In this document: piece by piece, positions 1 to 64,000 of the stretch
Layout: each line of letters begins with the position of its first letter
How positions within the stretch are numbered: the stretch's first letter is position 1
From: Chlorella sorokiniana
Lineage: Eukaryota > Chlorophyta > Trebouxiophyceae > Chlorellales > Chlorellaceae
Assembly (NCBI GenBank): GCA_025917655.1
Contig: CP084612.1
Location: forward strand, 1,860,001-1,924,000
Direction: 5' to 3'
Length of the DNA: 64,000 bases
Position numbers and translations under genes: made by a program
The notes under the pieces: generated by a model
Seen by the model: only the letters and a program-made list of their open reading frames with translations
Told to the model about the DNA's origin: nothing
Database searches by the model: none

Positions 1-1873
1 TGGCGCGTGCGGCAAGCTCCTCGCAGCATTCCCCTGCACTGTGCAGCTTGATACACCGCCCTCCTCGCTACAAACACAGAAATCGTGCCTCCCTAATCCA
101 GGCTGCCCCTCCCGGAGCCCCCACCAAGTACGCCGGCGCAGCGCTGGTGCACCTCACCAACGCTGACTGGACGTACAGCGGGACGCAGAGGTCGTACCGC
201 CTGGCTGTTCTGTTGGAGGGGAGGCTGTCACGCTGGTGAGGCCGCTGTGGCCACGCTGTGGTCACGCTGTGCGTTGGAGCTGTGCTGTCGGCGCCTGCCT
301 GGGAGGGCGCTTGCTGATGTGCGTGAGAAGAGCCATGAAGCAGCGGCCTGCCGCTCTTTTACGAGCACTTGTCACGGCACATACCTTGCCAGCCTTCCGA
401 TGACTCCCGGGCAATGCCGCCAAAAGCTTTGGTTCCGTGCCCCTGCAGCAGCTGCAGGGCGCTGCGGCCTCTGCCCAGCGATGATTGAGAGGCCCCTCCA
501 CTCCTGCTAACCCCCGCAGGCACCGCTGGGCCTGGTGATCAGGCTGCAGCGCTTGAGCAGGACCACCGCCGGCGCCTCGGCTGTGGTGCAACTCTGCCGC
601 CAGACGGCCGCAACCCGCTGCCAAGGTTGGATGCTGGCTGAGGCTGCGTGCTGGCCTGCGGCAGCGGTGCTCGTGCTGCGCCAATGCAGCGCAGCTTGAT
701 CTCCGCAGCACACTCCGGCATAAACGTGTTGTGGCTGGCTGGCATGCGTTTCTCATCGAGCTTGGCACCCAGAAGGCAAGAATGCTGCGCCTGAAGCGGC
801 CCTCCCCCATCCCCGCAGGCATGTCCAGCGTGTCGGTGGCCCGTGCCGCCGCCCAGAGCTTCCAGCTGCGCCTGCCCCGCTGGGCGGCGGCGCCTGCCTG
901 CGAGCTTGCGGCACTCAAGGCTGCCTGGGAGGCCTGGCCACGGGAGCTGGGGCCCCAAGAACGCGTGCTTTGACCCTGCCTGCGGCACTGGCCCTGCCTG
1001 GTCCTGGCGCCCCTACAAGCTGTCCAACGGGTACAGCCGGTACCGCAACAACGCCACGGGGCAGTGCCTGACGGTGACGCGCGGCACCAACCTGGGCGAC
1101 GGCGGTGAGGGCCCTGGGGCTGCGGCCATGCCTGTGGACAGTCAGGCAGTCTGCCCATGCGTGTGGGACTCTTTCAGCACCACGGTCTGCGCTGCAGGAC
1201 TTGCTGCAAGTCTGTCCATGCTCGGCCTGATCCAGTCTCCCATTCACCCCCTCCCCCACCACCCCAACCCCACCCCCACACACACCACCACCACCATCAG
1301 GCTACCCCCGCCCGCGCCTGGTTGTGGCAACCTGCAACCGCACCTCCGCCTGGGACAGCGGCGGCGACCAGCAGCTGTTTGTGGAGCGGCGTGGCAGCGC
1401 GACAGGCGCGGCCGCCTTCCGCCTTTCGTCTGCGGCTCTGCACCCGGCTTGGGCGGAGGTGAGGGATGCTGGCTGCAGCTGGCATGCAAGGCGCCTGCAG
1501 CTTGCCTCCAGACCGACATGTTTGGCTGCATCAGCATCGATGAGGAGATTCAGTGCTGACCGTGCCTACAGGCTGGATGTGTGGAGGCGTGCGACAAACC
1601 CAGCTGCATTGGCGGACTGCCCGCTGGCGCCGGTGCCGCAACGCTTGATACTGCTGGTGCGGGCGCTGCTCCTCGCTTGGCTGCCAAGCCTGTTGTGGGT
1701 GCAAGCAGGAAGCCGTATCTGTAGTCGTGCTGTGAGCGTCCTGCTGTGCTCTGCAGGGGGACGACCAGGCTCCGGCCGAGCTCCTGAACGCTCTGCCCCT
1801 CCCTGACAGCGCCAGCCAGGCGGCCGGCGTTGTGCAGGGCGGCAGCTGGGTGCGGCAGATGTACAATAAATGA
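1..1873 (+). CDS. Secreted gametolysin-like protein with ricin-B-like module (3' part)
   Basis: The 5' end lies outside the window. Visible exons are about 102-234, 520-629, 822-1108, 1302-1459, 1570-1696 and 1757-1873, with a stop at 1871-1873. The first two exons (SYRLAVLLEG, then APLGLVIRLQ and AVVQLCR) resemble the C-terminal beta-sandwich of algal M11 gametolysin-type proteases. This is a pattern match only, because the HExxH catalytic part is not in view. The next two exons carry ATGQCLTVTRG, LVVATCNRTSAW and DQQLFVERRG, the Gln/Cys pattern of a ricin-B (CBM13) beta-trefoil repeat, which binds sugars. A Cys/Gly/Ala-rich linker and a short tail ending QMYNK follow. The reading frame slips once near 945. 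Likely role (inference): extracellular or cell-wall glycoprotein processing. Peptidase activity cannot be judged from this fragment. Confidence 0.45.
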
Positions 1874-2752
1874 GCGGCAAAACCTCATCCTGGAGGCAGC
1901 GCGGCCCTTGTTGCTACTTCTAGGAAATAATAAAAATAAGCGTACGTTTTTAAAGAATAAGCCACACATTTTTGCAAGCAGCCACACCTGCAAGCATTTC
2001 GTTTTTTCCAGTAACCGTCGATTAGTATTGTCTGGCAAGTGCCTTTACTAGCCACGTATTGTTGCACGTATCACCCAAATTATTTTGACTCCACTGCTGC
2101 TGCTATGCCTGTGAGATGCTCACACCAGTGGCAGCCACGTAGCACATCAAGCAGAAGGCACATCAAGCAGAGCACTTGCAGGGGTGCAAGGCAACCCGCC
2201 CCCTCGCATGGGCCTGGTATCTTGTGCCGCCACATGACCCTGCTGGGGTCTCTGTTGAGAATGTTACAATGATCACTCGACGGGGTGAGCAAAATTGGCA
2301 GGAGCCGTCAGCTTACGCAGTGCACTCTGCGCAGCGCGCAGCACGGCAGCGGCGGGATTGTTCAAACAAAATGGGGGCCCCAGCAGAGGCAGCGTGAAGG
2401 CGCACGCGCCCACAAAGGAGGCCGCGCGGTCGGTTGCAGACGCCTCACGCTGGCTGGCGGGGCAGGCATGGTCATCGCTGGATACATTTTTGGGGGCTGG
2501 CGCAGGCCGCAGGAGAAGCCCGCCAGGAGAGCGGGAGCGCCCTCAGGGGAAGGGCTTTATGGAAGTACACAGAATGTCAGGGGAGAACAAGGGTTGACAG
2601 GAAGCAATGGAGAGGAGGTAACCAGCCGGATGGCTGCGCTTGCTTAAGCGAACCGCGGCTGATGCTGGCCGTGCCGCGGCGGTGCCCCTGGATGGCGACG
2701 ACGTGTGCCAGCGGCCGGTGCGGCTTGGCGGGCCCTATTGCCGCTCGACCGC
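1874..2752. other. Intergenic, convergent 3' ends
   Basis: About 880 bp between two genes that end towards each other. The first 200 bp are unusually AT-rich for this window, with runs such as AAATAATAAAAATAA near 1925, consistent with a 3' untranslated region. Short open frames in 2285-2650 have no recognisable domain or splice pattern. A TTACA (TGTAA on the minus strand) at 2264-2268 could be a distant polyadenylation signal for the minus-strand gene ending at 2753. Confidence 0.5.
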
Positions 2753-5700
2753 TCATGCGGCGTGCTGCTGCACGAGGCGGCACAGCTCCTCGTGGGTGCG
2801 CCACGTGAACACCTGGGCAGCCACGGGCCGCACCGCCGCCGCCGCCGCCGCCCGCCCCCGCCGCCGCCGCCGCCGCGGAACGTTCGGCGACGAGGCGCTC
2901 CAGCGAGTGGCCGGCGCGGGCGAGCAGCACGTCGTTGGGGCCCAGCCGCAGCGCGGGCACAGGTCGTTGGCGCCGTCGCCGCAGTAGACCACCTTGTGGG
3001 CGCGGCCTGGGGCGGCGGCGGCGCGGAGCGCCGCCAGCTCGGCGCCCTTGCACAGGTTGGCGGGGCAGAGGGGGCAGGCGTGGGGGCCGCTGGCCGCGGC
3101 GTTGTGCCGCGGCGCGACCACCAGGCGGTGGCTGACGCCCGACGGCGGCTTGCCGCTGCCGCCGCCGCTGCTGCCGCCGCTGCTCATCGACGCCAGGGAG
3201 GAGGAGGAGGAGGAGCGGAAGAACGACCAGCCCGAGCCAAAGGCGGAGGAGGAGGCGGCCCGGGACGCCCGCGGCGTCTGCGGCTCCTCCACTTCCTCTC
3301 CCCCGGGCGGCGCTGGCCGGTGCCGCCGCGGCGCGCGCTCAAAGGCTGCCGGGTTGGTGATGATGCGGCGGACGAGGGTGTTGAGGCGGGCGCCCGTCAG
3401 GATGTGGCCAATGAACACAGAGTTGCAGTCGGACAGCACGACGGTTTCGATGCCACGCCGCGCAGCCCACTGCAAGGGGGTAGAGCGGGCACAGCGGGAA
3501 GTTTGATGCAATGGGCACAGAGGGAAGGGAAGGTGCCAAGCGTGCCCTGGGGGGGGGGCGCACGGGCGGGCGGCGGCAGCGGGGGCTGAAAAGCCAGGCA
3601 GCAGCCGGCCGGCCAGGCAGAGGCCCGGCCCCGCGGCGGCAAGCGTGCAGGCGGGGCTGGCGCCAGTCGGGCCCACCTGCAGCATGCGCTGGGTGGCCAG
3701 CGGCACCTCCCGCCCCATCTCCCGCAGGCACGACACCAGGCGGTCGCGCGACACGCCGCGCCGCTGCATCTCGCTCAGCACCCTGTGGATTGTTTTTGGG
3801 GGTGGGGTGGCGGGCAGGGGTGAGGGAGTTTGTGTGCGTGCGTGGGTGGGGTGGCGGCGCTCAGGCTGCCCCCTCCCCTCCCCCAGCTGCCGCCCCCAGC
3901 CCTGGCTGCATGCACCCGCCGCCTCACGTGTTGGTGACGGGCACAAAGTTGGCGGGCATCTGCAGGCTAGACAGCAGCGAGGTGAGCTCGGGGGCCAGCT
4001 CGTCGCACAGCCGCTCGCCTGCAGGGGTGTGGGTGGGTGGAGGTGAGTGGGCGTCTGTGCGTGTGTGGTTCAGGCCGAGGGGCGGGCGTTCTGGGCGATA
4101 AGCGGGCAGCGCAGGAAGCGGCCTCACCGGCATCATAGTCGATGAGAGTGCGGTCAAAGTCGCAGACCAGCAGGGTGCCCGTGTAAGGGCTCTGCCGCAG
4201 CACCTCCGCCGCGCACGCGTCGGCGGGCGGCTGGGGCAGGGCGGCTCCCAGCGGCGCCGACAGCGCCGGCCTCGCGGCGGCAGCCAGGGCGGGCATCGAG
4301 GCGTTGCGGTGCGCGCCGCCCGCCGCGCGCGGCGGCGGCGCCAGCCCCTGCGCCGCAAACCACTTGTGCATGTTGAAGCGGCGGGCGAGCGGCGCCGCCA
4401 CGTCGCCGCAGCCCGCCAGAGACTCCAGCAGCGGCGCCACCGCCTCGGGCAGCATGCGGTCGTCGACGTCGCCGCGGAACTGCAGCACCGGCACCCCGTG
4501 GTCCGGCTGGCGGAAGAAGGCCAGCGGGGTGTCGTCCACCAGCACGCAGCGGGACAGGTCGCGACCCAGGCGGGACAGGTCCTGCGGTACAGGGGTGGGG
4601 TGGGGTGGGGTGTGTGGCATGGTGGGTGGTCGTGTGTGTGTGTGTGGTGGGTGGGTGGGTGGGTGGGTCGCATGATGAATGGGACAGGGTCCTCAAGCCA
4701 GAAGAAGAGATGTGGGTGGCGAAGGTGAAATTAAACTTGTCACTTTGGCAGCAGACTGGGCGGGTACGCCGGAAGAGGCACAGGGCACCAGGCTGTCCCT
4801 GTGCAGCTGCGCCAGCAGGCAGCCGCCGCAGGGAACCGTGCATCAAGCAGGCTGCTTCGCAGCGCGCCTTGATGAAAAAACAAAAAAAAATAACAAAAGC
4901 GCACCTTGATGCAGGGGTAGACGTCCTCGGCCACGGTGGCGGGGCGGTAGAGGCGGTGGTGGAAGGCGCCCGGGTAGCGCGCCTCTATCGCGTCGCAGAT
5001 GGGGGCCGCATAGTCCTCCAGCCCAGCCGTGAACAGGACCACCTGCCGATTGGGGGGGGTTGCATTGTTGCACGAGTGAGGTTGGCCGGCCAGGGAGCAA
5101 GCAGGAGGCAGGCGGGGGGGGCGGGGCTAGGAGCTGAGCTGGAAGGTGGCACGGCAGGCAGAGCAAGCACGGCACAGCCAACAGCGGCTGAGTGCAGTCC
5201 GCCCCCTCCACCCAGCCCCCTGCCCTTCATTTACGCGGAGCCTTCTGAAACGCCAGCCCTGGCGGGCAGCCCACCTCTGCAAAGGCGGCCACGCGCTGCA
5301 GGAACTCCCCCAGCCCAGGGCGCTCCACCACAAACACGCCCCCGGGTTGAGCTTGCCGCCGCGCCCCACCACGTACGACACTGGGGGGGCGGGCACGGGG
5401 GCGGGCAGGGGGTGAGCGGCAGGGGTACATTTAAGCGAGGCGAGTGCCGAGGCGTGGGGTGCAGCGTGCAGCGAGGGCGGGGGAAGGGTCCGAGGGGCTG
5501 TGAGAGGAAGGGGGTCGGCTGACGCAACGGAGAAAGGCGGGGAGCGAGGCAGGGAGCGGAGATGCATGCGCGGCTGCCGGCGGCGACGGGCACCCGCGCA
5601 CCTGCGCTGGGCGGCAGCAGCGGCGCGCGCTTGGGGGTGAAGGTGGTGACCAGAGTCCCGTCCAGGTCCAGGCAGACCACCAGGCGCCCCGCATGCTCCG

Positions 5701-7712
5701 CGCGCTGCGGCGGCAGCAGCGGCGGCGCCCCCGGCAAAGGGCGAGTCGGGGGGGCCACCAGCACCACCTCGGGCTGTACGCAGCGGTACCCCGCCCCCTG
5801 CTGCCCCCTTGCTGCCGCTCCTCCTGCTCCTCTTGCTGCTGCGTCGAGGCTGCCGCAGCGGCCGCGGGCTGCACCGACCGCCCCTGGGAAGCCGCCTCCT
5901 CCTCCTCCTCCTCCTCCTCCTCGTCCGTAGCGGCAGCCAGACTGGAGTCCAGCAGCTCGCTGGCGGCCGCCAGGCTGGTGCCCGGGGCCCGCACGTCCAC
6001 CGCCATGGCCTCCGCCTCCGCTGCTTCCGCAGCCGCGGCTGCCGCAGCGCTGCTGCGGCCAATGGGGATGGGCGCGCTGGCGGCCTTGGCCTTGCTGCTG
6101 CCGGGCTGCGGCGCGGCTGCCGCCGCGACGTTTTTCACGTCGCGCAGCTGCTGGCGCTCCAGCTTCTGGAGGAAAGCGTCCAGGTGGGGGTCCACCTGCA
6201 GGCGGTCCAGGTTGAGCAGCTGCGCGCGGCGGCACACCGCGCAGTCAAACGTGGCGCACTCCTCCGCCGCATCTTCATCAGCCGCATCCAGAGCCGCCTC
6301 CTGCCCCTGCTGCATGGCCAGAGGTGGCTGCTGCTGCTCCTGCTGCACGGCCTGCCCGTGCTGCTGCTCCTGCTGCTGTGTTGCTGACGCGCTGGTGCCG
6401 CCCTGCAGAGCCGCCTCGGCCAGCGCCGCTCCTTTGGCCGCACCCGGCTTGGCGCCCGGGTGGCCGTCGCCGCCGCCGCGTGCCGCCGCAGCGCAGTGCG
6501 CCAGCAGGCAGGCCCAGCAGTAGCGGTGGGCGCAGGTGAGCAGCACGGGGGAACGCAGCAGGTCGAGGCAGATGGGGCAGCGATACTCCGCCAGCAGCTC
6601 CTCAGCGGCAGGACGCTGCGGCGCCAGCTCCTGCGCAGGCGTCAAAAGGGGGAGGGGGTGGGGGCGCTCATAACGTGCGTTGCGCCTCCCTCCTGGGGCG
6701 CAGCAGGTGGGTCCAGCCGGGACTTTCGCTGCGCAGCCCTGCACGCTGCAGCAGGCAGCACTGCCCTGCAACCGCTGCAGCTGGCAGGGCGCCAGCTGGC
6801 GGCGCAGCGCTCTCCCGCGCTGATGGTCGGTGCTGCATGCCTCGTGTCGCGCAGGGCGCCCCTCCCCCACAGCTCGCACCTGTTCCAGTATCTCGGCCTG
6901 TGTGGCCAGCGCCGCCAGCGTGGGGCTGGTGAAGAAGCGCTGCTGCGAGAGCACGGCGACGGCGCGGAGGGGGCACGGCGGCGCCGCCGCACGCGGCGCG
7001 CAGGTGCCTGTTGCGCTTCTTGGCCGCCTTGACCACCGCGTAATAGTTGAGCACGGCGTACTTGCGCAGATCCTGAATCTCGGAGCGCAGCGCGGACAGC
7101 GCGGCCGCGCTGTGCGCGCTGTGCGCCAGGCCCGCCACTGCAGCCGCCAGCTCCTCCTCCTTCTCCACGTAAAAGGCTGCAACCTTTTGCAGCTCCAGCC
7201 GCAGCACGGCCTCGAAGCGCGAGCCCCGCGCGTCTGCAGGCCGCGATGACGTCAGAAACGGGAAGGGCGCAGGTGGGCCGCCAGAGGGGCACAGGTTGGG
7301 CATGCAGGCGGAGCTGCCAGGGCGCCCCATCAGCTTCCGAGCCCAAGCCCCCCCCATCTCAGCATACCTTTGGCGGCAACGTCCTGCTTGATGGCATGCT
7401 TCAACTGCTTATAGTCGATGTAGCTGGCAGCCCAGCGGGTGCGCGAGGCCTCGCGCAGCAGGCGCTTGCCGAACTGAAGTGTGCGTGCGTGGGGGGTGGG
7501 GGTGGGTGGGGGGACGAGGGCGATCAGAGCCAAGAGGCAGCCGAGGGCGGCAGCGATGCGGATGGACTAGCACTCAAGCATGCCAGCACTCTAATCTGCG
7601 CTAGAATGGCATCAAATCAAGCCCTTGTGCGAAATTTTGCAGTAGGAACTGGCGGCTGCGGAATATGCTGAACGTCAGCCGCCGCCAACAGCGGCAGCCT
7701 GCTCGCCTTCAT
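2753..7712 (-). CDS. SPX-RING protein fused to FCP1-like and PHOSPHO/PS2-like HAD phosphatases
   Basis: Exons on the minus strand: 7707-7712 (Met-Lys), 7368-7473, 6880-7233, 5601-6630, 5275-5380, 4904-5042, 4128-4581, 3928-4018, 3677-3782, 2753-3469. Domains in order: SPX (FGKRLLREA, YIDYKQLK, LNYYAVVKAAKKRN), the inositol-pyrophosphate sensor of phosphate status; RING (CPICLDLL...CAHRYCWAC...CAVC), as in NLA-type E3 ligases; a Glu-rich linker; an FCP1/SCP-type HAD domain (CLDLDGTLV, LFTAGLEDYA, CVLVDDTPLAF); then a PHOSPHO-type HAD domain (CDFDRTLIDYD, VVLSDCNSVFI, ACPLCPANLCKG, CGDGANDLCP). Plant PS2/PECP1 phosphatases, induced by phosphate starvation, belong to the last family. One exon (4128-4581) encodes the end of FCP1 and the start of PHOSPHO, so that fusion is firm. 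RING and FCP1 lie on one unspliced exon but in frames one base apart near 5795. Further one-base frame jumps near 6970 and 2955 look like sequence errors. The C-terminus is RLVQQHAA. Confidence 0.72.
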
Positions 7713-8221
7713 TGCGCCTCCAGCAGCGGCGCTTGCTCGTCAATGTCTTCAAGCAGCTTCAACCAGCAAGCAGAGGGAGGAGCACGTGGCTGTGAACGCA
7801 TACGCCCCGCGCAGGCAAGGTGGCCGGCAGACAAGGAGGCCGGGCAGGCCACGCAGCGCATCGCAAATGAGTGTGTGCCATTGTAACCTACATTGAGCGC
7901 GGCCAAGTTGCAGCGCGGCCCGATCAGGTCAGCCGCCAAAGGTATACCGCAAGTAGGTTGGTTGGGCTGCCCAAGGAATCGAGACTGAGCAAAAGCAATC
8001 ACGACAGCATGTTCAAGTCAGCGTGAGACATGCCTCAGCGTCCGGCATCATTAAAAGCATCTCCTTGAAGCGGTACACTCAGACAGAAGGAGGTACACTG
8101 TCTTCTAAATGCTTAACTGGGAGACACTCTGCATGGGCTCCCATGCAGCCATATCGCTTGTGACATGTTACGCACGTCATAGAGACCCGCACACAGCCTC
8201 GCGGCCAACCTTGCAGGGACC
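7713..8221. promoter_or_regulatory. Divergent promoter region
   Basis: About 510 bp between the starts of the SPX-RING-phosphatase gene (minus) and the PAN-cyclophilin gene (plus). It is less GC-rich than the flanking coding sequence. It has no exon-like open frame with conserved sequence. I cannot identify a specific element, such as a phosphate-response motif, with confidence. Confidence 0.5.
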
Positions 8222-11070
8222 ATGGCGACGGTGCCCGCTCGAAATAAGCGAACGCGCAGTGGTGCAAGATTCGGGCGCCGCTTTCTATCGATCGCTGTCA
8301 CGGCTTTCGTCGGCGTCAACTTGTATCTTGTGCTGCGGGGCTCGGTCCACGCGCCTCCGCAGCTATCTGATGCCCTTACAACCGGAGAAGGATCGCACAG
8401 GTGCGTTGCCGGTGAAGCCTCTTCTGGGGCAGCCCGCCGCTGCCGCCGCTGCTGCCGTGGTTCTGCCGCCGCTGCCTCACCGACAGCCGCTCCCTGCTGA
8501 ACCTTCCTGTCAGGTACAAACAAATCGAGACAGCCGCAGACATTGCGCTAGCAGACCAGGCGACTACGCTGGCAGCAGGGGCTGGCGAGCAGCAGCAGCA
8601 GCAGCACGAGCAGCAGCAGCAGCAAGAGCAGCAGCAGCAAGAGGGGCAGGCAGGCGGCGGCGGCGAGCAGTGCCACTCCGAGGAGAACGCCGAATACGAC
8701 GCCGAGAAAGCCATCGTGTGGGGGAGCACAACCTGAAGGACAGCGCGGCAGAGTGCTGCGCGTCGTGCCAGGCGGAAGCGCCGCGGTGCAACGTCTGGGT
8801 GTACTGCGGCCGTCCTGAAGGCTGCTTCTCGGGCGCAAGCACAAGGAGTGCTGGCTGAAGCATACCGACCACCTGGACCCAGCCAAACCGCGCGGCAAGC
8901 GCAGCCCAGGTGGGGACCCAGCCTGCAGCGGGCGCCCTTCTTCAACCTCTCGCTCACAGTCCCCGGGCGCGCTCGTGCTGCCTGCTTGCCAGCGCCTCCT
9001 CTCCCTTCCGGCTATGGTGTGCATGCCCCACGCTCCGTCCACTTCACAAAGCGTCCATCCCTGTATCGCTGCCCCGCCCCCAGACCACGGCTGGACGTCG
9101 GGGCTGTCTACTCCCCGGAGGAGCGGCAGGCAGCGCTGGATCGGGCGCAGGCAGCGCAGGACCAGGAACAGCAATACCTGGACCGACTGCGCGCCGACGA
9201 GCGGCTGCCGGTGCGGGGCTCGCCGCCCGTGCGGTTGCGGCGCCGTCCCAACAGCTGCTGCTTGGGTCACCCCTGCGAATGGAACTTGGACGGCCTGGGT
9301 GGCGAGGGCTGCGGCTGCCTGCGCGTCGCCCTGGGCCATCCATTCAGCTTCGCTGCTTGCAGTGTAATGCTTTAAAAAAGGCACCCGTCATTTATTTTTA
9401 CTGCTTCCTCCCCCCCACACACACACAGATGGTGTTCCTGGATGTCGCCATCAAGGGGCAGGCGGTTGGGCGCATCGAAATGGTGCTGTTCACAGATGTC
9501 AGCGCGCGCGGCGGAGAACTTCAGGCGAGACGGGGAGCTTGTGGGGTGGAGATGCGAGTGTGGGAGGCTCAAGCCAAGGCCAGCCGCTGTCCCGGCCAGC
9601 GGCTGCCGTGCCTGTGTGGCTGCGCGATCCTTGCAGTGCTCCGTCCTGCCAGCCCTCTCCGCAGCTGACCCTCCTTGCTGGGCCCGCCCCGGGACCCCCT
9701 TCCCGGCTGGCCGGCCTTCGCTGCCTGGCCTGCTGAGCTGCCCGCTCCCACCCCGCCCCTCATCGCCCCTGCACCGCGTTCCGGGCCCCCGCAGGCAGCT
9801 GTGCACGGGGGAGGCGGGCGCCGTGCCGGACGAGCCGGGCGGGAGGGCAGCGGGCGCCCCGCCACCTCAAGGGCGCCTTCTTCTACCGCATCATCGACCA
9901 GTTCATCGATCAGGCGGGGGTGGAGACGGAGTCGGTGTTCGGGGGCAGGTGCGCCCCGCTGCAACATTGCTAGCGCTGCTGCCCCTCATGCGGGTTGGTC
10001 GGGTGACGGCGGCGCAGCTCCAGCCGCAGCTGCCGCTCTTGGCCTGCGGGGCGTAGCGCTGCTGGGCAGGCCTGGCTGCCCGCGAGTTGCAGCGAGCCGG
10101 GGGTGGGCAGGTGTTTTGGGGGGCAGGCGGGTGGTTGCTGGCCTGGGCTCATGGGAATGGCGGTGACGTTTTGGGTGGAAGGTGCCGGAGGGGCTCGGGA
10201 GGCGAGCAGGAATATGCTGCGGTGTGCACCGCTGGCGTGAATGCATGCATTGCTGCACACGAGGGGGCCCAACCTCATTCCAGACCACGCCCTCAACCTC
10301 CCCGCTGCAGTTCAAGGATGATCCCGGCGGCCTCCAGCTGAAGCACGAGCACAAGGGCCTGCTGTCCATGGTGCGCGGCTGCAGGCGACGATTGCACACT
10401 TTGTCCTGCTGAACATCGCACACGCCCTCGCTGCCCCGCACCCGTTCCGCCCAGCCTGCCCTGCGCGCGCCGCAGCGCGCGTTTGCTTGTGCCCAGTCGA
10501 CCCGCCTGCGCCTGGCCCCCGCCCTTTGCCCCGCCCCGCCGCCGCCGCAGGCCAACATGGGTCACGACACCAACACCGCCCACTTCTCGATCATGATGGG
10601 CCCAGCCCACCACCTGGACGGCGACTACACCATCTTTGGTGGGTGTGGGGGCGCGCCGCCGGCCGCGGCCCCCGCCTTGCCTGGTGCCTGGTGTCAGCTG
10701 CGGGGCTCGCGCGTCGCTGAGGGGGGCTGCTGTGGGGTGGGCGGGGACGGGCTGCTGCCTGGCACCTCTTGCGCCCGCCCTGGCGGACTCAAAGATGCGG
10801 ATGCGTGCCAACCTGCGCTTACCCCCAAGTTGCTGCTTCTTGCTGAGCTACAACCACACCGCCCACGCACTCTGGCCCCCCTCCCTCCCTGCCTGCCACC
10901 GACACACAGGCCAAGTGGTGTCTGGATTTGACGTCGTTGATGCGATCAACGCCCTGTCCCGCGGCAAGAAGGACAACACCGCAACGGCAGAGGACGGAGC
11001 GCAGATAGTGGACTCTGGGCAGCTTCGGAAAGGCACCCTGGAGCCAGATCTGGCGCTCGGCCTGCAGTGA
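8222..11070 (+). CDS. Membrane-anchored PAN-cyclophilin (peptidyl-prolyl isomerase-like)
   Basis: Exons: 8222-8400, 8514-8909, 9084 to about 9300, 9430-9521, about 9795-9950, about 10313-10371, about 10553-10638, 10910-11070. A basic N-terminus is followed by one hydrophobic segment (FLSIAVTAFVGVNLYLVL, about residues 21-38), suggesting a signal anchor. Next come a Gln-rich stretch, then an algal PAN-type Cys module (CCASCQAEAPRCNVWVYCG...ECWLKHTDHLDP). A cyclophilin domain follows: VFLDVAIKGQAVGRIEM, FFYRIIDQFIDQAG, LLSMANMGHDTN, HLDGDYTIFGQVVSGFDVV. Against human CypA, Arg55, Phe60 and Gln63 are kept. Gln111, Phe113, Trp121 and His126 are replaced by His, Ser, His and Tyr, so isomerase activity and cyclosporin binding may be weak. 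Frame slips near 8712, 8828, 9508 and 9845 interrupt otherwise clear family sequence. Probable location: secretory pathway. Confidence 0.75.
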
Positions 11071-11406
11071 CGGCAGGAGCGGCGGGGCGGCGGCAGCTCG
11101 CCGGGTGCCACGTTGTTGCAAGGCCCCGGCCCGCTGAGCTGTCCATGTAAAACTGCTGACAGACTCCGCCTCGCTTGGGCAAAGCGTTGCTAGGTTTCAT
11201 GGCGGGGACCATCGATCAGTTGATGACAAAATTGGAGTGTGCATGGGCAGTCAGCAACGACATTGCGGGAAGGGTGAAGGGTAGTGTACAACAACAGTGG
11301 AGAGCTGGGGGCCAGGTTTTCATGTACATGGATGCGTTTGAACAACTGCCAGGCTGCATCCCAAGGCCGCGTGGCTGCCGTCGTTCCAAGCTGGCCTGGG
11401 CCTCCA
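11071..11406. other. Convergent 3' gap
   Basis: About 335 bp between the stop of the PAN-cyclophilin gene (plus) and the stop of the branched-chain E2 gene (minus). It contains a TGTAA polyadenylation signal for the plus-strand gene. No coding pattern is visible. Confidence 0.5.
11146..11150 (+). terminator. TGTAA polyadenylation signal
   Basis: TGTAA lies 76 nt after the stop codon of the PAN-cyclophilin gene. TGTAA is the usual polyadenylation signal of green algal nuclear genes, and the spacing is reasonable. Confidence 0.5.
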
Positions 11407-14400
11407 TCACTTCATGTGCAGCAGCAGCATGCCCGGGCTCTCCACGTAGTGGCGCCACGCGCGAGCAAAACCCGCCAGCGTGGCGCCGTCCACCACCCTG
11501 CGTGCGAGGCAATCGGGAGGCAGCGGAGCGCAACGGTTGCGTGGTCGTCAGGGGCTCGGCCATCCCACCCGACTGGCACGGCAGCGGCGCTGAGATGGGG
11601 CGCCGCTCAAGCAAGCGGAGGACCCGCCGACGCTCGAGTGCCCCTTAGGCTTCTTCCCTGGCAGCCCTCCACCCACCTGTGGTCCGCGCCCAGGCTGAGG
11701 TTGAGGATGGAAGCCTGCACGACGGTGGTGCCGTCTGCAGCAAAGCGGGGCAGGCGCTGCACCGACCCCACCGCCATGATGGCCACCTGCAGAGGATGGA
11801 TGGGTTGCGGGCGGGAGGCAAGCAAGGCGATCAGATAGAATGAGTTGAAAGTGCGGGTGGGGGATCCCAGCAGGCACAGCGTGAACCGCATGAAGGGAGA
11901 GGGGGCAGGCGCGGCTGCCAGCCCGTAGCATCCCAGCCCGCAGCGGTAGCCCGCGGCGGCAGCAGACGCCTCCCACGCCACCCTCCTGTGGCAAGCACCC
12001 CCTCCCCGCTTGCCTCGGGAGGGTTGACCAGGGGGTGGCGTAGGTGCCGCCGATGGCGCCAATGTTGGAGATGGAGAAGGTGCCTCCTGCGACGTCCTCG
12101 GGGGAGAGGCGGTTGGCGGCGGCCGCCGCCTGCAGCCGCGCCAGCTCACCCGCCAGCTCCAGCACCGTCTTGTCCTGCAGCGCAGGAAGCGGTACAGCCC
12201 GGTCCCTCGCAGTGCCCAGCACAATGCTTACATCTTTGCGGATGTACAGGAAGCAAGGCGCCAGGGCACAGGGAGCGCAGCCGGCATGCCAGGGTAGGGG
12301 CTGCGCGCACGTGGCGGCGGCACCACCCACCCACCCCTTCCCTTCCCGCGAATGCACCACGTGTTTGAACCTCACAACCACAGCCGCAGCAGCGCGCATA
12401 GCCACAGCTGAATGCAGCAACGAGGACCAGCTCGCTCGTGTGGTGGCACCGCCCCCACCCACCCACCCACCCACCCACACTCCCACACCCCCACCCACCT
12501 GCACATCCTTGATGTTGGGCACAGCCAGCCCGTGCGGCGTGGCCATGGCCACCCCCAGGTTGCAGCGTGCGTGCTGGATGAGGCTGGCCTGGTCCGGCGA
12601 CAGCGACGAGTTGACGGCAGGGAACTCGCGCAGCGCCAGCGCGGCGGCCTGCAGTGCGGGGCAGTGCGGGGCGGTATGGTGCAGTATGAAACTGAAACTT
12701 AACCAAGCACTCCTGTGTCAGGCATCACGCCGGCCCCCGGCTGCGCGCCTTCAGGAAGAAGGGCATGTAGGTGAGCTTGGTGCCGCGCAGCGAGGGGTCG
12801 CCCTTCAGCCGCTGCCGCAGCTCCACCAGCGCATCCATCTGCACCTCGTCACAGTAATGGAAGTGCGGCACCTGCCCCGCCGCCGTCATGCTCTTCACCA
12901 TGGCCTGTGGCACAGCATGAACACAGCATGAGCACAGCATGAGTTGCGATAGAGGGCACAGGGGGAGGGAGAGGGCAGGTGATACTGGTGGGGGTTGAAG
13001 GCTGGGCGGGCGTGGGGCATAGGGGCGTGGGAAGCGAGCCAAGCGTGGTGAACCGGGGGTTGAATGGCAGGGGGCTGCCGGGAGGCAGCTGGGGGTCAGG
13101 CAGAGACACATGAGGAGCTCCCATGCATGTGTCTGAAACCCAACAAGGGAGGCGGCCCTGCCCTTGCCCAGCCACTGGATGTGCTGCATGCACCCGCGTG
13201 CTGGCACAGCCCGAGCCAGGCAGCCTCGCTCCCCACACACCTTCCGGTAGCCACGCAGCGGTACAACGGTCGGCGCCAGCACCAGGGCCGCCGCCGCCCG
13301 CGCCGCAGCCGCCGACTCGTCGCAGGGCGGGGGCGAGGGGGTGGGGCGCTGGCTGCGCCACGTGCGCTGCTCCCGGGGCACCCCCGCCACTGTAGCCTCC
13401 TCTGCAGCCAGCCAAACCGGTGCAGAAGCGAGCATGGGCGTGCTTCATCCCTTCACCAGGAGCAGAGAGACAGTCGGGAGCCGCGGCAGCCAGGCCCCAG
13501 CGCGCCAGCTGCCGGGGGCCCCAAGGCTGGCTGCCCAGCTGCAGCCGGCGCAAGGGCATGGCGGCCCCGCAGCTGCGCCGCACCGGTGGTGGGCACCGCC
13601 TGCGCCAGCCCCTCGCCCAGCGTGCCGGGCCCCGCCGCCCCAGCGAGTCCAGGTACCCCAGGACGTCGCCCTTGGTCACGCGCCCGCCGGGGCCCGTGCC
13701 TGGCACCTGCGCAGAGGCGCATGGGGAAGGGGGGCAGGGGTGAGCAGGGGCTGGGGAGGGCAGACAAGTGCTTGCTGGGCGGGGGCCGGCCAGGTGGTGC
13801 AAGGAGCGGCCGAGGTGCCTGGGAGGCGTGTCCCGGACGGACTGGAACAGGGCGGGCTGTGCGGAACTGCTGACAGCAGGAGGGGAGGAGGCACGGGGAG
13901 GAGGCAGCAACGGGTGCACGCGTTTGTGTGGGTCGGGGGGCTGCTGCCGGCTCGCTCACTTTCTCCAGCGCGATGCCGCTCTCCCGCCGCCAGCCGCCGC
14001 ACCGCCGGCGACGTCAGCACGCGATCGGCCACCTCGTCGTCGCCGATGCTGCCGCTGATGGAGGGGTGGCGCTCCTCGCGCGCGCTGCGGCCAGAAGGGG
14101 AGGCAGCGGACAGCGGTTGCAGCACATGCGGCTGCTGGCTAGCTGTGCCTCGGAGCAGCGGCAGGGAGAACGCTCGGCGGCCTTCTAAGCGCCGGGCACA
14201 GCGTGGCCCCTGGCCAAGCGCCCGAGCAGGCACGCTGTGCTGCAACCGGGACCAACTCGCGGCTTGCTGAAGGCCTGTCGCCTCGCAAACAAAACCTGGC
14301 ATCCCACACCCCTCCCCTGCCGCCCCACCCGTCCCCGGAGCGTGCTCCAAGGTGCCCCGCTGCGCCGCCGCTGCCACGTCAGCGTCGCCGGTGGCCGCAG

Positions 14401-15619
14401 TCGGCGGCGAGTGCAGCTCCAGCTCCTCTCCTGCCACCTCTATGTCGGCCAGCAGGTCGCCAACCTAAGCAGAACGATAGGGGGCAGGAGGCACAGCAGC
14501 ACAGCCAGCTGGGAAATCGCAGGGCAAGGGAGCAGAATGGAGGCTGGACAGGGGCGGTGGAACGCTAGCGTGAAGAGCCCCACGCAGACCATCAGCGGCA
14601 GTAGCAGGCGGCGGGCAGCCAAGCGGAGCCGCAGCCGCCCCTCATTCCCGTACCTGGATGACGTCGCCAGGCTGGTGGTGCAGCTTCTTGACTGTGCCTG
14701 CAGGGCGGCGACGGGGGCGCAGTAGTCACACCCCTTGGCCCGGCTGCAGCCGCATCCGCAGCCGCATCGCCTGCCCGGTACAGCCAGGGGCATGACCGCG
14801 TTGTGGCGGCGGGACCCGCACAGAGTGTAAAGCAGAGGCCTGCACCCCTCGACGCCCGCTCCAACATATCCCGCGCTCTGCACACACACATTCGCACGCA
14901 GCCCCAACTGGCTGGGGTTCAGGTTCCCGGCCCACTCGCCCACCTGTGTAGGGCGAGCTGATCTCCTGAGCTGCCTTGTCAAACTGCAGCTCGCACAGCG
15001 GCTCGAACGCCACCGCCTGGCCCCCTTCCTCCACAAACCAACGCAGCAGCTCCGCCTCCTTGAGGCCCTCCCCGTCTGAGCAAGCCTGTGCGACGGCGAG
15101 TGGCGGGCGGCGGCGACGGAGCGGTGCGTTTGGTGGCCGCCCGCTACCAAACGGAAGCGGAGACGCAGCGAGCTCGGCGCATAGTGCACACCGCAGTGAT
15201 GCTGGCCCAGCATCCACTGAAAGTTAATGATAGACATGTGAGCAATGGCGGGCCCAGGGGCATACGAACAGCCAAGCAGGACAAGCGGGCACGGCCCGCC
15301 GCCACGAGCACAGAGTTGGCAGGGCCTTGAAGCCGCCAGGGCACTTACTCTCATCCCACCTGAACTGCTTGAGCGGGCTCCTGTCGTCAGAGCCAAGCCC
15401 AGTGGCAAATATCCTTGCGCCGCTGCCGGCTGGGAAGGGAAGCGATCTCGAGGGCCAGCAAGCGCCGCGACACTCTATGCGCGGTCGCTGACCCACTGAG
15501 ACGCTGCAGGTAGCGGTTTCAAGCAAAGAAACCCGCGATAGGCTGCACTCGCTTGTCTGCTCGGCTGCCAGGGCGCCAAGCCGGCATCCCAACCGGGCCG
15601 CCCGCCGCATGGCTATCAT
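11407..15619 (-). CDS. BCE2: Branched-chain 2-oxoacid dehydrogenase E2 (dihydrolipoyl acyltransferase)
   Basis: E2 core of the mitochondrial branched-chain 2-oxoacid dehydrogenase, which transfers acyl groups from lipoyl-lysine to CoA in Leu/Ile/Val breakdown. The start at 15619 gives an Arg/Ala-rich presequence (MIAMRRAARLGCRLG) suited to mitochondrial import. Domains in order: lipoyl (DGEGLKEAELLRWFVEEGG, CELQFDKAAQEI with the lipoylated Lys, TVKKLHHQPGDVIQ); peripheral subunit-binding (RVLTSPAVRRLA, GTGPGGRVTKGDVLGYL); catalytic (VKSMTAAGQVPHFHYCDEV, LTYMPFFLKA, REFPAVNSS, GVAMATPHGLAVPNIKDV, TFSISNIGAIGGTYATP, SLGADHR-VVDGAT with the catalytic His and Asp). The ADHRVVDGAT region and the ending LLLHMK favour BCKDH E2 over pyruvate dehydrogenase E2. 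Two introns appear to use GC donors (about 12018 and 12744). One-base frame slips occur at 12031-12035 and about 13985. Confidence 0.88.
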
Positions 15620-16008
15620 CCCTTATCGCCGGAGAGAGTGTAGATGGTGCTTGGGATCGACAGGGCAACAAATGCCTGCTGCGGTGACAAGGCACAGCAC
15701 ACAACTTTGCCGCTGCAAGTCGCTGTGCTCAGGAATGCGGAGCCTCCCTCTGATCAGTTGCTGGGCGAGTCTGGCCTGCACTAGCAACACCAAGCATCCG
15801 ATCATCTTTGGGCCTTCAGCGACATCAGCTCCCCGCCTTTAAACGCGCTCCTGCACGACCAGCGGGAGCTGGAGGTCACATTAGACCAGGACCGCCGCTG
15901 TGTGTGTCCACCTCCTGCCGCCCCACCCGCCCCCGCCTTGCGCCGCCGCCCAGCTGCCGCTGCCGCGGAGGTGCATAGCGCTCAGGCTCTGCGGGGCAGC
16001 CCGCCGCC
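15620..16008. promoter_or_regulatory. Divergent promoter between E2 and TRAPPC1 genes
   Basis: About 390 bp separate the two start codons. The plus-strand half (15840-16008) is CCGCC-rich and probably contains 5' untranslated sequence of the TRAPPC1 gene. No specific element is recognised. Confidence 0.5.
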
Positions 16009-17018
16009 ATGGGCTGCATGACGTTCTACATCTTCAACCGCAAGGGCCGCTGCCAGTACTACCACGAGTGGCAGCGGCTGAAGCCGGTGCGGCAGGGGGC
16101 TGGCAGCCAGGAGGAGGACTTCAAGCTCATGTTTGGCCTCTTCTGGTCCATGCGCGCTCTGGCCACCGCCCTCGACCCCAAAAAGTGCGCCAAAGTCCCT
16201 GAGCGGCCGCCACTGCATGGCACCTTTGACCCAAAGGTGCCCTAGCAGGGCTGGTCCCCCGCACGGCACCAGCCGGCCCCCACTGGCCGCTCATACTCGC
16301 CCTCGAATGCCTGACCCGCCCCTGCGCAGCCCCACAAAGCAGCAGATGGGCGCGCCCATGCGCATCGGCGACGGCTGCTCCTTCAACTCCTTCCGCACCT
16401 CCGCCTATAAGCTGCACTATCTGGAGTCGCCCTCGGGCCTCAAGGCGGGTCGTGCGCGCCTCTCCTCGCTGCCCCCGCGAGTGGCACCTGCACCGCAGAA
16501 CCTCAGCCACCTCTCACCAAGGCCCGGCCAGTTTCTTGCACACTGTTGACTGCCTGCGCGCCCTGCCCTGTAGGCAACGTCCTGCGACCATTACATTTGT
16601 ATTTCTTTCTTTCCTCCTGCGCCGCAGTTTGTGCTGACCACCGACCCCAGCGTGGGCAGCATGGCGGAGCAGCTGCAGCACATCTACGCCTCGCTGTTTG
16701 TGGAGCTGGTGGTGAAGAATCCGCTGTACATGCCCGGGGAGCCCTTCCTGTGAGCACAGCCTGCCCAGGGCGCAAATTGTCCCCCCCCCGTCTGCCTGCT
16801 CGCTGTGGATTGCTGCCTAGCAGCAGCAACCTCATAGATGCCGGTGCCTGGCGCTTCATCGCTCTCGACAAGCGTCTGCATGGCATGCGATGCCGCTGCT
16901 TGGCAGCATGGCGCCCGCATGCTGACCGCTGCGCCGGCTGGCCCCTCCATGCTGCAGGTTTGAGCCGTTCTCGGCGGCGCTCAACAAGTACATGCGCACG
17001 CTGGGCCTGCTGAGCTGA
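16009..17018 (+). CDS. TRAPPC1: TRAPP complex subunit 1 (BET5 homologue)
   Basis: Small longin-fold core subunit of TRAPP, the exchange factor for Rab1/Ypt1 in ER-to-Golgi and Golgi traffic. Four exons: 16009-16184, 16330 to about 16445, 16628-16749, 16958-17018. Conserved blocks follow the family from end to end: MTFYIFNRKGRCQYYHEW, KLMFGLFWSMRAL, FRTSAYKLHYLESPSGLK, FVLTTDPSVGSMAEQL, HIYASLFVELVVKNPLY, FEPFSAALNKYMRTLGLLS. The reading frame is intact across all junctions, giving about 158 residues, close to the family's usual 145-150. The second intron appears to start with GC (AAG|GCGGGT) directly after SGLK, because FVLTTD follows that residue in homologues. The gene is convergent with the kinase gene downstream. 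Confidence 0.93.
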
Positions 17019-17074
17019 GCGCGACGTGATGTCGACACCTGCCTTGGCATGGGGCAGACAGAACCCTGCTGAGC

Positions 17075-20851
<3,777 letters not shown>

Positions 20852-21507
20852 ACGCGCAGGCGCAGCCCGGCCTGCGTATCTTGCTGGGGCCCAGCCGCGG
20901 CGGTCGGGCGGCGGCAGGTGGGGCGGGGTGCAACGCCTGCCGGCGCGTGACGGGTGCTGGTTGCAGCAAGGATTCGGCGAACGGTCTACAGGTCTGCGGG
21001 CTACTCGGCGCCGGACAAAGTTAGCGATGCGAAGCAGAGAGTTCGTGGAGACAACACAGCAAGCCTGTCAGCAACTCAAACATGCACCAGTGCGCCACCA
21101 GCAATTTGTGATAAGACGCAATGCGTTCCACGCGACGCGAGCATGCTCATCCCGCCGCCCAGCGTTGCGCTGAGCGTGGCCTGTGGGGCGGCGGCGCCTG
21201 CCCGCATCATCTTCCTTCTGGGCTGCTCAAACCGGCGACAGCATCAATACACGTGGCAGAGACCCAAATCAAAACTTAAGAGACGTAAGAGTGAGAGCCG
21301 TTGAACTCATGGTGGTGCCTGCCAGCTGGTGGCAGCCGTACGGCAGCATGGGGGCACCCGGCAAGCAAAACTTCTGTACACCCGTCTCCTGATTCGACGC
21401 CTTACAGCACAAGATACGCACCATCAAGGCAGGTCTCTGCTCCTGCAGGCATGTCTTAAGGCAATTGCCCAGGCACTGTAGCTGAGCGTTTCGAACAGCA
21501 CCGGCCC
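20852..21507. other. Intergenic between two minus-strand genes
   Basis: About 655 bp with no conserved open frame. The left part should hold the promoter of the kinase gene and the right part the 3' untranslated region of the PIG-M gene. Composition is more AT-rich than the coding flanks. Confidence 0.5.
21402..21406 (-). terminator. TGTAA polyadenylation signal (minus strand)
   Basis: TTACA on the plus strand is TGTAA on the minus strand. It lies about 102 nt downstream of the PIG-M stop codon, a suitable place for its polyadenylation signal. Confidence 0.45.
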
Positions 21508-23513
21508 TCACGCCCGCTTCCGCTGCCGTTCCGCCGCCGCGAGGGCAGGCTGCTTGTGCCGCCATGCCGCCACCAGCTCGCAAATCAGCCAAACGTGTGC
21601 CGCCAGGAACGCCATGCTGGCTCCCCACACCGCAAGGTGCACCCGCCAGCCGCAGAACTCAAGCAGGTATGCCCAGCCCAGCCAGTGCGCCATGGCTGCG
21701 CCCCACGCTGCCGCCGCCGCCAGCAGCCGCGCCTGCACGCAGGAACGACACAGCAGCTGGATGACAACGATGACTGCATGAGAGCTACGCGCGGCAAGAG
21801 CGGCAGACGTGGCACGCCCAAAGCAGCGCAGGCGAGCGCGCTCGCAACCCACCCCCGTGTGGTTTGCACCGCAGTGACTGCAATGCGGTCGGGCGGCAAA
21901 GAGGTGCCCACCTTGTTAGGAGCGGCGGCCAGGTCTGGCAGTACCAGCGGCAGGAAGGAGAGGTACCACACAAAGTACTGGGCAGTGCTGACCTGCGCCA
22001 CAAGCCGCAGGAGGCACAGGAAAAGTGTCATTTCCAGGAATGAATGCACCTTTCTTTGCTTTGCTCTGGTTGGCTCGCTCAGCGCCAGCAGTTCGTCGAG
22101 CTGCACGCCAAGCCCTCGCTTCAAGCTCCGTCTTGCAGTAACGGGCGAGCCTCAAAGCCAGCCAGCCGGCTCTGGGAGCAGGCGGGCTCACCTTGTTGAG
22201 AGCCACCAGCACCATGGTCTGCAGCAGGAAGCAGAAGGGAAGGTCCCCCGCGCAGCGCCAGCCCAGCGCAGCCTGCAGCGCCAGCTGCGCCGCGGTGAAC
22301 GCCCTGCGGCGGCGTGGCAGGAGCGCAGAAACGCAGTGCTCCCGTGAAACGAAAGTCGCCCAGGAAAGGCAGCGGCGCAGAAGGTGTGGGCTGATGGCGG
22401 TCTGCCCACCGTGGCCCGGGCCACAGCGGGAGGCCTCACCAGCCCACGTCCCAGCGCTCGCTGCCGGGGTGCCGCTGCTAGCCAAGTAGGCGGGGAGGAA
22501 GTAGGGCGAGAAGTTGTGGCGCGGGTCGGTCCTGCTGGCGTGGTACAGGTAGGTTTCTTGCAGGAACTGCCACCCATACAGGCGGTACAGCCCGGCCAGC
22601 AGCGCCAGGAAGGTGCCTCCCGACAGCAAGCCAAAAGCCAGCCCCTCCCAGGACAGCAGGCTGGCCAGCAGGGAGCGGGGCGGCAGCGGAGCCTTTGAGG
22701 GGAGCCGTCGCTGCCGCTGCAGCACGAAATGGCGCAGGAGCGGCAGCGCAAAGACGATGGGGTATAGACGCCAGTGCACGGCCAGCCCGAAGAGCAGCGC
22801 TGCCAGTAACAGGTGGCCTGCACGTGGGAGTGGGCGCTCAATTCTAGGCCGACCTTTTTGTTGCATTTCGCAGCCCGCAGCAGCTTGTGCCGAAAACTGC
22901 GTCGACATGCTGCACTGGCGGCGCCCGCTGCGCTCACTTCCAGTCTATCTCCTGCGCACCTGTTTCAAGGGCCAGCAGCAGGCCGAGCAGCATGCAGGTG
23001 ACCAGTGCCTCGCCATTGCCTCGGGTGGAGATGGCGACCGTGAAGGGGCTGAGAGCCACAGCGCGACCCCAGCCGCCTGCAGCCGCAGGGATGCCCCGCG
23101 CCTGCGCAGCAGGGTTCTCAACAACCTGCAGGCAGTTGCACACGTACTCAATCACGCAGCTGCCTGCAGAGTGGATAAGGCGAGGCGCAGAGCAAGCGAC
23201 AGACGGCTGCTGTCGGCAGCTGTGCCCGCCGCACCCGCGGCGGCACCCACCAGGCTGCCAGCAGGTCGGCGGCGCTGAAAAGGATTTTCCCAAAACTCTT
23301 GTGCAGCGCTATGTTGGGCAGCAGGGCCCCAGCAAGCAGAGGCGTGTAGCGGTAGGTGGAGCGCTCAAAGGGGGAGCCCCGGACCATGAAGGCCGCGCCA
23401 TCGGTGATCACTTCGTAGTCTATGTCGGTGTACTTGACCTGGGCGTGGGCATCCTGCCAGGTGCCAAAGACCAGCAGCGCCGCGCGCACCGCAAGGCCCA
23501 GCCACAGCAGCAT
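21508..23513 (-). CDS. PIGM: GPI mannosyltransferase 1 (PIG-M, GT50)
   Basis: Multi-pass ER enzyme that adds the first mannose to glucosaminyl-phosphatidylinositol during GPI-anchor synthesis, using dolichol-phosphate-mannose. The start at 23513 ([17 protein letters not shown]) gives the first membrane segment. The family signature follows: [15 protein letters not shown] with the lumenal Asp-x-Asp motif, [142 protein letters not shown]. Six exons: 23251-23513, about 22975-23128, about 22437-22815, about 22194-22303, about 21911-21991, 21508-21733. One-base slips near 23055 and 22465 break the frame inside conserved blocks. It shares a 267-bp divergent promoter with the alcohol oxidase gene. 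Confidence 0.9.
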
Positions 23514-23780
23514 GCGTCTTTTGTGAGTGCAATGAGCAACACGCTTCGTTTCGGGTGTAGAACCTGCTTGTGGAACCATTGGCCCGCCAGATCCACGTAG
23601 GAATCCATCAACCTGCTCCTTGCCCAGTTTATCGCCGCTCTTTCCTGCTCCGACACTCACCAGTAATGTTGTATGTTGTTGCAGAAGCCTAGGAGGCGTT
23701 TTGGAGGCAAAGTCGAGCAACTCGCAACTCATCCACTCTTGACCCTGCGCTTTCCCGCCCCAGCGGCGCTTTTTGCAGTC
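23514..23780. promoter_or_regulatory. Divergent promoter between PIG-M and alcohol oxidase genes
   Basis: Only 267 bp lie between the two start codons, so both promoters and both 5' untranslated regions must fit here. It is AT-richer than the surroundings and contains TTGTATGTTGTTGCAG near 23666. No named element is recognised. Confidence 0.5.
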
Positions 23781-26700
23781 ATGGAGAGTAGAATGCTTGT
23801 ACTGGGTGCGGTCGGGGACGCTTTGTTTCCGCCTCTGCCCCACACAGGCGGCGGCGGCCGATGCGGCCCTCGACCCAGCGACGGCACAGCTCCTCCGCCA
23901 TGCCGGCGCCTCCGATGAAGTGATACTGAAGGCAAGCAGGCTCTTGTTAAAAGCTCAGAGTTACCTTAACGGGGTTTCAGCAGGTCGATAAGCGTGACTG
24001 TCATTCATGCGCGATCCATCAGCAGACCAGCATGCACAGCCGCCTTGCCCCATCTGCGCTCCCCCTCCAACACTGTGTTCCCAGGTGATAGAAACAGTCG
24101 AGACGCGGCTGACGCCAGAGTCGCGTCGGGAGCTGTACCTGCTGCTGCGCCTGCTGTCCTCCCGCCTCGGCACCCTCCTGCTGCTGGGCCGCGCCGCCTT
24201 GCCTCCGGCTTCAGCCTGCCCGCCGCCTTTGCCGACCTGCCGCGGGCGCAGCGCGAGGCCGTGCTGCTGGGGTGGGCGCTCGGAAGCGACGCACGAATGC
24301 GAAAGGTGGGTGGGGCGCGGCGCGGCTGGGAGGCACGGCTGGCATGCTGCTGGAATGTGCCCGCAGCAGCACCTGCCAATGGCAGCCAACTATCCCCGCG
24401 GCTTGTCTCCACCCGTCCTGCTGCTGTGCAGGCGTTCAAGGGCCTGAAGTCCCTCCTCATGTCTGCTCAATTCACCCAACTCGGCTCGGACGGCACCTCC
24501 CCCTGCTTGCTGCGCTGGGATACCCCACCGGCGATCCGCAGCGCCCCCCCCCGCCCCCGCCCCCCGCCGCCGCCGAGGCCGCCGTGGCCGCCGCGCTCGT
24601 CGACCTGAGCTGCGCGGACGCCTCGCCTGGGGCCGCGGCGGGGCGGGGCGGCGCTGGCCGCCAAGGGGCTGAGGGTGCTGTGGCCGGGGGAGTTGGGCTG
24701 CGCGGCGGCGGCGAGGGAGCGGCCCCAGGCGAGAGACTGCCTTGCCGCTGCTTCCCTGTGGCGGCATCCTTGACCAGCCTTGTGCAGAGCCCATCCTCAC
24801 CCGCTTCTGACATGCTTTTTTGCACAATAACACACAACCATACGGCTCCAACGTACCCGCTACTTCCTTGCCATCAATGCTGCAGCTGTCGGTTCAATGC
24901 GACGTGGTGGTGGTGGGCAGCGGCGCGGGCGGCGGCGTGGCGGCGGCCAACCTGGCGGCGGCGGGGCTGCGGGTGGTGGTCCTGGAGAAGGCCGGTTTTG
25001 TGCCCGCCAGGGACATGACCCTGCAGGCGCGCCGCTGTGCCTGTGCTGCATGGATCTCTGGAGTGCCATTGCCGCTGTGCGCTGCGGCAATGACGGGGTG
25101 GCTCCCGGCGGCACCTGCACTGCCGAGCGGCCGCCAGCACCTGCCCCCGTCACGCGCATGGGCGTCCCTCCGCTGCTTGAGCCATCTTGATCGTAATAAC
25201 TCCCTCAGCTGCGTGCTCCTGCTGTGCTGCGACTGGCAGGAGGGCCAGGCCTTTGGGTGCATGTACGAGCAGGGAGGCATCATGACCAGCGAGGATGGGG
25301 CCGTTGCCGTGCTGGCGGGCGCCACCCTGGGCGGCGGCACCCGCGTCAACTGGTGCGCCTCCTTCCGCACGCCGGCGCACGTCAGGCAAGCAGGGGTTTG
25401 GGCCAGGGAGAGCGGCGGCCAGGCTGCTGCCCCTGCTTGGGTGTGTGTCTGGCTGATTAGGCGGTTGCAGCATGCGTTGCCACGTCTTGGCAGCTCAGTT
25501 TGCTGGCAATGATGATAACAAGGTGTATGCACCTCTTTATGGTTGAGGTGTTCGCTTGACACCAGACACTTCCGTTTCGTTCCTTGCCAGCCTTCTCTGC
25601 CGCTCGCCTCCCCACCGCCTCTGCAGGCGCGAGTGGGCAGAGAACTACGGCCTGCCAGACTTTGCCCAGCCCAAGTATGAGGAGGCGCTGGACGCGGTCT
25701 GCTCCCGCCTTGGCGTGCAAACCGGCTTCAAGCACAGGTGGGCGGATGTGTGAGAGTGGGGGAGGAGGAGGGATGTGAGGTGAACGGTCAGTATTGGTTG
25801 GTTACGGAAAAGGGGAAAAGGTTCGAGGTGGGAGGCAAGCGTTGGCGTTTCTGGGCAGCAGAGGCTGGCGCAGGATCTGTGTGGATGCAGGCTCAGGGCG
25901 GGAGCAGGGCAACGGTCTGCGTGCCTGCAGCTTCCTGCCTTCTCACAGCTTGCCTGGCCCGCAGCAACCGCCCTGCCGCCTCCACCCCCTTCCCCCTGCA
26001 GCGCCATGTGCTCAGCGCTGCGCAGCGGGCTGCAGGGCGTGGGCGCGCACTGCGGCGAGGTGCCGCGCAACTGCCAAACCGCCGACTGCGGCGGCCACTG
26101 CTGCCTGGGCTGCGCCAGGGGGTACAAACAGGTAGGCCGGAGGGGCGGCCTGTGGATGCGAGGCGCCCTGTCAGCGGAGTCCGCTGTTCTTGATCAATCT
26201 TGCTTGCGTTGACAGTACATGCACAGGAGGACCCGACCCCGCGCCCCCAAACCCCTTGTGGCCACAATGGAACGAATCAAGAACACCGACATGCCTCTAC
26301 CCTGCATGCTTCCTCGCGGCTCCTGCAGGACGCCATCAACACGTGGCTGGCTGACGCCTGCCAGGCTGGCGCCCGTGTCATCACCGGCAAGCGCTGCGCT
26401 GCAGCATGCCCCTTGCCGCTGCCTGCTCCTGCCCTGAAGCCCCCTTTGGGCTGGGTGGGCGGGGCAAGTGTCTTTTCTCTCCCCTGGCACCGATCTCCAT
26501 CGTGCAAATATGTTCAACGGCAACCACCTCTCCTTCTGCAGGCGTGTATGCCGATCGCGTGCTGCTGGAGAGCCACGACGGCGAGCCGCTGCCTGGGGGC
26601 CACAAGCGGCGGCGCCGCGCTGTCGGCGTGCTGGCGCTGGCGGGGCCGGCCGCGGCGCCGCTGCGCCTGGCGATCCAGGTGGGGGGCTGGGCTGGCTGGA

Positions 26701-27030
26701 GGTGCTGGCTGCTGCACGAAATCAGCTGCTGCCCCACCGCAAGTTGGCTTACACTGCATGCACAAACGACAGGGGCAACAGAAGCCCACCTGTGCAGCAT
26801 GTAGTGCTCATTGCCCGCCTGCATGCTGGCCCCCATCCACCCCCACCTCCCGGGCAGGCCCCCGTTGTGATCTCCGCCGCCGGGTCCCTGAACAGCCCTG
26901 CGCTGCTGCTGCGGTCGGGTGTGTCGTGCCGCGGCGCTGTGGGCGCCAACCTGCGCCTCCACCCCTGCACCTGCGTGGTGGGGGCCTTCCCACCGCCGCA
27001 GCCAAATTCGCAAGAAGCTGTGGCGCCAGC

Positions 27031-27061
<31 letters not shown>

Positions 27062-29245
27062 CAGCCAGGCTTGCCAGATCTGGAAGACCTTGTGCCAGCC
27101 GGGTCCAGCGGCAAAGGCCCAGCAGGGCCTGAGCAGCAGCAGGAGCAGCAGCAGCAGCAGGGCAGCCAGCGGCGGGTGGAGCTCGGCGGCGGCGCGATTC
27201 GCTGCTGGGAGGGCACCCTCATGAGCATCTTCTCCAATCACGTCGCCGACTGGGAGGGCTCAGGCTACGGCAGCCTGCTGTACACGCCTGCGGTGAGCCC
27301 GGCTGGAGCGTCGCTGCTCGATAGCGCTAGCAAAGCGAGCTGCCTCGTGCAGCAGACGCTGCACCAGGCACCGCTGCACCACCAGCCCTTGCTGCACAGC
27401 TTCTTTTCTCGGTGTTGCCAGCACTTTGCGGCGCGTGCTCAACCTCCGCTGCCGGGCGTGGCTGCCGCCGCTGCTGCCCCGCAGGTGCACCCAGGCCTCT
27501 TTGCAGCGGCGGCGCCGTGGCTGGGTGGGGAGGACTACAAGCAGCTGCTGCTGCAGGTAGGAGGGAGGGCTGTATGGATGGAGTAGCGTGTGTGTGTGTT
27601 GTGGGGTGGGTGGAGCCGGGAGGTGGGCGCCAAGGGGTGATGGTGTGTTTGTATGTGTGTGTGTGTGTGGTGGTGGGGGCGGCGGCGCAATGTTGCAGCC
27701 GCTGCTTCTTGCAGCCCGCCCTCGACTGATGCAGGGCAGAAGCCCAGACGCAGGTTTTGTTCTCGTCGATGGCTGCCACACATTCAACGCTGCGTTAGCG
27801 TCAGCATGCAACCCCTCCCGTTCTGCCACGGTCACGCATGGCAGCACGCCCCTCGCCCTCTGTGCAGTACGCCAATTGCTGTGTTGTCCTGGTGCTGGTG
27901 CGGGACCAGGATCCGGGCCGTATCGCCGTGGACCGCAGGTGGGGCCGTTTGGCGGGTCTCTTGGCCGGCGCTCCGCTGCAGCGCCTGCTTCCGGCCCTGA
28001 ACATCCAGAACAGCTGAGTTGCTGGCATGGTCAGCACCATGGTATTTTTGAAGCTGTTGCGAGAGTGGGTCTGAACACAGAGGCCCCTTCACCCTGCCGG
28101 CCCCCTGCAGCGGGCGGCCGCGCGTGCACTACTCCCTGTCCAAGCGGGACGAGGCGTCCATGATGAAGGTGGGAGCGGTACAATGCTGTACTGCTGCACT
28201 GCTGTCAGTGGCCTGCAGGCTGGGCCGCAGTGGTTGGCCGCATTGTAGGCAAAGCAGAAGTGCTGAGCAGAAAGCAAAGCAGATAATGGTGCAGCATCTC
28301 TTGCACTGCAGCCCGTTAGCGCCTCACATGACCCCCCCCCCACACACACACACACACACAAACCCAAACCCCCTTCACCTCAAACCCCAACACACTCTCT
28401 CACGCACATCACCACTATCTTCGCTTGTCCACAGGGAGTGGAGCTTGGGCTGCGCTGCATGGCGGCAGCAGGCGCCCACACCGTGCTCACCATGCTCAAC
28501 TCACCGGACGGGCGCTTCACCTTTACCGAACCGCCAGCGCTCGGCTCCCTACAGCCCAGCAGCGGCCACGCGGAATCCCGTCTGCTGCCCCCGCTTCCCG
28601 GCAGCTCATCGGGCGGGCAGGAGGCGTTTGAGGAGTTTGTGGGCCGCGTGGGGCAGGCGGGGGTGGTCCCGCTGCAGATGCCCCTTTTCAGCGCCCACCA
28701 GATGGGCACCTGCCGCCTCGGTGAGCTCTTCCTTCCTCTGATGGCATGCAAACAGACCGCTTTCCCCCTGCATGGCGTGAGTGGCATATGCATGGCAGCC
28801 ATGCTGCAGGCAGCGGTGTGTACAGCCACCTGCTGCCACTGCTGCTGCGCAGGAGCCGACCCAACCTCCTCTGCGCTGGACCCTGCTGGGGAGTGCTGGG
28901 ATGTGCCGGGACTGTACTGCATGGATGGCAGTACCCTGCCCACTCCCACCGGGGTCAACCCCATGATCAGGTTGGGCTTGCGACGGCGGCGGGGGCAGCA
29001 GGGGAGGGTCCCATGAGATGCAACACATGTTGCTGTGTACTCAGCCAGCAGCCAGTGCGTTGAGTGCGTGCTTGGCCCCTTCCCCCTGCAGTATTGAAGC
29101 GACTTCCTACATGCTGTCGAAGCAGCTGGGGGTCAAGCTGGCAAGGCAAAGCGGCGATGGCAAGGCAGGCAGCGGCAGCAGGAGGGGCAGCAGCCGCCGC
29201 AGCCCACGGCCTGAAAGCGCTGCTGCACCTTGCCCCAAACTTTAA
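23781..29245 (+). CDS. FAO: Long-chain fatty alcohol oxidase (GMC flavoenzyme)
   Basis: FAD-dependent oxidase converting long-chain alcohols to aldehydes, usually membrane-associated. About 16 exons. N-terminal part: [54 protein letters not shown]-binding part: [20 protein letters not shown] (the GxGxxG fold), [69 protein letters not shown]-terminal part: [46 protein letters not shown] (active-site His region), [15 protein letters not shown]. These blocks follow plant FAO proteins in order. A Gln-rich, low-complexity insert (27030-27165) interrupts the conserved core. Two introns use apparent GC donors (after CTGCAG at about 25027 and after ATCACCG at about 26387). Frame slips occur near 23848, 24200 and 24510. 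The tail after [14 protein letters not shown] is basic and Ser-rich, ending at 29245. Confidence 0.88.
27030..27165 (+). repeat. CAG-rich Gln insert within alcohol oxidase exon
   Basis: Two (CAG)n tracts, at about 27030-27057 and 27131-27160, encode Gln runs separated by a Gly/Pro/Lys-rich spacer. They fall between the conserved NLRLHPC block and the next conserved block. No splice signals or stops surround them, so they are probably translated. Confidence 0.7.
28335..28363. repeat. CA microsatellite in intron
   Basis: A short (CA)n run sits in the intron that ends at 28434 of the alcohol oxidase gene. Similar runs recur in introns across the window. Confidence 0.8.
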
Positions 29246-29421
29246 GAGGCAGTTCACCATGACAACTTGCATCTTCCAGTCCAGAGAGCTGTAGGTATAC
29301 TGTTGTGCCCCAGTTCCCATCAAGCAACAGTACACAGCGGTGGCGGTACAAGAATCCGGGCGAGTGACGTGAGGGACCTCCCGACGGTAAACCCCGCATT
29401 GCCAGCTTCAGAAAGAAACAC

Positions 29422-30410
29422 ATGGGCGCGGGAGAGCCGGCTGAGGCAAGCGACGAGTGGACGGCGCCAAGCGCGCCCCTGTTGGGCGGCGCCGGCCCTT
29501 CAACATACCCCACACCACCAGATCATGATCATGGCGCCGTCTTGAACCACCCGCCACGGTACGCAGCCAGCGGGCCGCACAGCGCCTCGCCGCCCTACCT
29601 CGCGCCACCGCCAGCCTATGCGCACCCGCCACCAGGCGCTCCCCCGGCGGCAGCACCCCCAGCAGTGCCACCGCCACATCAAGGTATGAGATTGGGGTTG
29701 AGCCGCCATTTCTGCAGGAAGGCTCGACATCCGTCCGCTGTGGGCATGTCGCGTTGCCCAGCAGCTCTGCCTGCTCTTGTCCATGCCCTTGCTTGCTGTG
29801 CAGGAAGCCTGCCTGTGCAGCTGTTTGTGAGCCCCTCCCTGGCCCCCGGTATGCCAGTGCGCGCACCACGGGTGCGCTTGCAACTCCCTCGCCTTGTCGC
29901 CAGCTGCTTTGCCCAGCACCTGGTTGCGTCATGCGGAGTGGGGGTGGGTGAAGCCTGGCTGACCCGACAGACGCCCTCCCTTGCCCGTCTCCTCGCAGGC
30001 GCCGCCCCAGCCAGGTCAAGTCCTGGTTGGTTACGAGGTCGTGCAGCCTGCAGCGGGCTGCTGCCGCTTGCACGGCCTGTCAGCCGCGGGCGTCGTTGCC
30101 GGTGGGTGCCTGCCAAATCTTGTTCGGTCTGCTCCGCTGCCAAGGCTGGCATGCCACGCCAGCTGCAAGTTTTGAAGACCCTTTGTTTGATGACCCACTG
30201 CTTCATGCCCCTGCCCACTCGCTGCGTGCAGTCGTGCTGCTGCTGTTCTTCTTCTGGCCGCTGGCCTGGATACCGTGCGTCATGCCAGAGTGCTACGAGA
30301 GCTACTGCCGCCCCGTGTACGCCTGGCCGCAGCCGCCGCCACCCGGCTTCGCCTGTGTAGTGGCAGCTGGGTATCCCGCTACCGCTGCCCCCTTTCATGC
30401 CAACGCATGA
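29422..30410 (+). CDS. Small Pro-rich membrane protein, tandem copy 1
   Basis: Unnamed family. Three exons: 29422-29684, about 29999-30102 and 30231-30410. The N-terminal 85 or so residues are Pro/Tyr/Ala-rich (PPYLAPPPAYAHPPPGAP). A conserved block follows (PPQPGQVLVGYEVVQP, then GLSAAGVV), then a short hydrophobic stretch (VVLLLFFFWPLAWIPCVMP) and CYESYCRPVYAWP. The FFWPLAWIPC segment is about 20 residues and probably enters or crosses a membrane. Compared with copies 2 and 3, the Cys pair in GCFxCxGLS is degenerate here (GCCRLHGLS), and the intron between CVMP and CYES is absent. No function can be named. The Pro/Tyr-rich head followed by a membrane hairpin recalls XYPPX-repeat endomembrane proteins only in a general way. 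Confidence 0.65.
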
Positions 30411-30711
30411 GCATGTGTGCGAGTAGCTACAGCGGCGGTCAGCAAGTCGATCAACTGACTCTGGGGATTCGCAACCCCCGCCTGATGTATGCTTTATTCA
30501 CTGTATATTATTGTCCTGATCTGTTTTTGCGGGTCTCGCACAGCAATGCGCATGTCAATGTAAGTGCCGACCTTCGGGCTGCGCGTCAGAAAGCGAGCCC
30601 CGTCGGCCACGCTGAGCGGCGGTGCAGCAACCAAGCTACGGAACCCTCGTCCCTCCCGTATTGCGTTCTTTGTGTTTGCTGCTCCCATCTTGAACGCCCA
30701 ACAGCATCAGC
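30411..30711 (+). other. Spacer between tandem copies 1 and 2
   Basis: About 300 bp, AT-richer than coding sequence, with no exon-like pattern. It must hold the 3' end of copy 1 and the promoter of copy 2. TGTAA at 30559-30563 is the likely polyadenylation signal of copy 1. Confidence 0.5.
30559..30563 (+). terminator. TGTAA polyadenylation signal, copy 1
   Basis: TGTAA lies about 150 nt after the stop codon of tandem copy 1 and 148 nt before the start of copy 2. This is consistent with the algal polyadenylation signal. Confidence 0.45.
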
Positions 30712-31803
30712 ATGGGCGCCGACACTAGCGCTGGTGCCCCGACTGTTGGGCCGGGCCCCGCTGCACAGTACCCTCCTTCGCAGCCGCCAACTTACCCAGC
30801 GCCGGAGCAGACCTATTACGCGCCGCCGCCCGCCGGCTATGCTGCCCCTGGGTACCCCACCGCTCCTGGCCCCCAAGCGCCGCCGTTCGCAACCACTCCT
30901 CCGGGAGCGCCGCCACCGCCAGGTGTCCTATGCACTCTGAAGCAGATGCAGATGTTTGGTTCACTGCAGCGGCTTTGCATCATCTGAGAGTTTTGCAGGT
31001 GTTCATGGGCCGACAATCCATCCCCTCGCGTTGTGTGCAGGCGCCTCGCCTGTCTTTCCGGCTCCTGTGCCAGGCATGCAAATGCGGGGCCCCCAGGCAA
31101 GCTTGCATGCGTGCCGCCGTCCGTCCAAGTCACGCGCGAGCTTGTGTCAGCTGTCATAGCGGCAGCGCCCGTGCCTTTTGAAGCGGTTCGTGGCCTCTGG
31201 CCGACCACGGTCCTGCACAGCTGCCATGGCCGCCCGCTGCAGGTGCCTCCCCAACCTGGCCAGGTGATTATTGGCTACGAGTACTACCAGCCGAAGGCCG
31301 GCTGCTTCCAGTGTGACGGCCTCTCCAGCCAAGGCCTCCTGTCAGGTGAGGCTGCAAGGGCAGCGCGGTGCGGCGTCTTGCTGCTGGCATCCCGTCGCCC
31401 TTTGCCAGGCCCGCCCTCCAGGACCCCACCCCCGCCGCCACCATCCCGATGCAGTAATCCTGCTCGTGATCCTCTTCTGGCCGCTGGCCTGGATACCGTG
31501 CCTGATGCCCAGTGAGCTTGCTGTGAACAGAAACTTGAACTTGAGCAGGAACCGGCCGCGCCATGGCAACGCGCTGCCGGCCACCCCGCCTGCCAAACGT
31601 TTGGCGGCGCTGGGCATCTCGCCCAAGTGCCCTTCGACAATTTGCGCCACCAGCGAGCGAATATGGTGGCTTCCTGTGCCTTTTCCTGTAATGCAGGCTG
31701 TTTCGAGACTTACCAGCGCCCCGTGTACGGCTGGCCCGCCGGTCAGGCGCCGCCCATGCCGCCCCCGGCCCTGCCGCCAAGAACGAAATTCCCATTTGAC
31801 TGA
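30712..31803 (+). CDS. Small Pro-rich membrane protein, tandem copy 2
   Basis: Four exons: 30712-30921, about 31243-31345, 31455-31511 and about 31695-31803. The Pro/Tyr-rich N-terminus (TYPAPEQTYYAPPPAGYAAP) is followed by PPQPGQVIIGYEYYQP, GCFQCDGLSSQGLLS, the hydrophobic segment VILLVILFWPLAWIPCLMP, CFETYQRPVYGWP and a short Pro-rich tail ending FPFD. The frame is intact across all junctions, giving about 155 residues. The single GCFxC cysteine pair and the two cysteines around the hydrophobic segment are shared with copy 3 and could bind metal or be lipidated; neither is shown. It is about 60-65% identical by eye to copy 3 over the conserved core. Confidence 0.7.
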
Positions 31804-31964
31804 GAGGCTGACACAAGCGTGCACACTGATTTTCCATTGTGCAACCAGTGCGCACCGCCAAAACCCTTCCTAGATGTGCCGCATGATGAGGCGCTGCGCC
31901 TCCCTGCCCAGCTGCCCAACCGGGCAATTGCTACCCTTCCAGATTCTCGTTGCCGTTTCGATCA

Positions 31965-31974
31965 TGTAATGTAA
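31965..31974 (+). terminator. Doubled TGTAA polyadenylation signal, copy 2
   Basis: Two back-to-back TGTAA motifs lie about 160 nt after the stop codon of copy 2 and only 10 nt before the start codon of copy 3. They are probably the polyadenylation signal of copy 2. Confidence 0.5.
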
Positions 31975-31984
31975 ATCAACAACA

Positions 31985-33375
31985 ATGGGTGCTGGATCAC
32001 AGGGCGCCCCTAGCGCACCTCCCTTCCCTCCGCCTGCGAGCTACCCTCCGTCCGAGCATCCTGGGACCGACAATTACTCGGCAGCGCAGCCAGAGAGGTA
32101 CCCCCTCCGCAGACGAGCGCATATGCCCCGCCGCAGTCGACGGCATACCCACCGCCGCCGCCAGCTTCGGGCCCTGTTGCGCCGCCGCCACCGCCCGCAG
32201 CGGCACCCTATGCTGCCGCTCCCCCACCCTCAGGTACAGCATGGTGTGCGCGAGACACCCTCGCAGGCAGCTCATCAGCTGCCATGCCAGCAGCCAATGT
32301 GCCGCACCGCCCAACTGGCTTTGCAGGTTTCGCCCCGTCTGCTCCAGCGCCCCTCCCAGGCCTGCCAGTGCGTTCACCACGGGTGCGTCTTGGCTTTGCC
32401 AGTCCGAAGCCATTGCCGCTCTTGGCTGCTGGTACATCAAGCATTGGCGTGAAGCAGCTGCGCCCTGCTGCTCCGCAGATCCCGCCCCAGCCCGGCCAGG
32501 TGGTTGTGGGTTACGAGGTGTTCAAGCCGGAGCCGGGCTGCTTCCGCTGCGGCGGGCTGTCGCCGGCAGGGCTGCTGGCAGGTGGGTGCAGGGCTTCGGG
32601 TTGAGAGCAGGTCAGCGTTCCGCTCAATTTTCGTGCTGGGCATCTGTCTGCAACCTGCCCTGCTCGCGTGCCGCCGCATGACTTGTCGGCCCCCAGCTCG
32701 GCGCGACCCTCCTGCTGCAGTCATACTGCTGCTCATCTTCTTCTGGCCGCTGGCCTGGGTGCCATGCGTCATGCCCGGTGAGCCACCGCTCCCTGCAGCG
32801 CGGCAAAAGTCCTGCACTGTTTGCTGCCTGCCCGACCTGCCACTTCATAGCGACTACTTTGCTGCGACCTCTTCAGCCCCTACGCTGTCGCCCCTCTGCG
32901 CCGCCACTCCCTTCCCCCAGCTGCCTGTCCTCCTTGCATGAACATCCCTGCCCGCCTGCCCTGCCCTCATCCAGAGTGCTTCCAAGACTACCAGCGGCCG
33001 GTGTATGGCTGGCCAGGCCAGCCACCCCCAAGCTACGGTGCCCCTGCACCGCCTCCCGCTTCCACACCCGCCGCCGCCACCCCACCCAACGGCTTCCAGA
33101 ACGAGAACTTGTTCTACGCGGGCTCAGCGTTCCAGACCATGGGCGGATACCCGGAAAGCGACCGCCTCAGCGATCGGCACAGCAGCCCCGGCAGCCACGG
33201 ACGGTGCTCGATTGGGAGGGACAGCATGGGCAGCGCAGGCGGCGGCGCGGGGCGGCAGCGCGTGCGGGCGCAGCAATTGAGTTGGACCGCTGCAGCTTTG
33301 CTGCACTGCAGACCACAATGCTTACCATTTAGCCTGGCTGCGCTCACGTTGCTGTTTGCTGCGGTTACGGTCTAA
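31985..33375 (+). CDS. Small Pro-rich membrane protein, tandem copy 3 (long C-terminal tail)
   Basis: Four exons: 31985-32230, about 32480-32580, 32721-32777 and 32974-33375. The N-terminus is Pro/Tyr/Ala-rich (SAYAPPQSTAYPPPPPAS after a one-base frame slip near 32100). The core follows: PPQPGQVVVGYEVFKP, GCFRCGGLSPAGLLA, VILLLIFFWPLAWVPCVMP, ECFQDYQRPVYGWP. Unlike the other copies it has about 115 extra residues: a Pro-rich part, a Ser/Asp/Arg-rich part (GYPESDRLSDRHSSPGSHG) and a final hydrophobic stretch (CLPFSLAALTLLFAAVTV) that ends exactly at the stop. That end could be a second membrane anchor or a GPI-attachment-like signal (inference). Function unknown. Confidence 0.68.
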
Positions 33376-33481
33376 GTCTCCGCGGCATGTCTATCACAGC
33401 AAAGTGCCATGCATCTCAGAACAGCCACAAGCAGTAAAGTCTGAGTACTGTTTGGCTGTGCGGCTCGCAGCAGCGGTACAG

Positions 33482-36400
33482 TCATGTGGGAAGCGCGGCT
33501 GCTGCCTCCGCCCCTTCTGGTCCGGGCTGCGCATCACTTGGCAGCGCAGGCTGCTCGTCCGATGCCAGCTCAGCGTGCATGGCGGCCGTCAGCTGGCTCA
33601 GAATGCGCTCCACCTGCCGAGAGAGGGGCGGGTGGTAGAGTCACAGGCGTTAGTCACTAAAGAGTCCCTTGAGCAATGCTAGGTTTCTGCGGACAAAACT
33701 GCCTTGACATGCGAAAGTTGCAGACTGTGAGCCTTCCCAGCCTCCTCCCTCCTGCCGCACCTCTGCTGCATCTTCGGCCAGCACAGCTGCCAGGGCCGCC
33801 TCCTCCCCGTCGCCCCTCCTGCCCAGCGCCGCCCAGCGCTGCACGCGCTGCGCCACGCTTCGCTCCATCCGCTCCTTGTCCAGCAGCGCCAGTCGCGGGT
33901 CCAGCCGTGCGCTGAACGAGCCCAAAGCCTGCAGCGGGCAGGTGGTGCGCAAGTCAGGTGGAGAGCGGTGGTCAGGCAGTGGGACGTTTGCCACTGCTGG
34001 TGCCAACAACCTGCAGGTCCTAGCCAAGGCCCCCATCCCTCTGCACACGCGCATCCATTTGCATGCGCAGGATGCATAGATTTCCGGTGCCCCACTGCAG
34101 CTGCAAGTCCCCATCACCCACCCTGCCCACCACCCTTGCCCAAATGAACACCCTCTGCCCAAGGCTGACCTGCGCGTGGTGTGCCGCCAGCGCCTCGTTG
34201 GCGGCGTCGTACAGCAGCTTGTTGAATATGTGCTGGGGGTCTCCGCAGGCGGGGCGGGCACGCTCCAGGGCCAGGTATCCGCCCAGGTCTGGGGGGGGGG
34301 GGTGCGAGGGGGAGGGGGAGGGGGTAGTGGCAGGCATGCAGATGCGAGGTCTGCATGCAGAGCGAATACTTGCGCAGCAGGCACCAAACATCCTAAAGGC
34401 CGCAGCATGTCAGCTGTCAGTCTGTGCGGCCCGCGGAGAGGAGCCAGGCAGCCGCTGGCGGCTCACCCAGCGGCGGCATCTGCCCGGCGGCGAAGCCCTC
34501 GGCCCGCTCTCGCCAGAAGTGGGCCATGACCTCCTCCAGGTACGAGCGCACGTGCTCCTCTGCAGCCCAAAACATGAGGGCGGGTGAATAGGATCGGATG
34601 CAGGCCAAGCGGTGTCGAAACAGGGCAGCAGTAGGGATTGAAGAGGTGATGGGCTGCAAGCACACGCCTGCAGTAAATGCATGCGAGCTTGCTGGCCCCT
34701 CACCAGTCTGCACAACTGTTTCATCTGCCACAAGCGCAGAGCCCGGGCAGGAGCCCGGGCCTGCATCCAGATCCAATGGGCAGGTGGCAATGGGGGTGCC
34801 TGGTGGGCTCCCGCTTGCAGCCGGGTGCGGCAGGCTCTGCTGTTCCGGGCCTGCCAGCGTAGCCGCTGCCTCAGGTTCGCTCGCAGCGCCGGCGTCTGGT
34901 TCAGGGCTGGAACAATGCGCAGAGTATGGGCTGGCGCTGACACTGTCGGCGCTGCCGCCGCTCCTGCTGCTGGTCTGGCCTGACAGGCTTGCACAGGGAC
35001 TGGCGACGGATAAAGAGGAGGAGGCTTCGCTTTCAGGCTGTTCCAGGCTTAGGGTGGCAGCAGGCTGACATGCTGCCAGTCCGGCATCAGGAGCCGCAGC
35101 CTGCCTCGCTGCGAGGGGGCCAGGCTGGCCGCCGGTTTGAGGTGTGGGTGACAGCGGCCTGCTGAGACCAACGGGGACCTGGGATGCTGAAGTGCCAGCG
35201 TTGCCACTCGGCAGGTGGCCTGCTGAGGTTGGCGGGCTGCCTGGGTATCTATCGTCCATCGCATGCAGCGGGCTCCGCGGCCGCTGCGGCTGCTGTTGCA
35301 GCCCCTCACTGGCCTCCCCAAGGGTTTTGCCCGCCGGTGAGGCGCATGCCGCAGGGGGAGCGCCCTCGCTGGCTTGCTGGGGCGGAGACGCGCTGTGGCA
35401 CTGCTGCTGGGGCGGCTCGTACTGCTCGTACTGCTCTGCATGCCAAACCTCCACCTGGCTGTCAAAGTCAGAGTCGGTCGAGTAAACCGGCTCCGACAGC
35501 TGCCCATGCTGCGCCAGACCCTGCTCCTCCTCCTCCTCCTCCTCTCCCTCCTGCCGCGGATGTGACTGCAGCCGCATGGGCAGGCACAGCCGCTGCTGCT
35601 GGAGGGTCATGGGCTGTTGGCAGCACAGGAGCCGCCGTCTGCGTGCCATGACCAGCGCCCAGCTGGCTGTCCATACTGCTGACACTTCCGAAGTCGCTGT
35701 TCCCTTCCTGTGCGCCAATTGCTGCCTTCAGCGTCGGCGGCTCAGCCTGCTCCTGCACTTTGCGGCCCGTGCTACCGACAACCGACAAAGCCTGCTCATC
35801 AAGCTGCTGGTGCGACTGCCACTCCTCTTCCGTCCCCTGCTCCCCCTCCTCGTCTGACTCAGCCTCTCCCGGCCTGTTCTCTGCCGCTTTCTGAGCAGCG
35901 TGCTCGTGCTGCTGCTCGGGTGGCTGCACCTGCCCGTAGTCCACGCTGCCTGACAGCGTCGCGCTCGCGTCAAGGGGCGCGGCGGTGCTGCTGAGCGGGT
36001 CATAAGCGCTGAGGCGTTTCAGGCTGCTGACCAGGCTGCTGCTGGTGCTTAAACAGCTGTCGCCCTGCTGCTGTGCAACCGTTGCTGGACCGGCTGGGGT
36101 CACTGCGGGATGTTGCATGGGGCCTTCTCAACCAGCAGCAGTTGGACCGTGCTTGCTGCCGCCAACGGGTCGTCAAAGGCTTGGCCAGGCTGCCTGGGAT
36201 GCACGGTATCTGCAGCCGAAGAGGCGCTGCTGGTGGTAACCGTGGGTCGCTCCCAGGCTCCATCAAAATCAGGATCGGCGGAACATGCGGAGAAGCTGGG
36301 CCGCAGCGCCGTTCCGGCTGCCAGGTCTGTGGCCGAGGCCTGCAGCCACTGTTGCACGTACAGCTGCTTGCTGCTGCTCTGCTGCTGCATGGGCGGCGGC

Positions 36401-37710
36401 ATCGGGCTGCTCAACGCTGATGGCTCGTCTGGCTGCGACATGCGCCCCAGCACGTGCGCACGCTGCTGCCGCTCGACAGCAGCCGCTTGGACATGGCTGC
36501 CATCCGGAACCACGGGCTCCCCTGCAGCTGCAGGGATGCCTGCCACAATGCGTCTGCGCCCTGCTGGCGGGGTGCCTTCTGACAGGGCTTGCTCAATGGC
36601 ATCGGAAGCATTGAAGCCTGGCGGCACCACGCTGCTGGTGCGGCGGTGGTGGGGCCACCCATACGTGCACTTTTCCTTTAAAGCGGCAGCTGCCTTGGGA
36701 AGCTGCTCAACTAGATCTGGCTGAAGGACCGCTCTTCCCTTCGCAGCATCGGCAGTGGTCTGTGATGGTGCTCCAATTGCATAGGGTTCAGGCTCCTGGG
36801 CTTGACTTTCTGGCCTGCTGGATGGACCAACTTGCTGTACTGCTGCGCCTATCCACGACCGAGCCTTTGTTCTTGCTGCAGCCTGCGCCTGCAGCTGCAG
36901 CTGCTCCTCCACAAAAATGTTGATGATGCTGAAAGGGTCCCGGGGCCCTCCGCCGCCAGCAGCGCCGCCAGCAGCTCTGCATACGGGTCAGTATCAACCG
37001 CTGCCTGGTTGGCAGGCTGCCCTGCCTCAGCGAGCAGCTTGTCTTCAGCTTGCTGGGGCAGGCGTTCCCGGCTCCTGAACGGAGACTGTGAGGCTGAACA
37101 GTAGTGCTGGTTCGAGTGGCTGATGCTACGCGGGTGCTGCCGCTGTTGCGTCGCCGGCTGGGCTGGGCGCGGCCTGCGCTGGCATGAGCTGGAAACTGCA
37201 GGGCTGGCAACAACCCTCTGAGGAGGGCGTGGCCGCACTGCCTGTACGGCACCGAGCGGGCTGCAGTTCTCGTCTCCAGGCTCGCCAATGCCCATCGCTG
37301 GGGTACGGAGCCTGCGCAGCTCCTGCTCCTGCTGCTGCATGGGTTGAAAAGGCATTTGTAGTCAGAAATGGCAACAGAGTTGTTAATTGCAGTTGTCTTG
37401 CTCAACAACCACCAACAATGAGTTTGTCTGCAGCAGCTGCACCCACCTGCTGCTCTGCAAGGCGCGTGAGACGCGCAGCTCGCTCACCCTCCCACCGGTC
37501 CCGCTGTGCCGCCAGCTGCCCCTCCCTCTTGGAAGCGTGCCGCTGATGCCAAGCCGCCAGGCCGCGCCGCACGTTGCGGCCATAGTCCAGAGCTCGCTGT
37601 CGGCGCAGCCGAGCTTCCAGTTCAGGATCCAGCGGGGCGGCCCGAAGGCGCTGCCGCTCTGCTGACGGGGGCGGTCTTGCCGCTGCTGCATCAGGCGGCA
37701 CGATCGCCAT
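33482..37710 (-). CDS. Large disordered/coiled-coil protein with possible DUF4378-like C-terminus
   Basis: Start MAIVPPD at 37710. The first exon (37447-37710) is charged and helical (RLRRQRALDYGRNVRRGLAAW, then ERAARLTRLAEQQ). The next exons are long and Ser/Gln/Pro-rich, with acidic patches (EEEEEEEQ near 35525) and blocks such as DPFSIINIFVEEQL. The C-terminal exons are again helical: EEHVRSYLEEVMAHFWRERA, DPQHIFNKLLYDAANEALAA, RMERSVAQRVQRWAAL, VERILSQLTAAMHAELASDE. The last helices resemble DUF4378, found at the C-terminus of plant TRM/LONGIFOLIA-like cytoskeletal proteins, but the match is weak. Frame changes near 36945, 36115 and 35660 prevent one continuous reading. No enzyme motif is seen. 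It shares a 282-bp divergent promoter with the EGY2-like gene. Confidence 0.5.
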
Positions 37711-37992
37711 AGCTGCTTCAAGGTGCGGTCAATTGCGTATGCTAGGAGATGCGGTAATAGCTGCAAGTTGACCGGCTGCAAGAATTGCACCGGTACGAAA
37801 TCTCCGCTGGCAAGCCCAAACGAAAGTACAGCGCTACTTTGACACAAGGATCACGGTCCAATGCCGTCCAAAGCACTTCGACAAACTTGTCCACTCAGCG
37901 CTGAGTTGGCTTTCACTGATCCTCGTCGTTGGATCCAATTGCCCTGAATCGTGTTTCATCATTTAACGTGATTAACCCCTGACCCGTGCACG
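37711..37992. promoter_or_regulatory. Divergent promoter for large coiled-coil and EGY2-like genes
   Basis: 282 bp between two start codons. It is the most AT-rich stretch nearby (for example TTTCATCATTTAACGTGATT near 37955). No specific element is identified. Confidence 0.5.
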
Positions 37993-40369
37993 ATGGCGGT
38001 TTCGTTCGCAGCAAGCCGCTGGGCTACCCTACAACGAGCAGGCTGCTTCACAGCGCGGATCAGGCCCCGCTGTGCACGCAGCAGCGGCCGTGCAAGCTGG
38101 GTGCGCCGGGCAGAGGAGCGAGAAGGCGGCGATCAGCAGGAGCCGCCCGCCGCCGCCGCCGCCACCGAGGAGCCGCCGCAGCCGTCGCCTGAGAACCAGA
38201 ACCTGCAGCTGCCCGCGGAGGTCATCCAGCGTGTGCGGGACACAGTGTTCGGTTTCGATTCGTTCTTTGTGACGTCGGTGGAGAACTACCAAGCGAGTGA
38301 GTGGCTGCACTGATGCGCACCCCCGCAGCATGAGCAACCAGAGGCTGGAGCATCATCGCCACATTCTGCTCCGGCCCCTGTTGCAGACGGCGTGCTTTTC
38401 AAGGGGAACCTGCGGGGCGACCCGGCAGCGGCGTACCAAAAGCTGACCGCGCGGCTGAAGGTGCAGCACCTGCCGCTGTTGGCTGCCACGCTGCTCCTCT
38501 TGCTGCTGCTGCTCTGCTTGGGCTGCTGGCATTGGCGCCTCTGGCTGGCACGACCAGCCCAAGCAAAACCCCGCCTGTCCCCCAAACTGCCTGTGCTGCA
38601 GGAGCAGCTGGGTGAGCAGTACAAGCTGTACCTGCTGGAGGACCAGGAGGAGCGGCCGGTGGCGGTACTGCTGCCGGCGGACGCGGTGCAAACGCGCGTG
38701 TCCCCCGCCGCCGAGGCGGGCCTGGCGGCGCTGTTTGGCGCCTGCACGCTCGCCACCACGCTCAACATCAAGTGAGCGGGGGCTGCAGCTGAGCTTGCAA
38801 GACGCCGCAGCTGATGGATGGGAGGCGTGAGAGCCTGGCAGGCATGCAGAAAACCACTTCCAGCAGTGGCTGAGTGGCTAGCCGGTGGCGCCTGGCCCCA
38901 GCAAAGCCCTTCTCCGCCCTGCTGCCTGCCGGCCCAGTTCTTCCCGCCGCTCGGCCATGTCATTCGACGCCTCTCTCGACGCCCTCAGCTAGCCCCCACG
39001 ACCATCTTTTGTTTTGTTTTTCGCAGCGGCGCCGAGCTCTTCAACGCGGCGCTGCTCACTGTGGGTTGGGACTCCGAGGCGGCGACCGCCGCCGTGCCCG
39101 GCACGCTTGCTTTCCTGGCCATTCTGGGTGCGTCCGGGCTGCGGCTGTCCAGTTGTGGGGCTGCGGCGGTGTCCAGCGGGGGCAGTGCCGCATATCGATG
39201 ACTGTCCCAGGGCTGCTGCTACTGCTCGAACTGTACTGCGCCACCCTGCGTCCTGCCAACGACACAGCATCACTGTGCTGTTTTCCTTGCCCTACAAACA
39301 CAATGCGTGCCTTGCTGCCTGGTTGGCCACCTCTCCCCTGCCGCAGCGACACACGAGGTGGGTCACCGCGTTGCAGCCGCCCGCCGCGGCCTGGAGCTCG
39401 CGCCGCCGCTGCTCATCCCCGCGGGGTTGGGCCTGCTGGGCAGCTTCGGCGCCATCACCCGCATCAAGTCTCCGGTGCCGGACCGCTCCGCGCTGGCGGG
39501 CGTGGCGGCGGCGGGGCCGCTGGCCAGCTCAGCGCTGGCGGCGGCCATCATGCTGGTGGGGGCGGCGCTGACGGCGCAGGGGCAGGGCGGCATCGAGCTC
39601 GATGTGGCCAGCTTCAAGTGAGCAAGAGGTTTCGTTTCGGACTTACACTTGCCTCGCTGCCCCCCTTCCACGCCGTGGACCCTCTCCAATTGCCCCCTTT
39701 GCCCGCCGACTGCCTCCCGCGCAGGGAGTCGCTGCTGGCGGGCGCCCTGGGCCAGGCTGCGTTTGGCGACCAGCTGTTTGCCAGCGACGCCGTGTCCACG
39801 CACCCGCTGTTCGTGGCGGGCTGGGCGGGGCTCATCATCAACGCCATCAACATGCTGCCGGCGGGGGAGCTGGACGGCGGCCGCACCTTCCTGGGTGGGT
39901 GGTGTGTGTTTGTGTGAACTGTGTGGGGAGCTGCGCCTGTCCTGCAGCCATGGTTTTGCGCTGGAAAGGACCCCCATGCTGATTTTTACCTTTTCGCCAC
40001 AAGCCCCAGTGCACGGCGGCGCCCTGCGTTGCGCGTTGTGTCACCCCCGTCCGCCCTGGCGCCTCCTGGCCTCCCTGTGCAGGCCTGTGCGGCCGCCGCG
40101 CCGCCTCCCGCATGGGCGCCGTCACGCTGCTGCTGCTGGGCCTCGCTGGCTTCGCCAACTCCCTGGCCCTCTTCTGGCTGCTGCTGGTGCTGACGCTGCA
40201 GCGCGGGCCTATCACGCCCTGCGACAACGAGCTCAGCCCGATTGAGGAGAGCGGCGCCCGCACCGCCGCCATCGCCGCGCTGCTGCTGCCGCTGCTGGTG
40301 CTGCTGCCCTACCCAGCTGCGCTGTCGCTGGGGCCGGGCGGCATCCCCGACCTGCCACCAACGTTCTGA
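37993..40369 (+). CDS. EGY2: EGY2-like chloroplast site-2 metalloprotease (M50)
   Basis: Intramembrane zinc metalloprotease of thylakoid or envelope membranes; plant EGY proteins act in chloroplast development and retrograde regulation. The N-terminus (MAVSFAASRWATLQRAGCF) is basic and Ser/Ala-rich, as expected for a transit peptide. Conserved blocks: DTVFGFDSFFVTSVENYQ, GVLFKGNLRG, EQYKLYLLEDQEERPVAVLL, HEVGHRVAAA (HExxH zinc site), GSFGAITRIKSPVPDRSAL, VAAAGPLASSALA, HPLFVAGWAGLIINAINMLP followed by AGELDGGR (the NxxPxxxLDG motif), FWLLLVLTLQRGPITPCDNE, LLLPYPAAL. All catalytic residues are present, so it is not an EGY3-like dead relative. Exons: 37993-38296, 38387 to about 38457, about 38602-38774, 39028-39126, 39347-39618, 39725-39893, 40083-40369. 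The stop-free intron at about 38458-38601 could be misread as coding. Confidence 0.9.
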
Positions 40370-40603
40370 GGCAGCTGAGTTGAAGCCGAGGCTGCGACCA
40401 CGAGAGACGAGTGCACCCTTTTCCAGCGCAAACCCTTGCATGCACAACACGAATGCACCCTCCTTCCCGCCGAAACGATGCCCTTATGCCTCTTTTCATT
40501 TCATTCCTCAGCTGTCTGGCTTTGGTAACAATCCATCAGATCATGAAATCAACACGTGCGCATCTGTGTGCACAGAGCGACGGCCCGGGCACAGCAGCCC
40601 GCG

Positions 40604-43600
40604 TCACCGCTTGCCTGCCGGCCGCTGCAGCGTCGCTGGGCCCATGCCGCCGACGCTGCCATTGGCCAGGTGGCCGGCGGCGGCGGCGGCGCTGTCCTCT
40701 GGGTCGAAGCTGCCTGAGAGCAGGCCCCGGATGCTGTCCAGGGCCGAGGCGCTGGGGGCCACCTCCCGGTCCTGCACGGTATCCCAGGCCCGGGACAGCT
40801 CCTGCGTGTGACGGGGGACTGGCAAACCAGCACTCAGCCAACGCAACACGAGTCCGAACAAGCCTGCCACAGCTGGAGTGGCATTGCAACACAAAGCTTG
40901 CGCAACGTGAAGCTTGCGCTGGGCTGCGCAGCCTAGCGCAGCAGCCCTGCCATGCAGCAGTACCTTGAGCTGCTGCTGGTACTGCTCCAGGCTGGGCAGC
41001 GGGCCGTACGCCACCGGCATCAGCCGCGTGCGCCGCGACAGCGGCACGCACGCTGCGGCAGGAGCACGGGGGGAATTGGGAGGGGGTGGGGTAGGGGCGG
41101 CATGGCGCGAAAAAGCTGGGCGCCGCAACCACAAGCGGATCCTCTAGCAGCAGCACGCAGCACGGGGCGTTGCTGCCGCCCTCCCAAAGCGCTACAGCTG
41201 CCAACCAATGTGCGGCAGCCGAGCGGACGTGGCAGCGGCAGGGCTGCACCGCGACCGTGGGTGCAAGACAGGCCAGCAGCCGCCGGGCGAGTCAAGGCTG
41301 GAGTGGCTGGTGCTCCCGGGTGCCCGCCTGGGTGGGATGCTCACCAGTCGGGGTCCAGCAGGTCCACCAGATCCACCAGAAGCTGCTGCAGCAGAAGCAC
41401 GCGCGTCCAGCGCCTGCACAGCGCAGTATGCGTCCCGGGCTGAGCATTAGCACTGCACACCAACTGCTCGCATGGCGCAGGGCCCCGTACAGCAGAAGCA
41501 GCCGCTGCAGGGTGCTAGCACAGACGCACGCAGACCGAGGCCGTCAGCGCTCCCAGCGTCTCTGCCCAGCCCAGGGCATCGCAGCCAGGCAGCACAAGGA
41601 AGCAGCGTGCGGGCGAACGCCAACTCAATTTTGGTTCTCTTGGACTTGCAATCGACACCAAGCTGAAATAGCGGCTAGGCGGCTCGCGCTCACCCCACAG
41701 GGAAGGGCGCCTCGCCCGCCACGGCTCCCCAGTGGCCAGGTCGGTCAGATCAGCATCCAGCTGCAGGGGGCAGGCGAGGGCTGGGTGGGTGGCCACACGT
41801 GCACTGGGTGCACTCGCCAGCCAGTCCAAGCCAGGGCGAGACAAGGCAGGAGGGCGGCCGCCCTGCACGGGTGCCAGCGCCGCCAGCTGTCCTGCGCGGC
41901 GGCGGGCAGCGGCGTTGCCACCTTTGCGAACCAGCGCTGGAAGTTGGGGTCGGCATCGAAGCGCAGAAAGAAATCGCTGTACGAGCAGGTGTAGTGCTTG
42001 CGGGCGCCGTTGGGCGTGGAGATCATGTAGCTGCCTGCTATGTGTGGGAGGTGGGGGGCACTGGGCGGGGTGGGCAGGGCATTGCTGGGCTGGTGCTGTA
42101 CTGTGGGGCCACGTGGACGTCCCTCCTAAATACCGACAGCCAGACTCTTGCGGCAGACAACAGAGTGGTGCATGGCGGCGGCAGCAGCAGGGCGGCCGAC
42201 GCGTGGGAGGCAGTGGATCAAGGTGGGTGCGACCAGCAGCAGCATGCAAGGTGGTGGCAGCAGCATGCGCGGGTCGTGGCAGCGGCAGCGCGCCTATGGC
42301 TCGCTGCGCGCCGCGCGAGACGTGCACGGTGTCTGCCTCCGGCGAGCAGGCGCAGCCCAGGGCGCCGTTGCCGCCTGCATGCTCCAGCAGGATCTCCTCT
42401 CGGGACCTGGAGGGCGGCGGCGGCAGCAGGGGGAGGGGGTGGGGCAAGGAAGAAGCGGCGGGGAGGGCGGCATGGGCAGCTCGGGGACAGGGCGGTGCAT
42501 CAGTCCCCTGGAGGCGGCTCAAGTCACAGCAGCGGCAGCGGCTACAACAAGCAGCCTCAAGGTTCCTTGGTGGCTTGCTGAGCCACTCAGCCCCCTGCGC
42601 CCTCACTTGCGGCTGCGGCTGCCGGGTGCGGCCGGCTTCCGCCCTCGGAGTACCAACCCTGCATGGCGCAATATTGCGGCAAAGCAGGCAGGGCGCTTAC
42701 AGCTCCGCTGCGCAGGAGCAGGGCGACGCAAGCAGCCCAGAGGCTGCTGGCGGCAGCCAGCGCGGCCAGCGGCCCTGCCCCCGCACCTCCAGCCCCTTCT
42801 GCGACGCGCACAGCACGAAGCGCACGGCCTCGATCAGGGTGGAAAGTGTGTCGGCGCCCTGCGGGTTGCCCGCCTGCAGCCAGCGGCAGCAGCGGTTGCG
42901 GATGTCAGGTCAGGGCCAGGTGCCTCTGCTTCGTCGGCACCCGATTGCGGGCAGCGCAGCAACCCGCCATTTCTGGCACCAGCCAACGCATGCAGCGAGT
43001 CGAGACCAACGCTGCAGCGATGCAGGCGGCGCGGCCCCGGCAGCGGCGCCAGCCGCGGCAGGCGAGGGAATGTGAGCAGCCAGGGGCGGCGTGCCTGCAG
43101 GAAGGCTTGTTCGCGGGGGCCCTCACGCCGCACCACCTCCACAAAACCGAGGAACTGCGGCAGCAAAGGTGAAGGGATGGGGCGAGTCGGGCATCCAAAC
43201 AGACGCAGCTTGAGGGAGTCATGAAGAAAGAAGGGCAGGGCGATTTGCCAAGCAGCAGCAGGGCTGGTTGGCAGGCAGGGACGGCCTGGGCGGCTGTTTA
43301 TACGAGACACCGCAGGTAGAATGTAGCGCGCGCGCCTCCCGGCCCCCCGCCCACCCCCCACCCAGCACCTGCGCAAGGGTGAAGAGCAGGTAGCGTATCT
43401 CCTCCGCGTAGTCCTGGGAGGTGCGGCGCTGCAGCGGCCACTCGGTGACGAGGTGCCACAGGCGCTGCTCGAGGTCGATGGCCGACTCCAGCAGGGGGCC
43501 GCGGTACCGCGCGGTGACGCCCGTACCTCGGCGTACTGCTGCAGGCTCAGCTTGCCCCGCTCCAGCTGCGGGCGGGGGAGGGGCGGCAGGGGGTGGTGCG

Positions 43601-44123
43601 CGGAGAGCGGACTCGGAAAGAAAAGTGCAGAGAGAGCTGCCAACCGTGCTCCCCATGCACGCTCCTCAACAGCGCTGCTTGCCTGCTGCTATCGGGGCGG
43701 GGCGCAGGCAGCTTCCCCCACACCCACTCCCCCTCCCACGCCCCCATACTGGCCAGCCGCACCTCCAGCTGCGCCTCCGCGCGCTTCTGTTCGCGCACCA
43801 CCCCGCCAAACAGGTTGATGGCGAGGGAGACGGTGGCGCAGGCGGCAGAGGCAAGCACCACCAGCTCCGGCTTGATGCCCATGGCAGGCAGCACCTCGAA
43901 GCTCATCATCTCCCCACGACGGCCGCCTGGATGGGAACCTCCAGGGCACGCACCCTGCACAGGCAGCGCGCCGGAAAGGCTCGCAGGCGGGCGGTGGCAG
44001 GTGGTGGCGGCAGCGGCGCCAGGAGGTGGGGAGGACGGGCAGCCAGCAACCGCTCCGTAGCGAGGGACGTTTCAAAACGATGGCGCCTACCTGTGAATGC
44101 GCGGGCAGCCCCGCCGTGCCCAT
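40604..44123 (-). CDS. Membrane-anchored conserved protein of unknown function
   Basis: Start at 44123: MGTAGLPAHSQ splices in frame to an exon encoding MMSFEVLPAMGIKPELVVLA. One hydrophobic segment (LVVLASAACATVSLAINLF) is followed by a charged helix (REQKRAEAQLEVRLA). Conserved-looking blocks: LSLQQYAEV, RYRGPLLESAIDLEQRLWHL, SQDYAEEIRYLLFTLAQFLG, FVEVVRREGPREQAFLQ, ADTLSTLIEAVRFVLCAS, VSRGAQRAIG, YMISTPNGARKHYTCSYSDF, DPNFQRWFAKLDADLTDLA, LLQQLLVDLVDLLDPDW, LSRRTRLMPVAYGPLPSLEQ. The RYRGPLL...LYxFAQ-like helical pattern with an RGxQRAIG motif occurs in uncharacterised plant, algal and bacterial proteins. I cannot name a family or a reaction. About eleven exons; two donors appear to be GC. 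One frame slip lies near 43525. It is convergent with the EGY2-like gene (235 bp apart). Confidence 0.72.
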
Positions 44124-44996
44124 CCGCGCCCACTTCCCAAGCGAGACGAAAGCCAGCCGGAGCTCGCCGCCGAGCTCATGCGTTGGCTATGCAATCACAA
44201 CTTTGAATACGCCCTGCCGGAATACCAGTGTCGGAAATGCACCGGCGCAAAACTCGAGCGGCAGCGACAGCTCCGACTGGCAGAGTGATGCGGACTTCTA
44301 TGTGTCACAAATACATACAAGATGCAGTGCGATAGTGCGCATGATCCAGTCGGGCGTGCCGCACCGACTTCATCCAGATGCACCCTGCCAGTGCCACCTG
44401 CCGCCACCAAGCGCCGCGTGTGTGACTGCGAAGCAAGCTGATTATCACCCTACACCTCAACGTGACTCGCTGCAAGGCTTTGACACCGGTTTGAAGGCAG
44501 AAACACTTTGCAGCTGCACACCATTTTGTCATGCTACTCCCTGCGCGGCGGGGTGACGGCGGCAGCGCAAGCAGTACTGCATGGGATAGCACCTGCCGCT
44601 TGCTTGACAATCTGCAAGGGATCAATGCAGCTTAACTGTTTGAAATAGGAGACTAGCGGGTGTTGCGCCCAAGGGTGGCCCCCAGATTTTTCAGCGGCCC
44701 AGTTCGCTGCTCTGGGCACCCACCTACAGCTGATTGATAATCAACTGTCTGCAAATCAACCAAACAGCTTAACTCCATCGCCTGAGGGCACAAGTGAGGC
44801 CATTGCTGCCGCCCGCGCCGCGCAACACCCAACACTCCCAACACAGCCAGCCTCGCTGGATGTGGATAGCCCCTCCTGCTTGCGTCACCCAATGCAGCGC
44901 CTGTGTCCGCTGATTCGTTGCAGGTCTTTCTGGCTTGCCCGGAGGCCTCTGCGGTGTGGAGGGTCGTGAGCTGAGCAGACAGGCGGCGTGCGGGCC
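44124..44996. promoter_or_regulatory. Divergent intergenic region
   Basis: 873 bp, the longest gap between two start codons here, lying between the unknown membrane protein gene (minus) and the CCCH-ankyrin gene (plus). Middle parts are AT-richer (for example around 44740-44770). Small open frames have no conserved sequence, and no RNA gene or repeat is recognised. Confidence 0.45.
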
Positions 44997-47900
44997 ATGC
45001 CGCCGCGCGGCCGGGGCAGCGGCGCCCAATCCCGCGGCCAGCCGCCCGCCCCCGGGCTGCTGAAGACCGAGCTGTGCCGCTTCTACGACACGCCGCAGGG
45101 CTGCCAGCGCGGCGACAGCTGCTGGTTTGCCCACGGCCGCCACGAGCTGCGCCAGGCCGCAGAGCAGGGCTCTGCGGCCGGCCGCCGCCGCCAGCCGCCC
45201 CCGCTGCCCATCGTGCCAGGGCAGCCCGGCGGGCGGACCCACACCCAGCCCCCGCAGCAGCGGTCGCCGGCGCAGCAGCAGCGACAGGACCGGCCGGGCG
45301 GCGGCCGCGGGCAGCAGGCGCCGGGCCAGCGGCCTCGGTCCGGCGGCGGCCAGCCCTCGCAGCCCTTCTTCCAGCCCGGAGTCGCCGAGCTGCTGGATCG
45401 TTATGCGAATGGCGACGTGGAGGAGGAGGAGGAGGAGAGCGAGGGCGAGACAGAAGAGTCATTCGAGGAGGCATCCACCGACGAGTCTGGGTACCTCTCG
45501 GACGATGCGCAGCCCCAAGCGCCTCCCTCCCTTGATGTTTAGTTCCCGCACAGATGCGCCGCTCGCCGCCGCCGCCAGCCGCGAAGCCGCCCCGCAGCCC
45601 GAAGCAGATCCCTTTGCCGCGGCGAAGCAGTTGTGGGCGGCCGCAGTGAGCTGTGACGCGGAGGCGGTGCAGGTGCGCCGCTGCTTCCGCCGGCGTGCAG
45701 CCGCCCCTCGTCCTTTCTTGCTTGCTTGTGCGGCTGCTGCAGGTTTTGAGCTGCTGCCTGCTTCGATCTGCACTAGGAGCTCTTGTCGGCCGCGCGCCTG
45801 CCATGCGCTGGATCGAGCGCACATGCCAGGGGCACCCCTGCAAGCGACGCCGCTTGCCCCTCCTGCAGGACCTGCTGCGCCGCCATCCCAGCGCGCTGGG
45901 ATGCTTTGGAGGGTGCTGACAGACAGGTGGGCTGCCCGCCACCCAGCAGCAGTGCGCTGCCCGGCTCCGCCGCGTTTGCGGCCCTGCCCCCGCCAGCCCT
46001 GCCTGCTCCACACCTGCCTCCCCTCCCCGCCCTCAACATTGCAGCAACTGGTGCCGACCCTGGTGGCGCTGGCGCCGAGCATGGGTTGGGAGCGGGTGCT
46101 GCCAGTGCTGCGCCTGCTGGTTGCCAGCAAACCCGGCGTCGTGGCCACAAGGTGCGATGCCCTCAACGTAACGGCTGTCCCTGACATGTCTGCCCAGTTT
46201 GCGGCGGTCTGGATAGTTTGGTAGAGGGGTGTAGGCTGGCTCCATGCATCGTCACGGTTACTGCGCCCGTGCCCCATGTTCAGGGGAGGCCCGAAGTACT
46301 GGGCGCCGCTGTGGCCGGCGCTGTGCCTCACCCCGCGCCGCCGCTGGAAGCTGTGCAGCTGTTGGCGCCAGAGGTGGGCCCTCGCTGCCCAGCCCGCCTG
46401 TGTCCTGCCTGTACCCGGATGCTTGACCCCTGTCCTGCCTGTACCGCTGATGCTCGACCTCTGTCCCGCTTGTGCCGTTGATGCTCAACCTCTGTCCCGC
46501 GTGTACCGCTGATGCTCGACCTCTGTCCCGCTTGTACCGCTGATGCTTGTTGGGCGTGCCGTGGACAAGGCACCCGGGGCAGCCCTCACCCAACCCTGCA
46601 CTTGTCCTTCTGCAGCACGAAGCGGCTGTCTTCAACGACTTTCAGGGCGGCTTCCTGCCGTGGCAGTGGGCTAGGCATCAGGCCGGCAGGCCCGAAGTCC
46701 CCCTGCCGACCGCAGCCGGTTTCAGGAAGCAGATGCCTACCTGTCGGCCGTCTGGTGTGTGCCACGCTGCAGGGGGCCGCAGGGTGGGGCGGGTTGAGCT
46801 CCCTTCCATGCCGCCGACGATGTATGCTGCTCCTACCCACGCCGCGCGCTTTGCAGCAAGGCCAACACTGGCGTGTGCCAGCAGACCGTCAAAATTTTAG
46901 CCGTGCTTTGATACGCAGCCCAATCCTGCCCTCAACTGCAGGAACAATTGGCGGTGGCAAGTTGCGGCTGGGGCGCCAGCGCCCGCGGCACCACTGCCAC
47001 CCACAGCCGCCCCATCCGCGCAGCACCTTGCCAACGTGCCTGCAAACGCGGCGCACGGCAGCCGCTCCCCTGCTGTGCCCAAGATCGACCACAACGATGC
47101 GCTGGCGATCATCGCTGCCGGGGACGAGGCGAAGCTGCGGGCCGTTCTGGAGGCCGGCCACCGTTTCGACGCCGAGCACGTGTCGCGCCTGATCTGGGAG
47201 GCCGCGGTGGAGTGTTGTGATTGGCTGATGGTGCAGGTGCGTTGGTGGGTGGGGTGGGCAGGGTTGATGGGTGGCAGGTGCAGTGCTGGATGCAGGCAAG
47301 GGCGGTTATCCTGGGTTTACCATTGTCGCAGGCAGAACAGGCGCAGAACTCCGGGGGCCTGCACCTGTATCCTGCGCTGAAGCGCAGCACGATGTTGCTC
47401 GGGGCCCCACTGTCACCCGCAAAGCTTGCCTGCCTCCGCCCTGTTGGCTCCACGGCGACCCTGCTAAGGGCCGCGCCCGCGCCCTGCTTCCTGCTAGTTC
47501 CACTTCAGCACGCGATGGCTGTACCGCTGTAACGTTGTATTGCTGTGTACTCTGTCACTGCAGCTGCTGCTGGACAGCCACCCTGACGTAGACTGGAGCA
47601 AGCAGCGCGCCGAGCAGAGCCCGCACCAAGTGAGTGAGCGCCGCTGGCCGCCGCCGCTGCGCACCCGCGCCTCAGTGTGTGTGGCCGGGCGTTTCCAAAG
47701 CCAGCCACTGCAGCCTAAGTGGGCTGCCCTCTGCCCCCACGGGCTTACCTATGCAAGCATTGAAGCTGCCATTGAGGCGCCGCCCACTCTGCCGCAGACC
47801 ATTGTGTTTGCTCTGCTGGCCCGGGCTGGCAGGTTTGGCTGGGACAGCGTGCTCGACGTGCTGATCAAACTCGTGACATCGAGGCCCGATGTGGTGGCAT

Positions 47901-50900
47901 GCAGGCAAGCCTGGCATTTTCGATGTCTAAGCACAACTGCTGCAGCCCTTCATCCACCCCCACACTCCTCTTGCCGCTCCAACACAACCGCACGTTGCCG
48001 CCCTGCGGTTGGTCCCAGCCGCCACCGACCGTGGCGCCAGCCTGGCGCCTGCCGCCGAGGCCCTCATCCCCCGGCTTCCCTGTTTGCCATGCAGGGACGG
48101 CTCGGTGCCGGATTTCGGGGGCGCACTCCGCTGATGCACGCGCTGAGCCTGCAGCCGGCGCCGCCGCTGCTCGTGGTTCAGCTGCTGGCGCCACTGGTGG
48201 GGCGTGCTGCTGGTGATATTGCTGCCGGTGACGGCACAGGCAGGAGCTTGGCCAACCCTTGGCACGCAGCCGGTTGCGAGCATGCACGTCCTTGTTCTGG
48301 CGCGGTTTTAGGGCAGCCTTTCGCAGCTTGTACCGCCTGCTGTGCCGCCCTTCCCCGGTGATGCTTGCTTGCTTGCCTGCTTGCCTGCTTGCTTGCCGCA
48401 GGAACAGCCGGGCGCGTGGGAGGCGCCATACCGCGGCATGCTGCCGCAGCAGTTTGCGCACGAGGCTGGGATGGGGCTGCCGCCGGGGCCGGACCGCGAG
48501 ATCCTGCTGCAGGCGTCCTACCACCTGTCCCGCATCAGGTGCTGCTCTCTTCAGTTTTCCTGAGTGCTGGCAGTCGGTTTTTGTATTGTTTTCTCAAGTT
48601 TAGTGTGCGAGTGGGAGGGGAGGGCGGCAGCTCCTGTGGCCAGGGGTTCTTGTGTTGTTCGCTGAGCAGCCACAGCCGATGGCTGGGGCGTTCCCGCTGC
48701 AGCCGCTTCCTGCTGCCAGGAGCCGAGTAGCTTGCGACGTGCATTGTTGCCCTGCTGCAGGGCGCAGCGACAGCAGCAGCTGGAGCAGGAGGCTGAGCAG
48801 CGGCGGCGTTCGGAGGAGGAGGCTGAGCGGCGGCGGCGGGAGGAGGCCGAAAGGCAGCGCCGGGAGAAGGAGGAGGCTGAGCGGCGGCGGCAAGAGGAAG
48901 CAGAACGGCAGCGGCGGGAGAAGGAGGAGGCTGAGCGGCGGCGGCGCGAGGAGGCTGAGCGGCAGCGCAGGCAAGAAGCGGAGCGGCGGCGGCAGGAGGA
49001 GGAGCGGCGACGGCAGCTGGAAGCCGAGCAGCGGCGGCAGGAGGAGGCGGCGGCGGCGGAGCGGAGGCGGTGGCTGGAGCAGGCGACCGAGGAACAGCGT
49101 ATAAAGGTGAGCCTGCGAGGAAGCGCCGATGCTGGGAGGTTGCATGCCTTAAGCAGCTGCAGCGCTTGTTTGGAGGTAGCGCCTGTAGGATTCATGCCGC
49201 AGGCCTCTGCGGACGCCCATCTCCTTCCATGCACCGATGCACCTGTTGGCACCCAACCCTGCTTGCGCACTCACACTTCACATCAGCCCGCTGCTCACCG
49301 CTGCTAGTTCCTCGCCCCCGCCCTCGCACCCTGCAGGTCTTACAAGACAGCGTTCTCGGCGGCCTCGCTTTGCTGAAGCAGACGCTCGACATGATTGAGC
49401 TGTCCCCAAAGGAAGCCACCCAGGCTCTGCAGGCGGCGATGCAGGCCTTCAAGTGGGACTGTATGGATGAGGTGCTGGCCAGGTGGCGGCCGCAGCAGTA
49501 CGGCGAGTGGTGGGAGCAGCACATGGTCGACGACGCAGGGTGAGCCGCCGCCTGGGCCCGCGTGTGTGCTCGCCCTTTGTTCAATGTCGTTGCCAGCCCC
49601 TCACTACGTGCACTGGCATGCCACTCGCTGTCTTCATGCCATTTGTGAGCAACGCAGGCATCACACCCACATCATTTTCGGTCTCATCGAGGCCAGCGCC
49701 CGCTTCACACCCCAGCGCAAACGTTCCGTGCCAGCAATACACTGCACTGGCATCATTAGGGCGCTCATGGACGCATCGCCCCAGCTGGCCGTGGCCAGGT
49801 GCAGGCTGGGGGCCTGCTTGACTCGCATGCTGCGTCGGCAGCGCAACACCCCCTCGAGCGTTGCCGTGGCCGCTGCCTCGCCGGCGCTTACCATGCTGTG
49901 CCTGCTGTGCCCGCCGAGGCAGGCACCCAGCATCGAGCGAGACGCCGCTGGAGGCTGCCATCGACAGTGCTGCGCCGCTTGAGGTGGTGAAGGCGCTGCT
50001 GTCGCCGCCGGCGTGCGAGCAGCTGTTTGAACACGGCGGCGGCGTGTTCCAGCAGGCTCTTCAGGTGGTGCCCCGGCCGCCAAACGAAAGGGTTGCATGC
50101 GGCTTCTGTTGTGACCGTGGGGTTCCCACCTGTTTGTGCGTGCTGATTGTGGGTTGCGGGCCCGGGAAAGCACGGTGCCAGGATGGGGGCCTTGTGTCAG
50201 TAGGGTGTTGGCAGGGCCCATGCTGCTGCTTCGTCAGCAACAGGCACCTCCTCATGCGCCATCCCTGGGCCCCTGCAGTATGCACAGTCGCTTGAGGTCC
50301 GGCAGCACTTGCCAGCCTGGAGAGAACACTTCCGCCGCGTGCGTGAGCTGCTGCGCGACGCCGCCGCCGCACACAGGCAAGGCGTGCTGCTTGCGCGTCG
50401 TTTCGCACCAGTTTGGCTGCGTCGCTTTGCCGCTGCCTGCGCCTCCATTCCGTGCGCCCGCGGACGTATATTTGCACGCCCGCACACGGCACCTCTTCCG
50501 GCGGCCACGCCGCAGGGAGCGCAAGGAGGAGGAGCGGCAGCGCATGGGCAAGGCCCTGAAAGCGGCGGTGGAGGGGCTTCAGGCGGCGGTGGCCCTAGGC
50601 GACGTCGCCGCCATCGCCCGCCCGCTCTGCCTGCTGTGCTGGACCAGCAGCAGCAGGTGGGCCGGCGGGCGTCTGCGGCACGCGGGTCGCTTCAGCCGGC
50701 AGTGGCGCCGCCACGTCGCACCCCGTGTCCGTTCTGGCATGCCTGCTTCCATCGCTCAGCCGCCAGCAAGAGCCTCGGCACAGCTCCCCTGGCCACACAG
50801 GGCTGGGGGGCCAACCCGCCCTGCCCTCCCTCCCCTGCCTGCCTCCACCCCACATCCCCCTGATGCCGGCAATTGCCCTGCGCCGTTGCTGCAGGCCGCC

Positions 50901-53390
50901 TGGGAGCTGGCAATGCCTGGGGGCCAGCCCAGCCTGCTGCTGCAGTCGCTGATGCAGCGGGCTCCCAGCCTGGATGCTCTGCAGGCTTTAGAACCCGCAG
51001 CCAGGTGGGTTGCGCCGCTGTGCTGCTCTCTCAGCTAGTGACATGTTTTCTGGTGTGCGTGTCTGGCTGGCTTGCAGCCACTGCAGCTGTGTGTTGCTGT
51101 GTTGGCAGCACCACGATGAGTGCAGCCCGCCGAGCAGGCAGGCAGCGCTGCATGCCGCCCGCAGCCCGGCTGCCATGCCACGGTTGCGGCCTGTAGGCTG
51201 TGTGAAATCCAGGAGGCAACTCGCTGCGTGGCCGCTCCCGCCGCAGGGAGGCGGGGGCCCCGACGCCTCCGACCCCCGCTTCGCCGCCCAGCTGCTGGAG
51301 GGCGCGCTGCGGGGCAGGCGCTTCCAGCTGGCGGCGGCGCTGCTGGAGCGTCAGCCCGCGGCCGTGGACAACATGGAGAGGTGTGTGGATTCCGCTTCCT
51401 CTGTTCTGCGTTTCCAAGCTTTCCTGATGCTGGATGATGCACTACAGCAGCGATGGCTGTGCACTTTGAAAGGCAGCTGTGGCAGCAGCGTGTTTGCTGA
51501 TGGCGACACAATGTGCGGGCACGCAGCTCTGCTTCTCGCACCCACCTCACCTCTTTGCTGGTATTTCCTGGTACCGCCGGAATCCGCAGGGCCCCCGTGT
51601 GCATGGCGCTACAGTCCCGCGCCCCCACGCCGCTGCTGAAGCAGCTGATCGCAGCGTGCAACGCGCGGCGCTCGGCGGGCGGCGGCGCCGCTGAGGAGGA
51701 CCCCTCTGCAGGCCACCCAGGCGTGCTTGCGGCGCAGGAGGGGCGCGTCGATGTGCTGCAGGCGGTGAGTGGTGTGTGTTTGCGTGTGGAGGGTGGCCGG
51801 TTGGGCGGGGTGTGGGTGGCGTGAGTGCCTGCCCTGCAGATGCATGCTGCTGCAACAGGTTGTTTTTGCCGTAAATCCCCTAACGACCGCTGCATCGGCC
51901 TGCCCTCTGCCGTCGTGCCCTGCCTCCTCACGGTCAGCATCACCCTCTTCTAACGTGTCCCCCCTTCCTCCCTGCTGCCCGCAGCTTCTGGATGGCGGCA
52001 TGGAGCTCGAGTTCCAGACCAAGGCGGGCTCCAAGCGCCAGCGCGCCACGCTGCTGTGCGCCGCGCTGGCCGCGGAGCAGGAGGCGGCGGCGCAGCTGCT
52101 GCTGCGGCGCGCGCGAGAGCCTGGGCGGCGCCGCGGCGCTGGCCACGCATGTGAACGTGGTGGCAAAGGGCGCGACTGCGCTCTTCAGGTAGAGCAGAAA
52201 CATCTGGCAGATTGACAAGAGCTGGAGGGCTCGATTGGTCGTAAGGAGCAGCATCGGCGGGGCTGGAGGCAGCCGCGCATGCTGCACCACTCCTGCCTGC
52301 ACCTCACAACTGTGGACTACCCCCCCCGCCCCCTGCCTGCAGGGCCGTGGAGCAGCTTCCCGCCAGCACCATCATGTACCGCCTGCTGGATGCGGGGGCG
52401 GACCCGTCGGTACCTTGCACGCCGCGCAGGGGCGGCGAGGAGGAGACCACCGCCGTGCACGTGGCGGCGGAGCGAGGGTGGGCGGGCGCTGCCCGCGGGG
52501 TTGTTGGGGGGGCTGCGGCCGCAGCGGATGGCGGCAGCAGCTGCGCTCGCTCCCGAGCCTGCCTGCACACCGGCCCCGGCATGCTTCCCCCTTGCGCGAG
52601 GCTCGCTGCCGCCTTTGAATGGGTGCCCAGTCAGCTTCCTGGCCCTCACGCTCACCGTTCGTTGCGCTGATTCCCCCAGGGACGCCAAGCTGGCACTGCG
52701 GCTGCTGGAAGCTGTGCCGAAGCCGCAGCGCCCCCAGCTGGTCGCGCTGCCCGCCGGCCCCAAGCGCCGCACGCTGCTGCAGCTGGCCCTCGCCGGCTCC
52801 ATGTGTCACCCCGTCTGCCGTCCTCAGTTCCAATGCGCCCCTCCTTCCAGCACCCATTTCTCCACAACACCACCACCTTCAGTTTAGTCTCAATGCGCCC
52901 AGCTTCTGGCACCACTTTCCCACAAAACCACCACCCGTGTGCAGCCCACCGACAAGCGCGAAGAGGTGATGCGCCTCCTGGTGGCCCGCCAGCCCGCCCT
53001 GCTGCACCTCACCAACGCCCAGCAGAAGACGCCCGCCCAGTTCGCCAAGAGCAGGAAGCCGCGAGAAATACTGAAGGTGGGGGGTGGCCGTGGTCCGACC
53101 GTGATGCCGCAGACAGCTGGTGGGGGCGCGGACCGGGCACCCCTGGCATGCATCTCGGCCACCCGCCAGCGTTGACATCCAAACGCCTGTGCGTGGACTT
53201 GTCGAAACATTGCCCCCTCCTACAGAGGCTGGGCGAAGAGTTGCAGGAGGGTCGGCCGCGGTCCGAGGCACAGCCCGGCAGCGGCGATGCTCCAGCCAGC
53301 AGCAGCGCTCCTGCCGCCGGACCAGCGCCGAGCGCAGGCGGAGCTGGCGCCAAGCGCCCTCCAGCCCACGTGCGCCCGGCTGCTTTTTGA
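44997..53390 (+). CDS. CCCH zinc-finger, coiled-coil, ankyrin-repeat region (N-terminal part of a probable giant gene)
   Basis: The start at 44997 gives MPPRGRGSG. A CCCH finger follows at once (LCRFYDTPQGCQRGDSCWFAH; spacing C-x8-C-x5-C-x3-H), then Gln/Pro/Arg-rich and acidic stretches. More than 20 short exons of helical, ankyrin-like repeats come next: QLVPTLVALAPSMGWERVLP, TIVFALLARAGRFGWDSVLD, GRTPLMHALSLQPAPPLLVV, TPLEAAIDSAAPLEVVKALL, MYRLLDAGADPSVP, REEVMRLLVARQPALLHLTN, then QKTPAQFAKSRKPREILK. The exon at 48761-49106 is a nearly pure Glu/Arg/Gln coiled coil (EEAERRRREEAERQRREKEE). CCCH fingers usually bind RNA; ankyrins bind proteins. The open frame stops at 53390, but a donor just before it (about 53365) and an exon at 53485 suggest that the gene continues into the helicase. 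The frame breaks near 45535. Confidence 0.6.
46385..46548. repeat. 31-bp minisatellite in intron
   Basis: About five imperfect copies of a 31-bp unit containing TGATGCTCGACCTCTGTCCC. Copy phase points are at about 46415, 46446, 46477, 46508 and 46539. It lies in an intron of the CCCH-ankyrin gene. Confidence 0.8.
48362..48402. repeat. GCTT/GCCT tetranucleotide repeat in intron
   Basis: About ten imperfect copies of a 4-bp GCTT or GCCT unit lie just before the splice acceptor at about 48402 and form its pyrimidine-rich tract. Confidence 0.75.
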
Positions 53391-53484
53391 TGCTCTTGCA
53401 TGAAACCTGTTTCTTTCAACCGTGCTGCACAGCCCCTCAAGGTGGTGCCTTGATTAGATTTTGCTGCGCTGTCCACCCTGCAGG

Positions 53485-56400
53485 CAGCCGAGAACGACCT
53501 GGCCCGCCCCGGCCCCGGAACGAGCCTGAGAGCCGCAAGCGGCAGCGCATTGACGCGATGGTGCAGCGCCTGCCAGCCGTGCTGGGCCACGCTGCGCGAG
53601 CAGGCAGCGGAAGCGGAGGCCGCCACCGCCTCGGCAGGCGACGGGCAGGAGGGGGCGTCAGCGGGGCCTGCAGACGGGGTGGCGGCGGCCAGCGACGGCG
53701 CGGCCTCGACAGTGACAGAGGTGGTGGCGGCGGCAGTGAAGCAGGCGATGCCTGAGGCGACGCGCGGCGGCGACGCGGAGCACGCAGGTTCTGCTCGCCC
53801 GCTGCATGACGCCCTGCCAGCGCTCCCCCACGCCTCAGGCACAACACTTCACAATGCGTGGCGTTTCCTCGCGGGCAGCATCTACCTTGGTCAAACACCC
53901 CCTCATACACATCTCACCCATCGTGCCCCTTTCACATCCCTGTGCAGACGACGCGTTCAGCGACGGCGACGATCCGGAGGCGGGCGGCGGCGATGCTGAG
54001 CTGGCGGCTGCGGCGCAGGCCGCGGCGCTGCCCAGCGACATGCAGAGCCTGCAGCAGCTGCTGGCAGACTTGCCCTGGTGAGAGGGCGGGGGCTGTGGGA
54101 GCGTCATCCCTGCGACAGGCAGGCTGCAGTGGCCACCTTTGGATTCCTTTGTACCTCTTTGCCCGCCCTCCAGAGATCCTCACACCCCTTCCTCCCACTT
54201 GGGCTCCCCCTCACCCACACACCCACACACAAATGCAGCCCCCACCCCCACACCCACACACCCATACACACACACACACACACACACACCTTCCACCCCC
54301 CACCCACCCCCAACCACACCCCCATCCCACCCCCTCAACCCCGCCACACACACACACACACACACACACCGCCCTCAACCCCCACGCAGGGAGTTCACCA
54401 TCACGAGGGACGCCTGGCACGAGTGGCTGGGCATGGACGCGCCGTACCGGTGGGGAGCGGCCGGGGGCGGTGCGGCGGCGTGCAAAGCGCCTGTCCAGCT
54501 GCCGCTGCTGCCGCCTCTGATGCTCCTTGTCCGCTGGATCCCTGGCACACCTAAGCCTGAGGAGGACGCCCCACTCCTGGCCCCACATCACTCGTATGCC
54601 CTTGCCGGCCCGCCACCCTTTCCGCCTCCCGCCAGGCGCATCGTGCTGCTGCGCTTGCAGCAGATAGGGCTGGGCCTGTGGTCGCGCGACGGCAAGGCAA
54701 AGCGCCTGATGGGCATGCCGCCCACGCTGGAGCTCTGGCGCTGCAAGCTCACAAAGGTGAATTGGCCCCTTATGCACTATCATTTTCCGCAAGCGGCCAT
54801 TCCTCTAGCATCTGTTACCCACTAGAGCGGTTCCTCTCCCCCTCATCGCTGCAGGGCGGCCGCATCGTGTTTGAGGTGGCGGCGGACTACAGCGAGGCGG
54901 GCGCGGCTGGCGGGATATGCTGCGCCTCTGGGTGGGCGCATGCCGCGCAGGCTGCTGCTGCGCATGCTGCCGGCGTCCTGCTGCTGCTGGTCGCGCGCGG
55001 AGGCACCTTCCGTTTGCCGGCCTGTCTCTTCTCGGGCTGGCACCCTGTGTTCTCACCGCTGGGCTGCTGGCACCCTGTGTTTCTCACCGCTGGGCTGGCG
55101 CTGCTCTGCCGGCAGCACTGCGTGACCCATGCCCAGGGTCTCATGAAACCTCTGTCTGCCCCTGCGTTACCGCCAGGTCATCACGCTGGACCACAAGCGG
55201 TACGAGGAGGAGCTGGGCAAGATCCAGGACAGCCACCGCAAAAGCCAGGCGCGGTCCTCTGCCTGCTACAACTGTCTGTCGGATGTTGCGGGTGCTGCGC
55301 AGATCAGTGTGGTGCCTGCATCAGCCGGCTGCAGCTGCTGCCTGCAGCCTGGGATGGCTCACACCATTGCCATGCTGGGCCCCCAGACTCTGCCGCCAAG
55401 CCATGGCCAGCAGGCACCCATGTGCCCTGCTGCGTCACAGGCATGCCAGCGCTGCCCCTTCCTCCCTGCTTGCTGCAGCTGGTCAGGGACAAGCTCAAGC
55501 TCAGGCCCCGCCCCCTGCCTGCCCCTTCCCCGGGCGGCAACAGCCGCGGCGAGCCGCCTGCCCACCCACTACGACGTGGAGGGCGGCGAGGAGGAGGATG
55601 AGGAGGGCGGCGGGGGAGCCGGGCGGGCAGGGCGCCCGGGCAGCGCGGGCGGCGGCGCCACGCGCCTCTACTTCCCTCCTGCCTCTGCCGGGCACAACAA
55701 CTACACCCTGCTCAAGTGAGGGCGCTGCCAAAGATTCATGCTCAGCACCTTTCAACAGCGTGAAGGCAGCTTGGGCATGCAGTAACGCATGCCGCGCAGT
55801 CCCAAGTGCGACTGTTTCAATCCGTTCCTGCTCCGCCACCCTGGCCGGCCGTCACCTCGCGCCTCCTCTCTTTCTTCTTCCGCCCTCCCTTTCCCCCATT
55901 TAGGTTCTACAAGCTGTCCTCGGAGCTGGTGCACGCCGTGATGGCGGGGTTGGACGAAAACAGCGTCGACTTCTCTTTCAGGTGCGCCCCTGGCTTGGGG
56001 GCGGGAGGCTGGCTGGGTTGGGGGCGGCTGGGTGGGTGGGCGCCTGGCTGGGTGGGGGCCCGCTGGCTAGGTGGGTGGGCGGCTGGCTGGGGGCCGGCTG
56101 CCCCGCACGCGATCTGCTTAAATCCCCTCCCCGCGCTGCGTCTTTTACCATCAACCTTTGCCTTTCTGCCCCCCCCTTCCCCCTTCTCCCAGGGTGTCCC
56201 CTGCGGAGCAACGTATCATCGAGCTGGTCCCCTCCCCACCCCGCACCATCATCCTGCTGGGCCGCTCTGGCACAGGTGCGCTTCAAGCGCTGCTGCTGCT
56301 GCCGCCGCCGCTGCTCCCAGCGCTGATGATGGCGGTGGCTTTGCGGGGGCTGCGTGGCCTTGCTCGCTGTCTGTGTGGTGGAGGCACACCGATCGCTTCA

Positions 56401-59400
56401 ACACCCTGTTCTTGGCGCAGGCAAGACCACCTGCTCCGTCTTCCGCATGTGGTCCCGCTGGCTGGCTGCCTGGCAGCAAGGGACCACCTTCAACCAGGTG
56501 TTCGTCACGGCCTCAGCCACGCTGCAGGACCAGGTGCGCTGGCGGGGGAAGCCGGGGGCACTGCTGAACCGGCTTTGACCCCCCCGGCCCATAGTCCCAG
56601 GCACTGGCATGCACCGACTCCTCCTCTATGTTTAATGTTTGATGCATTTGCCCCCGCTCACCCTGCCCCCTGGCAGGTGGCCCGCTCCTTTGCCAAGCTG
56701 CGGGCGGCAGCGGTGCCCGAAATGGCAGAGGTGTTTGCCGAAGCGGCGGCCGCCGAGTACCCCACCCTGCGCGCCGGCTCCATCCCCGCTGAGGCCTTCC
56801 CGCTCTTCCTTTCTTCCCGCCAGTTCCTGCGCATGCTCGATGGTGCGCCTTGCGGGAGGAGGGGTGTGGGAAGAGGGGGGTGGGGGGTCGTGCAGTCGCT
56901 GTTCTGCTTGCCTGCAAAGCGCGGAGGGGGTGCCCGCTGGACTTCCTCCTCATCCCTCTCCCCATCTGCTGCCCTCTGCGATGCCCATTCGCGCCTTTGA
57001 GCCCCCTCCCCCCCAAAACCACCACCACACACACACACACACACATCGAAACACACACACACGCACCCACACGCACACCTTCGCCCCACCCGCCCGCCTC
57101 ACTAATCACACACGCAGGCGCCATCGAGGAGCCCTTCTTCCCGCGCCGCGCCGACGGCTCCATCCTGTGGGGCCGCTCCTCGGGTGACCTGGACTTTGAC
57201 CCCGATGGCATGGGGCTGCGCGTGGAGCTGGATGCGGCTGCGGAGCTGGAGTTTGAGGAGGGGGAGGAGGAGGAGGAGGAGGTGTCGGGTGGGTGGCCGC
57301 CGGCTGGAAAGCCTGTGGCATGTTGTGCCGGCTGATGTTTTGCGCAGCAGTGCGCAGGGGTGGCACTGCTTGATGTGTGTGTGCGGCATGGCTGGGGTCC
57401 AAGGCTCTCATGGAGCATTGAAGGCAGCTTTGGGGGTGCAGTCACCCGGCCCGAGTGTGCCCTCCCGCAGATGATGAGGTGGAGGCTGGGGCAGGGGGCG
57501 GTGGCGGCCCGCAGGCGGCGCCCCCACCAAGTGGCAGCGGCAGGAAGTCACCTTCCCACTCTTTCAGGCATGCATGCGCAGGGGCTGGCCGCGCTGCATC
57601 TCCTCTCTGCCAGCATTGAGCGCCACAGCTTCGCGCAGACTGTTCTTTTCCTTGCCAGCATGACAAGCCACAATCCTGTAGGAGTTATCCGGTACGCTCT
57701 TGATCCCCTCGGTTTGGTTCCCCTGCAGGACATGTGGAAGCAGGTGGCGGGCAAGGAGCTGCGCAGCCGTCTGAAGCCGGGCCTGGTCTGGCTGGAGATC
57801 AGTGAGTGGCTGGGGGTTGAGGCGGGTTGCATGGCGAGCATGTATACCGCCACAGAGCCACCTGAGGCGCTGAAGCCTGGCCGCCTGTTCATAAGCTTGC
57901 CGGCTGCGCCCCAAACCGCTGCCTCCCCTGCGCGCAGTCTCCTACCTTAAGGGCTCAGCCGAGGCCGGGCGAACGGCAGAGGGACGGTGCGTCGGCGGTT
58001 TTTGTTGCCTAGCTGCCAGTTCCATTTCGCTGCGTTCCAACTACTGAACGGCCACAGTAAAAGGACGCATTCATCGCATTCTACAATCCCTTGGTGCCGC
58101 AGGCTGAGCCTGGAGCAATACCTGGACCTGGGGCGCAAGCGGGCCCCCAACTTTGACTGCGACAGCCGCCGCCTGGTGTTCGAGGTGCCGGGGGGGCGGG
58201 CCTGTAGGGCCGGGCTGGCTTGCTGCGCTGTAGTGGAACACGAGCAGCGGCGCACAGGGCATGGCGGCACCCGCTGCTTTCACACCGGACCTGCAGCAGA
58301 GCACGTAGATGGGTGGTGCAGCCTCAAGTCATGGCAGTGCTGCTGCTGCCTGTCCCGCAGGTGTACGAGGCCTACCAGCGGTACAAGCGGCTTAAAGGGC
58401 GGTACGGTGAGCGCCCACCGTTGACTCTCCTGCCTTGACTGTCAATGACATTTTTGCAGCGCATCGCTTCTCGCCAGCAAGGTCCTTCCCGTAGCTCGCG
58501 CGTCCATCGTTGCCGGCCGTCACTTTCTGCCAAGACCCAGGCTTGCCACCCTCCCGCATCCACCAGTTGTGCCGACTCACCTGTCCCTCCCTCACATGTT
58601 TGCCTCCCTCGGCTGGTGCAGACAACGCCGACGTGGTGTCCCACATCTACCGCCAGCTGGCAGCCCAGGGCTACCGCGGCGCCCCCATCCACAACCTGTA
58701 CAGGCACGCAGCGTGTGCAAGCGTGCGTCTGTGCATGTTTGTTTTGGGGTGCCTCACTCGCTCCCTTCCCTCCCTGCTTTCCGTTTGTTCATTTTGGGGT
58801 GCCTCAACCCCACCCTTCCCCCTCCCTGCGTTTCGATCGTGTCTGCCCCCATCCCCCCCCAGCAGGGACGAGGTGCAGGACTTTACCCAGGCCGAGCTGC
58901 TGATGGACCTCCGCATCGTGGCCGACCCCAACGGACTCTTCCTGTGCGGCGACACCGCGCAGACCATCGCCCGCGGCATCGGCTTCCGCTTCACCGGTGG
59001 GGGCCGGGCCGGCTGGCGGCGGCCGCTTCTGGCTGGGCTGCTGGCTGCTGCTGGCTGCTGCTGGGAACCGCTTCCACGGCAGCTGCTGTATAGGGGGACA
59101 CACAGCGTGCCTGGCGTCGCAGCGACTGTGACTAGCATGACGTGCGGCACGTGTTTGCGGTCCACTGCTTTCAACACAAAAAACTTTCTGCTGCCCGCAG
59201 ACATCCAGACGCTGTTCTACGAGGAGCGCCTCGCCCAGCTGGCCGCGCAGGCGGCGGCAGGCGGCGGCGGCGGCGGACAGGCCGGGCGGCGGCGGGCAGG
59301 CACCCGAGGTGCACATGCCGCTCATCGAGCACCTGAAGGTGGTTTTTGGGTGGGCGCTTCCTGTCAGCTGGCCAATCGCAGGCCTGCTTGCCTCTTGCAC

Positions 59401-62400
59401 GCGCCTCCAGGTTGCTTTCTGCGCGTCTCGCGAGGACCGGGCCAGCTCTTCCACACCAGCCTCCTTCAGCCACACCGTTCCGCCCTTTACTACTGCCCCT
59501 CCGCTTCCTGGCACACAACCCTCCCCCCACACACACACCACCCCACCCACCCACACCCACACACACACACACACACACCACCACCACCACTCACACACAC
59601 TCACACCCACCCCTCCCCACACACACACCCACTCCCCCTGGCAGGTCAACTACCGCACCCACAGCGGCATCCTGGAGGTGGCCTCCAGCGTGGTGGACGC
59701 CCTGCGCCGCTTCTTCCCGCAGCACATCGACGCGCTGGAGCGGGAGCGCGCCTTCTTCCAGGCGGGTTGCGGGAGGGGAGAGGGTGTTGGGAGGGGCGAG
59801 GGTTTTGGGAGGGGCGAGGGTTTTGAAAATGGCGAGGGTTTTGGGAGGGGCGCAGGCCCTGCCCCTGCCAGCTCAGCCTCGGAAAGCATGCTGCGGGGGG
59901 AACTCTGTTCACGCGCTGCACACTGGGTGGTTGACGGCTGGCGATGCGAGGGTTTCGACCTAGTTGGTCAGGGGTGCTGCAGAGCTGGGCAGCCTGCTGG
60001 GCAGCTCTCCTGCCTGGTGCCAGGTGCTGGGGTCAGCAGGACCCTGGCCTGGAGGCTGCCGCTTCAACCGCCCACCCCGCCGCATGAGCTGCGACCTTCC
60101 CCCGCCGTGCCTGCCTGCCCCGCTTGCAGGGCCCCAAGCCGCTGCTGCTGTCCACGGTCACCACTGATGACCTGGCCATCCTGCTGAGCTGGAGCGACCA
60201 GGCCGACTCGCAGGTGGTTGGGGTGGGGTGGGGGCTGCTGCTGTTCGGTTTCGCAGCGGCGTGCAGCAGCATGCTGCAACGTTGCAAGGCCGCAGGCGGT
60301 CTGCGCTGCGCTGCCTCGCCACCTTGCTTTCCAATGGACATGTCCCTGCTGGCAGTTGACCCCAGCCACCCTTTCCTTGCTGCTCTGCATCCTCGCAGCT
60401 CCTTCCTCTTGCAATTTCCTCGCATCGTTAACACCCCACCCACACCCGCACCCGCTTCCCCACCCACCCGCCCCACCCACCCCGCTGCAGGTCGAGTTTG
60501 GGGCCCACCAAGTGGTGCTGGTGCGGTCCATGGACAGCGTGGACCGGCTGCCCCCAGGCCTGCGCGACTCCAACGCGCTGGTCCTGACGGTACCGCAAGC
60601 CAAGGGCCTGGAGTTTGACGGTGCGCGCAGCCGCCGCCTGCCAGGGCCAACGCCAGCGGAGGCCCTGCTGCCCGCACCTGGCTGCTTGCCGTGCCGCCAG
60701 CGTGCCGCGCTCTGCTCTGTTCCTGGCTCGGCGCCGCATCTGCCGCTACCTCTGTCTATGCAGAGCCCGGCCGGGGCTCACTGTGTACTGTGCTGCACTG
60801 TACCGTACTGCTCTGTTGTGCTGTACCGCATACGTGTTCCTGGTCAACTTCTGCTCCGAGTCGCCGGTCAAGGATGAGTGGCGCGTGCTGCTGCAGGTGC
60901 CGCTGCCCCGCCCGTCTGCCTGGCTGCCTGCCCGCCTGGCTGCCTCTCTGCCCGCCTGGCCGCCTGCCTGCCTGCCGGCGCGCGCGACGTTCACAAGAGC
61001 AGGAAAGGGGTCAATCTAGGTGGTGGTCGCTGCACGCTCCCAGCGGCACTTTGTTGCCTTCGAGAGCCCGCTGCCTTGCCCCTGTACTGCCTCTAATCCT
61101 GCAGTACCTCGAAGAGCTGGAAGAGCTGGAGGCCAGCAAGGGCTGCGCGGCCCTGCCCGGCAAGCGCGGGCTGGCGCCCGCAGAGGCGGCGGCGACGGGG
61201 TTGGCGAGCTTGGGCGAGGCTCGCTGCGCCCCTGGTGCGAGCCCGCCCCTTGCAGTCGATGGCCTGCCATTTGCTGCGTCTTGCGGTTGCTGGTCTGCTT
61301 TTGTTGCGTTTGGGTGCACAGATGGGGCAGCTGCCCGCCCTTGCCGCCCCTGTCGTCGAGCCGCGCCACCTGCCGAATCCATCCCGCAGGCCTTTGACTC
61401 CGCCCCAGCACAAGCTGCTGTGCGAAGAGCTGAAGCACCTGTACACGGGTGGGTGCGCGCTGCCTGGCCGCTTTTCCCCCGGCCAATTCAATGGGGCAGC
61501 AGGCCAGCGCCCGTGACCCACCTGGGCGCCGCCGCCCGCCGCCTGCTTGCTGCGCGACGCCTGCACGGCCTCCCTCTCCGCTCGTGCCAGGCCTGGCACC
61601 CATCCCATGATCCTTCCCTCAAAGCTACCCAATGCTTGCGCCTGTGCTTGCTTCCGTGCTGCCACCTGCCACTCTTTAACTTGCCTGCTGGCCTGACACA
61701 GGTTTCATGCCTGTCTGCCGGCCTGTCCCCTCCCCCTGCAGCCGTCACTCGGGCGAAGAACTCGGTGGTGGTTTACGACGACAACCCGGCGGCCCGCGCC
61801 CCGCTCTACTACTACCTGGCCAGGAGGGGGCTGGCCCGCGTGGTGGCGCGCTCGCTGATGGAGGTGCGGGGCGCGGGGGCCTGCCGGCAGTACGCAAGCG
61901 GTACCGGCGCCGCCCGCCATTCTTTGCATTGTTGTTCAAACGGCGGTGTGCTGTGCGCCCGGCCTGTCAGCTCAGCACAATGCCTTCCTTGTGGCGTGTG
62001 GCCCAGCAATCGCGCCGGCTGCGCCACGTGAGCTGCACCGTACGGCCTGTTCTGACCTCCTCCATCCGTACCGCCTGCACCGGCTGTACCGCCGCAGGAG
62101 GGCGTGGACAGCAAGGACCTGGGCATCACTGCGGCGCGCTCCACCCCCGCCGACTGGGCGGGACAGGGGTACCGCCTGCTGGGGCAGGGGGTGTTCGAGG
62201 CGGCGGCGCGCTGCTTTGAGCGGGGGGACGAGGCGCGGGCGCAGGTGGGGGCTGGCGGGTGGAAGGGAGGTGCGGGGTGGAGGGTGCCGTGGCAGCAGAA
62301 CGCGTCGCTGCTGCTGACAAGGGCAGGACTAGGTTGAAGCTCAAGAGTGACATAAGATGGCGCGCAAGCTGCTCATGTTCTGACACTCAAGTGCACCCAT

Positions 62401-64000
62401 GCCCCCCCCCCCGCAGTATTGCCTGTGCCGCGGCCGCATGAGCCGCGCGCGGCAGCAGCAGGAGAGCTCGCCGCACGAGGCGAGGGCCGCCTGGTTCGCC
62501 GCCAGCTACGAGCTGCTGGGCCTGGCGGTCAACGGGCAGCCCCTGCCGGAGCTGCTGCCGGGCGTGCTGGCTGGCGGCGGCGCCAACAAGGGGCGCTCGG
62601 TGCGCTTGCGCCGCTCTACTGAGTTTTTTAGCCGAATTTGTTTTTTGGGGGATCGTTTTATGTGGGAGCGCTGGTGTGGGTGCACATGTCGGCGGCATGA
62701 CCGCGCCCCTGCTTGCGCTGCCCGCCCGCCCGCAGCGCGCGCCCTCCAGCGCGGCGGCGGCGACGCTGTGGCAGGAGCGTCGCGGCTGGGTAGGCCTGGC
62801 GGCCCGCGCGCTGCAGCAGGCTGGGGAGCGCGAGCTGGCGGTACGGCTGTACATGTCCCTGGACGCCTACAAGCAGGCACGCGACCTGCTGGCGGCGATG
62901 GGAGACCACGCCCGCCTGGCAGACTGCTGCGCGGCGGCGGCGGCGCACCTGCGCGCGGGGGGAGAGGCGCGCATGGCGCTGCCGTGGCTGGCGGAGCGGG
63001 TGCGGCGGTACCGCGTGATGAACCAGTACGGGCGAGCCTTTGAGGAGCTGCAGCGCGAGCCGGAGGTGGTGCAGGTGGGAGGGTGGCGATGCTGCAATTC
63101 GGCGCGCTATGCTTATTACAAGGTGGCAAATGTTTGTTCAGACTGCACCGCACCTTGTGTTGGAAGGCGTCGTTGGCTGTGCTAAACGGCTTTTGTGCCT
63201 GCTGTACCGCATTTCCCCCTGCAGTACCTGCAGAGTCGCAGCCCCATGGTCCTGGAGGAAGTCGGGGTGAATACGATGCGGGAGCTGGCAGCTGCCGCGA
63301 AGGCGCAGCGGGAGCCTCAGCCGCGCGGCGGCGCCGGCGCCGGCAGGGCGGAAGCTGCGGCGGAAGCCGAGGCGCAGCTGCAGGCACGGCTGGTGGCCGC
63401 CTCCCGCCTCATCAGCAACCCCGAGCTGCGGGCCAGCCGGCTGGAAGCGCATGGATGCTTTGCTGAGCTGGCAGTGGCGGTCAAGGCAAGGCGGGCTGCC
63501 CGTTGCAGTTTGCTGTGTCGCTTGCCGGCAGCTGGGCGGGCGGGCGGGGCCGCCGGCCAGGCCTTCCTCCCATTGACCTCTTTGTTGTTGAGCCAGCAGT
63601 GGTTTCAGTCTTCTGCTTGCTGTTGTTCAGCTCCTGCTTGCACACGGCTGCTGGGCTGGGGTGGCAGGCGGGATGGCGCTTCCGCCTGGCAAGCCCGCGA
63701 TGCCCCTTCCTTTGGTTTGCCAGGCCTTGTGCCCCCTCCCCTCCCCGGTTCAGGAGCCGATCCGTGCGGCTCAGCTCCTGTCGGAGCATGCCGGCTACCC
63801 CGCCGCCATCGCGCGCCTGCTGGATGCGACGGCGGCGGCAGAGGGCGGCGAGGGCGCGCGGCTGCCCTCGGGCGGCCTGCGGCTGCTGGCGCGCCTGGCG
63901 GCGGCGGCGGGCACCCCGGCCGAGCTGGCCGCCACCTGGCGGCTGCTGCGCGGCGCCAGCCTGGCGGCGGAGCTGCCGCGGCTGCGCGCCGACCTGGCGC
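53485..64000 (+). CDS. TRANK1-like superfamily 1 (UvrD/Rep-type) helicase (runs off the right end)
   Basis: After an acidic Ala-rich stretch (53485-54080) the TRANK1-type core begins: FTITRDAWHEWLGMD, GGRIVFEVAADYSEA, ITLDHKRYEEELGKIQDSHR, FYKLSSELVHAVMAGLDEN. Helicase motifs follow: Walker A IILLGRSGTGKTTC (split by the intron at 56275-56420), IFVTASATL-like VFVTASATLQDQVARSF, motif II YRDEVQDFTQAE, motif III LFLCGDTAQTIARGIGFRF, VNYRTHSGILEVASSVVD, motif V VPQAKGLEFDDVFLVNFCSE, SPVKDEWRVLLQYLEEL, motif VI LYTAVTRAKNSVVVYDD. A helical, TPR-like C-terminal part (CFERGDEARAQYCLCRGRM, LAVRLYMSLDAYKQARDLLA, YLQSRSPMVLEEVGVNTMRE) is still open at 64000. All nucleotide-binding motifs look intact. 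Family members are large proteins thought to act on nucleic acid; their substrate is not established. The ankyrin-helicase-TPR order matches animal TRANK1, supporting one gene with the preceding region. Confidence 0.8.
54215..54371. repeat. CA microsatellite in intron
   Basis: Two (CA)n runs, 54263-54289 and 54345-54369, lie in a CCCACA-rich sequence that makes up most of the intron before the FTITRDAW exon. The acceptor follows at 54390. Confidence 0.85.
55048..55104. repeat. Direct duplication of about 30 bp
   Basis: The segment GGCACCCTGTGTTCTCACCG plus GCTGGGCTG occurs twice back to back, with one extra T in the second copy. It is intronic in the helicase gene. Confidence 0.65.
57018..57072. 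repeat. CA microsatellite in intron
   Basis: (CA)n and CACG-rich repeats lie in the intron before the exon at about 57118 of the helicase gene. Confidence 0.8.
59525..59640. repeat. CA/CCA microsatellite in intron
   Basis: Long CACACC and (CA)n tracts lie before the acceptor at about 59645 of the helicase gene. Confidence 0.85.
59768..59853. repeat. 21-bp minisatellite at an exon-intron junction
   Basis: About four copies of a G-rich 21-bp unit (GGGAGGGGCGAGGGTTTTG type) lie directly after the exon ending AFFQ. They are open in the coding frame and would encode Gly-Arg-Gly-Glu-Gly repeats if retained. Homology suggests they are intronic. Confidence 0.7.

Follow-up and report, generated by a model that had tools for sequence, protein, structure and literature searches.

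A predicted single gene of Chlorella sorokiniana joins SPX, RING, NIF and PHOSPHO-type domains in one chain

Does one gene of Chlorella sorokiniana encode a phosphate-sensing SPX domain, a RING finger and two HAD phosphatase domains in a single chain, and what would such a protein do? An earlier note had read this arrangement from a window of 64,000 nucleotides (the whole stretch analyzed here; contig CP084612.1, positions 1,860,001 to 1,924,000). By exon translations and Pfam, we found ten exons on the minus strand from 7712 to 2753 that make up one gene, in the order SPX-RING-NIF-PHOSPHO. The gene starts with ATGAAG at 7712 and its stop codon lies at 2755-2753, so that the earlier note was right about location, strand, domain order and end points. 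Intron 1 has a GC donor (ATGAAG/GCGAGC), and the other eight introns are GT-AG. The features are as follows.

7707-7712, minus strand: exon 1, ATGAAG (Met-Lys), then the GC donor; exons 1 and 2 together read MKFGKRL
7661-7668, plus strand: P1BS-type (GNATATNC) element GAATATGC in intron 1 (weak evidence)
7368-7473, minus strand: exon 2, start of SPX (FGKRLLREASRTRWAASYIDYKQLKHAIK) (exon translation, Pfam)
6880-7233, minus strand: exon 3, remainder of SPX, including the KAAKK cluster; frame interrupted at about 6990-6970 (translation, Pfam, relatives)
5602-6630, minus strand: exon 4, RING (two halves with a long loop), then a linker, then the start of NIF, CLDLDGTLV
5275-5381, minus strand: exon 5, NIF; frame break at about 5349-5332 within a G run (translation, Pfam)
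4905-5042, minus strand: exon 6, NIF (VVLFTAGLEDYAAP) (translation, Pfam)
4128-4581, minus strand: exon 7, C terminus of NIF (VLVDDTP), linker and start of PHOSPHO (CDFDRTLID), frame unbroken
3928-4018, minus strand: exon 8, PHOSPHO (translation, Pfam)
3677-3782, minus strand: exon 9, PHOSPHO (translation, Pfam)
2753-3469, minus strand: exon 10, PHOSPHO (SDCN, CKG, GDGANDLC) through the stop; frame breaks at about 2955 and 2890-2820

The start MKFGKRL is the usual one in the family (M in 73 of 77 relatives, K in 66 of 75, F in 67 of 72). To score the domains, we bridged the frame breaks to join the exon translations into a model of 1023 residues, and searched it with Pfam. SPX scored 29.2 bits, just over its cut-off of 27.8; C3HC4-type RING families reached up to 32.6 bits, NIF 121.4 bits and Put_Phosphatase 126.4 bits. 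With splice joins only, exons 7 to 10 up to the break at about 2955 still matched, in a single frame, NIF at 45.0 bits (profile positions 100-159) and Put_Phosphatase at 98.7 bits. Exon 7 is open and needs no repair, and the claim that the two phosphatase domains meet within a single exon therefore holds. Profile scans of the whole genome recovered the locus for NIF (45.9 bits) and for Put_Phosphatase (71.7 bits, neighbors in frame included). The whole-genome SPX scan returned two other places and not this locus; the scan goes exon by exon, and SPX is cut here by introns and a frame break. A Micractinium protein aligned to the whole 1023-residue model with 57% identity. Therefore, the four-domain gene is beyond chance.

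The assembled frame is interrupted five times, at about 6990, 5800, 5345, 2955 and 2860, and given these breaks the exact protein of this copy is a predicted sequence. The same defect was seen elsewhere: a neighboring cyclophilin gene also shifts frame within one stretch, and a separate PHOSPHO gene, located on contig 4, is scattered across several frames. This suggests that the assembly adds or drops bases, and assembly error is the likelier cause of the breaks than decay. Five breaks in one locus could also mark a decaying pseudogene in C. sorokiniana; however, all four domains retain their key residues and the two other genes break frame too, and we consider decay highly improbable. The break near 5800 (about 5810-5785) falls between RING and NIF, in the acidic, Ala/Gln-rich linker of exon 4. 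It could thus mark a border between two adjoining genes that had been merged in the reading, either SPX-RING plus NIF-PHOSPHO or SPX-RING-NIF plus PHOSPHO. Some databases do hold split models, and by motif 8 of 181 related proteins are NIF-PHOSPHO only. However, the split points vary between pairs and several fall within the NIF domain, which fits faulty models. In Chlorella variabilis the split models lie on two equal-sized, consecutively numbered contigs; together they cover the model with a gap of 17 residues. The linker of the present gene is homologous to that of C. variabilis on either side of the break near 5800. Moreover, 77 proteins are unbroken, including P0052 (861 aa, from a Tetraselmis transcriptome source) and P0078 (767 aa, a TRINITY transcript). 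Two merged genes are thus the least probable reading of all, and the claim of one gene is supported.

The earlier note had proposed a search of related algae for the same domain order, and had held that halves always found as separate loci would speak against one gene. Among the 181 relatives kept, all four parts were present in 77, each a continuous protein and each in the order SPX-RING-NIF-PHOSPHO (77/77); at least 2 of these come from transcriptome sources. The halves are therefore not always separate loci. The four-part protein occurs in many green algae, and the key residues of SPX, RING and NIF are nearly invariant among the relatives. Of the 181, 16 were SPX-RING-NIF without PHOSPHO motifs, a count made by motif that includes several split or truncated models and one protein, P0079, that still has a PHOSPHO profile match. 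The earlier note also knew of no described protein with this order. We found no publication describing an SPX-RING-NIF-PHOSPHO protein among the literature matches listed, but the arrangement is not unique to this locus, since at least 77 database proteins share it.

Both N-terminal domains were as claimed. SPX is identified by its profile match and predicted fold, and this copy has the inositol pyrophosphate residues of both YxxxK and the KxxKK cluster; KxxKK is kept in 83 of 83 relatives, and the final residue of the YxxxKxxxK motif is His here. The RING that follows is of the C3HC4 type and complete, with eight ligands in order. This is the layout of the SPX-RING ligases NLA/BAH1 and Pqr1/Spx1, and ubiquitination gated by phosphate status would be expected here by analogy with them. 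A ligase of the NLA/Pqr1 type would carry no further catalytic domain after the RING, whereas NIF and PHOSPHO follow it here, and we therefore filed the protein as an SPX-RING variant and not as NLA. Pqr1/Spx1, at 470 aa, is described as having no domains beyond SPX and RING, whereas the algal protein adds two HAD domains in the same chain. The algal RING also differs from that of NLA and Pqr1 in its long loop, whose median length over 100 relatives is 57 residues. The predicted structure had SPX-like and SCP-like folds at a pTM of 0.55; thus, the arrangement of the domains and any gating contact are modeled without confidence.

The middle phosphatase belongs to the NIF family by its profile, its DxD nucleophile pair, its Lys and its Asp-Asp; DxD and K are kept in 90 of 90 relatives. 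The label FCP1 had to be dropped. By sequence and predicted fold, SCP1, a CTD small phosphatase, is the nearest match to the domain, with SCP2 likewise near, and 4/4 relatives scored far under the FCP1_euk cut-off (TIGR02250, 21.7-48.5 bits versus 135.25). With the Dullard/SCP-like model TIGR02251, one of the four relatives passed (141.5 versus 139.15) and the rest scored 111.4-136.3. The solved SCPs (CTDSP1/2) are separate small enzymes, whereas the algal domain is embedded behind SPX-RING; DLDETL of SCP1/SCP2 is replaced by DLDGTL, and LDNSP by VDDTP.

The C-terminal domain shares the PF06888 profile and the motifs DxDxT, SDxN, CPxNLCKG and GDGANDLC with PHOSPHO1, PHOSPHO2, PECP1 and PS2, and in this copy DxDxT, SDxN, CKG and GDGxND are intact. 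Each catalytic Asp is kept in 76-83 of 83-84 relatives. At least one catalytic residue is replaced in 7 of 84 aligned copies, with a gap there in 1 more. Together with the proteins that have no PHOSPHO motifs, this indicates that the domain is not essential everywhere. At the position of PHOSPHO1 Asp43 (nucleophile +11), this copy has Gly and no relative with letters there has Asp (0/84, in the aligned or the ungapped count); the aligned relatives (n=84) have G in 61, A in 12, C in 5 and other residues in six. Instead, the four-part family conserves the pattern DxDAGER, in which Asp is at position +9 and Glu at position +12. A separate PHOSPHO locus in the same genome retains the ENSD motif with the Asp43 equivalent. 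All four relatives scanned passed the MtnX-like HAD-IB model (TIGR01489, 83.1-90.2 bits versus 81.55; relatives only).

What, then, might the protein do? We somewhat favor a green-algal SPX-RING ligase similar to NLA and Pqr1, which inositol pyrophosphates would gate and which also contains an SCP-type protein phosphatase and an accessory PHOSPHO-type HAD. SPX would read inositol pyrophosphates as the signal of phosphate status and, in the manner of NLA and fission-yeast Pqr1/Spx1, would gate the RING finger. The SCP-type domain may strip phosphate from Ser/Thr of the RING's own clients, which would couple ubiquitination to phospho-editing on phosphate-response proteins (transporters or transcription machinery). 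The C-terminal HAD, lost in some relatives, would be accessory and would act as a hydrolase of some small phosphate ester, with phosphocholine an improbable substrate. Of the sensor-ligase-phosphatase logic proposed earlier, the single gene, the SPX lysines, the complete RING and the order thus stand, but the FCP1 type and phosphocholine release are not supported.

It is also possible that the protein is a nuclear regulator that would tie phosphorylation of the RNA polymerase II CTD, and the termination of transcription, to the level of inositol pyrophosphates, the fission-yeast Spx1 axis in one protein. The closeness of NIF to SCP1/2 is consistent with this, but SCP-type enzymes also have other substrates. 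According to one fission-yeast report, loss of Spx1 cancels the derepression of Pho1 by Pol2 CTD mutations, and its authors propose that Spx1 carries IP8 signals to 3'-processing (PMC8749416). However, Pqr1, which is the same protein, is described as cytoplasmic and as targeting plasma-membrane transporters, and we regard the nuclear role as unlikely. A broader version for core chlorophytes, in which the SPX sensor would control the ligase and a Pol II CTD-type phosphatase in one chain and dephosphorylation together with ubiquitination would pass phosphate status on to the transcription machinery, is equally speculative; there, the terminal HAD would be a new DxDAGER subfamily with a phosphate ester as substrate or as sensor ligand. 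We similarly doubt that a phosphate sensor and ligase are joined here to an enzyme of the PECP1/PS2 type, which would hydrolyze phosphocholine or phosphoethanolamine to release phosphate during starvation, as the earlier note had it. PECP1 and PS2 are reported to be starvation-induced enzymes acting on those two esters (PMC6549246), and the Put_Phosphatase score, the intact motifs and the P1BS-type site in intron 1 agree with such a role; 1718 such sites occur in the 38.8 Mb genome, which gives an expectation of about 0.03 for 7474-7706 and 7713-8220 (741 bases together). However, a review states that mutation of Asp43 in PHOSPHO1 abolished activity on phosphocholine and lowered that on phosphoethanolamine (PMC9360546), and the equivalent residue is absent in 84/84 relatives and kept at the separate locus. 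The MtnX-like matches, and the relatives that lose PHOSPHO catalytic residues with NIF intact, also argue against it.

In the favored SPX-RING ligase with built-in phosphatase, a single polypeptide would sense phosphate, attach ubiquitin and remove phosphate groups from proteins. Such a protein makes testable how algae pass on inositol-pyrophosphate signals, and whether the SPX-RING to Pol2 CTD link of fission yeast extends beyond fungi. Other green-algal fusions likewise join SPX to an effector (SPX-VTC, SPX-SLC and SPX-Na_sulph_symp), but these concern transport or polyphosphate machinery, and SPX-RING-NIF-PHOSPHO is not among the fusions listed in that account (PMC8717665). Plant SPX proteins are divided into four classes in reviews, to which the present protein would add an algal class that is widely conserved and outside those listed (PMC13153306). 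In the same review, from 2026, the earliest SPX-RING protein is that of Volvox carteri (PMC13153306). By motif, two relatives from other Volvox species have all four parts, and the V. carteri protein may therefore be a four-part protein seen by its N-terminal half alone.

The gene that encodes SPX, RING, NIF (SCP-type phosphatase) and PHOSPHO (PHOSPHO-type HAD) domains is real and conserved. It lies on contig C10 (window C10:1860001-1924000) of a 38.8-Mb assembly of 15 contigs, and we placed its 10 exons by splice sites and homology.

Four-domain gene and its exons (window positions)
7712-2753, minus: four-domain gene, ATGAAG at 7712 to TGA at 2755-2753
7712-7707, minus: exon 1
7473-7368, minus: exon 2
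7233-6880, minus: exon 3
6630-5602, minus: exon 4
5381-5275, minus: exon 5
5042-4905, minus: exon 6
4581-4128, minus: exon 7
4018-3928, minus: exon 8
3782-3677, minus: exon 9
3469-2753, minus: exon 10

The splice donor of intron 1 is GC, and the remaining eight introns are GT-AG. Intron 1 also holds a P1BS-type site, GAATATGC, at 7661-7668; there are 1718 such sites genome-wide, versus 800 for the reversed pattern. The joined translation matched the Pfam profiles for SPX (29.2 bits), RING families (top score, 32.6 bits), NIF (121.4 bits) and Put_Phosphatase (126.4 bits). Genome scans with the NIF and Put_Phosphatase profiles both picked up this locus; the hits of the SPX scan were at two different places, with this locus not among them.

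In the assembled sequence, the frame of the gene is broken near 6990, 5800, 5345, 2955 and 2860, which the earlier note did not mention. The break near 5800 sits within the RING-NIF linker, and homology to Chlorella variabilis runs on at both flanks. Two other genes bear on these breaks.

9430-10380, plus: cyclophilin-type (PF00160) gene, frame shifts within a short stretch
L011 1-1700 (C4:2697630-2700773), minus: stand-alone PHOSPHO-type gene on contig 4, carries DFDWSLIEENSD

In the cyclophilin gene, DVSAR and SARAAENFR overlap in the protein yet come from different frames, and the joined pieces scored 41.4 bits against PF00160 while two single pieces gave no score. We read this frame change as pointing to indel errors in the assembled sequence. 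Pieces of the contig 4 gene are also scattered across several frames, for which introns may partly account. Because both genes change frame too, we take most breaks in the four-domain gene to be assembly errors. Exons 7 to 10, joined at splice sites only and read to the 2955 break, matched both NIF (profile 100-159) and Put_Phosphatase. Therefore, the central NIF-PHOSPHO fusion, claimed in the earlier note, requires no frame correction and stands.

We then turned to relatives. A search with the full model returned 92 proteins, 90 of them family members; the top match, from Micractinium conductrix, was 57% identical across the full length of the model. An alignment search gave the best 120 of 133 matches and a NIF-PHOSPHO search the best 120 of 125; 181 distinct proteins were retained. 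Motifs of all four domains occurred in 77/181 among these matches, and the order SPX-RING-NIF-PHOSPHO was common to all 77. Sources named for the 77 include Micractinium, Trebouxia, Elliptochloris, Apatococcus, Myrmecia, Picochlorum (assigned from its JGI code), Volvox, Gonium, Chlamydomonas incerta, C. schloesseri, Haematococcus, Dunaliella, Raphidocelis, Tetraselmis, a pedinophyte and, as we read its JGI code, Ulva. In a 24-row tree, the Chlorella sorokiniana copy grouped with C. variabilis and Micractinium (100/99), the trebouxiophycean rows formed one group (100/99) and the chlorophycean rows another (97/85), Tetraselmis paired weakly with the pedinophyte, and one transcript sat on a long branch. 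The Scenedesmus member P0061 bears the database name PSR2, which may hint at a phosphate response.

The other 104/181 proteins carried partial motif sets; they include split models, short proteins and plain NIF or PHOSPHO proteins. Two C. variabilis models whose contigs are equally long, 137319 and 137320, cover model residues 1-649 and 667-1023, respectively. Other split pairs, likewise on equal-sized contigs, divide within the NIF domain. P0082, P0084 and P0085 are SPX-RING-NIF proteins that all stop at the same place after NIF, which may be genuine loss of the last domain. Among land plants, the NIF protein P0174 (Musa) shares 44% identity with the NIF-PHOSPHO query across 39% of it and may be a streptophyte equivalent of the NIF part.

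The architecture was undescribed among the matches listed in the literature searched; subscription journals fell mostly outside it, and an earlier description is possible. The accessible parts of PMC8717665, PMC13153306, PMC11528361, PMC8294586, PMC9360546, PMC8749416 and PMC6549246 do not describe it. In fission yeast, an SPX-RING protein holds down phosphate transporters via ubiquitination. It is also implicated in relaying IP8 signals to transcription termination, and inositol pyrophosphate toxicity requires both its inositol pyrophosphate site and its RING (PMC8749416). The algal protein builds on this chassis with an additional SCP-type phosphatase, and our verdict is a new variant of the SPX-RING kind, not found described in the literature searched. 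The domain anatomy could be read as a sensor, a ubiquitin writer, a protein-phosphate eraser and a small-molecule HAD, with writer and eraser perhaps coupled on shared clients. The earlier mechanism of sensor, ligase and phosphate-releasing enzyme was half right.

Key residues were well kept in relatives: SPX KxxKK in 83/83, RING ligands in 84/86 up to 85/85, NIF DxD in 90/90, and the first and second PHOSPHO catalytic Asp in 80/84 and 83/84. In PHOSPHO1, by the numbering of PMC9360546, the nucleophile is Asp32 and Asp43 follows 11 residues later. An Asp at this +11 position was found in 0/84 relatives, whether aligned or ungapped; conserved instead are Asp at +9 and Glu at +12 (80/84 each). 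The stand-alone gene on contig 4, in contrast, retains the Asp43 equivalent. At least one PHOSPHO catalytic residue is replaced in P0071, P0073, P0074, P0075, P0078, P0079 and P0080, and P0051 has an alignment gap there. In P0071, P0073, P0078 and P0079, the nucleophile and other PHOSPHO catalytic residues are replaced with NIF DxD intact, and from these replacements their PHOSPHO domains are possible pseudo-phosphatases.
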